From positions 62,001 through 126,000 of the forward strand of contig NZ_JAENIM010000008.1 in assembly GCF_016595495.1 (NCBI RefSeq): DNA of 64,000 bases, given 5' to 3'. The position numbers and the translations under genes were made by a program. The notes under the pieces were generated by a model, which ran no database searches, was not told where the DNA came from, and was given only the letters and a program-made list of their open reading frames with translations. This document shows positions 1 through 64,000 of the stretch, in pieces. Within the stretch, counting starts at the first letter, position 1. Each line of letters starts with the position of its first letter. Source of the DNA: Persicirhabdus sediminis (GTDB taxonomy: Bacteria > Verrucomicrobiota > Verrucomicrobiia > Verrucomicrobiales > Akkermansiaceae).

Positions 1-104
1 AGGTGGCCAAATTCCATCGCCTTGCCGCACTGCGGGCATAGCCGCTCCACGCTTGGGTCGGCGCTGGGCGTGGTATACATGGCTTCGTCTGAACTATTTT
101 GCAT
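1..104 (-). CDS. Zinc-ribbon protein, N-terminal fragment
   Basis: Only the first 34 codons are in the window; the gene runs off the left edge. From the ATG at 104 the product starts MQNSSDEAMYTTPS and reaches LCPQCGKAMEFGH. The CPQCG half-site is a typical first knuckle of a zinc ribbon; the second knuckle would lie outside the window. Seen: one CxxC motif at about residues 23-26. Inferred: a small zinc-ribbon protein or the ribbon of a larger membrane protein. Function unknown. Confidence 0.5.
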   Translation of the reverse strand, partial: MQNSSDEAMYTTPSADPSVERLCPQCGKAMEFGH

Positions 105-171
105 GATGAAAATGAAAGCTAACAAATACGCCAGCTGCAGTCGATAGTGAATCTCCAGCTAGCTGGGAAGT

Positions 172-216
172 TCAAGTCACGCTTGGCTTGAGGCGAAAGT
201 GCCTTTGGCTGCGAGC
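172..216 (-). pseudogene. Vestigial C-terminal end of the C39-like protein gene
   Basis: Read on the minus strand this stretch gives ...RHFRLKPSVT followed by a stop. The C39-like gene at 823-2070 ends GLFTLKPTVN and stop. Bases after the stop are also alike: both continue into AACTTC(C/T)CAGC and a CCAGCTAGCTGG-type motif. No upstream coding sequence of the family remains, so this looks like the decayed 3' end of a second copy. The similarity is short, so chance cannot be fully excluded. Confidence 0.45.
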
Positions 217-304
217 TAGGCTCAGTGTTTACAACTTGTGAGTCAGCTAGCTATCAATGAGGAGTGCCTACTGGCTGGAACTTTGGGAAGTTCAGTTGTG
301 CTTT

Positions 305-763
305 CTAGCGTATAGTTCTTCTTATGTACTCGACGTACATAGTGCCCAGCATCTCTTCACCTGAGCTGAAGAACTCGTCTACATCTCTGGTCAACAACTC
401 GTATTCCTCAGGCCGCTCCTCCATGAACTTATAAAATATATCTTCACGATCCTCTTGAGATTCAGGAAACTGCCCATCTGGAAAAATTCCACAAACGCTA
501 GCTAGCTTGAGCCTAGAACCTTCAGCTCCTATTTCATCAAGAATGTTCATGAACTCTGGGAAGTGATCTCCGCCAGCTCCTACGATATACAGGTCTATAC
601 CCGTGCCATTAATATCCATGAGAAACCATGATATTAACCATACAGCCTTAGATACTCTGTCCAAGTCATCCACGGTACAGCCTGACATTATATATCGTTC
701 ATCTACATAATTTGCCGTGAAGGAAAAACCTTCCTTGATAAGCATTTCAGCTGTTTCGTTCAT
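305..763 (-). CDS. DUF4375 (DMP19-like) domain protein
   Basis: 152 residues, no signal peptide or membrane segment, acidic. The middle, from about residue 46, has the layout of DUF4375/DMP19-like proteins: a helix ending WFLMDINGTGID, then GGDHFPEFMNILDEIGAEG, an aspartate/glutamate-rich helix and a C-terminal EYIRRTIR. In that family the helix normally carries NGG(F)xQ; here the corresponding part is degenerate, so the call rests on overall pattern. Probably a small cytosolic protein of unknown role. Its stop is followed by the same AACTTCCCA sequence seen after the neighbouring C39-like gene and its remnant. Confidence 0.5.
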   Translation of the reverse strand: MNETAEMLIKEGFSFTANYVDERYIMSGCTVDDLDRVSKAVWLISWFLMDINGTGIDLYIVGAGGDHFPEFMNILDEIGAEGSRLKLASVCGIFPDGQFPESQEDREDIFYKFMEERPEEYELLTRDVDEFFSSGEEMLGTMYVEYIRRTIR

Positions 764-822
764 TCATTGTGAAAATTTAAGTTTTTGTCATTTTGCGGAG
801 GAGCTCCAGCCAGCTGAGAAGT

Positions 823-2070
823 TTAATTCACGGTCGGCTTGAGGGTGAAGAGCCCCTTGGTGGCGTGGTAGGCGTCGCGCATTTTCATGGTTTTGAATTC
901 GTGGCCAGCGCCCCATGAATCACTGAAGATGATTTTCTCTTGGTCATCGTTGTAGCCGATGATGATTCTCATGTGGCCGCCTTGTGTTTGTGGGTTCAAG
1001 TTAGGTTCTTCTTGGTATTTGCCTAGCTCGAGCGACCAGAGCAATGGCACGCCGATGTTGATAGAGTCGCGGATAGCTTTGAGGACACGGCGTTCGTCTA
1101 GCTCTTTGCCTTGGTAGTAGACATCGCGTTTTTGATCAACAGTGACCATGCGCCCGTTAGACCCCATCATGCCAATGATTTTGAGTCTGGTTTTGAATCG
1201 GTAATCGATGTCGCCGAGTGCGTCTGCCATTTTTAATGTATTGGTTCCCATCTGCGGGTCGGCATTGGTGATTTGAGCGAGTTGGTGCATGTCTGCGCCA
1301 ATGCCAAAATGTTCAAATAACCGCTGTACGGAGGCGACCACACAGTATCCTTTGCGGCCCTGGTCAACCATAGGAATGCCCTTGATGAAGACGTTGCCTT
1401 CCTTGTCTTCGACGAGGAAATCTTTGAGTTTAGATGATTTGATAGATGCGCCACCACGGGAGTTGAGCATGGAGGCAGCCAGCCCGCTGCGGGCAGATTT
1501 ATTGGCGACTCGGAGACGCAAAAATTCGGGTGTTTGTGATCCTAGTGCGCCCTCGTTGTATTCGAGCAGGGCGATGCCTTTGGGAGAATTCCAGCTGTAT
1601 CCTTCGGTGAGTAGCCCGTTTCTAGGATCTGCTTTGCGTTGGTTAGGCCTGCATTGCAGCGCTTCGCCCATGCTTTTACCAGTGAGCATGTAGATTTCGT
1701 TGAGTTTGTCGCTGGAGATTTCGCCCATGTCACCGCGGTTGTAGATTGAGAAGGTGACGAGGTTGAGTTTATCATCAGCAAAATCGACAATGACTTCTTC
1801 GACTTTGAGTTTTTTATCAAACAGGTTGAGAACGATTTGCCCATTACTATGGGTGATGCTGTTCATCTTTGCGCGTGATTTGTCCGCGGTGAGCCATTTG
1901 TAATATTTCGATTTTCCCTTAGCGAATTCTTGCTCAAATTCCTCACTCGTCATTTCCCAGTTGCTTGGGAAATTAATCAATTCGTCCAGCGGCACGGAGG
2001 TTTTCTTTTTCCCGGCAATGGCGTGACTCAGCTGGAGGATGATTAATAGTGGTAGAAGGAATTTTAACAT
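823..2070 (-). CDS. Secreted C39-like papain-fold protein
   Basis: 415 residues. Residues 1-19 (MLKFLLPLLIILQLSHAIA) are a signal peptide ending at an AxA-like site. The N-terminal half has no recognised domain. The C-terminal half is a peptidase C39-like/papain-fold domain: VDQGRKGYCVVASVQR at about 236-251 gives the oxyanion Gln and nucleophile Cys, GGHMRIIIGYN gives the His, and FSDSWG the Asp. The catalytic set looks intact. Such secreted proteins occur in Verrucomicrobiota and Planctomycetes; substrates are unknown. Monocistronic by spacing. A remnant of the 3' end of a second copy lies at 172-216. Confidence 0.75.
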   Translation of the reverse strand: MLKFLLPLLIILQLSHAIAGKKKTSVPLDELINFPSNWEMTSEEFEQEFAKGKSKYYKWLTADKSRAKMNSITHSNGQIVLNLFDKKLKVEEVIVDFADDKLNLVTFSIYNRGDMGEISSDKLNEIYMLTGKSMGEALQCRPNQRKADPRNGLLTEGYSWNSPKGIALLEYNEGALGSQTPEFLRLRVANKSARSGLAASMLNSRGGASIKSSKLKDFLVEDKEGNVFIKGIPMVDQGRKGYCVVASVQRLFEHFGIGADMHQLAQITNADPQMGTNTLKMADALGDIDYRFKTRLKIIGMMGSNGRMVTVDQKRDVYYQGKELDERRVLKAIRDSINIGVPLLWSLELGKYQEEPNLNPQTQGGHMRIIIGYNDDQEKIIFSDSWGAGHEFKTMKMRDAYHATKGLFTLKPTVN

Positions 2071-2192
2071 GTGAGTATTTGTATTTGTGTTCTTGCTAGA
2101 TTTCTAACGAATCTAGCGGATTGACTCAAGTGAGAATAACAGTTTGCTCAATATCGAGCGTTTAATAATAGGGTGAGCTGGGGATATGAGAA

Positions 2193-2226
2193 CAAAAAAA
2201 GCCTCGCTGGAAATCCAGCGAGGCTT
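2193..2226 (-). terminator. Intrinsic terminator after secDF
   Basis: A perfect 10-bp stem (GCCTCGCTGG / CCAGCGAGGC) with a 4-nt loop, followed on the minus strand by a run of seven T. It lies 24 bp past the secDF stop. Confidence 0.9.
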
Positions 2227-2249
2227 GGTAAATTGTGATGAATTGGCGA

Positions 2250-4715
2250 TTAAGCTTTTTCAGGCACTTCTTTTTCGATGCCTTCGAGCTCGTCGTCGTC
2301 ATCGTGTTTGGTGATCTCAGCACGGAGGTCACCACCTTTGCGGCGGCTCCAGACGTAGACGACTGGTGCAGCGATGAAGATGGATGAGTAAGTACCGATG
2401 AGCACACCAATCATGATGGTGTATGAGAAGTCGCGCAGACCTTCACCACCGAAGATGAAGAGCACCAGAACAGCCACGAATGTGGTGAATGATGTCAGCA
2501 CGGTACGTGAGAGCGTCGCGTTGATGGCGAAGTTCATGACATCTTTGATGCCGCCATCTTCTTGGTTGCGCAGTTCCTCACGAATACGGTCAAATACAAC
2601 GATGGTATCGTTAATTGAGTAACCGGCGATGGTGAGGAAGGCACCAACGTGGATCAATGTAAGCTCTCCGCCTGTGAGAACGATGATGCCCAAGGTGATG
2701 ACCAAATCGTGGAACAGAGCGGCACAAGCACCGAGTGCGAATGAGAACTCAAAGCGCAGGGTGATGTAGATGAGGATAGCAATGAGGCCAATGCCCAGCG
2801 CGCTAAGCGCGGTGATGAGGAATTCTCTACCCATAGTAGCACTCACCGTATCTTGGTCCGGCTGGTGGTCGGTAGCGATTTCGTCGTAGTTAGCCTGCAT
2901 GAACTCGATGACCTTGTCTGTGTCAGCTGTTGCACAGCGAACTGAGAGGATGTTGAGGCCAACGTTAGTGGTCTCTTCCAGAGCGGTTACAGATTGAGTC
3001 AATTCGAGAGCATTGAGTTTGCTCTGAGCTTCTTCAGCGAGGATGTGGTCTTCGCCGAGGTCGAAGTGGATGATGGTACCACCAGTGAAGTCGATACCGA
3101 GCGCACTGTTACCTTTGACACCTACGCCGCAGACACTGCCGAGGAGAAGAACTCCTGAAATCATAGCGGCGATACGGCGCTTGCTGAGGAAGTCGAACTT
3201 ACGCTTAGGAATGACATTGAGGAAGGTCATCTTGTCCTTGAGCAGCTTGGCGTCAGCCGCCCACCAGAAGAGTACGCGAGTGAACAGCAGCGCTGCGATC
3301 ATGGATGCGATGATACCAATTGTCAGTGTCACGGCGAAACCTTTCACAGTACCTGAAGCACGCCAGAAAAGGATACAAGCAGTGATCAGGGTGGTGATGT
3401 TGGCGTCGAAAATCGCTGAGAATGCTTTTTCGTAAGCCACTTCGATAGCGTTTTTGAGTGACTTGCCATTGGCGAGTTCTTCACGCAGACGTTCGTAGAT
3501 GAGAACGTTAGCATCAACGGCGATACCAATTGTCAGGATGATACCTGCAATACCTGGAAGGGTGAAGGTGAAGCCAAACAGAGCCATGGCTCCGAACAGG
3601 ATAATGACGTTGAGAGTGAGGCCGAGAAGGGCGATCACACCAGCGAATCTGTAGTAGATCAGCACAAAGATCATGGTCAGCAAGAGACCTGCAATACCTG
3701 CGTAGATACCTTGGCTGACGGTAGAAGCACCGAGGCTAGCGGATACTGAGCGCATCTCGTCTACCTGCAGTGGGTTTTTCAGCGGGTTCATCAGAGCTGA
3801 GGACAGCGCCTGTGCTTCTTCGATGGAGTCCATGCCAGAGATCTGGAATAAAGAACCAAAGACACCATTGATGGATGGAGCTGAGAGAACTTCGCCATCG
3901 AGAACGATAGCCATACGTGTGTGGCCGATGTTGGCTGCACGTGTGGTAGCAAACATGAGGTCGCCACCTTCGCCATTGAGCTCTACTGCAATTTGGCCAG
4001 CGTCAGCACCATAGAGTGCTTGAGCGCGGGTGATGTAGGAACCATCAATAACGATACGGTTTCTGAGAAGTAGGTCTTCAGTTATCGCGCGACCATCTCT
4101 GTCAGTATTCTTGTACTGGTAGAGTTTGTAGCCTGGGATGATGTTGGTTTCTGGATCAGCAGCTACTTCTGGAGCTAGCGTGCTTGATTCTTCGTGAACC
4201 AGACGGATTTCCAGCTTCGCCACTTGCTCGAGCACGGTGCGAATTTCTTCGGCACGGCCTGGTTCCACACCTGGCATTTGCACGATGATGCGGTCGGCAC
4301 CTTGCTGCTGGATAATGAGATCTTCAGTACCCATGCTGTTGAGGCGCTTCTCGATGGTGAGAATCGCTTGCGTCACCGCGTCAGCTGTGAGCGGCACAGG
4401 TTTGCCTGCTTCGTCGGTATTTGGCTGAACGCGCAGAGTGAATGAGGATCCACCAACCAAATCAATACCACCTTTAAGGGATGAGGCTTCATTGAAGGAC
4501 TTTTTGCCTGAGAAGAGGTCGCCCATTTGACTAGAAGTCGGTGGGATCACGGCAAAGATGGAGAAGACGGCGATCATGGCCACGATGATGGTGCCCAGAT
4601 TACGTTTGCGTTTTTGAATCTCGGTAGCGAAGTACCAGAAGAACAACCCAAGGAGCAAGAGTCCTGAAAGGAAGATCATCAGTCCGTCACCGGAGAATGT
4701 GTTAGCTATTGTCAT
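2250..4715 (-). CDS. secDF: Fused protein translocase subunit SecDF
   Basis: 821 residues: SecD (about 1-500) fused to SecF (about 530-821). It uses the proton gradient to pull exported proteins through SecYEG. Two hydrophobic segments come first, then a periplasmic head opened by LKGGIDLVGGSS, the first RND-like membrane bundle with GIAVDANVLIYERLREEL, and a SecF half with LGIDFTGGT and IAGYSINDTIVVFDRIR. These are the family's conserved motifs, including the membrane Asp. The gene lies 103 bp after yajC and ends at a strong terminator, so tgt-yajC-secDF is the familiar bacterial order. Part of its head domain is duplicated as the gene at 11704-12663. Confidence 0.97.
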   Translation of the reverse strand: MTIANTFSGDGLMIFLSGLLLLGLFFWYFATEIQKRKRNLGTIIVAMIAVFSIFAVIPPTSSQMGDLFSGKKSFNEASSLKGGIDLVGGSSFTLRVQPNTDEAGKPVPLTADAVTQAILTIEKRLNSMGTEDLIIQQQGADRIIVQMPGVEPGRAEEIRTVLEQVAKLEIRLVHEESSTLAPEVAADPETNIIPGYKLYQYKNTDRDGRAITEDLLLRNRIVIDGSYITRAQALYGADAGQIAVELNGEGGDLMFATTRAANIGHTRMAIVLDGEVLSAPSINGVFGSLFQISGMDSIEEAQALSSALMNPLKNPLQVDEMRSVSASLGASTVSQGIYAGIAGLLLTMIFVLIYYRFAGVIALLGLTLNVIILFGAMALFGFTFTLPGIAGIILTIGIAVDANVLIYERLREELANGKSLKNAIEVAYEKAFSAIFDANITTLITACILFWRASGTVKGFAVTLTIGIIASMIAALLFTRVLFWWAADAKLLKDKMTFLNVIPKRKFDFLSKRRIAAMISGVLLLGSVCGVGVKGNSALGIDFTGGTIIHFDLGEDHILAEEAQSKLNALELTQSVTALEETTNVGLNILSVRCATADTDKVIEFMQANYDEIATDHQPDQDTVSATMGREFLITALSALGIGLIAILIYITLRFEFSFALGACAALFHDLVITLGIIVLTGGELTLIHVGAFLTIAGYSINDTIVVFDRIREELRNQEDGGIKDVMNFAINATLSRTVLTSFTTFVAVLVLFIFGGEGLRDFSYTIMIGVLIGTYSSIFIAAPVVYVWSRRKGGDLRAEITKHDDDDELEGIEKEVPEKA

Positions 4716-4818
4716 GTGTGATTAGCAATGATTGCTGGTTGATTTATCCAGATGAGCTGACCACATAGCAGTTTGTGAGGCCTGCGGCTAGCTGGAAAGT
4801 GTGTATGATGGGCAAAAA

Positions 4819-5148
4819 TTATTTTTTTGCGCCTTTCTGAGCGGCTTTTTCAGCGCTAGGGATGCTGGCGATGGCAGTCTTATCAAATTCGACATTAATG
4901 CCTTCAGCTACTTTTACAGAAACGGTGAGCTCGCCAATGCTGTGAACGATGCCGTGCATGCCTCCTGCGGTGACGACTTTATCACCTTTTTTCATCGCCT
5001 CGACGCGCTGGCGCAGTTCCTTTTGGCGTTTTTGCTGTGGGCGGAATAATACAACCCACATGATAACAACCATAACAATCATCATGATGAATGTGTTGGT
5101 TGGGTCTCCCTGTTGGCCTTGGGCTAGTGTTGAGATGATCATGCTCAT
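4819..5148 (-). CDS. yajC: Preprotein translocase subunit YajC
   Basis: 109 residues with one membrane segment (about 17-37, MMIVMVVIMWVVLFRPQQKR). The FRPQQKRQKEL segment, the GDKVVTAGGMHGIV motif and the lysine-rich end are diagnostic of YajC, the small SecDF-associated subunit. It stands between tgt and secDF on the same strand, as in many bacteria. Length is normal. Confidence 0.95.
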   Translation of the reverse strand: MSMIISTLAQGQQGDPTNTFIMMIVMVVIMWVVLFRPQQKRQKELRQRVEAMKKGDKVVTAGGMHGIVHSIGELTVSVKVAEGINVEFDKTAIASIPSAEKAAQKGAKK

Positions 5149-5324
5149 ATACTTAGTAGTGTTATTTTAAATTGGTTAGTTCAGCTGGGAATACGCGTGC
5201 ACACGTCCTCCCGCCATGTGATTGAGGCGCAAAAGAAAATGCTGGTTACGCGAGGAAAGCAATCTCAAACTGATGATTTCCATGCGCCCGTGTGGACTCA
5301 ACGAGTCGACTACGTTGGGCAAAT

Positions 5325-6452
5325 CTACGATTTTGCATGATAACGCGCATTAAACGCATCTTTGAACTCAGTGAAGCGGTCGGCTTCAATCGCCGCGCGC
5401 GCGTCTGCCATCAGGCCTAGGAAGAAGTGCAAGTTGTGGAACGATAGCAAGCGTGCGCTTAGTAATTCCTTACTTCTGAATAGGTGGCGGATGAATGAAC
5501 GAGAAAATCTTGCAACGTGCGGGTGGCTGGTTTCACACAGCGGGCGCTCGTCGAACTCAAATTGTTTATTTTTGATGTGGATTGGGCCGTCGAGTGTGTA
5601 CGCCAGTCCGTGACGGGCGACTCGAGTTGGCAGCACACAGTCAAACATATCAACGCCTTGGCCAATCATTTCCAGCAGCTGCGGCGGTGTGCCGAGTCCC
5701 ATCGCGTAGCGTGGTTTGTCAGCTGGCAGGTGAGGGGTGGCATTTTCAATTGCGCGGAACATCTCGTGCTCGGGCTCGCCCACGGAAACGCCGCCGATGG
5801 CGTAACCGTCGAAGTCCATGGCGACCAGCTCTTTAGCTGAGCGCTCACGCAAGTCGGCGTAGATGCTGCCCTGGACGATGCCAAAGTGCATCTGCTTGCC
5901 ATTGCCTGATTTTGGTTCGTTAGCTACCACCCAGTCTTTGCATCGCTGCGCCCAGCGGGTGGTCAGCTCGAGTGATTCAGTAGCGTATTTCTCATCACAC
6001 GGGTACGGCGGACATTCGTCAAAAAGCATAGCAATGTCTGAGCCGAGCACCGACTGAATCTGCATGCTGAACTCTGGCGTGAACATCATCTTGGCGCCGT
6101 CGATGTGGTTGGAAAAACGCACGCCTTCTTCAGTGATCTTGCGCAGCTTGGCTAAAGACCAGACCTGAAAGCCACCAGAGTCGGTGAGGATAGGTTTGTC
6201 CCAAGTAGAAAATCCATGCAAACCGCCAAATTTCTCAATCACATCCAGCCCTGGGCGTAAGTTAAGGTGGTAGGTATTGCCCAAAATAATCTGCGCACCC
6301 AGCAGCTCGACTTCCTCTGGGTGTAGTGTTTTCACCATGCCCTGTGTGCCTACTGGCATGAAAATAGGCGTCTCGATGGTGCCATGCGGGGTGACGAGTC
6401 GGCCACGCCGCGCTTTGGTTTTGCTATCGGTCTTTAGAAGTGTGAATGACAT
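5325..6452 (-). CDS. tgt: Queuine tRNA-guanine transglycosylase, altered zinc site
   Basis: 375 residues, full length. TGT exchanges guanine-34 of GUN-anticodon tRNAs for preQ1. Visible motifs: TPIFMPVGTQG, GNTYHLNLRPG, LTDSGGFQVWSL (first catalytic Asp), FGIVQGS, YAIGGVSVGE, and MFDCVLPTR with the nucleophile Asp. The C-terminal zinc motif, normally CxCxxC plus a later His, is changed. The equivalent stretch reads DERPLCETSHPHVARFSR, with one Cys and two His in place of three Cys, while the later His in SFHNLHFF is kept. First gene of the tgt-yajC-secDF row. Confidence 0.95.
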   Translation of the reverse strand: MSFTLLKTDSKTKARRGRLVTPHGTIETPIFMPVGTQGMVKTLHPEEVELLGAQIILGNTYHLNLRPGLDVIEKFGGLHGFSTWDKPILTDSGGFQVWSLAKLRKITEEGVRFSNHIDGAKMMFTPEFSMQIQSVLGSDIAMLFDECPPYPCDEKYATESLELTTRWAQRCKDWVVANEPKSGNGKQMHFGIVQGSIYADLRERSAKELVAMDFDGYAIGGVSVGEPEHEMFRAIENATPHLPADKPRYAMGLGTPPQLLEMIGQGVDMFDCVLPTRVARHGLAYTLDGPIHIKNKQFEFDERPLCETSHPHVARFSRSFIRHLFRSKELLSARLLSFHNLHFFLGLMADARAAIEADRFTEFKDAFNARYHAKS

Positions 6453-6639
6453 GGATTCGCTGAGCTCTCTGCTTTGATGCTCTGAGCTAGCGCCGCAGGC
6501 ATCGATTGGCTAGCCTAATGTGCGTGCGGGGAAAGTCGAATCTTTTAAGCCAATCGCAGGTGGCCATAGACACAAGCGCCGCCAGCCAGCTGGAAATGGT
6601 CCAGCTAGCTGGCATGCCAATCAAGTCTACCATTGATCT

Positions 6640-7332
6640 CTACAGGCTGGGAACGTAGTGGATCCATCCTTGCACCAGCGGGTGAGCCGCTAGCTGCAGA
6701 CCCAGCCAGAAGACGGCGAGCCAAAATGCCAGCTTGCCGACGATTTCCAGAAAACTATGCCGCGGAACTTGCAGGTAGCCAGTGGGCGAGCAGATCATGT
6801 GCATCAGCAGGTAGAGGTTATAAATTGGCACCAATAAGCCGATGTTGGCTTTGCGGGTATATCCTAAGTTCTGCAGCCGGCTGGCGCACACCATCAAGCT
6901 GACGGCGACAATGGCTGCCACACCAGCGTAGAAAATCAGCTGATTAGCTGGTGACCAAACCATCATGGCATAAACCAGCGCGGGAAGAATAAGACAAAGG
7001 TAGGCATTGTAAGAAAACCTGCCGATGCCACCGTAGTCGATGCACAAGCTCTCGTAGCCAACTTTATCTTTCAGGTAGACTTTGTGGCTATTTGAGTGCG
7101 GTGCTGGTTTGAAGTTTCCCAGCGAAGTCGCTGGCACCCATCCGTGCATGCCGTCGCGCCAAACCATAACTTCTTCATATAATTGGCGATGGTGAAATTT
7201 TCGTTTCAGCTGCTGTTCTGAGAATGGGCCAAATTGTTCATTTTGGTGCATGAGATACCATTCCTTTTTCTTGGCGGGGAAAATGTGGGGGTGAGCCAAG
7301 AATTCACCTACTGAGTGAAGACTAAGTTGCAT
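6640..7332 (-). CDS. GYF_2 domain plus DUF805-like membrane protein
   Basis: 230 residues from the ATG at 7332. The frame is open to 7407, but that extension is low-complexity and adds nothing recognisable. A GYF_2 domain follows a short leader: EWYLMHQNEQFGPFSEQQL ... VWRDGMHGWVPATSL, with the typical W-Y, GP and final W. The C-terminal half is a DUF805-like four-segment membrane domain, including FSYNAYLCLILPALVYAMMVW and SRLQNLGYTRKANIGLLVPIYNLYLL. GYF_2 domains in bacteria are thought to bind proline-rich peptides, but no partner is evident. It is the first of five GYF_2 proteins in the window. Confidence 0.75.
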   Translation of the reverse strand: MQLSLHSVGEFLAHPHIFPAKKKEWYLMHQNEQFGPFSEQQLKRKFHHRQLYEEVMVWRDGMHGWVPATSLGNFKPAPHSNSHKVYLKDKVGYESLCIDYGGIGRFSYNAYLCLILPALVYAMMVWSPANQLIFYAGVAAIVAVSLMVCASRLQNLGYTRKANIGLLVPIYNLYLLMHMICSPTGYLQVPRHSFLEIVGKLAFWLAVFWLGLQLAAHPLVQGWIHYVPSL

Positions 7333-7511
7333 TGTTTTTGGGGGTTGGTTTATTTTGTCTAAGTGCAGACAAAAGAGTAGTTTAGGGCTAGTTGGTGGGA
7401 GGGTCAAGCTAGGAGCTGAAAATTCAATCTGAACATGAATTATTCATGTAGAAGAATAAGTAAGCGATTTGGGGGTTGAAGTTTTGAGCGATTTGGTAAT
7501 GATTGGCCGCG

Positions 7512-8318
7512 ATGAGTTATCAACCTTTAAGCGGGAAGACGGCCGTAGTTTTCGGCGTAGCAAATAAGCGTAGCATTGCTTATGCTGTGGCTAAGGCCTG
7601 GCATGATGCTGGAGCGAATTTGATTTTGAATTACCAAGGTGAGCGCAACAAAGATAGCGTTGCTAAAATTGCTCAATCTTTGTCCGAAGATATTCCTGTC
7701 TATCCCTGTGATGTGAGTAGTGATGTTGAGTTGGATGAATTCTTCGAAAATGTGAAGAAGCATTCCGACACAATCGATATCGTTCTGCATGCCGTAGCAT
7801 TCGCGCCACGCGAAGCTCTGGAAAACCCATTCATCGAAACTTCTCGTGAGGCGTACTCAATCGCTCACGACATCAGTGCTTATTCACTAGTTGCCATCGC
7901 TCAGCGCGCTGAGACTATGATGCCTAGCGGTGGTAGCATCCTTGCGATGAGCTACTACGGTGCTGCTAAAGTTATTCCACGTTACAACGTGATGGGTGTT
8001 GCTAAAGCTAGCCTCGAAGCCAGCACTCGCTACCTCGCTGCTGACCTCGGTGCCAAAAACATCCGCGTCAACTGCGTTAGCGCTGGGCCAGTTAATACAC
8101 TTGCTGCTCGCGGCATCGGTGGCCTTAACCTCATGCTCAAGCATTACGAAAAATTTGCTCCACTTGGCCGTACTTGTACGCTCGAGGAAATTGGTGCAAC
8201 TAGCCTGTTCCTCGCTACTGACGGAGCTGGCGGTATCACTGGTCAGACAATCTACGTCGACGGTGGTTACGAAATCAACGGCATGACTCTTGAAGAAGAA
8301 GTCTACCCAAATAAGTAA
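7512..8318 (+). CDS. fabI: Enoyl-[acyl-carrier-protein] reductase (NADH)
   Basis: 268 residues from ATG 7512; an in-frame TTG lies 9 bp upstream. FabI performs the last reduction of each fatty-acid elongation round. Motifs: VVFGVANKRSIAYAVAKA, the FabI-type nucleotide-binding segment; LHAVAFAP; the catalytic Y-x6-K as YNVMGVAK; GPVNTLAARGI; and the C-terminal TGQTIYVDGGYEI. Length and motifs are ordinary for FabI. It is followed 35 bp later by the GYF_2/DUF4190 genes on the same strand and may share their transcript. Confidence 0.96.
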   Translation: MSYQPLSGKTAVVFGVANKRSIAYAVAKAWHDAGANLILNYQGERNKDSVAKIAQSLSEDIPVYPCDVSSDVELDEFFENVKKHSDTIDIVLHAVAFAPREALENPFIETSREAYSIAHDISAYSLVAIAQRAETMMPSGGSILAMSYYGAAKVIPRYNVMGVAKASLEASTRYLAADLGAKNIRVNCVSAGPVNTLAARGIGGLNLMLKHYEKFAPLGRTCTLEEIGATSLFLATDGAGGITGQTIYVDGGYEINGMTLEEEVYPNK

Positions 8319-8352
8319 GTATTAGTTTGAATTAGCGTAGTATTCATCAGCT

Positions 8353-9039
8353 ATGAGCCATTGGTATTACGCTAAAGACCAACAACAGCTCGGACCAGTT
8401 AGCCAAGAGGAACTTTCCTCAATGCTGGCACGAGCTGAATTATCACCTAACGATCTCGCTTGGACGGATGGAATGGCCGAATGGCTGGAAATTGGTAAAA
8501 TTTCCCAGCTGGCCAGTCCTCCTCCTTCGCAGACAATTCCTCCGGCGGGCAAATTAGACCCGCCAGCTGGATCCATTTCTAGCGGATCCGCCGTGCCTAC
8601 TTCGGCAGCTTCTCCCTATCAGACTCCCGTTAGTGGCCATGCTTATGCTCCGGGGAGTACGATCTATCAGCCACGTCCGGTGCAGTCAACCAACTCACTG
8701 GCCATTACTTCATTAGTGCTGGGCTGTTTGAGCCTAGTCGCCTGCGGTTTTTTATCCTCCATTCCGGGCGCAATTTGCGGGCACATCGCCCTTAGCCAGA
8801 TCAAGCGAAGCTCACCTGAGCAGCCGGGCAGGGGCCTAGCCATCACAGGGCTTGTGCTCAATCATATTGTCAATGCTCTCTTGTTGTTAGTCATTTTGTT
8901 TTTCCTTGGCATGATGGTCTTAGGTTTGTCGCTGAGTGCCTCCGATTTTGAAAATCTCAATATCGACGACTCGGACTCTATTGAGGACTTTTTAGACAGC
9001 GAGTCTGAGCGCTTGATAGACGAAGGCGAAGCAAACTAA
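8353..9039 (+). CDS. GYF_2 plus DUF4190 membrane protein (copy 1)
   Basis: 228 residues. The N-terminal GYF_2 domain (about 1-55) has HWYYAKDQQQLGPVSQEEL and LAWTDGMAEWLEIGKI. A proline/alanine/serine linker (about 58-110) follows, then a DUF4190 segment: NSLAITSLVLGCLSLVACG, IPGAICGHIALSQIKRS and GLAITGLVLNHIVNALLLL, two membrane spans around a short loop. The tail is acidic (NLNIDDSDSIEDF). The linker has the composition a GYF_2 domain might bind. First of three tandem paralogues; only 3 bp separate it from the next. Confidence 0.8.
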   Translation: MSHWYYAKDQQQLGPVSQEELSSMLARAELSPNDLAWTDGMAEWLEIGKISQLASPPPSQTIPPAGKLDPPAGSISSGSAVPTSAASPYQTPVSGHAYAPGSTIYQPRPVQSTNSLAITSLVLGCLSLVACGFLSSIPGAICGHIALSQIKRSSPEQPGRGLAITGLVLNHIVNALLLLVILFFLGMMVLGLSLSASDFENLNIDDSDSIEDFLDSESERLIDEGEAN

Positions 9040-9042
9040 TTA

Positions 9043-9654
9043 ATGGAAAACTGGTATTATGCCGTGGACCAGCAACAGGCTGGTCCTGTTAGCCGAGAAA
9101 TCATATTGGCGAAGTTAGATAGCGGTGAGCTGTCAGCGGATGACCTGGCTTGGAATGACAGCATGGACGAGTGGCTGGAAATTGGCAAAATCCCTCGGCT
9201 AGTCACGCCGCCATTTGTATCTTCGCCTCCAGCGGTGCCTGTGACTCCCTCGGCTAGTGCTGGTAAGCCTCCACATACAGGTTCGGCTGTGCCGCCTGTG
9301 TCCACTGCCGCGCCCGCGCCAGCTGCAGTAGCCGCGCAGCGTAACGGCGATGCCAGCTTGTCGCCTTACCAAACGCCTAAAACCGTTGGCCAAACTAATG
9401 TCTATCAGCATGGCCAAGCGCGTAAAACTAACGGCTGTGCCATTGCTTCAGTAATCTTAGCTTGCATTAGCCTATTGTCCTGTTGGTTTTTTAGCTCCAT
9501 TCCGGGAGCGATTTTTGGCCATTTGGCACTCCGGCAGATCAAACGATCTTCGCCACCGCAGCCTGGCCGCCGGCTTGCGATAGCGGGCTTGATTCTCTGT
9601 CATTTAGTAAATGTGATGACCTTAGCTGCTATTTTCTTTGCTATTGGTGCTTGA
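9043..9654 (+). CDS. GYF_2 plus DUF4190 membrane protein (copy 2)
   Basis: 203 residues with the same plan as its neighbours. The GYF_2 domain has NWYYAVDQQQAGPVSREII and WNDSMDEWLEIGKIPRL. A longer Pro/Ala-rich linker covers about 63-125. DUF4190 follows with CAIASVILACISLLSCWFF, IPGAIFGHLALRQIKRSS and RLAIAGLILCHLVN. It lacks the acidic tail of copies 1 and 3. It starts 3 bp after the previous stop, so translation is probably coupled. A tandem duplication is the simplest origin. Confidence 0.8.
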   Translation: MENWYYAVDQQQAGPVSREIILAKLDSGELSADDLAWNDSMDEWLEIGKIPRLVTPPFVSSPPAVPVTPSASAGKPPHTGSAVPPVSTAAPAPAAVAAQRNGDASLSPYQTPKTVGQTNVYQHGQARKTNGCAIASVILACISLLSCWFFSSIPGAIFGHLALRQIKRSSPPQPGRRLAIAGLILCHLVNVMTLAAIFFAIGA

Positions 9655-9733
9655 TTACTAGAATCTTAATGCCAGCAGCTAATCAATGGCCAATAGACAC
9701 AACTTTGTTTAAAATTTAGATTACAATAAGATC

Positions 9734-10492
9734 ATGAGTGAATGGTATTACGCAAAAAACCAGCAACAGCTAGGACCCGTTAGTAAAGACGAATTGTTGG
9801 CGAAGTTAGAAAGTGGCGAGCTAGCTGCTACAGATCTAGCATGGACTGATAGTATGGCTGAGTGGACTGCCATTGGTAAAATCTCCGCACTGCAGAGCGC
9901 CGCGGCAGCGGCTGTGCCACCTCCATCGGCATCACCAGCCAGCGCCGCATCAGCCGTGCCCGCTGCTGAGAGCACTCCCTATCAATCACCAAAAACATCC
10001 GCGGAGAGCGCTGCGCCTAGCTACCAGACTCCCGCACCACCAGCTGGAACTAACGGATTTGCCGTCACCACATTGATCTTAGGTTTTCTAGCCGTGATCT
10101 GCTTAGTGGTTTGTATTGGCCCGCTATTTGGCATCGTCGGTATCGTTTTTGGTCACATTGCCCTAGTGAAAATCAAGCACTCTGAGCCACGTCAGAGTGG
10201 CCGCGGACTAGCCATCACCGGTCTGGTTCTGAATTACCTCAGTGTGCTAGCGTGCGTTGTCATTGCTGGTTTCTTCTTCTGGCTGTTTTCAGGTATGGAA
10301 ACTACTGGCCCTGACGGTCAGCCACTTCCTGAAGATGAGGTTATGGAAGTTGTTCTAGATCGGTTTGAGGAGGTATTTGGTACCGAAATTACCGAAGAAG
10401 TTAGACGTAGTGTGGAGCAGGCAGAAGCTGAAGCAGCCGAAGAGTCGGGCGAGGAATCATCAGCGCCGGCTCAACCAGCCGCTGACGAATAA
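9734..10492 (+). CDS. GYF_2 plus DUF4190 membrane protein (copy 3)
   Basis: 252 residues. The GYF_2 domain has EWYYAKNQQQLGPVSKDEL and WTDSMAEWTAIGKI. An Ala/Pro/Ser linker covers about 58-112. DUF4190 has GFAVTTLILGFLAVICLVV, FGIVGIVFGHIALVKIKHS and RGLAITGLVLNYLSVLACV. The long acidic tail is rich in Glu and Ala. Its stop overlaps the ATGATG start of the DUF2752 gene, which points to one transcript and coupled translation. Confidence 0.8.
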   Translation: MSEWYYAKNQQQLGPVSKDELLAKLESGELAATDLAWTDSMAEWTAIGKISALQSAAAAAVPPPSASPASAASAVPAAESTPYQSPKTSAESAAPSYQTPAPPAGTNGFAVTTLILGFLAVICLVVCIGPLFGIVGIVFGHIALVKIKHSEPRQSGRGLAITGLVLNYLSVLACVVIAGFFFWLFSGMETTGPDGQPLPEDEVMEVVLDRFEEVFGTEITEEVRRSVEQAEAEAAEESGEESSAPAQPAADE

Positions 10493-10896
10493 TGATGAAG
10501 GCGCGCGTAGCCTATCTGCTAGCGCCCGTGTGGCTCGTTCTGCTGCTTGGCATCCTCTATGGATTTGCTAAGTGGCAGCAAAAAGTCATGCCCGCATGCA
10601 TGCTGCGCGAGCTCACTGGCTGGCAGTGCCCTGGCTGTGGCGGCACCCGCACTGCTAGGGCCATTTTATCTGGCCAGCTAGATCAGGCCTTGCAGCTGAA
10701 TCCACTTCTAACGATCTTATTTGCCGCCGCCGTTTTGTGGAGTCTCTGGCTGAGTGTCGTGCACGGCATGCTCGCTAAACCGCGGGCTCATAAACCACTC
10801 GCTGGCGCCGTGCCTAGCTGGTCGCTCAATGGCAAAATCCTAGGCCTAACTCTAGCCATAGTTGTGCTCTTCGCCCTAGCTAGAAATTTCATCTAG
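10492..10896 (+). CDS. DUF2752 family membrane protein
   Basis: 134 residues with about three membrane spans. The family signature is clear: MLRELTGWQCPGCGGTRTARAILSG, the CPxCGGTRA-type motif, then a span starting at NPLLTILFA. The function of DUF2752 proteins is unknown. It overlaps the preceding GYF_2/DUF4190 gene and is followed at once by a strong terminator. Its last 16 residues (LTLAIVVLFALARNFI) recur as two gene-less fragments at 13905-13955 and 14212-14262. Confidence 0.85.
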   Translation: MMKARVAYLLAPVWLVLLLGILYGFAKWQQKVMPACMLRELTGWQCPGCGGTRTARAILSGQLDQALQLNPLLTILFAAAVLWSLWLSVVHGMLAKPRAHKPLAGAVPSWSLNGKILGLTLAIVVLFALARNFI

Positions 10897-10921
10897 CAAT
10901 CGTCTGCCGAAGGCTTTGGAG

Positions 10922-10945
10922 TGCGGCGATCCTTCGCCGCTTTTT
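10922..10945 (+). terminator. Intrinsic terminator after DUF2752 gene
   Basis: GCGGCG / CGCCGC stem with a short loop, then five T, 26 bp past the stop. Near-copies at about 13981-14005 and 14408-14431 sit after the duplicated 3'-end fragments; the last has one base change in the stem. Confidence 0.85.
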
Positions 10946-11011
10946 GTGGCGCTGGCGGTATTTTTTTCATCCTAACGACAGTCTAGCTGGGTGTGATGTT
11001 TTCAGCCACGA

Positions 11012-11115
11012 TCCATTCTGCCTTCGGCAGATCATTGGTTGGTTGGGCTGACCACGGGTTGCACTCGCTAGGGCTCGTTGACCCGCGGCTAAAATCTTTA
11101 AACCCTCCGGGTTTG
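11012..11115 (+). repeat. Palindromic repeat family R1, copy 1
   Basis: Starts with the hairpin TCTGCC-ttc-GGCAGA. It continues with GACCACGGGTTGCACTCGC ... CTCGTTGACCCGCGG and ends with the ACCCTCCGGGTTTG hairpin. Near-identical copies are at 13764, 14071 and 14500; a divergent version is at 53811 and 54236. Confidence 0.85.
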
Positions 11116-11187
11116 AGAATGGAACTGGGCTAGAAAGTTTCCAGCTAGGAGGTGGGGCTGCTAAACATTGCGCTGGCTGGAATATGT

Positions 11188-11291
11188 TTCGCCCCTTCAG
11201 GGCTTGGGTTTGAGGGTGGCGTTTTCCTAGGGTTGCGTTGCGCCTTCGGCGCTGCCTTACCCTAGGCTGGGCTGTTATACGCCTTCGGCGT
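11188..11291 (+). repeat. Palindromic repeat family R2, copy 1
   Basis: Three nested or adjacent hairpins: GCCC-cttca-GGGC; an outer stem CCTAGGGT / ACCCTAGG enclosing TTGCGTT and the inner stem GCGCC-ttc-GGCGC; then GCTGGGCTGTTAT and ACGCC-ttc-GGCGT. Copies are at 14678 and 14874, a stub of the 5' hairpin at 13694-13713, and a divergent version at 53986, 54410 and 54585. Confidence 0.85.
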
Positions 11292-11314
11292 CAAACCGAG
11301 TAATGGGTGAGATC

Positions 11315-11540
11315 GGAATTGGGCCAGCTAGGAATTGAGCCAGCTAGGAATTGGGCCAGCTAGGAATTGGGCCAGCTAGGAATTGGGCCAGCTAGGAATT
11401 GGGCCAGCTAGGAATTGGGCCAGCTAGGAATTGAGCCAGCTAGGAATTGAGCCAGCTAGGAATTGGGCCAGCTAGGAATTGAGCCAGCTAGGAATTGGGC
11501 CAGCTAGGAATTGAGCCAGCTAGGAAATTGAGCCAGCTAG
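11315..11540 (+). repeat. Tandem array, 14 copies of a 16-bp unit
   Basis: The unit is GGAATTGGGCCAGCTA, with GGG or GAG as the main variation; the last copy is 17 bp. No reading frame of interest runs through it. The remainder, to the SecD-head gene at 11704, is unannotated AT-richer sequence. Confidence 0.95.
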
Positions 11541-11703
11541 TGGCTGGTGGATAGGCAATGTTTGGCGGAGTTGACTGTCGTCGGTTTTTGTATTCCAGAT
11601 TATCGTTTAAGCTCTTGCTAGAGCAGTTTTTTCTATCTATGAAATTATTAGCTTTGGTTGCTGCTAGTTGGTAGCCTGAGGCCTTGATGATTATCTAATC
11701 TAT

Positions 11704-12663
11704 TTGAAGCAAATGAATCTATCTATCGACAACGAGTCAGCCATTTATCTCATCGGACTATCAGTTTTGGCCGTCTGTCTCATTTACCTAGCGGTAAGAA
11801 TTTTTAGAAGCGGGGGCATCTATCGACCTCTGTTTGTCTCGTTGCCGCTGGCGATGATGTCATTAGTATTTTTTTGTGGTCCTTTGACTGAAGTTAGAGC
11901 TGATGAGGCGTCTACGGATGATGTGGCGAAGGATGAGCTTGGCGGTTTATCAGTGACTCTTAGAGTGCTACCTCAAGCTAGCTGGGGCGATGAGGTAAAG
12001 CCGCTTGAGGCCGACGCGGTGAGCCAAGCGATTCTCACCATCGAGCAGCGCCTCAATAGCAGGGGTACTGAAGATCTGATCATCCAGCAGGAAGGTGCCG
12101 ACCGCATCATGGTGCAAATGCCCGGTACTGAATTGGCTGAGGTAGAGGCGGTTCGCGTTTTGCTTGAGAGTATCGCTAAGCTGGAACTCCGTCTGGTTCA
12201 CGAGGAATCACGCACGCTAGCTCCAGAAGTAGCTGCCGATCCACAAACCAACCTCATTCCTGGCTACAAACTCTATCATTACGAATCGACGGATAGGGAT
12301 GGTAACGCAGTCACCGAAGACCTTCTGCTCAGAAACCGTACCGTTATTGATGGCTCCTACATCACCCGCGCTCAGGCACTTTATGGTGCTTATGCCGGTC
12401 AAATCGTAGTTGAGCTTAATGATGAGGGTGGTGAAATTTTGTTAGCTACAACCAAGAAAGCCAAGCCTGGGCAGACTCGTATGGCGATTGTGTTGGACGG
12501 TAAAGTGCTTTCTGCTCCGTCTATCAATGGTGTTTTTGGTTCTTCATTCCAGATCTCTGGCATGGACTCGCTCGAAGAAGCTCAGGCGCTGTCCGCTGCG
12601 CTGATGAACCCGCTGAAAAACCCTGTGACTATTGAAGAAGTCCGATGGTTGCCAGCGAAGTAG
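11704..12663 (+). CDS. Stand-alone SecD head-domain paralogue
   Basis: 319 residues. Two hydrophobic segments (about 14-33 and 43-60) are followed by a periplasmic domain very close to the SecD head of the secDF gene at 2250-4715, for example AVSQAILTIEQRLNSRGTED and AIVLDGKVLSAPSINGVFGS. DNA identity is also high. It stops right after ALMNPLKNPVTIEEVRW, where SecDF enters its first RND-like membrane bundle, and it lacks the DLVGG segment. So it keeps the substrate-binding head but none of the channel. It may be a degenerate duplicate or a modulator of Sec export. The reading frame is intact and the distance from the parent shows selection or youth. Confidence 0.8.
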   Translation: MKQMNLSIDNESAIYLIGLSVLAVCLIYLAVRIFRSGGIYRPLFVSLPLAMMSLVFFCGPLTEVRADEASTDDVAKDELGGLSVTLRVLPQASWGDEVKPLEADAVSQAILTIEQRLNSRGTEDLIIQQEGADRIMVQMPGTELAEVEAVRVLLESIAKLELRLVHEESRTLAPEVAADPQTNLIPGYKLYHYESTDRDGNAVTEDLLLRNRTVIDGSYITRAQALYGAYAGQIVVELNDEGGEILLATTKKAKPGQTRMAIVLDGKVLSAPSINGVFGSSFQISGMDSLEEAQALSAALMNPLKNPVTIEEVRWLPAK

Positions 12664-12687
12664 TAGATAGTTAGATCGGTATCTAGC

Positions 12688-13143
12688 ATGAGTGAGAATA
12701 TCTACAGCCCTCCAACAGCACCCGCTGAGCGACTTCGAAAGCGCAGTGCGAAGAAACTAGCTGTTTCTATTTTTGTGGGTGGGTTCATCTTATTTGTGCT
12801 GAGTTTGTTGCCAACTTGGAATTTTTCAGCGGAGATAGTTATAGCGTCTGAAGTGAATCCACTTTGGACGGAAGGTGGCGAGGTGATAGACTCTAACATG
12901 GGTGAGGGATTGGACTCGCTTGGCTTCACCTTCACCACAGGTATAGGGGCCGAGACTGAGGCTGGTCTTTGCTTTGGTGATTTCTCTGTAGATGAATATT
13001 GGGTGATTGAATATATGGCTGCGAGCAAACAGGTGAGAGCTAGTGCGTGGCTTCCTGAACTGAATTGGCTAGGTCATGTGTGGGCGAGCTATCGCTTTAA
13101 CAAATTGTCTGAGACATTGGAGGAACATCTAGCTGGTGAGTGA
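12688..13143 (+). CDS. Hypothetical single-span membrane protein
   Basis: 151 residues. A cytoplasmic Arg/Lys-rich start (ERLRKRSAKK) precedes one membrane span (about 24-46, LAVSIFVGGFILFVLSLLP), with an extracytoplasmic remainder lacking a recognised domain. It follows the SecD-head paralogue by 24 bp on the same strand, so the two probably form a unit. Not recognised as any family. Confidence 0.6.
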   Translation: MSENIYSPPTAPAERLRKRSAKKLAVSIFVGGFILFVLSLLPTWNFSAEIVIASEVNPLWTEGGEVIDSNMGEGLDSLGFTFTTGIGAETEAGLCFGDFSVDEYWVIEYMAASKQVRASAWLPELNWLGHVWASYRFNKLSETLEEHLAGE

Positions 13144-13215
13144 GGATTTTTTGTTCAGGTTGTTAAGCAAGTTTATGAATGCGGAAGGAATTGAAATGTC
13201 TAGGCAAGGTAGCAA

Positions 13216-13680
13216 GTGTTGATGAAGCAGTGGATTAAAATAACTATCTTTGCCTCGATATTGTTGGGGGCTAGTTTGGGTCTTTTTTTCTATGTAGACT
13301 TTGTGCGTGCCGAGAGGGCGCGTATTTTTGCTGATGGAGATTTTGGTTTCGAGCTGATAGGTAATGAGGATGAATTCTCATATTTTGTAAATGCGCTAGC
13401 TTCTCATGCTGTCTCCAAGCCAGGGGTGTCTGGGCCGATTTATGAAGTTCCTGACTTGGGGGATTTTTGGCAAAAGAACAAAGATGGGATGCTAGGGGAA
13501 TGCTATTTCTATCATCGGGTGATTGGAGATGACTATTTGATAGAAATTCCATTTGGCCGGCATGGTGTCTGGCTGATATCAAATATTGAGCTGGAGAAAT
13601 TAGAAACGCCTGTAGCTGAATACAGTCAGCTGGTGCCATCTAGGCGTTTCGGCAAGGTATACTGCGCGAAGGCAAGGTAG
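13216..13680 (+). CDS. Hypothetical membrane-anchored protein
   Basis: 154 residues from ATG 13222 (MKQWIKITIFASILLGASLG), or two codons earlier. One N-terminal span (about 6-26) and a periplasmic domain of unknown type follow. The C-terminus ends RRFGKVYCAKAR and runs directly into palindromic repeat sequence. Third gene of the small island inside the repeat zone. No homologue recognised. Confidence 0.55.
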   Translation: MLMKQWIKITIFASILLGASLGLFFYVDFVRAERARIFADGDFGFELIGNEDEFSYFVNALASHAVSKPGVSGPIYEVPDLGDFWQKNKDGMLGECYFYHRVIGDDYLIEIPFGRHGVWLISNIELEKLETPVAEYSQLVPSRRFGKVYCAKAR

Positions 13681-13763
13681 GCGAAGTGAGCTATCTCGCC
13701 CCTTCAGGGCTTGGTAAGTTAGGAAAATTGGTTCCAATCCAGCGGCGTGTTTCAGACTCACGG

Positions 13764-13868
13764 TCCATTCTGCCTCCGGCAGATCATTGATTGGTCGGGC
13801 TGACCACGGGTTGCACTCGCTAGGGCTCGTTGACCCGCGGCTAAAGTCTTTAAACCCTCCGGGTTTGG
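13764..13868 (+). repeat. Palindromic repeat family R1, copy 2
   Basis: Same order of hairpins as copy 1 (TCTGCC-tcc-GGCAGA, GACCACGGGTTGCACTCGC, ACCCTCCGGGTTTGG). A stub of R2 (GCCCCTTCAGGGC) lies just upstream at 13694-13713. Confidence 0.85.
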
Positions 13869-13904
13869 CAATGGAGCCGGTCGTTCTGTGAAAGAATGCC
13901 AAGA

Positions 13905-13955
13905 CTAACTTTAGCCGTAGTTCTTCTATTCACTCTAGCTAGAAATTTCATCTAG
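13905..13955 (+). pseudogene. Duplicated 3' end of the DUF2752 gene, copy A
   Basis: Translates as LTLAVVLLFTLARNFI and stop, matching the last 16 residues of the DUF2752 protein (LTLAIVVLFALARNFI) with the same stop and the same downstream terminator sequence. No start or upstream domain is present. It is a gene-end fragment copied with its 3' flank. Confidence 0.8.
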
Positions 13956-14070
13956 CAATCGTCAGCCGAAGGCTCTGGAGTGCGGCGATCCTTCGCCGCT
14001 TTTTGTTGCGTGTGCGGTAGTTTTTCATCCAAGGTCAGTCTAGCGGATTGTGATGTTTTCAGCCGTACGG

Positions 14071-14175
14071 TCCATTCTGCCTCCGGCAGATCATTGTTTG
14101 CTCGGGCTGACCACGGGTTGCACTCGCTAGGGCTCGTTGACCCGCTGCTAAAGTCTTTAAACCCTCCGGGTTTGG
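14071..14175 (+). repeat. Palindromic repeat family R1, copy 3
   Basis: Nearly identical to the copy at 13764, with CGCTGCT for CGCGGCT. Together with the preceding gene-end fragment and terminator it forms a duplicated block of roughly 300 bp. Confidence 0.85.
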
Positions 14176-14211
14176 CAATGGAGCCGGTCGTTCTGTGAAA
14201 GAATGCCAAGA

Positions 14212-14262
14212 CTAACTTTAGCCGTAGTTCTTCTATTCACTCTAGCTAGAAATTTCATCTAG
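14212..14262 (+). pseudogene. Duplicated 3' end of the DUF2752 gene, copy B
   Basis: Same 51 bases as copy A, including the stop codon. The sequence just after the stop has expanded into a 24-bp tandem array before the terminator-like hairpin is reached. Confidence 0.8.
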
Positions 14263-14399
14263 CAATCGTCTGCCGAATTCATCTAGCAATCGTCTGCCGA
14301 ATTCATCTAGCAATCGTCTGCCGAATTCATCTAGCAATCGTCTGCCGAATTCATCTAGCAATCGTCTGCCGAATTCATCTAGCAATCGTCTGCCGAAGG
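14252..14399 (+). repeat. Tandem array, 6 copies of a 24-bp unit
   Basis: Unit AATTCATCTAGCAATCGTCTGCCG, quoted here in two parts: AATTCATCTAGC and AATCGTCTGCCG. The first copy overlaps the end of the DUF2752 fragment, so the array grew out of that gene end and its flank. A degraded terminator hairpin follows. Confidence 0.95.
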
Positions 14400-14499
14400 C
14401 TCTGGAGTGCGGCGATCCTTCGTCGCTTTTTGTTGCGCGGGCGGTATTTTTTCATCCTAGGGATAGTCTAGCGGGGTGTGATGTTTTCAGCCGTACGAT

Positions 14500-14602
14500 C
14501 CATTCTGCCTCCGGCAGATCATTGTTTGCTTGCGCTGACCACGGGTTGCACTCGCTAGGGCTCGTTGACCCGCGGCTAAAGTCTTTAAACCCTCCGGGTT
14601 TG
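14500..14602 (+). repeat. Palindromic repeat family R1, copy 4
   Basis: Same hairpin order as the other R1 copies, followed, as at 11116-11187, by a GGAACTGGGCTAGAAAG stretch that leads into an R2 copy. The R1-spacer-R2 composite therefore occurs at least twice. Confidence 0.85.
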
Positions 14603-14677
14603 GCAATGGAACTGGGCTAGAAAGTTTCCAGCTAGGAGGTGGGGCTGCTAAACATTGCACTGGCTGGAATATGTTTC

Positions 14678-14781
14678 GCCCCTTCAGGGCTTGGTTTTGT
14701 GTCGGGCGTTTTCCTAGGGTTGCGTTGCACCTTCGGCGCAGCCCTACCCTAGGCTGGGCTGTTACACGCCTTCGGCGTTAG
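14678..14781 (+). repeat. Palindromic repeat family R2, copy 2
   Basis: GCCCCTTCAGGGC hairpin, then CCTAGGGT / ACCCTAGG around GCACC-ttc-GGCGC, then ACGCC-ttc-GGCGT. One base of the inner stem is mismatched. Confidence 0.85.
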
Positions 14782-14811
14782 GCTCGTGTAATTGTTTAGC
14801 TAGCTAGACAT

Positions 14812-14868
14812 TGAGCTGGCTGGAATGAGCTGGCTGGAATGAGCTGGCTGGAATGAGCTGGCTGGAAT
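14812..14868 (+). repeat. Tandem array, 4 copies of a 14-bp unit
   Basis: Unit GAGCTGGCTGGAAT. The last copy runs into the R2 copy that follows; the same GCTGGCTGGAATATG sequence precedes R2 at 11171 and 14650, so the array expanded from that flank. Confidence 0.95.
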
Positions 14869-14873
14869 ATGTT

Positions 14874-14979
14874 TCGCCCCTTCAGGGCTTGGGTTTGAGG
14901 GTGGCGTTTTCCTAGGGTTGCGTTGCGCCTTTGGCGCTGCCTTACCCTAGGCTGGGCTGTTATACGCCTTCGGCGTTAG
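14874..14979 (+). repeat. Palindromic repeat family R2, copy 3
   Basis: Same fold as copy 1, with inner loop TTT in place of TTC and all stems intact. Confidence 0.85.
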
Positions 14980-15010
14980 GCTCGTGTAATTAGTTAGCTA
15001 GCTAGGAAAT

Positions 15011-15185
15011 GAGCTGGCTGGGAATGAGCTGGCTGGAAATGAGCTGGCTGGAAATGAGCTGGCTGGAAATGAGCTGGCTGGGAATGAGCTGGCTGGGATG
15101 AGCTGGCTGGAATGAGCTGGCTGGAAATGAGCTGGCTGGAAATGAGCTGGCTGGAAATGAGCTGGCTGGGAATGAGCTGGCTGGG
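15011..15185 (+). repeat. Tandem array, about 12 copies of a 14-15-bp unit
   Basis: Unit GAGCTGGCTGGAAAT or GAGCTGGCTGGGAAT, with two shorter copies in the middle. It is related to the 4-copy array at 14812 but is separately expanded. Translations of it are low-complexity and not credible as genes. Confidence 0.95.
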
Positions 15186-15332
15186 GGTGTTAGGGGAGGT
15201 TTTGTGGTCACGGTTGAGTTTCCAGCTAGCGGAGAATTTTCCTCTAGCTGAAAACTGAAAGCAGCTCACCAGTCTCGGAAGACTGAACTACGATCACTGG
15301 TCACTGCACACCGATCACAGTACACTAACAAT

Positions 15333-16493
15333 CTACCTAGAAGGCATTTGTTGGAGTGTGAATCCTTTGAGGTATTCGGTCTCAGGGATGGCGGGGATGA
15401 CTGGGTGGTCGAGGCGCTGGCCGTGAGTTTGGATGAGGCGTAGTGAGCGTTTGGCGTCGACGGATGCGTCGACGATGTTTTTGAGGAACAGCTCGCGGGT
15501 GGCGTGGTGTGAGCAGCAATAGGTGCTGAGAATGCCGCCTTGCTCTAGTAGCTTGATGCCGCGCAGGTGGATTTCTTTGTATCCACGCATGGCGTTGCTG
15601 AGCGTTTTTTTGTTTTTGGTAAATGACGGCGGGTCGAGAATGATGATGTCGAATGTTTCCTCACAATTTTTCAGGTAGTCGAAGGCATTGTGGGCGATGG
15701 CGTTGATTTCTACACCATTGAGTTCGGCATTGCGCTGGCACTGGGCGATGGCTGATTCTGAGACATCGACGGCGGTGACGCTGGCTGCTCCGGCTTTGGC
15801 GCAGGCGAGGGCAAAACCACCTTGGTTGCAGAAGCAGTCGAGTACACGTTTGCCTTTGGCGTATTTGGCGATGGCGGCGTGGGCGTCTAGCTGGTCGAGG
15901 TAGAGGCCGGTTTTTTGTCCGTCTAGCAGGTCGATTTCAAATTTGATGCCATTGGCTTCGATAATGAATTGGCCTGGGTTTTCACCGTGGACGAGAGCGA
16001 CTTCTTGTGGGATGCCTTCGGCAATGAGAGAAGGCGCATCGTTGCGCAGGATGATGGATTTTGGTGCAAGCTGCTCGACGAGTGCTTCGACGATGACTTC
16101 GCGCACGTTGTACATGGCGAGTGTGAGTGTCTGCAGCACGAGGTGGTCGCCGTAGCGGTCGACGACGATGCCAGGCAGGGCGTCGGATTCACTCCAGACG
16201 ATGCGCGCGAGCTCGGGGTCGAGGCCAGCTGATTTGCGGTATTCGATGGCTTGGCCGATGCGGCGGGTGAAGAACTCGAGGTCGAGTTTTTGTTTGCGGC
16301 GCGAGAACCTGCGCGCCACGATTTGTGAGTTTGGATTGTAAATAGCGGTGCCCAGCGGGCGATCGCGGAAGTCTTTCATCGAGATGACATCACCAGCTTG
16401 TGGGTTGCCAAATGTTTTTCTGATCTCTGATGCGTAGACCCAGTCGTGTCCGTGGAAGATGCGCGAGCGTGGTTTTACAATGATACCTGCCAT
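15333..16493 (-). CDS. rlmI: Class I rRNA large-subunit methyltransferase, RlmI-like
   Basis: 386 residues. An N-terminal PUA-like domain (GIIVKPRSRIFHGHDWVYASEI) is followed by a Rossmann methyltransferase. SAM motif: VLDCFCNQGGFALACAKAGA; acidic strand: VTAVDVSESAIAQCQRNAELN; motif IV: IIILDPPSFTKNKKTL; catalytic cysteine region: LSTYCCSHH. This is the layout of RlmI, which makes m5C1962 in 23S rRNA; members with other targets exist, so the exact base is inferred. Monocistronic, downstream of nothing on its strand. Confidence 0.88.
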   Translation of the reverse strand: MAGIIVKPRSRIFHGHDWVYASEIRKTFGNPQAGDVISMKDFRDRPLGTAIYNPNSQIVARRFSRRKQKLDLEFFTRRIGQAIEYRKSAGLDPELARIVWSESDALPGIVVDRYGDHLVLQTLTLAMYNVREVIVEALVEQLAPKSIILRNDAPSLIAEGIPQEVALVHGENPGQFIIEANGIKFEIDLLDGQKTGLYLDQLDAHAAIAKYAKGKRVLDCFCNQGGFALACAKAGAASVTAVDVSESAIAQCQRNAELNGVEINAIAHNAFDYLKNCEETFDIIILDPPSFTKNKKTLSNAMRGYKEIHLRGIKLLEQGGILSTYCCSHHATRELFLKNIVDASVDAKRSLRLIQTHGQRLDHPVIPAIPETEYLKGFTLQQMPSR

Positions 16494-16640
16494 GGGGCAT
16501 GATGTAGCACGGAATTTCCCCGCTGGCTACTGTTGAATTTTGAGCAAATTTTCAGCTGAATGCAGCCAGCTGGATATCTTCATAGAGGCAAGATTGACAA
16601 AAACTCATCCAGCCTGCATTTTGTGATGAGGCATTTGACG

Positions 16641-17060
16641 ATGGGTAGAGATGATATCATGTATGCGATCGCGCGGATCGACTTGGCAAAGGTGGCTAGC
16701 TTTGGCTGGCAGGTCCGTATGCAGCGGCGCGGCGTGAAGTATGGGAAATTTTTCTCTGATCGCAGTTATGGTAGCCGCGAGGGATCATTGCGTGCGGCTC
16801 AGCAGTGGCGCGATGCCTTGGTGGCTGAGCTGGCCTCGCAGACCCGCGTATGCACACCGTCGCCACGCAATCGCAGTGGGGTAGTGGGCGTGTCTAAGGT
16901 GAGTGTGATAGGCGCCAACGGGAATCATTATTTTTTCTGGCAGGCGACGTGGTCACCGGAGCCGGGACGCCGGCGATGTGTGAAATTTTCCATCCAGCGC
17001 TACGGTGATGATGAGGCATTCCAGCTGGCGGTGCAGGCGCGTGAGCGCGGTGTGCAGTAA
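16641..17060 (+). CDS. AP2-domain-like DNA-binding protein
   Basis: 139 residues from ATG 16641, preceded by GAGG at a 9-base distance; the frame is open to 16560. FGWQVRMQRRGVKYGKFFSD ... AAQQWRDALV resembles an AP2/integrase-type three-strand fold plus helix. A second similar unit starts at SGVVGVSK and runs through YFFWQATWSPEP. AP2 domains outside plants occur mainly in phage homing endonucleases and in scattered bacterial proteins; here no nuclease domain is visible. Possibly a small transcription factor or DNA-structuring protein; target unknown. Confidence 0.55.
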   Translation: MGRDDIMYAIARIDLAKVASFGWQVRMQRRGVKYGKFFSDRSYGSREGSLRAAQQWRDALVAELASQTRVCTPSPRNRSGVVGVSKVSVIGANGNHYFFWQATWSPEPGRRRCVKFSIQRYGDDEAFQLAVQARERGVQ

Positions 17061-17201
17061 GTAGGAGTTAATTTGTGTTTCTTCAAATTCAACATTTGTT
17101 AAATGTGATTTGATTTTTCCAGCGTGCTGATGAGCAGTCTTTTAGGTGGCTTGGATTTGCTTTTTTTTGTGATTTTCTGAGCATGAGTTTTGGGAAACTG
17201 A

Positions 17202-17230
17202 TTGCAGAATAGTGAAGTTCAGCGTATGGG
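17202..17230 (+). promoter_or_regulatory. Sigma70-like promoter of the structured RNA
   Basis: TTGCAG at 17202-17207, a 17-bp spacer, and TATGGG at 17225-17230. A start about 7 bases later falls at 17237, directly at the 5' edge of the long RNA stem described next. The agreement between promoter and stem end supports both. Confidence 0.5.
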
Positions 17231-17236
17231 TTTTGG

Positions 17237-17413
17237 CGTCTGCTGTGTGCGTCAGATATTGGTAGCATGCCCGAACCGATGTTTACGTCCTGGGGGCGGC
17301 CCCGGCTATAGAAGATCATGCCTTGTCAGGAAGATCGACTTGTGACGGATGTCCCCAACTTGATGAGTTACGGGAACGTGGCTCTGCACCAATGACGGCA
17401 CGGCGGATTTTTT
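17237..17413 (+). ncRNA. Long rod-shaped structured RNA, possible 6S RNA
   Basis: About 175 nt. The two ends pair over more than 60 nt in segments: TCTGC(17239-17243)/GCGGA(17103 past 300: 17403-17407); GTGC(17247-17250)/GCAC(17398-17401); GTC(17251-17253 region)/GAC(17394-17396); ATTGGT-a-GCA(17258-17267)/TGCACCAAT(17385-17393). Six T follow at 17408-17413, so the closing stem doubles as a terminator. Inside are an open region and a GC-rich terminal arm. Size, closing stem, central opening and own promoter fit 6S RNA, which binds RNA polymerase, but I could not confirm a 6S consensus. A metX leader is the alternative, since metX begins 137 bp downstream. Confidence 0.5.
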
Positions 17414-17549
17414 ATTTTCCAGCTGGCGGTAGACAATGGTCACGGCTTTGAGCTGGTGATTGACCAGCGGGATCCAGCTAGCTGGCAGGCATTAATGCAG
17501 ATCTCAGCGCATTATTTTATCGTAAATCGGCCTCAATCCGTGCTTAAAC

Positions 17550-18719
17550 GTGGCCGTGTTCGCAGAGAAGCAAAAGGTAGAGACCCAATTCGTAGAGTTT
17601 GGTAGCATCGATGAGCCTATCGTCTTGCGCCGTGGTGGTGAGTTGCCGGGTATCCGGTTGGCTTACGAAATGTGGGGCGAGATGAATGAGGATAAGTCGA
17701 ATGTGATTTTGCTTAACCACGCACTTTCTGGCTCACATCATGCAGCTGGTTTCAACCCAGCCATTCCTGAAGTGGGTGAGCTGTGGCAGCCCGAGCTGGA
17801 AAATGGCTGGTGGGAAGATTTTCTCGGGCCAGGCAAAGCGCTAGATACCAATCGCTATTGTGTGATTTGCCCTAACTACCTTGGAGGTTGTTATGGCACG
17901 ACGGGGCCGGCATCTATCGACCCGCGCACTGGTAAAGAATACGGATCTAATTTCCCTCATCTAGCAGTGGCTGATCAGGCAGATATTCAGGCACGTCTGC
18001 TAGACGCGCTTGGCGTGAAGCGACTGAAGGCAGCTGTGGGGCCATCTGTAGGTGCGCTGATCACTCTAACTTTTGCGACCCGCTATCCAGATAAAGTGGA
18101 GACGGTGATTCCGATGTGTGGTGGCTTTAAGACGACGGTGTATAACCGACTGATTTTGTTTGAGCAAATTCTAGCGATTGAGAATGACCCGCATTTTAAT
18201 GGTGGTGATTATTACGAGGGAACTAAGCCAGATTATGGATTGGCGCTGGCTAGAATGATTTCGCATAAGACATTTGTGCATCTCGATGCCATCGAGCGCC
18301 GCGCGCGCAGTGAGGTGCGTCAAGATACCGAGACTCTAGCGTGGTACAAAGTACAGGATACTTTCCAGAGCTATATGCTGCATCAGGGGAAAAAGTTCGT
18401 GAAGCGCTTCGACGCCAATACCTACCTACGCATCATCGACATGTGGTCTAACTACGATGCGGTGAAGGAAGGTGATGCCGAGAGCCCAGCTGATTTGTTT
18501 AAAGCCTGCGCTGAGAATAATCAGAAATTCCTCATCTTCAGTATCGACTCAGATTTTTGTTTCTACCCTGAAGAGCAAGCTGAGCTGGTTGCCCATCTGG
18601 AAAATAGTGGGGTGAAAACCATGCACATCACGGTGCACTCAGATAAGGGGCACGACTCGTTCCTGCTGGAAAATGAGTTCTATACTCCACATATTTCTTA
18701 CGCACTAGCTTCGAGTTAG
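17550..18719 (+). CDS. metX: Homoserine O-acetyltransferase family protein (MetX-like)
   Basis: 389 residues from GTG 17550; a GTG at 17556 is the alternative. Alpha/beta hydrolase of the MetX family, which acylates homoserine for methionine synthesis. Motifs: NVILLNHALSGSHHAAG, the oxyanion region; CPNYLGGCYGTTGPASIDP; and the C-terminal VHSDKGHDSFLLE with the catalytic His. The nucleophile elbow reads GPSVGA (Ser166), whereas typical MetX has GGSMGG, so the acyl specificity could differ. It lies after the structured RNA and 57 bp before an acyltransferase-like gene. Confidence 0.85.
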   Translation: MAVFAEKQKVETQFVEFGSIDEPIVLRRGGELPGIRLAYEMWGEMNEDKSNVILLNHALSGSHHAAGFNPAIPEVGELWQPELENGWWEDFLGPGKALDTNRYCVICPNYLGGCYGTTGPASIDPRTGKEYGSNFPHLAVADQADIQARLLDALGVKRLKAAVGPSVGALITLTFATRYPDKVETVIPMCGGFKTTVYNRLILFEQILAIENDPHFNGGDYYEGTKPDYGLALARMISHKTFVHLDAIERRARSEVRQDTETLAWYKVQDTFQSYMLHQGKKFVKRFDANTYLRIIDMWSNYDAVKEGDAESPADLFKACAENNQKFLIFSIDSDFCFYPEEQAELVAHLENSGVKTMHITVHSDKGHDSFLLENEFYTPHISYALASS

Positions 18720-18776
18720 GTCTGGTGATTAGATTCTTGATGACAGCTGTAAGTGCTTGTGCAATAGTTACCTATT

Positions 18777-19682
18777 ATGCAGGCAAATTTACACGAACCG
18801 ATAGAGTCTCTTTTATGTGCTCCGCTGACAACGAAGCGGCGCTTTTCTGATTGCCTAGTAGCCAACCACACCTTGCACGAGTTTCTCGAAAATGAACTCG
18901 TTAGAGCTGGCTTCGAAATGGTAGACGACGCTCATTCAACCGAGCGTACATTGCATTTACCTCTGGATCATTGGATTGATGTGGGCGCGCTCTGCATGCT
19001 AACACGCAGCACCGAGCCAACTAGTTTGTTTGACTCGCGTGGCGACCTCGTTGCCTGGCGCGGGCATAAAGATCCACGTCAGTGCACGGGTAAGATGGTG
19101 ACGGAGGCAAATTGTTTCCGCATTCGTTACGCATGGGATTTCCTCCAGCTGAATGAGGAAGTGCTAGATGTTATGGGGCTGAGTGATATTCGCGGTGAAA
19201 TTAGCCAGCTGGCTGAAGTGCGAGGCAACCTCTATCTTGGTAACGGTTCAGTAGTCCAGCCAGGCTGCTTTATTGAAGGAAATGTGGTGATTGGTGAGAA
19301 CTGTGTGATTGGGCCTAACGCCTATATTCACGGTAATACTAGTATTGCTGATAATTGCCATATTGGTCACGGTGTAGAAGTCTCTAACTCAGTTTTTTAT
19401 GAACACGTCACGGTGGGTCATAACGTCTACGTTGGCGATAGCATTGTAGGTAATCATGCTCTGCTAGGAGCTGGCACGGTGCTTTCTAATAAACGCCACG
19501 ACGGTAGAAACCAGCGAGCATTGATTCGTGGGGAATTGATTGATACCGGTCGCCAAGAGCTCGGTGCAATTATCGGCGACGGCGTGCGAACTGGCGTCAA
19601 TACTACGGTATTTCCCGGTAGAAAGATTGGCAATGGCCGCACCACCAGACCCGGTGCTTTGATCGAACATGATATGATGTAA
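18777..19682 (+). CDS. Left-handed beta-helix (hexapeptide) acyl/sugar-phosphate transferase-like protein
   Basis: 301 residues. The N-terminal 120 residues lack the GlmU nucleotide-binding signature. From about 150 the sequence shows regular hexapeptide turns (GSVVQPGCFIEGNVVIGENC, VIGPNAYIHGN, HIGHGVEVSNSVFYEHVTVG, ALLGAGTVLSN), ending AIIGDGVRTGVNTTVFPGRKIG. This is the architecture of GlmU C-terminal acetyltransferase and of sugar-1-phosphate nucleotidylyltransferase-like proteins. Substrate unknown. It follows metX on the same strand. Confidence 0.7.
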   Translation: MQANLHEPIESLLCAPLTTKRRFSDCLVANHTLHEFLENELVRAGFEMVDDAHSTERTLHLPLDHWIDVGALCMLTRSTEPTSLFDSRGDLVAWRGHKDPRQCTGKMVTEANCFRIRYAWDFLQLNEEVLDVMGLSDIRGEISQLAEVRGNLYLGNGSVVQPGCFIEGNVVIGENCVIGPNAYIHGNTSIADNCHIGHGVEVSNSVFYEHVTVGHNVYVGDSIVGNHALLGAGTVLSNKRHDGRNQRALIRGELIDTGRQELGAIIGDGVRTGVNTTVFPGRKIGNGRTTRPGALIEHDMM

Positions 19683-19807
19683 ATTTCTCTCTATACCTGA
19701 AATTGAGAAGTGTGATTATTGATACAAAAATGAGATTGTTTATTTGTTAGGTTGTGTTCTCAGGGATGACAAAGCAGCTTGTAGGCCAATAACTGTAACT
19801 ATCCCTG

Positions 19808-21388
19808 ATGAATAATAATTTCTCATGTAAAATCACCTTGACGAGCATCGCCAGCGGAATTTTAGCCGTGGGCGCGATTTCCGCAGCGTCTCGACCGAAC
19901 TTGGTATTCTTGTTAGCTGATGATATGGCATCGGCCTCAGCTGGCTGGATGGGCAATGAACAAGCGAAAACTCCGCAGCTGGATAAGCTGGCGAGCGAAG
20001 GGTTAGTTTTGCGCAACCACCATAATACCACCTCTATCTGCATGGCTAGCCGGGTGTGTATCATGACGGGGAATTATGAATTTGTTCACGGGGTAAATTT
20101 TGGCCGCGGCAAATTAAAAAAGGAACAATGGGCGCTAACGTACCCAATGTTGCTGAAGCAGGCAGGCTATCGGGTTGGCTTTGCTGGAAAATTTGGTTAT
20201 TCAATCTCAGGGTTGAATAACCCGGATGATTTCGGCAAATTGAAAGACTATCCAGTGAACGAATTTGATTGGTGGGCTGGCTGGCCGAGTCAGGGGACAT
20301 ATAAAACAGCTGGAAATGAATACCTCAAACAATATGCCGAGAAGTACCCACATTCGACACGTGCGCTGGGCGCGGCTGGGGCGGATTTCATCAGTGAGTC
20401 AGTAGCTGCAGGCAAACCGTTCTGTCTATCTATCAGCTTCAAGGCGCCGCACAGCCCGATGTCGTCGGATCCATTTTTCGAGCAGGTTTACGAGGGAGTT
20501 GTTTTTAACAAACCAGTAAATTACGGCAAAGAGGGAAGCCAACATCTAGCTCCGCAGTCAGGGCTTGGCCGCCAGCGCTCGATGTTCAAATCTAGCTACG
20601 AATCTGACAAGGACTTCCAGAAGACGATGGGTATTTATTTCCGCCAAGTCTACGGCGTGGATTATGCCGTTGGCATGATTCGTGATTCCTTAGAGAAAAA
20701 TGGCGTGGCGGACGAGACCATTTTGATTTTCACATCAGACAATGGATACTTTTTGGGCTCACATGAATTTGGTGGAAAAGTTCTCCCTTATGAAGAGGCC
20801 ACCAAGGTGCCGGGCATTATTTATGACCCGACACGCAAGCATTCTCATGGCAAGCAGACGAATGGGCTGACGTCGGGAATTGATATGGCGCCAACTTTGT
20901 TAGCATACGCTGGAGTAGAAATTCCAGCTGGCATGGATGGCAAATCATTGATCTCCGTAGTTGAAGATGAGAACTACCGTGTGCGCGAGGAACTCTATCT
21001 GACGCAGGTGTGGAACCAAAACCGTGATGATATCATTGGGGCCCTCACCGTGCTCACAGAGAAATACCGCTATAATTACTGGTATTATGCAAATGAGAAA
21101 ATGCCTCCATCTGAAGAGTTATTTGATAGAAAAAATGATAGCCACGAAATGACTAACTTGGCGAGTTCGCCTGAAGCGACACCTGCACTCGAAGAGATGC
21201 GCGCGCGCTATGACGCTAAGCTCGAGTTATGGAAAAAGCGCCGCAATCCAGATTATGGATATGACCGCTATGATGTACTCGCTGATCGTAATGTGCCATG
21301 GCAGGACAAAGAGTTCATTGCCAAGTTTATGGACTATGATAGCAAAAAGAACGTTAAAGGTGAAAAGAAAGTCAAAAAGGTTAAGTGA
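19808..21388 (+). CDS. Secreted sulfatase, CMASR active site
   Basis: 526 residues with an N-terminal signal-like segment (TLTSIASGILAVGAISAASR). Type I formylglycine sulfatase: LVFLLADDMASASAG binds calcium, and the maturation site is SICMASRVCIMTG, Cys being the residue converted to formylglycine. It is a C-x-A-S-R variant of the canonical C-x-P-S-R. FTSDNGYFLGSHEFGGK supplies further metal ligands. The C-terminus is lysine-rich (KNVKGEKKVKKVK). Probably removes sulfate from a marine polysaccharide; substrate not inferable. First of four sulfatases on this strand. Confidence 0.9.
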   Translation: MNNNFSCKITLTSIASGILAVGAISAASRPNLVFLLADDMASASAGWMGNEQAKTPQLDKLASEGLVLRNHHNTTSICMASRVCIMTGNYEFVHGVNFGRGKLKKEQWALTYPMLLKQAGYRVGFAGKFGYSISGLNNPDDFGKLKDYPVNEFDWWAGWPSQGTYKTAGNEYLKQYAEKYPHSTRALGAAGADFISESVAAGKPFCLSISFKAPHSPMSSDPFFEQVYEGVVFNKPVNYGKEGSQHLAPQSGLGRQRSMFKSSYESDKDFQKTMGIYFRQVYGVDYAVGMIRDSLEKNGVADETILIFTSDNGYFLGSHEFGGKVLPYEEATKVPGIIYDPTRKHSHGKQTNGLTSGIDMAPTLLAYAGVEIPAGMDGKSLISVVEDENYRVREELYLTQVWNQNRDDIIGALTVLTEKYRYNYWYYANEKMPPSEELFDRKNDSHEMTNLASSPEATPALEEMRARYDAKLELWKKRRNPDYGYDRYDVLADRNVPWQDKEFIAKFMDYDSKKNVKGEKKVKKVK

Positions 21389-21459
21389 TGGGCCAGATTT
21401 GGTAACAAGAGTTGCAAAATCGGAGGCGTATCAAGCTCCAGTACTCTAAATCTTGAACA

Positions 21460-22905
21460 ATGAAACTTAAGAAAAAACTTATAACCCTAGCATGTGGCTT
21501 GCTAACGATGGTGGCCCATGGTGAAAACCAGCGTCCTAACGTTCTGCTGCTCTTTGCTGATGACATGCGTGCAGATACGATCAACAACCCTGAGGTGCTT
21601 ACTCCTACTTTAGATAAGTTAGTGAGCGGTGGCTTTGTTATTGAGAGCCTGCACAACTTTGGTGGTAACACAGGTGCTGTTTGTATCCCTGCGCGTAACA
21701 TGCTGATGACTGGTAAGTCATGGATGCGTTTTGATGCGGGTCCTCGCGATAAAGGTTTAGGGGCAACTTTACCAAAAGCATTTAAAGCGGCTGGCTATCA
21801 GACATGGTACCGCGAGAAGAGTGGTAAATCTAACCTTCCTCACATTCAGAAGCAGTTTGATGAATATGCTGATATTCACATGGTGAGCGAACTGAGAACT
21901 GGTTACGCCTGCCGCAACGTTGCTAACGAAGCAATCGAGTACATTGAAACAGGCCGCGATAAAGCTAAGCCGTTCTTCATGTACATCGGTCTGCCTGCTC
22001 CACACGATCCACGTTTCAATGCTCCTGAGTTTATCGAGTTGTACAAAGACAGAAAGGTTTCACTGCCAGACGATTTCCTGCCAATGTACCCATGGAACCC
22101 ATCAGACAAAGCTGTCTACGTTCGTGCTGAGCACCACACTGCATGGCCACGTGACCCAGAAGTAATGCGCGGACACATTCGTGATTATTACACACTGATC
22201 ACTAACATGGATTACGATCTGGGTCGTATTATCAAATCTCTGGAAGAGCAGGGCATTAGAGACAATACAATCATTCTGTTCAGTGCTGACCAAGGTCTAG
22301 CAGTTGGTAGCCAAGGCATGATGGCTAAGCAAATGACACATAGTAGTTTCCAACACGTACCATGTATCTTCAACGCTCCTGGCCTGGAAAAAGGTTCATC
22401 AAAATCACTGGGTTACACCTTGGATCTATTCCCAACATTGTGTGAGCTAGCTGGAATCGACGCGCCTGAAAACATTGATGGCAAAAGCTTAGTTCCAGTC
22501 TTACGCGGTGAGAAAGAAATGGTCAGAGACCGTCTGTTCTTCGCTATGTACAATAACCAGCGCAGCCTCCACAAAGGTGATTGGAAATTGATCCAGTATG
22601 CTGAAATCAACAAGACTCTGCTTTTCAACAAAGCTAAAGATCCATACGAAACTGAGAACCTTGCTGATAACCCAGAGTTTGCTAGCACAGTTACAGCTAT
22701 GATGGAAGAGCTCCGCGCTGAGCAGGGCAATTGGGGTGATGAGGCTCCTCTGACAGTTGACAATCCACGTGACCCAGTATTCGTGGTCAACAAGAAGAAC
22801 GCTGATAAGGCTGCTAAGTACCCACGTGAAAAAGTAGGTGGATTGGCTCCAGAATGGAAGCCAGGTAACGAAGTTGACCTATCAGGACCTGAGTACCGTC
22901 AGTAA
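21460..22905 (+). CDS. Secreted sulfatase, CIPAR active site
   Basis: 481 residues with a signal peptide (LITLACGLLTMVAHG). LLLFADDMRADTINN is the metal-binding start and GAVCIPARNMLMTGKSW the formylglycine site, C-x-P-A-R, with Ala in the position usually held by Ser or Thr. LFSADQGLAVGSQGMMAKQ contributes the later ligands. The overall sequence suggests the iduronate/choline-type S1 branch, but this is uncertain. It starts 71 bp after the previous sulfatase, and two hairpins follow its stop. Confidence 0.9.
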   Translation: MKLKKKLITLACGLLTMVAHGENQRPNVLLLFADDMRADTINNPEVLTPTLDKLVSGGFVIESLHNFGGNTGAVCIPARNMLMTGKSWMRFDAGPRDKGLGATLPKAFKAAGYQTWYREKSGKSNLPHIQKQFDEYADIHMVSELRTGYACRNVANEAIEYIETGRDKAKPFFMYIGLPAPHDPRFNAPEFIELYKDRKVSLPDDFLPMYPWNPSDKAVYVRAEHHTAWPRDPEVMRGHIRDYYTLITNMDYDLGRIIKSLEEQGIRDNTIILFSADQGLAVGSQGMMAKQMTHSSFQHVPCIFNAPGLEKGSSKSLGYTLDLFPTLCELAGIDAPENIDGKSLVPVLRGEKEMVRDRLFFAMYNNQRSLHKGDWKLIQYAEINKTLLFNKAKDPYETENLADNPEFASTVTAMMEELRAEQGNWGDEAPLTVDNPRDPVFVVNKKNADKAAKYPREKVGGLAPEWKPGNEVDLSGPEYRQ

Positions 22906-22931
22906 TTGCTGAGCTTACGCAATTTTCAAAA

Positions 22932-22968
22932 TTAGCCTGTTGGCAATTAGAATAGACCAACAGGCTAA
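22932..22968. other. Perfect 12-bp hairpin after sulfatase gene
   Basis: TTAGCCTGTTGG / CCAACAGGCTAA with a 13-nt loop. No T-run follows, so it is probably an RNA 3'-end stabiliser or a partner of the terminator just downstream. Confidence 0.6.
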
Positions 22969-22974
22969 CTAATG

Positions 22975-23034
22975 AGCTAATGCTCAAGCTGGTGACGATT
23001 GATTCGTTGCTGTGCTTGGGCATTAGCTTTTTTA
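22975..23034 (+). terminator. Intrinsic terminator with long stem
   Basis: AGCTAATGCTCAAGC pairs with GCTTGGGCATTAGCT (15 pairs, one a G-U wobble) around a 24-nt loop, followed by seven T. It ends the sulfatase transcript before moeA. Confidence 0.8.
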
Positions 23035-23088
23035 TTTTCCGTGGGATAAAAGCTTGGTCGATCTGGCTGTTATGCTTAGCTGTGGCTA

Positions 23089-24267
23089 ATGATGAGTTCA
23101 TTAGTAAGTGTGCATGAGGCTTGGACGAAGTTAGCCGAGAGAGTCGATAAGCTCGACTCCGAGCTGGTAGATATCACGCATGCACATTCACGAGTGCTGG
23201 CGGAGCCAATTTTGGCTGATCGACCATTGCCGCCATTTGATCGTGTGATGATGGATGGCATTGCTATTCGACTGGCTGATTATTCTGCTGGCCAAAGGAG
23301 CTTTGTTATTGATGGCCTGCATGCCGCTGGTGATCCGGCGGTGATGCTTATTGGTGAGGCGCTGGAGGTGATGACGGGAGCGATGCTACCGTCTGGCGCT
23401 GATTGCGTGATTCCCTACGAGTTGGTTGACCTCGCTGGTGGCGTGGCTCAGCTGGACGATGGCATGCCATTACAGCCGATGCAGAATATTCATCTAGCAG
23501 CTAGTGATAGTCCAGCTGGTGTGAGCATTGTAAAATCTGGCCAGCTGATTGGGTCCGCGGAAATTGGTGTTGCGGCTTCATGCGGCGCCAGCCAGCTAGC
23601 TTGTTATAAAATCCCAAGCTTGGCGGTGGTGACTACTGGCGACGAGCTGGTTGATGTTAGCGAGAAGCCACTGGCGCATCAGATTCGCCGATCTAATGGA
23701 TTGGCAGTGAAGTCGGCATTAGAGGCTGAGAAGTTAGCGGCGGTTGATTGTTTGCATTTGGCTGACGACGCTGAGGTTCTAGCTGAGTTTGTAAATTCAT
23801 CGGACCACGAAATGTTAGTTTTTTGTGGTGGCGTTTCTAAGGGAAAAAAAGATTACGTTCACCAGGTGTTGAGCGAGCTAGCTGGCGAGCCGATTTTTCA
23901 CGGTGTTGCGCAACGTCCGGGCAAGCCGATGGGATTGTGGCAGCTGGCTGATGGGCGCCTAGTGGTGGCGCTTCCCGGTAATCCAGTAGCGGTGTTAGCT
24001 GCGATTCACGTTTACCTCAAACCAGCTCTGAACCTGATGCGTGGGGTGGTGGTGAATGCGCAAATGGTGAGGCTCAGCGAAGAATTTAGCGGTCATGCTG
24101 CATTTATTTTTCATGTGCCAGTAGCTGTGCTTGGAAATGCTGGCGTGGTAAAGGTTTTGCGGGCAAAGAATTCGGCTGATTACGCGGCAGCTGTTGGTGC
24201 TGATGGCTTTGTCTCAATTCCAGCTGGCGGCGCTGGTTTCAATCAATCTGTGCCGTGGTTTAGATAA
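23089..24267 (+). CDS. moeA: Molybdopterin molybdenumtransferase MoeA
   Basis: 392 residues. MoeA inserts molybdate into adenylylated molybdopterin. Visible: SVHEAWTKLAERV at the start, the domain II/III motif PPFDRVMMDGIAI (usually PPFDNSAMDGYA), MTGAMLPSGADCVIPYE, SLAVVTTGDELVD, FCGGVSKGKKDYVHQVL (usually GGVSxGxYD) and AQRPGKPMGLW, then ALPGNPVAVLAAIHVYL. Several conserved positions differ from typical MoeA, notably KK in place of GxY. It is alone here, between sulfatases, without other moa or mob genes. Confidence 0.85.
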   Translation: MMSSLVSVHEAWTKLAERVDKLDSELVDITHAHSRVLAEPILADRPLPPFDRVMMDGIAIRLADYSAGQRSFVIDGLHAAGDPAVMLIGEALEVMTGAMLPSGADCVIPYELVDLAGGVAQLDDGMPLQPMQNIHLAASDSPAGVSIVKSGQLIGSAEIGVAASCGASQLACYKIPSLAVVTTGDELVDVSEKPLAHQIRRSNGLAVKSALEAEKLAAVDCLHLADDAEVLAEFVNSSDHEMLVFCGGVSKGKKDYVHQVLSELAGEPIFHGVAQRPGKPMGLWQLADGRLVVALPGNPVAVLAAIHVYLKPALNLMRGVVVNAQMVRLSEEFSGHAAFIFHVPVAVLGNAGVVKVLRAKNSADYAAAVGADGFVSIPAGGAGFNQSVPWFR

Positions 24268-24360
24268 GCTGTCTAGCTGCTGCTGTGCTTTCTGATACCA
24301 TTAGAAAATTGTCAGCTTATGGTTAACGTTAGATGGCTGCAGTGTATAGATAGTTAGCAT

Positions 24361-25830
24361 ATGGCAACTTTAAGAAAACTACAACGTACGCTGGCTCTCG
24401 GCGCGATGATGCTTGGTGTGAGTTCTGCGATGGCAGCGGATAAGCCGAATCTGATTTTGATGATGGCGGATGACTTGGGCTGGGGAGATACTGGGTTTAA
24501 TGGCAATACCATCATTAAGACTCCGACTCTGGATAAGATGGCTGCTGAAGGCGCGGTGCTAGAGCAATTCTATGCAGCTGGCCCAGTTTGTTCTCCTACC
24601 CGTGGCACATTTCTCACGGGTCGGCATTTTTGGCGTTACGGGATTTGGACCGCTAACAAAGGTCATCTACCAAAAGAAGAAATTACTTTAGGAGAAGTTG
24701 CTCAAGCGCAAGGGTACATGACCGGTCACTTTGGCAAGTGGCACCTAGGCACACTCAGCAAAACCATGTCCTCTAAAGGGCCTGGCCGCAAACCTGAGAT
24801 TAACTATGCACCAGCGTGGGAGTACGGTTATGATAAGACATTTGTCACCGAGTCCGCTACGCAAACATGGGATCCGGGTGAGGGTAAGCGCAGTAGAAAT
24901 AATCCATTTTTTGAAGATGGCGAAACCACCATGGAAGGTTTGAAGGGCGGTGACGGCCACGTGCTGATGAGCCGCGTGATTCCTTTCATCGAAGATGCGG
25001 TAAAACAGGACAAGCCATTCATGGCGGTGATTTGGTTCCACGCGCCACACGCAGATGTGCTCGCTGGCCCTGATTATTTAAAAATGTACGAAGAGTACGG
25101 TACCTCTGGGCATTATTACGGCTGCATCACCGAGATGGATGATTCTATTGCCCTCATGCATGCGAAGCTCAAAGAGCTCGGTGTTTACGACAATACCATC
25201 CAGCTGTACACCAGTGACAACGGACCTGAAGGAAAAGATCCAAAGCCGGGCTCAAGAGCTGCTGGCGTGACTGGCGGACTTAGAGATCGCAAGCGTTCTC
25301 TGCATGAAGGTGGTGTGCGTGTGCCTACTGTAGCGGTTTGGCCAAATCACATCCAAGCTGGATCTACGATCAAGGTAGCTGGATCAACCATGGATATTCT
25401 GCCAACGGTTGTGAGTATTCTTGGTTATGAAATGCCAGATGATCGTCCGCTTGACGGCATTGATTTGACGCCAATTCTCAAGCAAGATGTGACTGAGCGC
25501 AGCAAGCCAATTCCATTCCGCTATGGAAGTACCTTTGGTCTGATCAAAGGTGACTACAAGCTGCTTACCAAATCACTAGGTGATTGTTCCCAAGACGAGC
25601 TGTACAACCTGAAAGAAGATCGCGGCGAGCAAAACAACATCGCGCAAGATAATCCAGAGCGCATTGCTGCGATGAAAAAAGAGATGGCAGCCCTGCAAGA
25701 TTCATTTGCCAATAGCCACTCAGGTAATGATTACGTTGGGGTTGATTATTCTCCTGATTCTGAGTTCAAGCCAATGGGCGCTGAACCCGCAAAAGCTGGT
25801 AAGGAAAAAAAGAAAAAAGGTAAGAAGTAA
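24361..25830 (+). CDS. Secreted sulfatase, CSPTR active site
   Basis: 489 residues with a signal peptide (TLALGAMMLGVSSAMA). LILMMADDLGWGDTGFNG is the calcium-binding start. GPVCSPTRGTFLTGRHFW is a canonical C-x-P-T-R formylglycine site, and YMTGHFGKWHLG and YTSDNGPEG carry the other active-site residues. The arylsulfatase A-like S1 layout is clear. The C-terminal tail is strongly basic (AGKEKKKKGKK). Single-gene unit by spacing. Confidence 0.93.
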   Translation: MATLRKLQRTLALGAMMLGVSSAMAADKPNLILMMADDLGWGDTGFNGNTIIKTPTLDKMAAEGAVLEQFYAAGPVCSPTRGTFLTGRHFWRYGIWTANKGHLPKEEITLGEVAQAQGYMTGHFGKWHLGTLSKTMSSKGPGRKPEINYAPAWEYGYDKTFVTESATQTWDPGEGKRSRNNPFFEDGETTMEGLKGGDGHVLMSRVIPFIEDAVKQDKPFMAVIWFHAPHADVLAGPDYLKMYEEYGTSGHYYGCITEMDDSIALMHAKLKELGVYDNTIQLYTSDNGPEGKDPKPGSRAAGVTGGLRDRKRSLHEGGVRVPTVAVWPNHIQAGSTIKVAGSTMDILPTVVSILGYEMPDDRPLDGIDLTPILKQDVTERSKPIPFRYGSTFGLIKGDYKLLTKSLGDCSQDELYNLKEDRGEQNNIAQDNPERIAAMKKEMAALQDSFANSHSGNDYVGVDYSPDSEFKPMGAEPAKAGKEKKKKGKK

Positions 25831-25956
25831 TCAGCTATATAGGTAATATAACGACAGCTGTATGACGGTTCATCGGCTGGACCTATAGATCAAAACAAGC
25901 CTCAAAAAACCATGAGGGTGGCGGGATATAATGACTTCCGCCGCCCTTAGTACGAT

Positions 25957-27363
25957 ATGAAAAAGAACTTATTAGCACTAGCTGCAGCGGTGAGCTGTAG
26001 TTTCAGCCAAGCCGCTGAGAAACCAAACATTGTCTTCATTTTCACCGATGACTACTCGTACGAATGCCAAGGGCATTTGGGCATGGAGGCTATTCAAACT
26101 CCTAACCTCGACCGTCTCGCCAAAGACGGCACGCAGTTTACCAACAGCTACAACATGGGTGCGTGGGCCGGAGCCGTCTGTGTGGCTAGCCGCACGATGA
26201 TCAACTCAGGCGCCTTTGTGAACCGCGCTCAGAAGACGATTGTGGAGCAACCGCAGTGGGCTGAACTGATCCGCGATGGTGGTTACAAAACTTACATGAC
26301 CGGAAAATGGCATGTAAAAAAGGAACCTGCATTTGATGTTGTCAAAGACGTGCGTGGTGGCATGCCAAAAGGATCTGGCTACAACCGCCCGGTGAGCCGT
26401 GAAGATTTTGAAAATGGCTGGCAGCCGTGGGACATCGGCGAAGGTGGATTCTGGAAAGGTGGCACTCACTGGACAGAAGTAGTTGGTGATAACAGCGTGG
26501 AATTTATCAATCAAGCAGCTGAAGAGGAGAAACCATTCTTCATGTATCTTTCCTTCAACGCACCGCATGACCCACGCCAGTCGCCTAAAGAATACGTCGA
26601 CATGTATCCTGTCGACGACATGAAGGTGCCGGTGAACTATTTGCCAGAATACCCGTACCGCAAAGAAATCGGCCTGCCTGATAATTTCCGCGACGAGCGC
26701 CTCGCTCCCTACCCGCGTACCGACTTTGCCGTGCAGGTGCACCGCCGTGAGTATTTTGCCTCCATCACCTACCTGGACTACCACATGGGGAGAATCCTAG
26801 ACGCGCTCGAAGAGCACGATATGATGGACAATACCTACATCATCTTCACTGCTGACCACGGATTGTCTGTCGGTCACCACGGACTGCTCGGTAAGCAAAA
26901 CATGTACGAGCACAGCATGCGAGTCCCCTTCATCGTCAAGGGACCTGGCGTGGAAAAAGGCAAGAGCATCGATACGCCAATCTACCTGCAAGACGCCATG
27001 CCAACCACACTTGAGTGGGCTGGTGTGGAAATTCCCAAGCATGTCGAATTCAAGAGCGTGAACGCGCTGATTGCAGGTGAAGCAACTGAGCATTATCCTG
27101 CGATCTACGGCAAATACATCAACTTCCAGCGCATGATCCGCAAGGGTGACTGGAAACTCATGATGTACCCAAAAGCGTCTAAAAAACTGCGTCTCTTCAA
27201 TCTCGTTAAAGATCCTAACGAGATGAATGACCTCGCTGATAACCCTGAGTATACCTCGAAAATTGAAGAGCTCAAAACCGACTTCAAAGCACTTCAGGAC
27301 GTCATGGGCGACGAGCTGGATCTAGACAATCCAACAGCACCACGCGCCAAAAACAAAAAATAA
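25957..27363 (+). CDS. Secreted sulfatase, CVASR active site
   Basis: 468 residues with a signal peptide (LLALAAAVSCSFSQA). IVFIFTDDYSYECQGHLG is the metal-binding start, GAVCVASRTMINSGAFVN a C-x-A-S-R formylglycine site, and YMTGKWHVKKEP and FTADHGLSVGHHGLLGKQN complete the site. The tail is lysine-rich (PRAKNKK). It is followed by a strong plus-strand terminator, which closes the 19.8-27.4 kb sulfatase row. Confidence 0.92.
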   Translation: MKKNLLALAAAVSCSFSQAAEKPNIVFIFTDDYSYECQGHLGMEAIQTPNLDRLAKDGTQFTNSYNMGAWAGAVCVASRTMINSGAFVNRAQKTIVEQPQWAELIRDGGYKTYMTGKWHVKKEPAFDVVKDVRGGMPKGSGYNRPVSREDFENGWQPWDIGEGGFWKGGTHWTEVVGDNSVEFINQAAEEEKPFFMYLSFNAPHDPRQSPKEYVDMYPVDDMKVPVNYLPEYPYRKEIGLPDNFRDERLAPYPRTDFAVQVHRREYFASITYLDYHMGRILDALEEHDMMDNTYIIFTADHGLSVGHHGLLGKQNMYEHSMRVPFIVKGPGVEKGKSIDTPIYLQDAMPTTLEWAGVEIPKHVEFKSVNALIAGEATEHYPAIYGKYINFQRMIRKGDWKLMMYPKASKKLRLFNLVKDPNEMNDLADNPEYTSKIEELKTDFKALQDVMGDELDLDNPTAPRAKNKK

Positions 27364-27393
27364 TCAGCTAACTAGCTGACAAATAAATCTGCT

Positions 27394-27429
27394 AAATGCC
27401 CAGCTTGCCTATCAAGCTGGGCATTTTTT
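27394..27429 (+). terminator. Intrinsic terminator after sulfatase
   Basis: ATGCCCAGCTTG / CAAGCTGGGCAT, a perfect 12-bp stem with a 5-nt loop, followed by six T. Confidence 0.93.
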
Positions 27430-27456
27430 GTGTATCGTTTCCAGCTCGGCGGAGAC

Positions 27457-27489
27457 AAAAAAATCCCGGCTTCGTGATGAAGCCGGGAT
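27457..27489 (-). terminator. Intrinsic terminator after leuS
   Basis: ATCCCGGCTTC / GAAGCCGGGAT stem with a 5-nt loop and seven T on the minus strand; faces the sulfatase terminator in a convergent arrangement. Confidence 0.92.
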
Positions 27490-27526
27490 GGATGTTGGAT
27501 TGATCTAGCTGGAATATCTAGCTGGC

Positions 27527-30268
<2,742 letters not shown>

Positions 30269-30319
30269 AGTGGTGTCGATTTGTGGGCGGGAATGTATCG
30301 CATCCGCCACGGTGGTAAA

Positions 30320-30356
30320 GAAAAACCCACTCAAGCGGTGATGCTTTGAGTGGGTT
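30320..30356 (-). terminator. Intrinsic terminator after GYF_2 membrane gene
   Basis: AACCCACTCAAG / CTTTGAGTGGGTT stem (one bulge), followed on the minus strand by a T-rich stretch; lies in the leader of leuS. Confidence 0.8.
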
Positions 30357-30380
30357 GGTGAATTTCTAGCTAGCTGTGAA

Positions 30381-31886
30381 TTACAGCGTCTCAGGGTCGA
30401 CAACTTTATCCCAGCCACCTTGCAAGTAGCGGTAGGCAATGATGTAGCTGAGCGTGGCGGTCGGGATGGCCCACAGCAGGCCGATACCAAAGCACAAGGC
30501 TCCGAGGAAGATCACGATTTGGGCGAGGATGTTGAGGCCAAATAGTCGCCACCAATTGCCTTTGGTAATTTTCCAGCTGTAGATGAGTCCAGCAATGGCG
30601 CCCATTTTGTATTCAATGATAGCCAGCGGGAAGAAAATGCAGCGGACAAAGATGAGCAGGGTGGGGATGACTACCGTCAGAGTCGCCAAGGAGATACCGC
30701 TGGCAATCAGCACATAAGGTGGAATTCCTAGATCAGTAATTGATGGTAAGCCGATGCTTAAAAGTACCGCGATGAACGCACCCGCAACGATGAGTGGGAG
30801 CAGGTATAAAAATGAAAAGAGGATGTAGCCAACGAGTACGGCGAGCACGCGACCTGCTTGAGTGAATAGATCGAGCATGCCGGCTTGCTGGCCTTTGACC
30901 AGATGGAGACAGAAGTTAAGAAAGCCCAGCGTGAGGTAGATGGGCAAAATGAACATGGCTGCCGAGATTAAGCTTTCAGCGAGCAGTTGTTGATTGTTGA
31001 TCTGTCTATCCTGCCAGGTGGATTTCATATTCTCGATGATCTGGTCGAGACCGCTAGCATTTTTGCCCTCGGTATCTGCTTGGTCATCACTAGCGTCAGC
31101 TGGAGCTTCTGCAGGTGTGCTGGCCATAGCTGGAGCTGCGTTATTGGCAGCTGGAGCTGGTGGAGCTGCGGATGGGCTCGCTGGCTGGGTGTTTGCTGGC
31201 CCAGCTGGAATGACTTCTGGAGCGGCTGGTGCCGCTGGGCTAGCTGGCTGAGCGGTGGATTGGCTGGCTGTCGTGGGCTCTGCCGCTGGCTGATTTTCTC
31301 CAGCGATTTGTTTATTGGTTGGGTTGGCCCTATTGATGGTCTCGGCGGCTTCGTCTAGCAGGTCGCTTTGTGGTGGTGTGAAGTTGCCCGATGGCAGCAA
31401 ACCAAATGAGGTGACGGCGATGCCGGTGCCTATGCTGAGTGCGGCAATGGCCATTTGCTGGAGAAGTAGCACTCCCCAGAAGGTGAAGAATTTTCTTTTA
31501 GCATATCCATAAGCGATGCTGATGCAGCCAGTGACATCTAATAATACTGGCTCAGGTGGCAGGCCGTCTTCGGTTTCGTGAAACTCTGAAATGATTTGAG
31601 CTTCTGGGCTGCTGTATGGATCTGCCGATGGCTGGGTATTGAGCGCTTTCTTTTGCTTTTTAGCGGGCTTGGGCGCTTTGGTCGCAGGGGCAGCGGGTGG
31701 TGAGGCGAGGGTAAATTCTTTGAGGCTATTGGGTTTTACCCATTCGGCCATGCCTTTTTTCCAGACGAGGTCCTGATCAGGGTTGAGTCGGTTGCCTTTG
31801 ATCATCGACTGCAGCTGTTGCAGTGACACGGGGCCGTCTTGTGTGCCCCCTTTGGCGTAAAACCATTCTTCCTTCGCTTTGCTCAT
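30381..31886 (-). CDS. GYF_2 domain multi-span membrane protein with Pro/Ala linker
   Basis: 501 residues. The N-terminal GYF_2 domain has [19 protein letters not shown] and [15 protein letters not shown] lysine-rich stretch and one span (about 125-160) come next. A long Ala/Pro/Thr-rich region (about 180-275, for example [18 protein letters not shown]) precedes four to five further spans, ending [20 protein letters not shown] and [12 protein letters not shown]. The C-terminal part resembles the membrane domains of DUF975/glycerophosphodiester-associated proteins. Function unknown. Its own proline-rich region could be a GYF_2 ligand. Confidence 0.7.
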
Positions 31887-32248
31887 GTATGTGTATTCGA
31901 GTTAGGGTTGGACAGAAGCTAGATCAGCCGAGATCAACCCAGGGGAGATCAGACAGGCGACCGCCGGGGCGATGCACGTAGCTTTGTCTCGATTATATGT
32001 AGTTTTAGGGGTTGCGGCGATAACTTCCTCGTAATGAGACTCAAACGTTGTTTGGGTTTTGTTACTTAAAAGTAAAAGGAGAGTTATTTTTTTCAATGAG
32101 AACCTCAGATGGCAGACGCGAGGGGTAGACGCTGTCTCTTTTGGAACGAGTTGCTGGAGCCGTGAATGCCCCTCATTTGCTACTCGAACCAGCTATCTTC
32201 AATGCACTTCATTGTTTGTCGATCTGACTAAGATATTTACGAGAATAA
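31887..32248. other. Intergenic, no supported gene
   Basis: Leader of the GYF_2 gene. A 64-codon frame at 31902-32096 on the minus strand starts like a signal peptide but does not continue plausibly. GGGCGATGCAC here recurs at 62201-62211, within another gene-poor stretch. No RNA gene recognised. Confidence 0.4.
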
Positions 32249-32291
32249 ATAAAAAAGCCCATGCGTCGATGATTATTGACGCATGGGCTTA
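32249..32291 (-). terminator. Intrinsic terminator after lpdA
   Basis: AAGCCCATGCGTC / GACGCATGGGCTT perfect stem with a 10-nt loop, followed on the minus strand by a run of T. Confidence 0.92.
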
Positions 32292-32383
32292 TGGAAAACT
32301 AAAGGGTTTAGTCTGACTGCTTGAGCATGTGTGGGTGACGGCGGTGCGTGCCCAGAATCTAATTGCTCGAGCTAGCTAGTTTC

Positions 32384-33766
32384 TTAGAAGTGGATGGCGT
32401 GGCCGTCCGCGTCTAGAGTAGCTTCGTGTAAGGCTTCAGCCAGTGTTGGGTGGGCGTGGATGGTGGAGTGGATCTCCTCAGTGGTGCACTCGAGCTCGAG
32501 AGCGAGGCCCATTTCTGCAATCAGCTCAGTGGCGTTGTCGCCAATGATGTGAGCGCCGAGAAGCTCGCCGTGTTCTTTGCCGTAGATGAGTTTTACAAAC
32601 CCTTCCGCATCACCAGCTGCTTGCGCTTTGCCGATGGCTGCAAATGGGAATTTGCCCACTTTGTATTCAACGCCTTCTTCTTTGAGTGCGCGCTCGGTTT
32701 TACCAACGCTAGCTACCTGTGGATGGCAGTATGTGCAGCCTGGGAAGTTGCCCACTTTGCGAGGTGCATGACCATCTACAAAGAGACCTTCAACACACTG
32801 GATCGCTTCGTAGCTGGCGGTGTGTGCCAACCATGGTGGACCAGAAATATCACCTACTGCGTATACATTCGGGATAGAAGTTTCGTAGCGGTCGCCGATT
32901 TGGATAAATCCACGATCTGTAAGAGCTGGCTGCTCGCCGCCAGGAAGTACTGGCTGCACGCCGATGGCCACGAGGCAAACATCAGCAGTGAGAGTTTCGG
33001 CGCCTTTAGGGCCTTCTACTTCGATAGTCACGCCATTGCCATCTTCGCTGGTGCTGACCACTTTGGTATCAGTGAGGCAGCGGATGCCTTGTTTTGTGAG
33101 TGATTTCTGCAGCTCTTTGCCAATCTCGTCGTCTTCTACAGGAAGTACCTGAGGCAGCATTTCAACGATAGTTACCTTGGTGCCAAAAGCATTGTAAACA
33201 TAAGCAAACTCAACGCCGATGGCGCCAGCGCCGATGACGATCATTTCTTTTGGTTGCTCAGGCAGAACCATAGCTTCTTTTGAGCTGATTACGGTAGTGC
33301 CATTGAATGGGAATGGTGGCAGCTCGCGGCTCTTACAGCCGGTAGCAATCATCACGTTAGCTGTCTCGTAGACAGTGGACTCGCCATTGGCGTCTGTCAC
33401 GGCTACTTTGTTGCCATCAATGATGGAGCCGTAACCTTTGATGTAGTCGATTTTGTTTTTCTTGAAAAGAAACTCGATGCCGCCAGCGAGACGGTCAGAA
33501 ACTTTGCGTGAACGACCAATCACTGATGACCAGTCGTACTCTAGGTTGTCGAATGAAAGGCCAAACTCTTTACCCTTCTTAGTAAGTGTCTGGTATAGCT
33601 CGGCATTCTTAAGAAGTGCCTTAGTTGGAATGCACCCCCAGTTAAGGCAAGTACCGCCTGCGCGGTCTGCTTCTACTACAGCTACCTTTTTACCCAGCTG
33701 GGCACCGCGAATAGCTCCTACATATCCTGCAGGGCCTCCACCAATAACAATGAGATCGTATGACAT
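32384..33766 (-). CDS. lpdA: Dihydrolipoyl dehydrogenase
   Basis: 460 residues from ATG 33766; 21 further upstream codons are open but precede the FAD motif without homology. E3 subunit of 2-oxoacid dehydrogenase complexes. LIVIGGGPAGYVGAIRGAQLG binds FAD, GGTCLNWGCIPTKALL holds the redox disulfide, IVIGAGAIGVEFAYVYNAFG binds NAD, YAVGDI is the second FAD site, and HAHPTLAEALHEA provides the catalytic His-Glu. No E1 or E2 genes are nearby. Confidence 0.96.
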   Translation of the reverse strand: MSYDLIVIGGGPAGYVGAIRGAQLGKKVAVVEADRAGGTCLNWGCIPTKALLKNAELYQTLTKKGKEFGLSFDNLEYDWSSVIGRSRKVSDRLAGGIEFLFKKNKIDYIKGYGSIIDGNKVAVTDANGESTVYETANVMIATGCKSRELPPFPFNGTTVISSKEAMVLPEQPKEMIVIGAGAIGVEFAYVYNAFGTKVTIVEMLPQVLPVEDDEIGKELQKSLTKQGIRCLTDTKVVSTSEDGNGVTIEVEGPKGAETLTADVCLVAIGVQPVLPGGEQPALTDRGFIQIGDRYETSIPNVYAVGDISGPPWLAHTASYEAIQCVEGLFVDGHAPRKVGNFPGCTYCHPQVASVGKTERALKEEGVEYKVGKFPFAAIGKAQAAGDAEGFVKLIYGKEHGELLGAHIIGDNATELIAEMGLALELECTTEEIHSTIHAHPTLAEALHEATLDADGHAIHF

Positions 33767-33853
33767 GATAGTGAAAAATTTGTGGTTCGAATCAAATTCT
33801 GCGCGAGACAGTGGGCGAGGTGGTAACAAAAGTCAACAACCGGATGAATCAAC

Positions 33854-33889
33854 AAAGCCAGAATCTGTCGCTGCAAATTCTGGCTTTTT
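33854..33889 (-). terminator. Intrinsic terminator after speB
   Basis: AGCCAGAAT / ATTCTGGCT with a 12-nt loop. The T-run is stronger on the plus strand than on the minus strand, but the only gene that ends nearby is speB on the minus strand. Confidence 0.6.
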
Positions 33890-33937
33890 CTTCGCTCTGT
33901 TTGCGAATGATCGAAATTATCGTTCTAGTGGGGCAAA

Positions 33938-34819
33938 TTAGGCGCGCGAAGCAATGCCCATAAGCGCGTAGGCGAGCTTTGCCGCAGTGTAGTCGCAGCT
34001 GTGTAGCTCAGGTCTTGGCGCCAGCTCAACCACGTCAATGCCGAGGATTTTGCGTCCACCAGCAGTGCAGGCTTCCACCGCATCTAGCGCTTGCCACCAA
34101 GTGAGACCACCCGGCTCAGGCGTGCCAGTAGCAGGCATCAACGAGGCGTCCAGCCCGTCGACGTCAAAGCTGAGGTAAATATTCTTAGGGAAATCTTCCG
34201 GCAACAATTCAGCAGGGATGCCATTTTTAGCGATCTCACGCGCGTCGAGGTAGCCGACACCGCGCTTGGTTCTTACTTCAATCTCTTCTTTGCACAAGTT
34301 GCGGATGCCAATCTGGAAAAGCGGAATGTCGAGGTCGAGAATGCGGTGCATCACCGATGCGTGGCTGTACGGGTCGCCATTGTAATCTTCGCGTAGGTCA
34401 GCGTGGGCATCAATCTGCACGACGCCAAAGTCACGGCGAATATTTGCTAGCGCGCGCACCGGTGCCTGCGTGAGGCTGTGCTCGCCACCGAGAACGACAG
34501 GGATTTTGCCCATATCAAATACGGTCTTGCAGGTTTTCTCGATGTTGCTGAGCGCTTGCTCAATCTTGCCTGAGCAATCAACGGCAGGAGTGGTGAATAG
34601 ACCGAGGTCGCCAGGGTAAGATTTGCCGTCGAAGGCCTCCAGCTGATACGCAGCATTTAAGATAGCCTGTGGGCCATTTGCTGTTCCCGCACCGTAGCTG
34701 ACGGTTTTCTCTAGGGGCGCAGGAATGATGTGGAAAAGAGCATCTGCTGGGCTAGTCGGCTCGTATTCTGAGCTCAAGAAATAAGAATGAGTGCTTTTTG
34801 ACTTACCGTGATAGATCAT
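33938..34819 (-). CDS. speB: Agmatinase / ureohydrolase family protein
   Basis: 293 residues. Binuclear manganese site of the arginase/agmatinase family: GGEHSLTQAP, VVQIDAHADLRED, HASVMHR and SFDVDGLDASLMPATGTPEPGGL. The last segment and overall length are agmatinase-like, giving putrescine and urea from agmatine. Formimidoylglutamase or guanidinase activity cannot be excluded by eye. Divergent from the ribonucleotide reductase locus. Confidence 0.88.
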   Translation of the reverse strand: MIYHGKSKSTHSYFLSSEYEPTSPADALFHIIPAPLEKTVSYGAGTANGPQAILNAAYQLEAFDGKSYPGDLGLFTTPAVDCSGKIEQALSNIEKTCKTVFDMGKIPVVLGGEHSLTQAPVRALANIRRDFGVVQIDAHADLREDYNGDPYSHASVMHRILDLDIPLFQIGIRNLCKEEIEVRTKRGVGYLDAREIAKNGIPAELLPEDFPKNIYLSFDVDGLDASLMPATGTPEPGGLTWWQALDAVEACTAGGRKILGIDVVELAPRPELHSCDYTAAKLAYALMGIASRA

Positions 34820-35453
34820 AATTTAATATAGGTCGGCATTCCCCTAGCAAAAATAGCGCCAAATCCCTGACAGTCATTGAACTGTCAGCATTTTTCGTTA
34901 ATGTGCATGGGGAATTCGATTTAGCAGATACGGGTTTTCTTACCGTATTGCAAACTTATCTTTCGCGATTTTATCTGCCGCCAGCCATGCATAGAAATTT
35001 TAAAAAATAGCCAGTTTATTTTACTGCAATTGCGAGCACCCGCTGGCTCATGGATTCATTTCTGCGCGTATCTTGCTGCGGTTTTTTTAAAATTTCCCCC
35101 AGCTAGAGGTGTGGCTAACAGCTGAGAAAAAAAGTATACCCCAAAGCGTGGTGGCCAGCTTACTCGTGGCTAGTTGTTAGTATATGTGCTGAGACGCTTG
35201 TTTTTGTGATGATTGAGGGCGAATAGCTGGCTAATTCCAGCCATCTGTATGTCGGCTGGAAAAGGGTCAAATATACCATATGTTGTATTGTGAATAATTT
35301 GTGGATACTACATGGCCATTTTTTGGTAGCATTTATCAACAAGTTCATGCAACGTACCTAGCCTTGAGGGCGGGCGAGAAAACAAGCATTTCTATCCCGC
35401 TAAGCTTCTGCGAGTCCCGCAGAATCCGCTCAATCACCCTATCCCACCAGACA
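34820..35453. promoter_or_regulatory. Divergent control region speB / ribonucleotide reductase
   Basis: About 630 bp between divergent genes. It holds a perfect hairpin CTGACAGT-cattga-ACTGTCAG at 34867-34888, directly upstream of speB and followed by five T on the plus strand; it may be an operator or a terminator-like element. The stretch 34920-35300 is AT-rich with several CCAGCT-type motifs. A frame open from 35301 runs into the reductase gene, but ATG 35454 fits the protein family. No NrdR box could be identified with confidence. Confidence 0.4.
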
Positions 35454-36515
35454 ATGGCAGACATCATTAAAGTTACCCTAGGCGATCGTGTCTTCGAGTT
35501 AGACCGCGAAAAAGCTGAAGAAGGCTACGCAGCAAAAAAGGTGATCAATGGTCGCCAATCGATGTTTTTTAATATTCTGCCGCTCAAGTACACCTGGGCA
35601 TACAATCTGTATAAACAGATGAAAAATGACCACTGGGAGCCAGCTGAGGTGAACCTGACCCAAGACGCTGTGGCGTGGAAACAACTGCCTGCTGAAGCTC
35701 AAAAATTGGTAAAAATGGCGCTCGGTAGTTTTGCTTTGTCGCAGAACATTTTTGCATCTCAGGGTATCTACGTGCTGCGCGATCTCGTCACCGCTCCCGA
35801 GCTGAAGCTAGTATTTGGCCGCTACGTTCACGAGGAAAATACCCGCAGTGACGTGCTTGTTTACCTATACGGATCGCTCGGGCTCGACCCGCTAGAATGC
35901 CAAGACCTCGCATCCGCCTCAGGCCATCACCGCCAAGTGGAAGAATTTGCCCAGCAGAATATCAGCCAGCTGACCCGCAACTCCGATACCAAGGAGCTAG
36001 CTAACAAGCAGGCATTTGCGCGCAACCTTTTCCTCTACAACCAATGTCTGGAGGGCACACAGTTCTTCAGCCAGTGGGCATGTTTGTTCTCACTCGCATC
36101 GCAAAACAAACTTCCAGGAGTCGGCCAAATCCTCAGCAAACTATTACAAGATGTGCTCTACCGCATCGAGCTGTTCAACCAGCTGCTCAAAGAACTCGTC
36201 TCAGAAAATCCTGAGCTGTGGACAGAGGAATTCCAAGCTGAGCTCGTCGACATCATGAAACAAGCCGTCGAGCTTGAGCAACAACTCATCAGCCAACTTC
36301 CAGTCGATAAAGTTGGTTTGCAAGCTGAAGCACTCAGCCAGTACATCGAGCACCTCGCCGATGAACGCCTATCCGCTTGTGGGTTAGCTCGCCAGTACTT
36401 CCACCATTCCAGCCCGCTGCCGTGGCTGGACGAACAGATCCACATCAATACAGGCACTCGAGTCGCTCCAGTTCAGACGGCTGTGTTAGATGCTTTCGAC
36501 GACGACGACCTCTAA
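35454..36515 (+). CDS. Degenerate ribonucleotide reductase beta-like protein
   Basis: 353 residues from ATG 35454. It aligns end to end with the intact beta subunit encoded just downstream, for example LPLKYTWAYNLYKQMKNDHW against LPLKYPWAWEIYSDMRANHW. Of the six carboxylate/His metal ligands only Glu128 and Glu200 remain. The others are Gln97, Arg131, Val234 and Arg237, so it cannot hold the dimetal centre. The reading frame, helix core and the acidic C-terminus FDDDDL, the part that docks on the alpha subunit, are kept. This pattern resembles yeast Rnr4, a structural partner of active Rnr2. It probably forms a heterodimer with, or regulates, the active beta. Confidence 0.85.
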   Translation: MADIIKVTLGDRVFELDREKAEEGYAAKKVINGRQSMFFNILPLKYTWAYNLYKQMKNDHWEPAEVNLTQDAVAWKQLPAEAQKLVKMALGSFALSQNIFASQGIYVLRDLVTAPELKLVFGRYVHEENTRSDVLVYLYGSLGLDPLECQDLASASGHHRQVEEFAQQNISQLTRNSDTKELANKQAFARNLFLYNQCLEGTQFFSQWACLFSLASQNKLPGVGQILSKLLQDVLYRIELFNQLLKELVSENPELWTEEFQAELVDIMKQAVELEQQLISQLPVDKVGLQAEALSQYIEHLADERLSACGLARQYFHHSSPLPWLDEQIHINTGTRVAPVQTAVLDAFDDDDL

Positions 36516-36563
36516 GTTTTTCCCGCACAAACTAACTGAACTCAAACGAGATTCCCTATCATC

Positions 36564-37649
<1,086 letters not shown>

Positions 37650-37657
37650 GATAGTGA

Positions 37658-38147
37658 TTAGTTTTCAGTGTTCAGTTTTCAGACTGCCTTAAGGCGCATC
37701 TGAAACGCTAAGCTAGCAGAGAGATATCCCCATGTCCCTACACACTTTTGAAGACCTCGAAGTATGGAAACGAGCCTCTCGTCTGGCTGTGGATGTCTAC
37801 GTTGCTACCTATCAATCTAATGATTTTGGCCTAAAGAACCAGATGCAGAGAGCTGCGGTTTCTATCCCATCGAATATTGCGGAAGGCGCTGAGAGAGACT
37901 CAGCTGGAGACTTCATTAGATTTCTCAGAATAGCCAAAGGGTCATGCGCTGAGCTAAGAACCCAGCTATATATTAATCAAAAAGCCAGCCAAGAGTTGGC
38001 CATTTCACCATTCAACAACATTGATCAGCTAGTTCGAGAAACTAAGGAGATAGCATCAATGTTACATGGTTTAATTCAGTCCGTTCAAAAAAACAATACC
38101 TCCAAATAAGACAGCAGTGATTCTGAAAACTGAACACTGAAAACTAA
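37658..38147. mobile_element. Four-helix-bundle gene bounded by a 26-bp inverted repeat
   Basis: A 490-bp block: TTAGTTTTCAGTG + TTCAGTTTTCAGA at 37658-37683 and its exact reverse complement at 38122-38147 enclose one small gene. It splits nrdB from nrdA. AGTGATT precedes the left repeat and also lies just inside the right one. No transposase is present. Inferred: a non-autonomous mobile cassette of the four-helix-bundle (TIGR02436) type. Confidence 0.6.
37732..38109 (+). CDS. Four helix bundle protein (23S rRNA intervening-sequence type)
   Basis: 125 residues. The family signature is strong: HTFEDLEVWKRASRLAVDVY, then QMQRAAVSIPSNIAEGAERD, FIRFLRIAKGSCAELRTQL and helix-rich remainder, matching TIGR02436/S23 ribosomal-protein-like proteins. 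Relatives are encoded in 23S rRNA intervening sequences and as the Avd accessory factor of diversity-generating retroelements; no reverse transcriptase is near, so neither role applies directly. It stands alone between inverted repeats within the reductase locus. Confidence 0.9.
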   Translation: MSLHTFEDLEVWKRASRLAVDVYVATYQSNDFGLKNQMQRAAVSIPSNIAEGAERDSAGDFIRFLRIAKGSCAELRTQLYINQKASQELAISPFNNIDQLVRETKEIASMLHGLIQSVQKNNTSK

Positions 38148-38174
38148 CAAACCTGCCCACATTCCTATAAGCCA

Positions 38175-41100
38175 ATGTACCGTTCCATATCACTCGAAGA
38201 AGATTTAGCCCTGAAGCGCGTTATCACTGATCGCGGAAATTCTAACTCAGACAGATTCGACTGGCGTAAAGCGCTGGGCGATAAAGTGCCTGAGCGCGTG
38301 GCTCAAATCTGGGTGACTCGTGGACAGCAAGAAAGCGAACTTTGCCTCACCGAACTCGCTGAGACCATCGGTACTGCGCTGGCTAACTTGCTAGAATCTC
38401 GCAAGCAATCTGAGGAAGCCATCTACAGTGAAGAAAACTGCCTGTTTGTTTCTAACGTGGCTCATTCAGTTGCCAAGGCTCTGACGGATCAGGTGCAAGA
38501 CGGCGGCCAGCTGAGACTTTCTCAGCACGATCTATATTTGTTAATCGAGCGCGCATTGATTGAAAATGACGCACACGATGTAGCCAAGTCATTAGTCTTT
38601 ACACGTTCGCTAGAAAAGAATGGCGAAGTGATTGTTAGCGAGGAGCCACAGGAAATGCCTGTGCGTCTGATTCGCCGCAATGGCAAAGTCGTTCCATGGA
38701 GCCAGACAAAAATCGAGATTGCGGTGCGCAAGGCATTGCTCTCTATCAAAGAAGACCCAGAAGTAGCGGTAAAAGTAGCCGCGGGCGTGACTGAAAACAT
38801 CCGCCTCGGTGACCGCGCCTTTGCTCACATCGAGTACGTGCAAGATCTCGTGCAGGAAGAATTGATGCGTCAGGGGCTATTCAAAGCTGCTGAAGCCTAC
38901 ATTCTCTATCGTGCCCAGCGCGCACAGATGCGCATTGATGAAGCTCCAGTAGACGACCCTAACCAGGAGTCTATGGTGGTGGTGACTACCAAAGATGGAT
39001 CGACTGAATTTTGGGATGGCACAGAGCTCAAGCGCCGTATCGAGTTTGCCTCAATCGGTCTGGACCTATGTCTCAGCCCAGCGCAGATCGAGCAAGAACT
39101 ACGCCGTTCTGTGGGCGCGGAAATCACAGCAGCCGATCTCAAATCAACCATCACGCTGAATGCCAAATCACTCATCGAGCGTGATGCTGATTTTGCTAAA
39201 TTTGCCGGTCGCATTCTACTCAGCTACATCTATGAAGAAGTGCTCGGCTGGGATATCGTCAAAGACGGCATCAGCGGGCTGAAGGCTGTGCACCGTGAAG
39301 GGTTCAAAAAGTATATCCAATACACCGTCGGCATTAAGCGACTTTCTCCTAAACTGATAGAAAAGTACGACCTCAACAAACTGGCTGACGCGTTAGATCC
39401 AACAGCTGACCTCGACTTTGACTACCTCGGTGTGCAAACTCTCTACGATCGCTACCTGATCGTCGACAAAACTCAAGCGACTCCACGTCGATTAGAAACC
39501 CCACAGTTTTTCTGGATGCGTGTGGCCATGGGCCTATTCCGCGCTGAAAAAGAAAACCGTGATGAGTGGTGTATCCGCTTGTACTCACTCTACAAAGGTC
39601 GCCGCTTCTGCTCATCCACGCCTACCTTGTTTAACTCCGGCACACTGCACAGCCAGCTGTCATCATGCTACCTCTACAAGGTGGACGACTCTATCGAGAG
39701 CATCATGATTCGTGGCATTGCTGAGAATGCATTCCTATCAAAATGGGCTGGCGGGCTAGGTGGCTCATGGACAGCTGTGCGCGGCACTGGTGGTTACATC
39801 CAGGGCACTAACGGTGAGAGCCAAGGCATCATCCCATTCCTCAAGCTACACAACGATCAGTTAGTAGCTGTTAACCAAGGCGGTAAGCGCCGTGGCTCTG
39901 GCTGTGCCTACCTCGAGAGCTGGCACAACGACATCGAAGATTTCCTTGAGCTGCGCAAAAATACCGGCGACGAACGTCGTCGCTGTCACGACATGAACAC
40001 CGCTAACTGGATTCCAGATCTGTTCATGAAGCGCATGGAAGCTCGCCAAGGGTGGACACTTTTCCGCACTAACGATACGCCAGACCTTCACGACCTCTAC
40101 GGCAAAGCATTTGAGCTGCGCTACATCGAGTATGAAAAGTTAGCCCAAGAAGGAAAAATCTGGAGCAAGCAAATGCCAGCGATTGAGCTGTGGAAGGGCA
40201 TGCTGAAGATGATTTTCGAAACTGGCCACCCGTGGATTACATTCAAAGATCCATGTAACCTGCGCTCACCGCAAGATCACGCTGGTGTGATTCACAGCTC
40301 TAACCTGTGTACTGAAATCACCCTGAATACTTCGGACGAAGAAACCGCTGTGTGTAACCTAGGTTCCGTAGTTCTCGATAGCCACATCACGGCTGATGGA
40401 TCGCTCGATCACGAATTGCTCAAGGAGACCATCACCGTTGCTATCCGCGCGCTGGATAATGTGATCGATATTAATTTCTACCCAACAGAAGCCGCTAGAA
40501 CAGCTAACAGCCGTCACCGTCCTATCGGACTTGGTGTGATGGGGCTGCAAAATGCCTTGTACAAAAAGGGCCTAGCCTTTGCTAGCGACGCAGCTGTTGA
40601 CTTCAACGATGAGTTTATGGAGGCGATTGCCTACTACGCCTACAATGCCTCATCAGATCTAGCTGGCGAACAGGGAACTTATTCTAGCTACAAAGGATCT
40701 AAGTGGGATCGCGGTCTCTTGCCGCAAGATACTGTTGATATGCTAGAAGAAGAACGTGGGGTGAAAATCGACGTGCCTCGCGGTAGCAAGATGGACTGGA
40801 CGCACCTGCGTGAGAAGATTGCCAAGCAAGGCATGCGCAACTCTAACGTGCTCGCCATCGCTCCTACGGCAACCATCTCCAACATCATGGGAACTACTCC
40901 GTGTATCGAGCCTAACTACAAGAATCTCTATGTGAAGAGCAACTTGTCTGGTGACTTCATCGTGCTCAACCGTCACCTGGTAGAAGACCTGAAAAAAGAA
41001 GACCTGTGGAACCAAGACATGCTCGACCAGCTGAAGTACTTCGACGGCGAGCTAAGCGAAATTGAAGGCATCCCTGACCACCTCAAGGAGAAACACAAGA

Positions 41101-41441
41101 CGGTCTTTGGCGTTGGCTACGAGGCGATTGTTAATGCAGCTGCTAGACGCCAGAAGTGGATCGACCAATCACAGTCGGTCAACTTGTTCCTCGCTGAGCC
41201 AGACATGAAAACGCTCAGCCACATGTACCGCCGCGCGTGGCACACCGGACTGAAAACTACTTATTACTTGCGTACTCTGCAGGCGTCTAACATTGAGAAG
41301 GCGACTGTGGGTAACAAAAAGGAAATGCGAGGAGTGGTCGGCAGTGGAGCCGCAGCAGCCAAACAATATACCGCAGCAGAAGTGAAAGCCTGCAGCATCG
41401 AAGCTATGATGAATGGCGAAGAATGCGAAGCCTGCCAGTAA
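38175..41441 (+). CDS. nrdA: Ribonucleotide reductase alpha subunit with repeated ATP cones
   Basis: 1088 residues. The first 350 residues are regulatory: a clear ATP cone starts at VRLIRRNGKVVPWSQTKIEIA, a second, weaker one at VVVTTKDGSTEFWDGTELKRR, and the first 150 residues look like a further degenerate copy. The catalytic barrel has LHSQLSSCYLY (first cysteine), SSNLCTEITLN (thiyl Cys and Glu), AVCNLGSV (second cysteine of the pair) and APTATISNIMG. The C-terminal shuttle cysteines are GEECEACQ. It works with the NrdB at 36564; the multi-cone layout is that of Chlamydia-type enzymes. Confidence 0.95.
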   Translation: MYRSISLEEDLALKRVITDRGNSNSDRFDWRKALGDKVPERVAQIWVTRGQQESELCLTELAETIGTALANLLESRKQSEEAIYSEENCLFVSNVAHSVAKALTDQVQDGGQLRLSQHDLYLLIERALIENDAHDVAKSLVFTRSLEKNGEVIVSEEPQEMPVRLIRRNGKVVPWSQTKIEIAVRKALLSIKEDPEVAVKVAAGVTENIRLGDRAFAHIEYVQDLVQEELMRQGLFKAAEAYILYRAQRAQMRIDEAPVDDPNQESMVVVTTKDGSTEFWDGTELKRRIEFASIGLDLCLSPAQIEQELRRSVGAEITAADLKSTITLNAKSLIERDADFAKFAGRILLSYIYEEVLGWDIVKDGISGLKAVHREGFKKYIQYTVGIKRLSPKLIEKYDLNKLADALDPTADLDFDYLGVQTLYDRYLIVDKTQATPRRLETPQFFWMRVAMGLFRAEKENRDEWCIRLYSLYKGRRFCSSTPTLFNSGTLHSQLSSCYLYKVDDSIESIMIRGIAENAFLSKWAGGLGGSWTAVRGTGGYIQGTNGESQGIIPFLKLHNDQLVAVNQGGKRRGSGCAYLESWHNDIEDFLELRKNTGDERRRCHDMNTANWIPDLFMKRMEARQGWTLFRTNDTPDLHDLYGKAFELRYIEYEKLAQEGKIWSKQMPAIELWKGMLKMIFETGHPWITFKDPCNLRSPQDHAGVIHSSNLCTEITLNTSDEETAVCNLGSVVLDSHITADGSLDHELLKETITVAIRALDNVIDINFYPTEAARTANSRHRPIGLGVMGLQNALYKKGLAFASDAAVDFNDEFMEAIAYYAYNASSDLAGEQGTYSSYKGSKWDRGLLPQDTVDMLEEERGVKIDVPRGSKMDWTHLREKIAKQGMRNSNVLAIAPTATISNIMGTTPCIEPNYKNLYVKSNLSGDFIVLNRHLVEDLKKEDLWNQDMLDQLKYFDGELSEIEGIPDHLKEKHKTVFGVGYEAIVNAAARRQKWIDQSQSVNLFLAEPDMKTLSHMYRRAWHTGLKTTYYLRTLQASNIEKATVGNKKEMRGVVGSGAAAAKQYTAAEVKACSIEAMMNGEECEACQ

Positions 41442-41459
41442 GAGGTCAGACTTATATAT

Positions 41460-43508
41460 ATGGACCCAATAATTAAAGCAACGATCGCAGCTGGCGTTCC
41501 TTATGCGGTGAATATCATAAGAGATATTCTAGAGAAAGTTCCTAACATTGCAGGTAAGGGAAGAGCAGCAAAGAAGAGGAGGAATGATCTTGAAGATAGG
41601 TTAAACAAGTATCTATCAAATTTATATGGTACTTGTAGCTATCTTCAAACTATAGCTTTTGCCAGTAATCCGAAACCACTGGAAGATCTTTATATTCCGA
41701 CTAGTTTGGTGCATGTAAGTGGGGAAGAGCTCCTTATTGATAAACTAACGAATATATTTGAAAAGTCTTCAACAGTTGCCGTGTTTGATTCAGCTGGTAT
41801 GGGGAAATCTACGATCGTTAAGAGGTTAGTTTTGAATGAAATTGTATCTGCTAACAGTTTGCCGGTTTTGTTTGAGCTTAGATCTTTTAGAGAAAATGAC
41901 AAGTTGGAAGAGGAGCTCCTTAAGCTATTAAAAATACAAGGTTTGTTGCCAGACGAGGGACTCATTTTTGTTGATTACCCTGTGTCTATTTATTTAGATG
42001 GACTAGATGAGGCCCCCGCTGACTTAGCGGCAGAGATAACGAGACAATTATTGGCATTTCATGAGAAATATCCACGAGTGCGAATTCTCGTCAGCTCAAG
42101 AAGACAAACTGAAATCTCAGTTCTGTTGAGCTTTTATTGCTATGGAGTGAAGAATCTAACTGACCAGCAGGCGTTTGAGCTAATTGAGCGATATGATGAA
42201 GGAGGGGATTTAAGTAAATCACTAATTAAGGCTATAAAGGAATCTAGTTTTCCTAAAATCAGAGCATATCTGAGCAACCCTCTATACGTATCATTATTAT
42301 TTTGTGCTTATCGACATAAACCATCGTTACCTCAAAAAATGAGTATTTTTTATGAGCGTGTATATGCGGCGCTTTTTGATCAACACGACTTAACTAAATC
42401 TGCTGACTATACCCATTCGTTGAAGACTGGTCTAGATTCAAGAGAGTTTATGTTAGTCTTGAGGAAGTTGGCTTTCAAATGCGTATTGGATGGGTATAGG
42501 GTCGAGTATTCAAAAATCGATTTCGAAGAGAAGGTCTCAAGTGTTGTCAAATCTATCGAATACCATAAGATTAAAGTTTCTGATTTTCTCCGGGATAGTA
42601 CAGTTGCCGTACCGCTTTTTATAGACGATGGTCATACTGTTAGATGGGCCCACAAATCACTCATGGAGTATTTCGCAGCTCTGTTTATTTGTTACGACAC
42701 AGAAAACAAAGACGGGGAGTTTATGCTTAAACTAGTTCAAGACAGCAATGCTTATAAGTATAAACATATTTTAGAAATGTGTGCAGATGTGAAATATCCA
42801 AGTTTTCGAAAAACTGTAGCTAAGTACGTATTAGGTGACTATGTCCGACACTGCGACTCTAAATATCAAACGATAAGCAATAGGAGGATCAAAAAGCCTG
42901 ATGTTCTAAGTAGAGTTCAAGCAACATATGGCATTAAGGCTTTCCTAATGCTAAGCAACGAACTTTCAGTATCTAAAATTAGCTCAGGAGGTCTTTCAAT
43001 TAAGCTGCCTTGGAAGAATGGAACTGTAGCTAATGAGGTTGCTCCACAAGGCAATTGTTCCAAGACTGAGCAGCAAAATATTGGGGTAGAGGGATTGGTG
43101 GGAATGCTATCTAAGATCTGTGATCCTGATTGTAATAATAAAAACTGGTTTCCTGCGATGAATCTTCAAGTTGATGATGAGGTTGGCTTGCTGTGCTTTA
43201 AGAAAGAATCGGTTAACAGATGGTTACTTAGGGTCATAGCTGAGAAGGAATCTAGTGAGGAATCTTCTATAATTGAAATTACGCCAGACGTAGCACTAGG
43301 GAATTTGAGTATTTCTAAAGGTACGTTTTACAAAATAACTGATGATCCTAAAGAAAAGTACAATAATTCGACCAATTTTAAATTGGTAACTGGGGTTTTA
43401 GGTGACGGGCTATGTGTGACTATAGCTGAAGCCAAATCAATACTCGAAAGTATAGAGGCTGACACGAGTTCCACAGATTTAGCTGCTATGTTAGAAGCAA
43501 TAGGCTAA
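41460..43508 (+). CDS. NACHT-type STAND NTPase, candidate defence protein
   Basis: 682 residues. An N-terminal helical region (1-100) precedes a NACHT module: Walker A VFDSAGMGKSTIVKRL (about 108-122), Walker B VSIYLDGLDEAPADL (about 175-189), sensor VRILVSSRRQTE, and a winged-helix part with WAHKSLMEYFAALFICY. The C-terminal 230 residues match nothing I recognise and lack evident leucine-rich or TPR repeats. Bacterial NACHT proteins of this size act in anti-phage defence. It begins 18 bp after nrdA but is visibly more AT-rich, suggesting insertion. No effector domain is recognised. Confidence 0.8.
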   Translation: MDPIIKATIAAGVPYAVNIIRDILEKVPNIAGKGRAAKKRRNDLEDRLNKYLSNLYGTCSYLQTIAFASNPKPLEDLYIPTSLVHVSGEELLIDKLTNIFEKSSTVAVFDSAGMGKSTIVKRLVLNEIVSANSLPVLFELRSFRENDKLEEELLKLLKIQGLLPDEGLIFVDYPVSIYLDGLDEAPADLAAEITRQLLAFHEKYPRVRILVSSRRQTEISVLLSFYCYGVKNLTDQQAFELIERYDEGGDLSKSLIKAIKESSFPKIRAYLSNPLYVSLLFCAYRHKPSLPQKMSIFYERVYAALFDQHDLTKSADYTHSLKTGLDSREFMLVLRKLAFKCVLDGYRVEYSKIDFEEKVSSVVKSIEYHKIKVSDFLRDSTVAVPLFIDDGHTVRWAHKSLMEYFAALFICYDTENKDGEFMLKLVQDSNAYKYKHILEMCADVKYPSFRKTVAKYVLGDYVRHCDSKYQTISNRRIKKPDVLSRVQATYGIKAFLMLSNELSVSKISSGGLSIKLPWKNGTVANEVAPQGNCSKTEQQNIGVEGLVGMLSKICDPDCNNKNWFPAMNLQVDDEVGLLCFKKESVNRWLLRVIAEKESSEESSIIEITPDVALGNLSISKGTFYKITDDPKEKYNNSTNFKLVTGVLGDGLCVTIAEAKSILESIEADTSSTDLAAMLEAIG

Positions 43509-43604
43509 TTTAAATTTGATGTATTATAGCTCAAATAATTTGGTAGTAGAGACTTCTAATGAAGTTGTTGTAAGAATTATTTTAAGGCATAAGTGAGTTC
43601 TTTT

Positions 43605-44072
43605 TTATTTACCGGCTAGTCTGTTATCGATGATGAAGTGGTCGCGAGTCTCTAGCTGGAGCTGTGAGAACTCCGGGTGGGCGGGATTGATGAGGTAGTT
43701 CCAGCCGTCTTCGATGATCACCGATGGGACTTTGAGCACGACATTCCATTGGTCGTGGACAAATTGCTCGCCGACGTCACGCGTCCACGAGCAGTCCATT
43801 TGCCAGTTTTTTGGCATGCTAACGATGTCAGCTAGCGAGCTGTGTAGTTCTTCGGGCATTTTGGCGATGCCGTGTGCGTATTTACCTATCAGCTGGATCA
43901 GGCCGACGTGGACGGATATTTCCAGCGCTGCTAGAGCGGGGTGCTCTGCGGCGTAGAGAATATTTGTACCCGCATGATTCCAGCGGCTGGCTTCAGCCGT
44001 TTCAGCTGGCACATAGCCAAACCAGCAGCTGTCCTTGAACCTCTTGGGCACCAGCCTGTGAATGGTTAGCAT
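43605..44072 (-). CDS. RES-domain toxin
   Basis: 155 residues. The Arg, Glu and Ser hallmarks of the RES fold are Arg30 in EASRWNHAGTNILYAAEH, Glu51 in LAALEISVHVG, and Ser117 in VPSVIIEDGWNYLINPAHPEF. RES toxins consume NAD+ or ADP-ribosylate targets and are blocked by a Xre/DUF2384 antitoxin, which is encoded 6 bp upstream. Length is typical. Confidence 0.9.
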   Translation of the reverse strand: MLTIHRLVPKRFKDSCWFGYVPAETAEASRWNHAGTNILYAAEHPALAALEISVHVGLIQLIGKYAHGIAKMPEELHSSLADIVSMPKNWQMDCSWTRDVGEQFVHDQWNVVLKVPSVIIEDGWNYLINPAHPEFSQLQLETRDHFIIDNRLAGK

Positions 44073-44078
44073 GGCTAG

Positions 44079-44513
44079 TTAGGCAAATACACCTTGTTGG
44101 ATTTTGCGCAGCTCCTGAATGACTTTGGTCGTTCCTGGCTCGTGCAATAAGATATGAGCTGGAATGCCTGCTAGCTCGGCGCTTGGGTATTTCAGCCACA
44201 GCTCAGCGTCCTCTTCACTATCAAAGGTCTGATAGGCGGTATTGATGGCACTTAAAATGCGGTAAATTTTTTCAGAGCTGATTTGGCTGATTGAGCTATT
44301 GGGCGTGCGCTTTAGCCGTGCGTAGGTACTCAGCGAGATTCCCAAGGCAGAGGCCATTTCTTGGTCGGTACAGGCCAGTTTTTGTTTGATGTTCTCAACC
44401 AAAGTAAATGCCAATCCCTGCTGCAGGGTAGCTGAAGACATGTCATGGGTATCAGACCAATGAGCGTGAGCTTTCTGAGTTCTTCTGATTTGGATTTTTT
44501 CTTTGAGAGCCAT
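44079..44513 (-). CDS. Xre / DUF2384 antitoxin of the RES pair
   Basis: 144 residues. A helix-turn-helix (CTDQEMASALGISLSTYARLKR) precedes the MbcA/ParS/Xre toxin-binding domain (DAELWLKYPSAELAGIPAHI, ending QELRKIQQGVFA). First gene of the toxin-antitoxin pair. Such antitoxins usually repress their own promoter. TGTCAAATGACA at 44557-44568 upstream is a candidate operator, and TGTCATTTGA follows at 44580. Confidence 0.9.
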   Translation of the reverse strand: MALKEKIQIRRTQKAHAHWSDTHDMSSATLQQGLAFTLVENIKQKLACTDQEMASALGISLSTYARLKRTPNSSISQISSEKIYRILSAINTAYQTFDSEEDAELWLKYPSAELAGIPAHILLHEPGTTKVIQELRKIQQGVFA

Positions 44514-44581
44514 AAGCGGAGCTGTAAGTTAATCTAGTCTGCATCAGCTATCAGGGTGTGTCAAATGACAATATTGTACTG

Positions 44582-44992
44582 TCATTTGATGTTTTGGTGG
44601 CCTGCCGCCATGCATTTCTGTAGTAGCCAGCCAATGAAGATGCCGGTGCTATAGCAGATGAGGTCGCTGGCGAGAAATCCACGGCCAAAGACTAGCGCGC
44701 CGATGGTATGGCTGCGGATGGCATTGGCCCAGTCGGCTTGATAGAGCTGGGAGAATTCGATGGCAAAACAGAAGGCCAGCGCGGCGAGGGCAATTTTCCA
44801 GCTGGCTGAGCGGGGCGCAACAAAGGCAAATGCCCAGAAGATCATCAATGCCCACAGTGTATCGCCAGCGTATGTTGCTAGAAAACTCGGTCGCGGCATG
44901 TAGCTGGATCTCGTGAGTAAACCTGCTGTGATTGTTAGGATCGTGAGTGCGAAATAGATCCACCTGAGTTTTGTATGAGCGGTGAGCATCAT
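44582..44992 (-). CDS. DUF2809 family membrane protein
   Basis: 136 residues, four membrane spans. The family motif YAGDTLWALMIFWAFAFVAP is clear, together with CFAIEFSQLYQADWANAIRSHTIG and the C-terminal DLICYSTGIFIGWLL. DUF2809 proteins are VanZ-like in layout; function unknown. The stop codon lies at the edge of the antitoxin promoter region. Confidence 0.85.
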   Translation of the reverse strand: MMLTAHTKLRWIYFALTILTITAGLLTRSSYMPRPSFLATYAGDTLWALMIFWAFAFVAPRSASWKIALAALAFCFAIEFSQLYQADWANAIRSHTIGALVFGRGFLASDLICYSTGIFIGWLLQKCMAAGHQNIK

Positions 44993-45059
44993 GGCTTTAG
45001 ATGACTAGCTGACTGGTATGTTCATATTTAATGACTAAGGGCTGGCTGATAGAGCACAA

Positions 45060-45092
45060 AAAAAAAGCCCGGGCGGTGTGCCCGAGCTTTAC
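45060..45092 (-). terminator. Intrinsic terminator after GH89 gene
   Basis: AGCCCGGGC / GCCCGAGCT with a 5-nt loop (one mismatch), followed on the minus strand by nine or more T. Confidence 0.8.
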
Positions 45093-45108
45093 TGAATGAT
45101 TCGAGAAA

Positions 45109-47733
45109 TTAATCGATACGGAAGTGGTAGCGACCTTCTGTTGGGCCGGAGGCAGATGCCTTAGCATCGAACTTGATCTCGTAGCTAGCGCCCATTGCGT
45201 GCTGATTGATGGAGAATTTATAAGTAGTTTGCTTATCGTCATTTTTATCAGCAGCTAGAGCTGTGCCTTCGCTAACAAGAAGACCGTTTTCGTAGAGCTT
45301 GAGGTTTTTCAGAGCTGGGGAAGGACCGAAACTAGTAACCACACTGAAGATATAATCACCTTGGCCTGTGATGTTTTCTGTCACATCTATCGTTACAGGC
45401 TTGAACTTGTTAGTGTAGCTTTTCTTTGCCCATGTAGCTACTTCTATACCTAAATCAGGGTGTACAAGTGCTGGGTATTCTGGAGCGTGATCAGGCAGTG
45501 CCATCAGCTGGCTAGAGTATTTATTGAACAATGATTGTGCAATTTCACGGCTGTCACCAATTGCTTCGCTAGAGAGTTTTGGTGGGTTAGCACAATAGGC
45601 CATTTCAAAATCAGCCATCTTGCTATGGATGTCATCACCACGGAAGCTTGCTCGCCCGTAGCTGTCGTTAGGTGGGTCTGCGTATCTTTCACCAGCGGCT
45701 AATTTCGCATCGAGCTCTTTGATCCATAGTTTCCAGCGCTCTTGGTAGAATGTGGAAATCAGGCCGCCCCATTCGCGCCACGCGTAGTCGTAGAGTGAGT
45801 TGTCCGGATTGTCAGTTCCCCAAATTGTTGGGAGAGTGGCAGCAGTGGTATTGTAGTAGGCTCTCTCTTCATCGTTAGTGGCCCAGTCCATGGCGTCTTT
45901 TTGCCACACACCCATGAGCATCTGTGGGCAGCTACTTACCAGTTTGTCGATGTCGCCAATCAACTCGACCATCTCTTGGCCAACTTGATTGAGCTTTTCT
46001 CGATCACCTGCTTCAAATGCTTTTGTTAGCTCAACTTGTTGGTAAGCAACTAAGTTAGACAGTGACTGGCGAGAAACGTCAACGAGGTCGAACTGGAAGC
46101 CTGCTGACTGCATAGCGGCTGGGTCAACTGCGAGCAGTTGCTGCCAAGCGCGCGCGAGTAATTTGCTATCGTAGGTGTAGCTACGAGCATAGGACTTATT
46201 CGGGCCTGCACTAATGGGTCTGAGCCCTGGACGTCCAGCTAACATGGATGAGTAACCAAATCCCCCCATGCTGTAGGGTCCATCTAGCAGGTATTGCCAA
46301 GCTTTCTCAGCAGCAGCACTTTTCAGCCCGTAGCGACGTTGGGTGTATTTATTGAGCCACTGCTTGAGGTCGATCGCTCCTTCGGCCCAATTCATCTCTA
46401 ACGCGAGATGATAGTTAACCGGGTTATCATTGATGCCCTCTGTCCAGTTACCCACCCCAACGCAGTATTCAGAACGTTTTCTCACCGTGCTGTAGAGGTC
46501 TTGAGCGACTACTTCGAGGTCGCCGTGCATGAATGTTCTGCCACCAAAGTTATTCAGTTGTCCCTGAGTGAATGGGTAGCCCCAATCGGCTAATTTCTCC
46601 CAGCGGTTACCATGCAAGTTCATGATGAGCAGCTTGTCTTTGGCTACAGCTTTAGCGATTGGCTCACGAAGTGACCATGTCTGCATAACCCAAGTCGCGT
46701 TAGGGTCAACGGAGGTAAATAGAGCGGAAATCGATTTGCCGACCTTGGCAAGGTATTCGTCACCTTGGACAGGAGGTGAACCTTCGTGGAAAGGGTCACT
46801 CATGTAGTAGCCAGCTGTGCCTAGCAACTTAATCTGGTTATTGAGGTAGATGGCTCCAAACTTATTAAATAGTGGGTCCATTGGGTCTAGCTGAGCTGCT
46901 GGGTCGAAGCTTCCGCGTGCCCAGCCGTGTTTTAGATCAACTCTAGCATCTGGAAATTTCTCTTTGAATAGACGTGGAACGTGACCGCTGAATCCGTGAA
47001 CGATAGGTGTCATGCCTAAGCTCATCTGGCGGTCCATGATTTGCTTGCCTAAAACAATGTGACTGTCGATATAGCTTTTTGGAATTGGGCCGCCTGTGCC
47101 TTCGAGGTTGCTCATCCACTGCCAGTTTAGGTAGGTAGGTGCGGCAATGAATTCTCTAGCTTCTTGATCTGTAAAGCCAACTTCTAGCAGACTGTGGTAC
47201 CAAACACCCTCTACGCCGACAATAGCAAGCGGCATATTGACGCCGTGCATGGCTAGGATATCGATCATTTTCTGCCAGCGGTCCCAGTTCCACCAAGTCG
47301 CTGTGTAGTTGAATGTGCAGTAATTGAAGAAGTGTCTAATCTTGCGTGGGTTCACTACTCGTACTTTTTCAGTAGGTATCGGAAGGGTAGCTGGAAGGGC
47401 CATCTGGTCGCCCCACAGTGAGTAGAGCACATTGCAGTAGTCACCGAGGTAGCGGTTATACGCGGAGGCAATGCTGATGCCATTATTTCCTCGCAGCACG
47501 ATTTTGCCATCTTTGCTGTCTAGTTCATAGACATCTAACCCGTCAGCAGCTGGGATGATTTCCAGTTCAAACCTATCGACCAGGCTTGGCGTTACGCGTT
47601 TAATTAGCTCGTGAGCAGCCTGTTGCTGTCCAGCGCTGTCTTGTTGCGCCTGAGCTGTTGATAGGCTTATGGCTGCCAAGACAATCAGCGCACTGATTAT
47701 TTTGCTAAGTCCTAGGATGTATGATTTTAACAT
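45109..47733 (-). CDS. GH89 alpha-N-acetylglucosaminidase
   Basis: 874 residues from ATG 47733; the frame is open for 20 codons more. A signal peptide (IISALIVLAAISLSTAQA) sends it out of the cytoplasm. The N-terminal NAGLU domain is followed by the barrel: FNYCTFNYTATWWNWDRWQKM, LAIVGVEGVWYHSLLEVGFT, GMTPIVHGFSGHVPRLF and WNWDRW-type aromatic motifs, and then the helical C-terminal domain. GH89 removes terminal alpha-GlcNAc, as in heparan sulfate and mucin glycans. The last 90 residues form a separate beta domain. It fits functionally with the sulfatases. Confidence 0.93.
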   Translation of the reverse strand: MLKSYILGLSKIISALIVLAAISLSTAQAQQDSAGQQQAAHELIKRVTPSLVDRFELEIIPAADGLDVYELDSKDGKIVLRGNNGISIASAYNRYLGDYCNVLYSLWGDQMALPATLPIPTEKVRVVNPRKIRHFFNYCTFNYTATWWNWDRWQKMIDILAMHGVNMPLAIVGVEGVWYHSLLEVGFTDQEAREFIAAPTYLNWQWMSNLEGTGGPIPKSYIDSHIVLGKQIMDRQMSLGMTPIVHGFSGHVPRLFKEKFPDARVDLKHGWARGSFDPAAQLDPMDPLFNKFGAIYLNNQIKLLGTAGYYMSDPFHEGSPPVQGDEYLAKVGKSISALFTSVDPNATWVMQTWSLREPIAKAVAKDKLLIMNLHGNRWEKLADWGYPFTQGQLNNFGGRTFMHGDLEVVAQDLYSTVRKRSEYCVGVGNWTEGINDNPVNYHLALEMNWAEGAIDLKQWLNKYTQRRYGLKSAAAEKAWQYLLDGPYSMGGFGYSSMLAGRPGLRPISAGPNKSYARSYTYDSKLLARAWQQLLAVDPAAMQSAGFQFDLVDVSRQSLSNLVAYQQVELTKAFEAGDREKLNQVGQEMVELIGDIDKLVSSCPQMLMGVWQKDAMDWATNDEERAYYNTTAATLPTIWGTDNPDNSLYDYAWREWGGLISTFYQERWKLWIKELDAKLAAGERYADPPNDSYGRASFRGDDIHSKMADFEMAYCANPPKLSSEAIGDSREIAQSLFNKYSSQLMALPDHAPEYPALVHPDLGIEVATWAKKSYTNKFKPVTIDVTENITGQGDYIFSVVTSFGPSPALKNLKLYENGLLVSEGTALAADKNDDKQTTYKFSINQHAMGASYEIKFDAKASASGPTEGRYHFRID

Positions 47734-48024
47734 GTTAGTAGCGTCCAGCTGCTGCTGGCAGGTGTTGTTCATAATAAAATACGCGTGTGACATGCGATTT
47801 TTACAGGTGCCAAGACGGCGTAATTAACATTGCTGCGGCTCTTTTAACAACGGCAGCAGATTGATTTGGCTGGGGTGTTTTGCTAGGTGTGAAGGCAAAA
47901 GAACTGCAGGTGAAAGGATTGTGAGAGGTGTGGGTTTGTTGTGTGATAGATCTATCAGATTGCATGACTTGAGAAAACTTGTTGCTCGAGATTGTGGCAC
48001 ATCCAGTGCTATGTTGGTGGTGCT

Positions 48025-48828
48025 ATGAATGATAATATTCATCAAAAAGTTGGTTTTCTCCTCGATATGGACGGTGTGATCTATAAGGGCAAAAAGTTGA
48101 TCGATGGCTCTGCAGAGTTCATCGCCAAACTCAAGGAGCATGATATACCCTATTTATTTCTAACCAATAACAGTCAGCGTACCCGCCGCGACCTCGCTCT
48201 CAAGCTGACTCGTATGGGACTAGAGACTGAGCCTGAAAGCATTCTAACGTGTGCGATTGCTACAGCTAGATTTTTAGCAGAAAAGAAGCCTGATGGCACG
48301 GCTTACGTGATTGGTGAGAATGGTCTAGCAGCCGCGCTCGACCGCAATGGCATCACGGTGGTTGACGATGATGCTGACTTTGTGGTGGTTGGTGAAGGGC
48401 GTACCATTAACTTTGAAAATATTGAAAAAGCAGTGCGCTTAGTAGCCAAAGGAGCGGCATTGATTGCGACTAACTTAGATACTACTTGCCCAACTGATGA
48501 AGGCATTCGTCCGGGTTGTGGTGCCATCGTCGCGATGATTGAAAGTGCCACCGGCATTGAGGCATTTTCCGTTGGCAAGCCGAGCCCAGTGATGATGCGC
48601 ATGGCGCGTAAAACCATCGGCCTGCGTACTGACGAAACCATCATGGTGGGGGACACCATGTACACCGACGTGTTAGGTGCGGTGCAGATGGGTTATCGAT
48701 CTGTACTGGTGCTCAGCGGACATACCCACGAAGAGGACGTGAAAAAGTACGCTTACAAACCAGACTTGATTGCGTCGAGTCTTGGCGGAATCCCCGAGGG
48801 ATTCTTCATGATCAAAAAACCAGAATAG
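48025..48828 (+). CDS. HAD-IIA family sugar-phosphatase (NagD-like)
   Basis: 267 residues from ATG 48025. The HAD motif I FLLDMDGVIYKGKKLIDG, motif II LFLTNNSQRTRRDL, and motif III-IV VGDTMYTDVLGAVQMGYRSVLVLSGHT are intact. The IIA cap is of the NagD/AraL type. NagD-type enzymes hydrolyse nucleotide or sugar monophosphates; substrate not inferable. Divergent from the GH89 gene, across about 290 bp. Confidence 0.9.
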   Translation: MNDNIHQKVGFLLDMDGVIYKGKKLIDGSAEFIAKLKEHDIPYLFLTNNSQRTRRDLALKLTRMGLETEPESILTCAIATARFLAEKKPDGTAYVIGENGLAAALDRNGITVVDDDADFVVVGEGRTINFENIEKAVRLVAKGAALIATNLDTTCPTDEGIRPGCGAIVAMIESATGIEAFSVGKPSPVMMRMARKTIGLRTDETIMVGDTMYTDVLGAVQMGYRSVLVLSGHTHEEDVKKYAYKPDLIASSLGGIPEGFFMIKKPE

Positions 48829-48887
48829 CTGCTAGCCAGCTGGAAATGAGATTATCGCAGCATTCACTGCGCTAATCTTCACATTTG

Positions 48888-48924
48888 AGCCGCGACGGAG
48901 TGATTTTGCTTTTCTGTCGCGGCT
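48888..48924 (+). terminator. Possible terminator after HAD gene
   Basis: AGCCGCGAC / GTCGCGGCT with a 19-nt loop; only a weak T-rich tail. A smaller hairpin, GATTA(t)CGCAG / CTGCG(c)TAATC, lies at 48850-48876. Confidence 0.4.
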
Positions 48925-48960
48925 TAGTTGATTATTTGAGTGTTTCCACTATTAGTTGCC

Positions 48961-49767
48961 ATGGCCAAAAAGAACCGAAATAAGATCCCGATCAAATCCG
49001 TTGCTGATGTTAAGAAGATGCGTATTGCCTGCGAAACGGCGAGCACCATTCTGCAGGCAGTGGCCAAGGAGATTAAAGCTGGTGTAACCACTGGTGATAT
49101 CGACCAATATTCGCGTGATCTCATGGCGCAGATGGATGTCAAAAGCGCCTTCCTCGGATACCGTGGATTCGCCGGCAACATCTGCATTTCTGTAAACGAA
49201 GAAGTGGTTCACGGCATCGGCGGCAGCCGTCCAATCCTCAGTGGCGACATTGTTAGCGTTGATATCGGCGTGGTGCAAGGTGGCTGGATTGGCGACAATG
49301 CCACCACTGTTGGCGTGGGTGAAATTGATCTGGAAACCAAGCGACTTCTCGCGGTGACCGAGCAGTCACTCTACGAGGCCATCAGCTTTGCCAAAGAAGG
49401 CGAGCGCCTCGGTGACCTCTGCGCAGCGGTTGAAGATTTTGTCGTTCCGCATAAATTCAGCATCGTGCGCGAGTTTGTTGGTCACGGCGTAGGTCGCCGT
49501 CTGCATGAAGAACCACAAGTGCCTAACTACCGCCCGCACGGTCGCTCACCACTGCTCAAAGAAGGTATGGTATTAGCCATCGAGCCTATGGTGAATGCCG
49601 GTGTACCAGGTGTGAAAATCCTCGAAGATGGCTGGACAGTCATTACTAACGACAAGAAGTATTCCGCTCATTTTGAGCACACTGTGTTAGTGACCAAGAA
49701 TGGTCCAGACATCCTCACTGCTAGACCGCGTGAGGCGACGCCTGAGATCCTCGGCATCGAACTGTAA
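48961..49767 (+). CDS. map: Methionine aminopeptidase, type I
   Basis: 268 residues from ATG 48961. It removes the initiator methionine from nascent proteins. Metal ligands: DIGVVQGGWIGDNATT (two Asp), GHGVGRRLHEEP (His), AIEPMVN (Glu) and FEHTVLV (Glu). The N-terminus begins with a short basic stretch (AKKNRNKIPIKS) and has no zinc finger. A strong terminator follows. Confidence 0.96.
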   Translation: MAKKNRNKIPIKSVADVKKMRIACETASTILQAVAKEIKAGVTTGDIDQYSRDLMAQMDVKSAFLGYRGFAGNICISVNEEVVHGIGGSRPILSGDIVSVDIGVVQGGWIGDNATTVGVGEIDLETKRLLAVTEQSLYEAISFAKEGERLGDLCAAVEDFVVPHKFSIVREFVGHGVGRRLHEEPQVPNYRPHGRSPLLKEGMVLAIEPMVNAGVPGVKILEDGWTVITNDKKYSAHFEHTVLVTKNGPDILTARPREATPEILGIEL

Positions 49768-49794
49768 GCCAAGCGCCCAATAACAAAAATTTCC

Positions 49795-49828
49795 AGCCAG
49801 CTCGTCTCATCACGAGCTGGCTTTTTTA
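49795..49828 (+). terminator. Intrinsic terminator after map
   Basis: AGCCAGCTCGT / ACGAGCTGGCT perfect stem, 6-nt loop, followed by six T. Confidence 0.93.
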
Positions 49829-49884
49829 TTGTATGGAAGCTTGTCAGCGTAAGGTCTTAAGGGGAAACAGGGCTAGCTCTGAAA

Positions 49885-50421
49885 TTAGTAAGTGTGTTCA
49901 AATTCCCAGCTGGAATTGAGATTTCTAGCAGCTATACGTAGATCTTCAAAACTAGACTCAGACTCCGTACAAATAGTGATAGTCTGAATTTTAGATAGAT
50001 TTTCTAGCTGGAGCACCTTGTCCAGGAGCATTAGGAAGTCAGAGCTCTCTAGGTCTCCGTAGCCGGTACCTAATGCGCTCATAAGAATGGATTTGAAACC
50101 TCTTTTGTCGGCATCTTGAAGAACCTTTCTAAGCAAGCTCTCAATGATAGCCGGCTCTGTGTGGTACATCGGGTCAGCTGCCACACAGTGATAGATGACT
50201 TGCCATTTCTCGTCTGTTAGCGGCGATAGAAATAGGTCACCCACATTAGCGAGAGCTGAATTATCGAGCGCATTTCTCAACTCAGCCTGAATCTGGCTAC
50301 CTAGCAGCTGGAGCAATGTGCCGCCCACGCCTCCGCTCATCATCAACTGGACGTTGGTAGAGTAGACTAGCGCGTCAGCTGGAATGTTGATGATGTTGTT
50401 GCGCAAGATGAGCTTTTTCAT
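49885..50421 (-). CDS. Macro-domain protein
   Basis: 178 residues, the whole being a macro domain. NIPADALVYSTNVQLMMSGG and VGGTLLQLLGSQIQAEL correspond to the ADP-ribose binding loop, GDLFLSPL and VIYHCVAADPM to the following strands, and ILMSALGTGYGDLESSDF to the phosphate loop. The catalytic Asn/Asp of MacroD types is not obvious, so it may bind rather than hydrolyse ADP-ribose derivatives. It overlaps the ADP-ribosylglycohydrolase gene by 4 bp and is the last gene of the operon. Confidence 0.85.
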   Translation of the reverse strand: MKKLILRNNIINIPADALVYSTNVQLMMSGGVGGTLLQLLGSQIQAELRNALDNSALANVGDLFLSPLTDEKWQVIYHCVAADPMYHTEPAIIESLLRKVLQDADKRGFKSILMSALGTGYGDLESSDFLMLLDKVLQLENLSKIQTITICTESESSFEDLRIAARNLNSSWEFEHTY

Positions 50422-51542
50422 GATTGCTTATGGATGAGTGATTTTAGGTAGAGCAATGGTCTGAGGAAGATATGCACGAGCACGATGAAAAAGAAGAGGA
50501 GGTTCCTGAGCAATAGCATGGGGGACCAGCTAGGGCGGATAGTCATAGGCTGACTAGATGTGATTGCTTCGGATAGTTTTGCCAACTTTCCAGCTGAGCA
50601 GGGAAACTCGGCAATGTGATTACTCCAGCTGGCGGGAATGTCTGCAGCTCCATGAGCGGCTCCACATAGCGCTCCAGCAATGGCTGCAGTGGAGTCTGTA
50701 TCTCCTCCAGCAGCGATGAGGTCTCTGATGACAGGTTCAATTTTCCATTGGTGATAGAGTCCGATATAAATGACAGCGGGAACGGTTTCGTAGGTGTATC
50801 CTGAGATGCCGTTCTTTGGTTGTCGTAGTAGCCGAGATAGATAATTGTCAAAGCTGTGTTTGCTAGCTAACGAACTCTTAATCTCTAGCAAGATAGTTTG
50901 CCATTCAGCTACAGCTTGCTCATCAGAGATAGGATCTGTAATGTTTTCTAGCAGTTCTATAATTTCAGAGTTTGTCGGCAGCTGAGCTTGTTGAAGAAAC
51001 AGCGCGGCAATTTCACAAACAGCAAGTGAGCTGATCAGGGCTCTCGGGTCAGTATGGCTGGTCTCCGTGTGCGACTTTGTTAGCTGGTAGCGTATTTCTT
51101 TGTTGTCGGGGGAGCAGGCTGCGACAATGGCAGCTCTCATTGCAGGGCCATTGCCAGCTGAGTAGACGCCTGATGATTTGGCCGAATAGCCAAGACATAG
51201 TTTGATGAGTGATTTTGCCGTGGCCAAACCTACTCCTGATGGAAAACCAAATAACCAAGCACGCAGCTGCCAGCTGAAGTTTCGGCTACATTTCTCGACC
51301 TCACCATTAGCTTTCAGCCAAGCTTGTGAGAGCATGATGGTGTGCTCGGTATCGTCACTCCACATACCACGGCCAAGGATGAAGCGCTGTTTCAAATTTT
51401 TGTGCCAGCCAAGTCGTCTAATCATGGCTGGTTTGAGGCCCTCAGACGGCAGCCCTAATGTATCCCCAACGGCTGTCCCTAGCAGGATGCCGTAGACTTT
51501 ATCTTCGTTAATGGTCATCGGATTGTTGTGGTGAGAATTCAT
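50418..51542 (-). CDS. ADP-ribosylglycohydrolase (DraG/ARH family)
   Basis: 374 residues. Dinuclear magnesium site: YGILLGTAVGDTLGLPSEG, MWSDDTEHTIMLSQA and AAGGDTDSTAAIAGALCGAAH are the three family motifs and are intact. It removes ADP-ribose from proteins or splits ADP-ribose linkages. The last 35 residues contain a C-terminal membrane segment (LLLRNLLFFFIVLVHIFL), which is unusual for the family and suggests anchoring. It is translationally coupled to the macro gene. Confidence 0.9.
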   Translation of the reverse strand: MNSHHNNPMTINEDKVYGILLGTAVGDTLGLPSEGLKPAMIRRLGWHKNLKQRFILGRGMWSDDTEHTIMLSQAWLKANGEVEKCSRNFSWQLRAWLFGFPSGVGLATAKSLIKLCLGYSAKSSGVYSAGNGPAMRAAIVAACSPDNKEIRYQLTKSHTETSHTDPRALISSLAVCEIAALFLQQAQLPTNSEIIELLENITDPISDEQAVAEWQTILLEIKSSLASKHSFDNYLSRLLRQPKNGISGYTYETVPAVIYIGLYHQWKIEPVIRDLIAAGGDTDSTAAIAGALCGAAHGAADIPASWSNHIAEFPCSAGKLAKLSEAITSSQPMTIRPSWSPMLLLRNLLFFFIVLVHIFLRPLLYLKSLIHKQS

Positions 51543-51572
51543 AGGTCTAATAGGCCTATTCTTGATAGGGCC

Positions 51573-52184
51573 TTATAACTGTTTGCTATCAATCATAGTG
51601 CAGCCAGCTAGCTGCATTTCTTGGTGGGCGTTTTGTTCGTCAGTTGGCTGGAGGTTGACGGCGCGGCAGGCGTCTTTGATTAGGGTAGTTTTGTAGCCTA
51701 GCTGGAGGGCGTCGAGCACGGTGAATTTCACACAGTAGTCGGTGGCCAGACCGCAGACGTGTAGCTCGGTGGTTTCTAGTCGTTGAAGTAGCTGGTTGAG
51801 GCCGGTATCGTTTTGCTGGTGGTTGTCAAAGAAGCCGCTGTAGCTGTCGACTTGTTGGATTTGTCCCTTCCTAACGATGTGGTCGATTAGTCCACTATCT
51901 AGCTGGCTGGCTAACTGAGCGCCGTGAGTTCCTTGTACGCAGTGGTCGGGCCAGAGGATTTGTGGTTTTTCAGCTAGCTGGGTGATGTCACCGACCGCTT
52001 TCCCATTGTGCTGGCTGGCAAAGCTGGCGTGATCGGCAGGGTGGTAGTCTAGAGTGGCGACGACGTGGTCGTAGCTGTCTATCAGCTGGTTGATGACGGG
52101 AATGATTTCATCTCCACCTGCAACGGCAAGTGCGCCGCCGGGCAGGAAGTCGTTTTGTACATCGACGATGAGTAAGGTTTTCAT
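51573..52184 (-). CDS. pncA: Nicotinamidase / isochorismatase-family hydrolase PncA
   Basis: 203 residues. LLIVDVQNDFLPGGALAVAGG holds the catalytic Asp, DYHPADHASFASQH the metal-binding residues, IVRKGQ the Lys, and HVCGLATDYCVKFTVLDALQ the nucleophile Cys. It converts nicotinamide to nicotinate for NAD salvage. It lies 24 bp after the NrtR-type gene and 30 bp before the ARH gene, all on the same strand. Confidence 0.95.
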   Translation of the reverse strand: MKTLLIVDVQNDFLPGGALAVAGGDEIIPVINQLIDSYDHVVATLDYHPADHASFASQHNGKAVGDITQLAEKPQILWPDHCVQGTHGAQLASQLDSGLIDHIVRKGQIQQVDSYSGFFDNHQQNDTGLNQLLQRLETTELHVCGLATDYCVKFTVLDALQLGYKTTLIKDACRAVNLQPTDEQNAHQEMQLAGCTMIDSKQL

Positions 52185-52208
52185 TAGGTGAGGAAATGGG
52201 TGGTGGCG

Positions 52209-52895
52209 TTAGAGCTCAAAGTTGATGCCTTGTTTTTCTAGCTGCTGGTAGTGGGCTGGATCGAACTGGTAGAGTCTAGCTGCGCGGTGGGCGACGTCTT
52301 GCTCGACTTCGTCGGTTTCTATCAAGATGCCTAACTTGATGACTTTTTTGCGGAAGTTGCGTTTGTCGATTTTTTGCTCGAGGATGATTTCGTAGAGTTT
52401 TTGCAGCTGGGTGAGGGTGAATTTTTCTGGCAGCAGCTCGAAGCCAACTGGCTGGTAGCGGACTTTGCCACGCAGTCGTTGGCGCGCAGTTTCGAGAATG
52501 GTTTGGTGGTCGAAGGCGAGTGAGGGCAGGTCGTCTAGCGAGAACCAAGCGGCATTGCGCGCATCGGTGGCGGCTTTTGGTGCGTGCTCTATCAGGTTAA
52601 CTAAGGCGTAGTAGGCGACGGTGATGACGTGCTCGCGTGGATCGCGATCTGGCTGGCCGTAGCTGTAGAGTTGCTCGAGGAAGATGTCGTGCAGTCCGGT
52701 TTCTTCTTCTAGCTCGCGGCGCGCGCAGTCGTCTATCGATTCTCCCACTTGGATGAATCCGCCGGGCAGTGCCCATTTGCCTTCAAATGGCTGGATGTCG
52801 CGCTGGATGAGCAGGACTTTGAGGTCGTCTTGGTCGAGGCCAAAGACAACGCAGTCAGTAGTTAGAGCGGGGCGTGCGTATTTGTATTGGTACAT
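52209..52895 (-). CDS. nrtR: NrtR-type Nudix regulator of NAD metabolism
   Basis: 228 residues. A Nudix domain (1-140) has an intact box [20 protein letters not shown] + ETGL, matching Gx5Ex7REUXEEXGU. A C-terminal winged helix (about 155-228) has [18 protein letters not shown] and [19 protein letters not shown]. This is the NrtR architecture; NrtR represses NAD genes and senses ADP-ribose. Many NrtR proteins have a broken Nudix box, so the intact one here leaves enzymatic activity possible. First gene of the pncA-ARH-macro operon, with a palindromic operator upstream. Confidence 0.9.
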
Positions 52896-52929
52896 GCTTC
52901 GGTGGGTGGAAAGTTGATGAGTTAACCAT

Positions 52930-52948
52930 TAGTGTCTATTTGACACTA
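52930..52948. promoter_or_regulatory. NrtR-type operator
   Basis: TAGTGTC-TATTT-GACACTA, a perfect 7-bp inverted repeat with a 5-bp centre, 35 bp before the nrtR start. Known NrtR sites share the TAGTGT...ACACTA form. A second, looser pair, AAGTGT-tgttttc-ACACTT, lies at 52961-52979. Confidence 0.75.
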
Positions 52949-53099
52949 TGTAAAGGTGTAAAGTGTTGTTTTCACACTTAGGGGGCGATTGCTTACTACT
53001 AACAGACTAAGTAAAAGCAATCTATCAGCTAGAACATATTTCATATTGACTCAGGATTGAGCGTTTGATTCTTTGCCTGTGCGCATAGCACTTTCAAAA

Positions 53100-53528
53100 A
53101 TGAAAAAGAATACACTTTGTCAATTAGTCACAGCTGTTGGGGTTGCCTGTTCGTTAGTATCATGTTCAACGATGACAGCTAAAAAGTATGAGGAATCTCA
53201 ATTTGTTGGCAGCTGGAATTACGAGCAGCCAGGTTTCCATATTATACCTCCTATCTCGGCTCGGGTAGAAAACCGAAGTGATGGTACCTCTAAAACTGTA
53301 ATTACCAAGGTGGGTCAAGCGCCAGCGAAGAGCTCATCTAGTAAAATGAAAAAGTTAAAGGCTGGAACTGTTTTAATGGAGAATGAATGGAGCATTTCTG
53401 GTAGCACTTTTGTTGAGAAAAGCGAAAGTGGCAAAACCTTCAGATACCAGATTTTGTCTGTCTCGCCTGACCAGTACGTTCTGCGCAACGGCATGGGGGA
53501 TAAAAAGGTCTACGACAGAATTAAGTAG
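53100..53528 (+). CDS. Small putative lipoprotein
   Basis: 142 residues from ATG 53100 (MKKNTLCQLVTAVGVACSLV). A signal peptide with lipobox LVSC, so lipid attachment at about Cys22, exposes a domain of about 120 residues: FVGSWNYEQPGFHIIPPI, then a lysine/serine loop and a C-terminal VLRNGMGDKKVYDRIK. The layout resembles lipocalin-like or copper-resistance-type small lipoproteins, but nothing is assigned. Followed by repeat DNA. Confidence 0.75.
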   Translation: MKKNTLCQLVTAVGVACSLVSCSTMTAKKYEESQFVGSWNYEQPGFHIIPPISARVENRSDGTSKTVITKVGQAPAKSSSSKMKKLKAGTVLMENEWSISGSTFVEKSESGKTFRYQILSVSPDQYVLRNGMGDKKVYDRIK

Positions 53529-53554
53529 CACTGAGGTACAGTTAGCATATTTCT

Positions 53555-53652
53555 CAGCTAGCTGGAGGTATTACTTCCAGCTAGATTTTCTGCTAGCTAG
53601 TTTTCCAGCTAGCTAGTTTTCCAGCTAGCTAGATTTTCTTCTAGCTGGTTTT
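53555..53652 (+). repeat. Cluster of CAGCTAGCTAG motifs
   Basis: TTTTCCAGCTAGCTAG occurs back to back, with CTAGCTGG and CCAGCTAG variants on both sides. A short imperfect tandem array that opens the second repeat field. Confidence 0.8.
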
Positions 53653-53657
53653 TTTTA

Positions 53658-53725
53658 TACGCCGTAGGCGTTCAACAGCCAAGCCCAGTGTTAGGCAGCT
53701 CCAAAGGAGCAACGCAACGCTTGGG
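53658..53725 (-). repeat. Palindromic repeat R2, third version, reversed
   Basis: On the minus strand: GTTGCGTTGCTCC-ttt-GGAGCTGCCTAAC, then GGGCTTGGCTGTTGA and ACGCC-tac-GGCGT. Same order as R2 elsewhere but with different stem bases, and opposite orientation to the copies that follow. Confidence 0.75.
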
Positions 53726-53810
53726 AGCGGCGTCAAGTGGGCAAGAAGCTCCAGCGGAGCGAGACAGCTCAGTAGACGTCTCGCTGGCTGCGAATTCTGC
53801 CATTATCATC

Positions 53811-53940
53811 AACTCCGAGCTTTCCATTTTACCTACGGCAAAGCCATGCATTGGGCATCGGACCACGGGGGCACTCGCAGGCTCGCTTACCCGCGGCTTC
53901 AATCTTATGAGCCCTGCGGGCTTTCCTTTGCAGTTAGTTT
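53811..53940 (+). repeat. Palindromic repeat R1, divergent version, copy 1
   Basis: CATTTTACCTACGGCAAAGCC, then GGACCACGGGGGCACTCGC ... GCTCGCTTACCCGCGGCTTCA and GAGCCCTGCGGGCTTTCC. Position by position it corresponds to the R1 family at 11.0-14.6 kb (GACCACGGG, GCACTCGC, CCGCGG, final GC hairpin). Confidence 0.8.
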
Positions 53941-53985
53941 TTGCCCAGCTAGATTTTTCTTCCAGCTAGATTTCCTCCTAGTTAG

Positions 53986-54109
53986 TCGCCTAGTGAGCTG
54001 TGTCGCTCCGCTGGAGCTTGCTATCATTTTTATACACCTCACCCATGGTTGCGTTACGCCTACGGCGTGGCCTTACCATGGGCTGGGCTGTGTCACGCCT
54101 TCGGCGTAT
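53986..54109 (+). repeat. Palindromic repeat R2, divergent version, copy 1
   Basis: GCTCC-gct-GGAGC hairpin; outer stem CCCATGGT / ACCATGGG around TTGCGTT and inner stem ACGCC-tac-GGCGT; then GCTGGGCTGTGTC and ACGCC-ttc-GGCGT. Same plan as the R2 copies at 11.2 and 14.7-14.9 kb with different outer-stem bases. Confidence 0.85.
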
Positions 54110-54235
54110 GGAACATCCTAACCGCGGTGATGTGTTGTTGATAATCAAGGAAAGTTAATTGCGCGAGCGGGCTGGTGATTTTCGTGAATCTAGCCAGCTC
54201 AGGAGGCGTCTAGCTGGGTGTTGAGCTATTGTCAT

Positions 54236-54367
54236 AAACTCCGGGCTTTCCATTTTACCTACGGTAAAGCTATGCATTGGGCGTCGGACCACGGGGGCAC
54301 TCGCAAGCTCGCTTACCCGCGGCTTCAATCTGATGAGCCCTGCGGGCTTTCCTTTGCAGTTAGTTTT
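54236..54367 (+). repeat. Palindromic repeat R1, divergent version, copy 2
   Basis: Near-identical to the copy at 53811, with a few changes (GGTAAAGCTATG for GGCAAAGCCATG). Followed by the same R2 version. Confidence 0.8.
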
Positions 54368-54409
54368 GCACAGCTAGATTTTCTTCTAGCTAGATTTCCT
54401 CCTGGTTAG

Positions 54410-54532
54410 TCGCCTAGTGAGCTGTGTCGCTCCGCTGGAGCTTGCTATCATTTTCATACACCTCACCCATGGTTGCGTTGCACCTGCGGCGCGGCCTTAC
54501 CATGGGCTGGGCTGTGTCACGCCTTCGGCGTA
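54410..54532 (+). repeat. Palindromic repeat R2, divergent version, copy 2
   Basis: Same as the copy at 53986, with the inner stem changed to GCACC-tgc-GGCGC. Confidence 0.85.
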
Positions 54533-54584
54533 TTGCTTTTCTAGCTGGCTGGAAATTGTGCGTCTTATAGTTTCTTTCAGCTAG

Positions 54585-54709
54585 ACGCCTAGCGAGCTGT
54601 GTCGCTCCGCTGGAGCTTGCTATCATTTTTATACACCTCACCCATGGTTGCGTTGCACCTGCGGCGCGGCCTTACCATGGGCTGGGCTGTGTCACGCCTC
54701 CGGCGTATT
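54585..54709 (+). repeat. Palindromic repeat R2, divergent version, copy 3
   Basis: Same as copy 2 at 54410, with final loop TCC. The flanking TTGCTTTTCTAGCTGGCTGGAA is shared with copy 2, so these two duplicated together. Confidence 0.85.
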
Positions 54710-54805
54710 GCTTTTCTAGCTGGCTGGAAATTGTGCGTCTTATGGTTTCTGACTGCTAGATTTCCTTCCAGCTAGAGATTTCCTGCTGGCTAGATTTAGG
54801 TACAC

Positions 54806-54843
54806 AAAAAAAGCCCTGCGGTCGCGATCCGCAGGACTTTTTT
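54806..54843 (-). terminator. Intrinsic terminator after fba
   Basis: GTCCTGCGG / CCGCAGGGC stem with a 7-nt loop and T-runs on both sides, so it may act in both directions. Confidence 0.9.
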
Positions 54844-54867
54844 GTAGATTAGTTAGGGAAGTATAAA

Positions 54868-55896
<1,029 letters not shown>

Positions 55897-56022
55897 AACG
55901 ATGGCTAATTAAGCGCATCTGGCTGCATTTGCAAGGAATGCTTCCCTACGTAGCAATTGATGCGCGAATTTTTGCATGATTGGAGGCAGATGTAGAATTA
56001 GCTGATGAACTCAGTGGTAAAA

Positions 56023-57075
56023 CTACTTTTTAGCAGGGCCAATAATGTCGCGCATGGCGTAGAGTGCCTGCTCTTTAGATGACCAATTGATGAGGTTAAT
56101 GATGCGTGCGCCGGTCTTACGTTTTGGGCCAAAGTAGTCTTTGGTTTGGTCGAAGATGGACTCGATAAATGCCTCTGAGCCGACGGCGATTCCGCGGGTG
56201 AGATGTGGCATGTTGGTTTTGCGGATCACCTTGTCTAATGGCTTCGCTTTGCGGTTGGTATATTTGGTGAGTTTCTCTGGCTGGTCGTCTTCTTTTTGTT
56301 TGAAGGCGGAGATGAACTCGAGGTTGTTTTTGGCGAGCACCATCTTGCGGTAGAATGTTTCGTGCGCAGCATTCCAGGTGGCTTTTTGTAAATTGGCTTT
56401 TGGGATTTCGTCTAAGCCTGGCTGATAGGTCTGCATTTTGACGATGCGGCTGACGCCAGCTCTAGCACTTTTGCAGCCGTTGATAGCGGCGTAGAGTGAA
56501 CCCCACTCGTAGCGGTGAGCTGATGCTGTTAGTCTCTGGCGCAGCGGAGCCATTTCGATGTAGGCAGCGACAAATCTTGTGGCGTATCCTGGCTGGACGA
56601 TGGTATTGGTGTAGCGAGTGCTCCACGCGGTGCCACGGCGTTGGTGTCTGTCGTTATAAAATCCGCTGAAGCGTTGTTTGAGGCTTTTCATGAACATACT
56701 CACTGAGTTCATGCGCTGGCGGTTTTTCTCAAGAATGTTAGCAGCCTGCTTTTTGTCTGTCTTAAGAGCGTCTCGGTATTTGCTATATTCATCGAGTCCG
56801 CGGCTAGATTGCCCGTAGGCTTTCATTCTCTTGAGCAGTTCTTTGTCAGAAATGGCTGAACCGTCAGTTTGGTGCTCTAGCAGGAGATCGAAATTCGTTG
56901 GCAAAATGCTGTATGCGAGAACTTTAACACCGTAGAAGTTAGCACATTCGTGCATGATCTCGATGAACTTTGTTCTATCAGCTGGTTTGAGCTTCGGAAT
57001 GCCGTCAATTAGGCTGGATGTGGAGTACTGGATAATTGGTCCGGTAGTGTATGGGTATGGAAAGTAACTGGCCAT
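56023..57075 (-). CDS. RAYT/IS200-like transposase-family protein lacking HUH
   Basis: 350 residues. The N-terminal half aligns with REP-associated tyrosine transposases: NFYGVKVLAYSILPTNFDLL, MKSLKQRFSGFYNDRHQRRG, then TAWSTRYTNTIVQPGYATRF, VAAYIEMAPLRQRLT and YEWGSLYAAING. The HUH motif, normally (M)xNHxHLL, reads PTNFDLL, so both catalytic His are gone, while a Tyr in the helix with FYNDRH remains. The C-terminal 130 residues are extra and unassigned. Probably no longer cuts DNA. It lies 1.3 kb from a field of palindromic repeats. Confidence 0.75.
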   Translation of the reverse strand: MASYFPYPYTTGPIIQYSTSSLIDGIPKLKPADRTKFIEIMHECANFYGVKVLAYSILPTNFDLLLEHQTDGSAISDKELLKRMKAYGQSSRGLDEYSKYRDALKTDKKQAANILEKNRQRMNSVSMFMKSLKQRFSGFYNDRHQRRGTAWSTRYTNTIVQPGYATRFVAAYIEMAPLRQRLTASAHRYEWGSLYAAINGCKSARAGVSRIVKMQTYQPGLDEIPKANLQKATWNAAHETFYRKMVLAKNNLEFISAFKQKEDDQPEKLTKYTNRKAKPLDKVIRKTNMPHLTRGIAVGSEAFIESIFDQTKDYFGPKRKTGARIINLINWSSKEQALYAMRDIIGPAKK

Positions 57076-57212
57076 TGTTAATTCTTATAGTTAGCCGAGA
57101 ATTCGCAATCAAGACGTAAGTTTAAATTTCACGTTTAAATTATTTTTTGAGATGCTAGTCACTGGTCGTTAGGCAATAAGCATGGGGGATGTAGAGCGGT
57201 TGATACGTGTCC

Positions 57213-57251
57213 AAAAAAATTCCCGCCACGCACTAAGTGCATGACGGGAAT
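57213..57251 (-). terminator. Intrinsic terminator after sulfatase
   Basis: ATTCCCGCCACGCAC / GTGCATGACGGGAAT stem with a mismatch, 3-nt loop, followed on the minus strand by a T-run. Confidence 0.85.
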
Positions 57252-57292
57252 GTCAATTGACAATTTCGTTAGCAGGCTAACGAGTCTGTCCG

Positions 57293-58696
57293 TTAATTTT
57301 TATGTTTACCGCGGTAGCCAACTTTTGGTCCAATGTGAGCGCCCCAGCCGAAGCGAGGTTTTTCATTTTCGCTCTGCCATTGTTTGAGGGCTTTTTTCAT
57401 ACGCTCAGCAACTTCTGGGTACTGCTTTGACAGGTCGTTGCTTTCGCTGATGTCTTCACTGATGCGGAATAGGCCAGTGACGCGCTTGCCTTTAACTGAC
57501 TTGTCGTTAGTGGTGACATATTTCCACTCGCGGTCGCGAATGGCTGAGTTAGTCACGTTATCCCAGTAGAGGTAACGTTTTTCCAGCTGAGGTACTTTGC
57601 CGGTGAGCAATGGCATGAGGTCTACGCCATCAAGCTTCCATTCATCTTTAGTCTCACCAATGGCAAGCTGTAGCATGGTCGCTGTGATATCGATGCCGTT
57701 AGCTGGCTCGTCGAGAGTTTTTCCAGCTGGCACTACACCATCCCAACGCACCAGGTAAGGAACGCGGATACCGCCTTCAAGTGTGCCACCTTTGACGCCA
57801 CGAAGTGGTTTGTTGCTAGATTGTGGGAAGCCGCAGCCACCATTATCACTGGTGAAGAAAATGATGGTATTGTCCATCAGCTTTTCTTCTTCGAGCTTTT
57901 CTAGCAATAGGCCGATGTTCTTGTCCATGTTGTGCACCATGGCAATGTTAGTGCGGCGCATTTCATTTTCGATGTGGCTGAACTTAGCTAGATCTTCTTT
58001 GGTTGCCTGCATTGGACCGTGCGGTGCGTTGTAGGCGAGGAAGAGGAAGAATGGTTTGTCTTTGTTGCGTTCGACAAATTTCACAGACTCGATGCCAAAT
58101 GCGTCGGTCATGTATTCGTCGAAGTTAGGGACGCGCTTGGCGTCTTCGCGGTAGACACCCTGCCATGGATCTTTTTGCTGTTGGTTAGTAGCGCCAACAA
58201 AGTAGTTAGCAGCGCCATTGTTGAATCCGTAGAATTCTTGGAAACCACGGTTGTATGGCCAGAACTCTTGTTCGTCGCCGTCGTGCCATTTGCCAACGAG
58301 GCCGGTCACGTAACCTGCATCGCTGAGGTAATTACCAATGGTGCTGAGTTCTAGCGGAAGGCCTTGTTTGATGCCGTGCTCACGCACACGTGGGCCGGTA
58401 TTATCGTGGTAGCCAAATCGTTGTTGGTAGCGGCCAGTAACAAAACCTGCACGTGACGGGCCACACACCATGTTCATGGCGTAGCCAGAGGTGAATGAGG
58501 TACCGTGGTTGGCAATGCTGTCGATGTGTGGTGTTTCGAAGTCGCCTTCACCCTGCGGGTTGTAGCTAACATCACCGTAACCGAGATCGTCTGCCATGAT
58601 GACAACGATGTTTGGTTTTTGTGGGGCAGCCGTGGCAGCTGCAGCACCAATACTCAGAGCGGCTGTGGCTGAGCACAGCAGTGTGTTGATTCTCAT
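57293..58696 (-). CDS. Secreted sulfatase, CGPSR active site
   Basis: 467 residues with a signal peptide (TLLCSATAALSIGAAAATA). IVVIMADDLGYGDVSYNP binds calcium. NMVCGPSRAGFVTGRYQQRF is the canonical C-x-P-S-R formylglycine site; LVGKWHDG and FFTSDNGGCGFPQ follow. Arylsulfatase A/GalNAc-6-sulfatase-like S1 enzyme by appearance. It lies 36 bp after the upstream sulfatase gene and shares the minus-strand operon with it and the glucoamylase-like gene. Confidence 0.94.
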   Translation of the reverse strand: MRINTLLCSATAALSIGAAAATAAPQKPNIVVIMADDLGYGDVSYNPQGEGDFETPHIDSIANHGTSFTSGYAMNMVCGPSRAGFVTGRYQQRFGYHDNTGPRVREHGIKQGLPLELSTIGNYLSDAGYVTGLVGKWHDGDEQEFWPYNRGFQEFYGFNNGAANYFVGATNQQQKDPWQGVYREDAKRVPNFDEYMTDAFGIESVKFVERNKDKPFFLFLAYNAPHGPMQATKEDLAKFSHIENEMRRTNIAMVHNMDKNIGLLLEKLEEEKLMDNTIIFFTSDNGGCGFPQSSNKPLRGVKGGTLEGGIRVPYLVRWDGVVPAGKTLDEPANGIDITATMLQLAIGETKDEWKLDGVDLMPLLTGKVPQLEKRYLYWDNVTNSAIRDREWKYVTTNDKSVKGKRVTGLFRISEDISESNDLSKQYPEVAERMKKALKQWQSENEKPRFGWGAHIGPKVGYRGKHKN

Positions 58697-58732
58697 AAGA
58701 TTTGCGTTGGGTATATATGTATGGAGGAAAAA

Positions 58733-60109
58733 TTATTTACGTTTCACACGCTCGCTGTGGTATGGGAGTTTAGGGTCCCAGCCGTAGTTAGGTGGCACTG
58801 TAGTATCGTCCCACTTCTGGTGAGCCTTCAGCAGTCTATCAGCGATTTCTGGATTTTGGTGAATCAGGTTGTTACTTTCAGCTAGATCATCGTCTAGGTT
58901 GAAGAGTTCCATTTCACCACCTTCTTTAACGAGTTTCCACTTGCCGTCGTTAACTGCCCATTTATTGCCAGTTTTCCAGAACAGGGTACGTCTAGGGAAG
59001 GCGGCTGCGTCAGCTCCAAGGTGTGGGGCTAGGTTGATGCCTTCTAGCTTCCAGCTCTCGTCTACCTCACCACCAAGGGCGTTGTAGATTGTTGGGAAGA
59101 GGTCTAACGAGAAGACCATGTCGTCGATTTTTTCACCAGCTGGAGCGACTCCAGGCCACTTAATAACAAATGGCACGCGGATGCCACCTTCGTAGTAGGT
59201 GCCTTTTTCTCCGCGCAGTGGATCATTGATAGAGAAGTTGTTATTTGGTTTGCCTCCATTATCACTGAGGAAAACAATCATGGTTTTCTCGGTGAGATCA
59301 TTTTTTTCCAAGGTGTCGAGAATGCGGCCGATGTTATCGTCCATAGTCTCAATCATCGCAGCGAGGATGCGGCGGTTAGGATCTTCGATGTGCTTGACGC
59401 GCTCGAGAGCTTCAGCCTTTGCCTGCATCGGTGCATGTGGTGCGTTGAAGGCGACGTAGAGGAAAAATGGCTCGTCTTTGTGACGCTCGATAAATGAGAT
59501 CGACTCACGGCCTATAGCATCAGTGTAATATTCTTCTTCGCGCTCAACCAGCTCGTTGCCACGCATGTACTTTTCTTCACGGTTAGTGACGTCGTCGTAC
59601 AGAGCGGCGCCTTCGAGGAATCCAAAGAACTCGTCAAACCCGCGGCTCAGCGGGAAAAGGCGTTGGTCAAACAGATGCTCGCCACCAAGGTGCCATTTAC
59701 CAAAAATAGCTGTTTTGGCAATATCTTGCTCCTTGATGCGATCAGCGATGAGTTTGTGCTCGAGCGGCAGGCCGTATGGTACGTCTAGCGTACGGCGGCG
59801 TGGGCCAACATTGCGTTCAGCGCCCAGCTGCTGCTGGTAGCGGCCAGTGAGCATGCCAGCTCGAGTGGGGCCACAGACGTTTTCAGTAACGTAACCTTGA
59901 GAGAATTGCACACCTTCTGCTGCCAGCGAGTCAATGTGTGGTGTCTTAAATTGATCCTGACCGTGGAATCCCACATCGGCATACCCGAGATCATCAGCTA
60001 TAATGAGGATGACGTTTTGGGCTCGAGGTGGCGTGGCTGGTGCATCAGCTGCGGATGCAGCTGGTACGATGAGGCCGGTAATTGCGCAGAAGATGGTGCG
60101 TAGCTTCAT
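58733..60109 (-). CDS. Secreted sulfatase, CGPTR active site
   Basis: 458 residues with a signal peptide (TIFCAITGLIVPAASA). VILIIADDLGYADVGFHG, VTENVCGPTRAGMLTGRYQQ (C-x-P-T-R site), FGKWHLGGE and FLSDNGGKPNNN are the active-site parts. It is a paralogue of the next sulfatase, with which it shares the AGMLTGRYQQ and LRGEKGTYYEGGIRVPF blocks. C-terminus basic (SERVKRK). Middle gene of the three-gene minus-strand set. Confidence 0.94.
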   Translation of the reverse strand: MKLRTIFCAITGLIVPAASAADAPATPPRAQNVILIIADDLGYADVGFHGQDQFKTPHIDSLAAEGVQFSQGYVTENVCGPTRAGMLTGRYQQQLGAERNVGPRRRTLDVPYGLPLEHKLIADRIKEQDIAKTAIFGKWHLGGEHLFDQRLFPLSRGFDEFFGFLEGAALYDDVTNREEKYMRGNELVEREEEYYTDAIGRESISFIERHKDEPFFLYVAFNAPHAPMQAKAEALERVKHIEDPNRRILAAMIETMDDNIGRILDTLEKNDLTEKTMIVFLSDNGGKPNNNFSINDPLRGEKGTYYEGGIRVPFVIKWPGVAPAGEKIDDMVFSLDLFPTIYNALGGEVDESWKLEGINLAPHLGADAAAFPRRTLFWKTGNKWAVNDGKWKLVKEGGEMELFNLDDDLAESNNLIHQNPEIADRLLKAHQKWDDTTVPPNYGWDPKLPYHSERVKRK

Positions 60110-60142
60110 AGGTTGGTGTTAGTCTGTAGTGGTAGTGTGGTA

Positions 60143-61786
60143 TTAAGGCTTAATTGCCTTTGGGCTGCTCCAGATTTTTTCAATCGCGTCGTTGATTTCT
60201 TCAGCCTTCATGAAGGCCTCCCAGAGCTTGCCAGTGCGATAATTTTCGATCATCGGCCCGATAGGTCCCACGTCAATTCCAATATACGCTTTGGCGATCC
60301 AGTTTCTGGACGGATTAAATGCATCATAAAATCCAAACGGTCCCCAGAGCTCTTTTCCGTCCTCCAAATACATGCGTTCCATCATCTCGATGACGAGCTC
60401 TGGCTGGTAGGCGATAGATGAGAGCGCGCCGGTAGGTGAGATGGTTCCGTTGTCGTGATGGTCTGGCTCGTGAGCGAGGTAGCCGTCAGGATCGAGGCTC
60501 GCAGTGAGTCCCCAGTATTTGTCGTAACCCTTGAATTTATCAGCATTTAGGCGGCAATAGTCGTGGTTAGCTAGAGTCAGGCGTTCAAATTCTTCAAACA
60601 AAAATCCATCACCAAGTGGCACCTGCTTTGGATCCAGCCCGAGGTAGCTGTAGTGCATCACAAACATAGGAATGCCGTAGCCGTGAGTGAGTACCAGCGG
60701 GATTGGGCCATCGAGACCTTCCACTTCACGTGGTTTGAAATATTTTTTATTTCCGCCAACCCAGCCGTCCCAGTAGGTATCAACGCTGGTAGGATATGTA
60801 GGAGAACCCACGCCCAAGATATAAGCGATTTCAGATTCGTTGAAGCCAGTGATGCGCAGGTTGCTGAACCCATGAGTCGGTGACCAGTGCCACATCATGA
60901 CATTTTCCGTTCCCGGGTTGCGGATGAATTTATCCCACTGGATGTCGCGCCAAAGTTTGTCGGCAACCATGCGGATGTGTTCTTCGCTAGCACCATTTTT
61001 ATCAAAATACTCACGCGCAAAGATCAAGCCCTGAGCAATGATCGCAGTCTCTACCATGTCAGCTCCGTCGTCTTCATCTGAAAACGGATGAGTTTTGCCT
61101 GTGTAGCCGTCGATCCAGTGAGAAAAAGCACCGAGGTGACGCTCAGACTTATCGTGCAAGAAATTCAGCACCTTGGTGACGTGGTTTACACCTTCTTCGC
61201 GAGTGATAAACCCACGCTCGATGCCCACGGCGATGTTGAAGAAATAAATACCTGTAGAAACCGCTGACATAAATTCAGGGTCCCAGCTCTCCTCAGGTTT
61301 GATACCCTCGCGTGGCAGGCCACTCACCGGGTTGGAGTAATCATAGTAGTAGCGGAAGCCAGCTTCTTGCACTTCAGTCAGGAAACCTTCACGCTCAAAT
61401 TCAGTTGTGGTAGCTGATACGATAGGTGACCAATTGCCCTCCATCGCCACAAAATCTTCCTTATGCTCGCCAGTCTGGATCTTGCGCACGCGGTAGAAAT
61501 ACTTTTTCCCCGCTTCGCCAATGTAGTCGCTGTAGGCATTCACCATTGGCAGTGGGTTTTCTAAGGTGGTAAACTCACCGTCTTTGCTCTCAGCTCGCTG
61601 CACTTCGTAGCGTTCAAAGTCACCTTGCACTTGCCAAACGAGGTCCACCCGCAACATGCGCGGGAGAGCACGTAAATTCTCGATGTCATGCTGAGCGATG
61701 TTTTTCTCAGCTGCTAGAGAGTTAATCATACAACTTATCAGCAGGGCGCTGATTAGGGATAGGGATGTCAGTAGTCTTCTTTTCAT
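60143..61786 (-). CDS. Secreted glucoamylase-like (PF10091) protein
   Basis: 547 residues with a signal peptide (LISALLISCMINSLAA). An N-terminal fibronectin-like segment (RVDLVWQVQGDFERYEVQRAES) is followed by the glycoamylase-like (alpha/alpha)6 domain: EAGFRYYYDYSNPVSGLPRE, SVSTG-type SAVSTGIYFFNIAV, MWHWSPTHGFSNLRITGFNE, YGIPMFVMHYSYLGLDP, and YDAFNPSRNWIAKAYIGIDVGP. The domain includes GH144-type beta-1,2-glucanases, but other specificities exist. Transcribed with the two sulfatases, so it probably acts on the same glycan. Confidence 0.85.
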   Translation of the reverse strand: MKRRLLTSLSLISALLISCMINSLAAEKNIAQHDIENLRALPRMLRVDLVWQVQGDFERYEVQRAESKDGEFTTLENPLPMVNAYSDYIGEAGKKYFYRVRKIQTGEHKEDFVAMEGNWSPIVSATTTEFEREGFLTEVQEAGFRYYYDYSNPVSGLPREGIKPEESWDPEFMSAVSTGIYFFNIAVGIERGFITREEGVNHVTKVLNFLHDKSERHLGAFSHWIDGYTGKTHPFSDEDDGADMVETAIIAQGLIFAREYFDKNGASEEHIRMVADKLWRDIQWDKFIRNPGTENVMMWHWSPTHGFSNLRITGFNESEIAYILGVGSPTYPTSVDTYWDGWVGGNKKYFKPREVEGLDGPIPLVLTHGYGIPMFVMHYSYLGLDPKQVPLGDGFLFEEFERLTLANHDYCRLNADKFKGYDKYWGLTASLDPDGYLAHEPDHHDNGTISPTGALSSIAYQPELVIEMMERMYLEDGKELWGPFGFYDAFNPSRNWIAKAYIGIDVGPIGPMIENYRTGKLWEAFMKAEEINDAIEKIWSSPKAIKP

Positions 61787-62320
61787 CTTTTTATTCGCAA
61801 TGTAGATCCAGAGAGGTTCGCGTCAAGCCACTCGATTTAGCCAAACTAGCTGTCCTCGTAGTACTGAGCGCAATGAGAGCTGTTAATTTTCTTGGAAAAT
61901 CCTCGCCCTCAAACAGTAAGTGAGTTTGGTTTTACCCCGTCTTAGGCGGCATTACGTTGCCAGTTGAGGTCATATTACAGAACTGGGAAATTATTTCCCA
62001 ATCGCGCAAATTCGTCATCTCAAGTGTTTGATTAATCGATTTGGTGTGAATGATAGATCCCCGCCAGTAGACGTAGTTGTTGGAGAGGTGATCATCATCG
62101 AGTTAGCCAATATTTGTTAGCTAGAAATCAAATCCATGCCGACGAGTTAGCTGGGAGAATGGTATCGACCCACGCCAACAACAAGCTAGCTAGAGCATCG
62201 GGGCGATGCACGGACGCTAGCTTGGCTCGACACGCAGCGGACCTATAGAATCATGTCTAGCTAGGGCAAAAAGATGAGCCAGCTAGTTTACTCGCTACCA
62301 CGGTTCTAACGAAGCTTGCC
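61787..62320. other. Gene-poor interval
   Basis: 534 bp without a credible frame. It has several CTAGCTAG motifs and GGGCGATGCAC, also found at 31959-31969, followed at both places by a GTAGCTT- or GCTAGCTT-type sequence. No terminator or RNA gene recognised. Confidence 0.4.
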
Positions 62321-64000
62321 TTAGTGGTCGATTCTGTTGATAGAGACAATACTGATGAGATAGCTGCTATCGGGTAGCCTAGCATAGGAGATGAAGTTAG
62401 TAGCTGGCCCGTCGTAGAAGAAGCTATAGGTCCTTTTTTGAATCCTCATCTTACGCTGCGGGTTCAGCTGGTATTTTCTCAGAAGTGGAATGAGGCCTGC
62501 GCCAGATGTGATAGACGCTTTTCCTATACCCAGAGGTTCATGGACCTTGAGCGCAACCTGTGTGCGGTTATTGAACCCAAGGCAGCTAGTGTCATAGCTG
62601 TACCTGTGGCCAATCCAGCTTGCGGTCGGCTTTTGGTTAGCTTGTTCAGTTATTTCCATCACTTCAGCAGATCGGTAAACTGAAGCTGGCTCCTCTGAGC
62701 GTAGATGGGTGCTTGGATAGGATATAACTTTACTGTCTCGGTTTTGCGCTAATACGCGCCGGATCATCTGAATCTCTTCGTCGCTGTAGGCGATCACGCC
62801 GTCGGCATTTGCTTCCTGGCCTAGCGATTTCAGACTGTCTATTGTTTGCTTATCATCTTCGTCGATGTAAACCTGAATAGTGGTGGCCCTGAGCAGTGGG
62901 GAGCTTGCAGCTGCATCTATCCACTGCGGTCGCGCTAGGCGCTCAATCTTGCGCGCTGCTTCGAGATCGCCTGAGAAAAGTACGGTGTGGTTCCATGCTT
63001 GATAGCTCGCCCCTTGAATCGCCCCATTTTTGCTAGGTTTGAGGATCACCTTAAGTTTGTCGACAAGGCTAGTGTCTAGCTCATGGCTTGGCTCTAACTT
63101 CAAAAGCCTTGTGTTGATACGGTCGAGAAAGTTAGCTGGAACCTCAATGAAATAATTACTCACTTTGCCATCCTCTGGCAGTGGCCGGAAGACCAAATCA
63201 TCAGCTTCAAATTTTCCCGTGAGATAGCCCGCTGACTCAGCAAGCCGGCGCATTGCCATCGTCATCGATTCCTGCGTTGAGCTGAAGTTGACCACTTGCT
63301 GTTTAGGCTCCCCCTCGATGCGAATGTTAAACTCTATAGGCTTCTCACCCGTATCAAAACAGGCCTGTCGATAGGCGCTTTTGAGTTTATTCACGGCTTC
63401 TCGGAGTGATATTTCATTGGCTGAAAAATCAGGCATGATGAAATTTCTCAAGTCATCTGGTAGATGCGTACTTTCTGGGCTATGGCCGATAAATTCGATC
63501 TGATTACCATTGATAGAGCAGGTACTGCCACTGTGCTTGGCCAGCGCTAGAAAGGCATTATACATTGAGATGTTCTTCTCTTTGAGTTCGGCGATAGCTT
63601 GAGTTTGCTCGTGCTTCTTGATGATAAATTTGATCGGTGTTAGGTTGTTTGCTCGGCAGTGGTCTTCGTATTGTTTGATCAACTGAGCTAGCGCAATATC
63701 GAGGCTAACATTCTGAAAATCAATTCCAGCTAGTTTTGTATCGATGAGCATCATCTCTAGAATTTCATTGGCTGAAAAATCAGGCTGGATGAAATTTCTC
63801 AAGTCATCTGGTAGATGCGAACTTGCTGGGCTCTGGCCGATAAATTCGATCTTATTTCCATTGATAGAGCAGGTACTGCCACAGTGCTTGGCCAGCGCTA
63901 GAAAGGCATTATACATTGAGATGTTCTTCTCTTTGAGTTCGGCGATAGCTTGAGTTTGCCCGTGCTTCTTGACGATAAATTTAATCGGTGTTAGGTTGTT
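62321..64000 (-). CDS. Large repeat-containing protein, STN/secretin-like, 5' end outside window
   Basis: At least 559 codons; the frame continues past the right edge, so the ATG at 63916 is not the start. Two tandem modules of about 117 residues carry I/V-K-F-I-(I/V)KKH, NISMYNAFLALAKHSGSTC and GNxIEFIGxSP, with LDIALAQLIKQYEDHC between. The pattern, DVSLxxALxxL plus short beta strands, resembles STN-type N-terminal domains of secretin-related Verrucomicrobial proteins. The C-terminal 180 residues (SLGQEANADGVIAYSDEEIQ onward) look like a secretin-type beta region. Function unknown. Confidence 0.5.
   Translation of the reverse strand, partial: NNLTPIKFIVKKHGQTQAIAELKEKNISMYNAFLALAKHCGSTCSINGNKIEFIGQSPASSHLPDDLRNFIQPDFSANEILEMMLIDTKLAGIDFQNVSLDIALAQLIKQYEDHCRANNLTPIKFIIKKHEQTQAIAELKEKNISMYNAFLALAKHSGSTCSINGNQIEFIGHSPESTHLPDDLRNFIMPDFSANEISLREAVNKLKSAYRQACFDTGEKPIEFNIRIEGEPKQQVVNFSSTQESMTMAMRRLAESAGYLTGKFEADDLVFRPLPEDGKVSNYFIEVPANFLDRINTRLLKLEPSHELDTSLVDKLKVILKPSKNGAIQGASYQAWNHTVLFSGDLEAARKIERLARPQWIDAAASSPLLRATTIQVYIDEDDKQTIDSLKSLGQEANADGVIAYSDEEIQMIRRVLAQNRDSKVISYPSTHLRSEEPASVYRSAEVMEITEQANQKPTASWIGHRYSYDTSCLGFNNRTQVALKVHEPLGIGKASITSGAGLIPLLRKYQLNPQRKMRIQKRTYSFFYDGPATNFISYARLPDSSYLISIVSINRIDH
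63411..64000 (-). repeat. Two direct copies of a 351-bp coding repeat
   Basis: 63411-63649 matches 63762-64000 with few changes and a constant offset of 351 bp (117 codons). The second copy is cut by the window edge, so more units may follow. Confidence 0.93.

Follow-up and report, generated by a model that had tools for sequence, protein, structure and literature searches.

A conserved metal-less NrdB paralogue encoded beside a class Ic-like NrdB in Persicirhabdus sediminis, a candidate non-catalytic partner subunit

The tandem nrdB genes and their surroundings

The window analysed here, a stretch of 64,000 nucleotides of Persicirhabdus sediminis DNA, contains two small-subunit genes of ribonucleotide reductase (RNR) in tandem, referred to below as b1 and b2, and downstream of them the large-subunit gene nrdA (Table 1). 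The coordinates, frame and length of b1 bear out the earlier note, which had described a full-length NrdB-like gene lying in tandem with a downstream copy. The ATG at 35454 is favoured as the start of b1 over the GTG at 35301, since the resulting MADT... start is conserved in 13 orthologues. Both products are bona fide small-chain proteins, as their PF00268 scores (173.7 bits for b1 and 230.1 bits for b2) are far over the cut-off of 33.6. The nrdA gene encodes the sole class I alpha of the genome, and a search of the same genome for a third, intact beta, which the earlier note had named as something that would speak against its proposal, returned only b1 and b2. A class II, B12-dependent RNR (NrdJ; PF08471, PF02867) is also encoded in the genome (G000:C16:72289-73977, L100), so the class Ic enzyme is not the sole dNTP route there; neither this gene nor the downstream nrdA had figured in the earlier note.

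Table 1. Features of the nrd locus (positions in the window), and the contig loci of a second tandem pair
Feature	Position	Strand	Remarks
nrd promoter motif ATACCATATGTTGTATTGTGAATAATTTGTGGATACTACATGG, candidate NrdR-box pair	35273..35315	+	conserved upstream of nrdB genes
b1 (P0001, beta-prime), metal-less NrdB paralogue without tail tyrosine	35454..36515	+	353 aa; heads operon
b1 residues 24-60, N-terminal arm with ancestral sequence AAKKVINGRQSMFFNILPLKYTWAYNLYKQMKNDH	35523..35633	+	identity to family NrdB
b1 DDDDL tail tip, residues 349-353	36498..36512	+	pN/pS 0.06 (residues 348-353)
b2 (P0002, beta), NrdB with six ligands, Leu136 and tail Tyr347	36564..37649	+	361 aa; class Ic-like
nrdA, large subunit	38175..41441	+	one Pfam-detected ATP cone
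Tandem NrdB pair of genus g114	L131 3254-5529; L132 5896-8201

A motif of 43 bases that resembles an NrdR-box pair is located 181 bases before b1. Most of the genomes that carry the pair have a nearly identical motif in front of b1, and it also precedes several single-copy nrdB genes; b1 has thus taken the promoter-proximal position in the ancestral nrd operon. The motif agrees at 12 of 16 positions with the NrdR consensus, and an nrdR gene is present in the same genome. Judged from these features, the cluster may be co-transcribed and may be bound and controlled by NrdR.

Between b2 and nrdA, the region 37658-38147 carries a four-helix-bundle gene of the 23S rRNA-intervening-sequence type (PF05635/TIGR02436, 37732-38109), with perfect 26-base inverted repeats on either side. 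This repeat occurs at more than 20 places in the genome, where the gene itself is single-copy at the DNA level; nrdB and nrdA of relatives, L042 among them, are separated by only about 80 bases. The gene looks like a recent insertion. Downstream of nrdA, a large P-loop protein that by eye is like a NACHT-type NTPase is encoded at 41460-43508, followed on the minus strand at 43605-44072 by a small protein that, also by eye, resembles a RES-domain toxin.

Metal ligands, radical position and predicted fold

Alignment with the Chlamydia R2 protein and with single-copy homologues places the six metal ligands of b2 at E98, E129, H132, E201, E235 and H238, and the corresponding residues of b1 are Q97, E128, R131, E200, V234 and R237, which means that four of the six ligands are lost. 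Both proteins end in DDDDL. The complete ligand set of the downstream copy, the four particular replacements in the upstream copy and the shared tail had all been read by the earlier note from the letters of the window, and the alignment agrees with it exactly.

Two further features were absent from that note. At the position of the radical tyrosine of class Ia/b proteins, where the Chlamydia protein has Phe127, b2 has Leu136, which makes it class Ic-like, a trait shared by all Verrucomicrobiota homologues in the comparison; leucine at this position is a documented substitution in R2c proteins (PMC3824934). The other feature is that b1 has lost the tail tyrosine (Tyr347 in b2, Tyr356 in E. coli), the residue by which the radical is passed to NrdA. 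The features of a class Ic small subunit are thus found together in b2, namely six carboxylate and histidine ligands with a glutamate as the first, which are invariant in the b2 group, the lack of a tyrosine at the radical position, and the conserved C-terminal tyrosine. The cofactor of b2 may be Mn/Fe. None of the six ligands, nor the tail tyrosine, is missing from the b2 group or from any single-copy homologue examined; each of the 15 known b1 proteins has lost the tail tyrosine and at least four ligands (4-5 of 6), and has kept the acidic tip that binds NrdA.

The AlphaFold2 model of b1 has a complete R2 fold (pLDDT 86.7, pTM 0.84), and its best fold match is Chlamydia NrdB with a Z score of 35.8. 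This prediction, together with an intact reading frame in all b1 genes, is in line with the statement in the earlier note that the upstream copy keeps fold and frame. The best solved relative of both proteins is the R2c of Chlamydia trachomatis (1syy), with E values of 3e-79 for b2 and 1e-43 for b1; the comparison of b1 with yeast Rnr4 gave 6e-10. The related R2lox family was considered for b1 and rejected, as the ligands are lost and the NCBIfam R2lox models score 20-29 bits against cut-offs of 194-315.

As a mimic of a heterodimer, the in-frame read-through of b1 and b2 was folded as a single chain, with stops written as glycine as a modelling device. The resulting AlphaFold2 model has a pLDDT of 75 and a pTM of 0.75, with about 100 disordered residues, values that suggest some confidence in how the two domains are placed, in a setting where they are forced into cis and the alignment is shallow (12 rows).

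Distribution of the pair and division of conserved positions

The arrangement b1-b2-nrdA was found in 15 genomes of three genera of marine Verrucomicrobiota, comprising the present genome, 12 from a sister genus of the same family, and two from Rubritalea, out of 142 family genomes with a related NrdB. The b1 orthologues of the sister genus are 58-64% identical to b1. The two Rubritalea genomes belong to the cultured strains R. marina DSM 17716 and R. profundi SAORIC-165 and were found by a scan of genome contigs with b1 patterns; their b1 proteins are 49-51% identical and have lost five of the six ligands. Wherever the contig is complete the gene order is the same, with b1 directly upstream of b2. 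In a tree, b1 forms one clade and b2 another, with the same deep branching order in both, Rubritalea against the rest. No other degenerate pair was found in the class and phylum samples of Verrucomicrobiota; beyond that phylum, the search consisted of the one contig scan with b1 patterns mentioned above.

Two single records deserve mention here. The b2 gene of R. profundi SAORIC-165 (L065 5137-6218) is split over two frames, which may reflect a sequencing error or a real frameshift. An apparent b1 without b2 on a contig labelled Gammaproteobacteria (L093 1-1758) is most likely chimeric, since its b1 reading stops before the tail and the opposite strand then resembles a phospholipase D-type gene.

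For three close genomes the dN/dS of b1 is 0.044-0.079 at dS 0.06-0.26, compared with 0.008-0.029 for b2. Among the pair genomes of g1 and g10 the values for b1 are 0.04-0.25, and against Rubritalea they are at most 0.37, with dS there near saturation. These values indicate that b1 is functional, although less constrained overall than b2. The two checks that the earlier note had proposed, co-occurrence of the pair in relatives and the dN/dS of the degenerate copy, hence both came out in favour of a selected gene, with the pair recurring in 14 further genomes and dN/dS far below 1, as expected under purifying selection.

The constraint is unevenly spread. Residues 1-60 of b1 have a pN/pS of 0.14, residues 61-108, where the helix of the lost Glu98 lies, 0.39, residues 109-135 0.06, the tail linker (332-347) 0.71 and the tip (348-353) 0.06, and the same stretches of b2 give 0.32, 0.03, 0.09, 0.06 and 0.06. 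Of the two proteins, b1 is the faster-evolving one along most of its sequence. Among 223 positions that are conserved in single-copy homologues, 79 are lost in b1 only and 12 in b2 only. The first 60 residues hold eight of the 12 b2-only losses and one of the 79 b1-only losses (Fisher p 5e-8). The identity to single-copy NrdB proteins of the family is likewise reciprocal, with 80% over residues 24-60 and 40% over the core for b1, and 51% and 78%, respectively, for b2. Judged by these conservation patterns, b1 retains the N-terminal arm, one long helix and a docking tip on a freely drifting linker, and b2 retains the catalytic core and the radical tail and has let the N-terminal arm go. Such reciprocal loss is what would be expected if both copies divided one job.

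Genus g114, which belongs to a distant family, has another tandem NrdB pair in the nrd operon, present in two of its genomes. The canonical copy of this pair is placed within the single-copy proteins of the g114 family, just as b2 is within those of its own, and no longer has the N-terminal TMxFN motif, which is kept in the divergent one. In the divergent copy the tail linker is lost, and Ala328 is, as in b1, replaced by Asp. All ligands and the tail tyrosine are kept in it, so that it is no metal-less subunit and the pair is a parallel for the partition and not for the loss of metal. Among 250 conserved sites, the two catalytic partners (b2 and the canonical g114 copy) share eight of their 22-23 losses (hypergeometric p 2e-4), including M36, N39, K119, L122, G123 and F242 in the numbering of b2, and the other two partners (b1 and the divergent g114 copy) share 47 (p 2e-6); the contrast within the pair is weaker in g114 (Fisher p 0.008), all three values taking sites as independent and equally changeable. 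In a free tree b1 joins the divergent g114 copy with a support of 97, which would mean one ancient duplication. We read this joining as long-branch attraction and reject it, as the log-likelihood is higher by 12.8 and 14.6 when each divergent copy is held with its own family. This higher likelihood, and the fact that each N-terminal arm is closest to its own family, lead us to prefer independent origins, and the g114 pair probably arose separately, a reading based on quick trees and on an AU comparison that involves long branches.

A proposed asymmetric radical-generating subunit

The data argue well for b1 being a selected, non-catalytic partner. We consider it probable that it is a conserved beta-prime that pairs with b2, the two together forming an asymmetric radical-generating subunit for NrdA. 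A physical b1-b2 heterodimer is suggested by the reciprocal constraint, by the parallel pair of g114 and, weakly, by the fused model. In this subunit b2 would supply a class Ic-type dimetal site, with the oxidant and the radical path and tail, and the contribution of b1 would be the N-terminal arm in its ancestral form and another acidic tip, for docking on the other subunit of NrdA. The class Ia holoenzyme of E. coli is a half-of-sites enzyme with one half engaged at once, and the evidence supports half-of-sites reactivity in class Ic as well (PMC8463856). Since only one half of a class I RNR complex, also in class Ic, is engaged at any one time, a dimer with a single active beta should suffice, and each copy could therefore keep a part of the job after a tandem duplication. 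The proposed course would be such a duplication followed by division of the job between b1 and b2. Class Ic function in itself does not require such asymmetry, since most relatives manage with one NrdB.

The earlier note had left the choice between a heterodimer and a regulatory decoy. A decoy would be a b1 homodimer or monomer that binds NrdA through the DDDDL tip, blocks b2 dimers and lowers class I activity. In the tail of b1 conservation is highest at the acidic tip and the linker drifts freely, the tail tyrosine is lost, and b1 shares its operon layout and promoter with its would-be target, all of which would suit such a role. The same operon and promoter, however, give no obvious separate control, and a decoy leaves unexplained why b2 has lost N-terminal positions that are kept in b1 and why the same partition occurs in g114, where both copies have their ligands. 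We regard a pure decoy as unlikely, and less likely than the heterodimer. The proposal of the earlier note is supported in part, well for a selected partner, through dN/dS and recurrence, and by indirect deduction for the heterodimer. The role of an assembly factor, in which b1 would be a folding or metal-loading partner of b2 outside the active holoenzyme, recalls the chaperone role proposed for yeast Rnr4 (PMC3824934) and fits the predicted intact R2 fold, but the conserved NrdA-binding tip points to contact with NrdA. Sequence gives no clean separation of this role from the beta-beta' pairing, and we consider it rather unlikely.

A new function unrelated to RNR on the R2 scaffold would account for the fast divergence and for a helix segment (109-135) that is strongly conserved without a metal role. 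It is very improbable given that b1 sits in the nrdA operon, keeps the acidic tip and co-occurs only with the b2 clade. The loss of active-site residues, which reaches five of six ligands in Rubritalea, might also be taken as the mark of a decaying duplicate without function, a reading that is hardly credible for a gene with an intact frame in all 15 genomes, a dN/dS down to 0.04, a nearly constant length and tail tip, the first place in the operon and conservation over three genera. A pseudogene is rejected, as no orthologue has internal stops and dN/dS is far below 1.

The proposed b1-b2 pairing can in several respects be compared to the Rnr2-Rnr4 pair of yeast, a heterodimer with one active site (PMC3824934, PMC4245953). 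Like Rnr4 (Y4), b1 has a full R2 fold, has lost metal ligands so that the site is incomplete, is under selection and has an intact partner in the same genome, here the adjacent b2. The two are not orthologous, b1 being nearest to class Ic R2 by E values, sharing the N-terminal arm of its own family and being best placed with the NrdB of that family. Secondary eukaryotic R2 copies usually miss N-terminal residues (PMC3824934), unlike b1, which keeps the arm; the site of b2 is moreover of class Ic type, and b1 and b2 lie in an operon-like cluster with nrdA. The best reading is that b1-b2 would work like Rnr2-Rnr4 while being unrelated to it by descent. Apicomplexan R2_e2 (PfR4 type), for which an alpha2-beta-beta' complex has been proposed (PMC3824934), is also a second R2 paralogue, which accompanies one orthodox copy and has lost the C-terminal tyrosine and kept the C-terminal motif, but it is eukaryotic and keeps the iron-coordinating positions. 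Among bacteria, Candidatus Liberibacter asiaticus has, in addition to full-length NrdB proteins, a short nrdB whose product lacks the active site, and a heterodimer has been speculated for it (PMC5154197); unlike b1, a diverged paralogue of full length that is conserved in several genera, it is a 125-aa fragment that matches the 3' end of the long copy with over 99% identity. The R2c of Chlamydia trachomatis (1syy), the best match of both b1 and b2 in sequence and fold, resembles b2 in its ligand set, in lacking the radical tyrosine (Phe there, Leu in b2) and in its tail tyrosine. To our knowledge, the published Chlamydia class Ic system is without a degenerate partner.

The earlier note knew of no bacterial case, and we found no full-length, conserved, metal-less bacterial NrdB partner in the open-licence literature, nor any open-licence paper that treats Rubritalea and ribonucleotide reductase together. 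As far as could be found, the design of a two-part subunit with a fixed non-catalytic half has so far been seen in yeasts and some parasites and not in bacteria. It is tempting to go further and to propose that the radical subunit of bacterial class Ic RNRs has at least twice been divided between two polypeptides, both obligate and complementary to each other, one with the metal site and radical tail and one with the N-terminal arm and docking tail, and that in one lineage the second copy has become metal-less and the holoenzyme permanently asymmetric. This wider claim we advance tentatively, as one that may well turn out otherwise.

The genes are present in the cultured R. marina DSM 17716 and R. 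profundi SAORIC-165, and the idea is therefore directly testable. If it is true, the two halves of the complex, with their asymmetry fixed in two genes, could be altered one at a time, without engineered mixed dimers, and the Rnr2-Rnr4 arrangement of yeast would not be a eukaryotic peculiarity.
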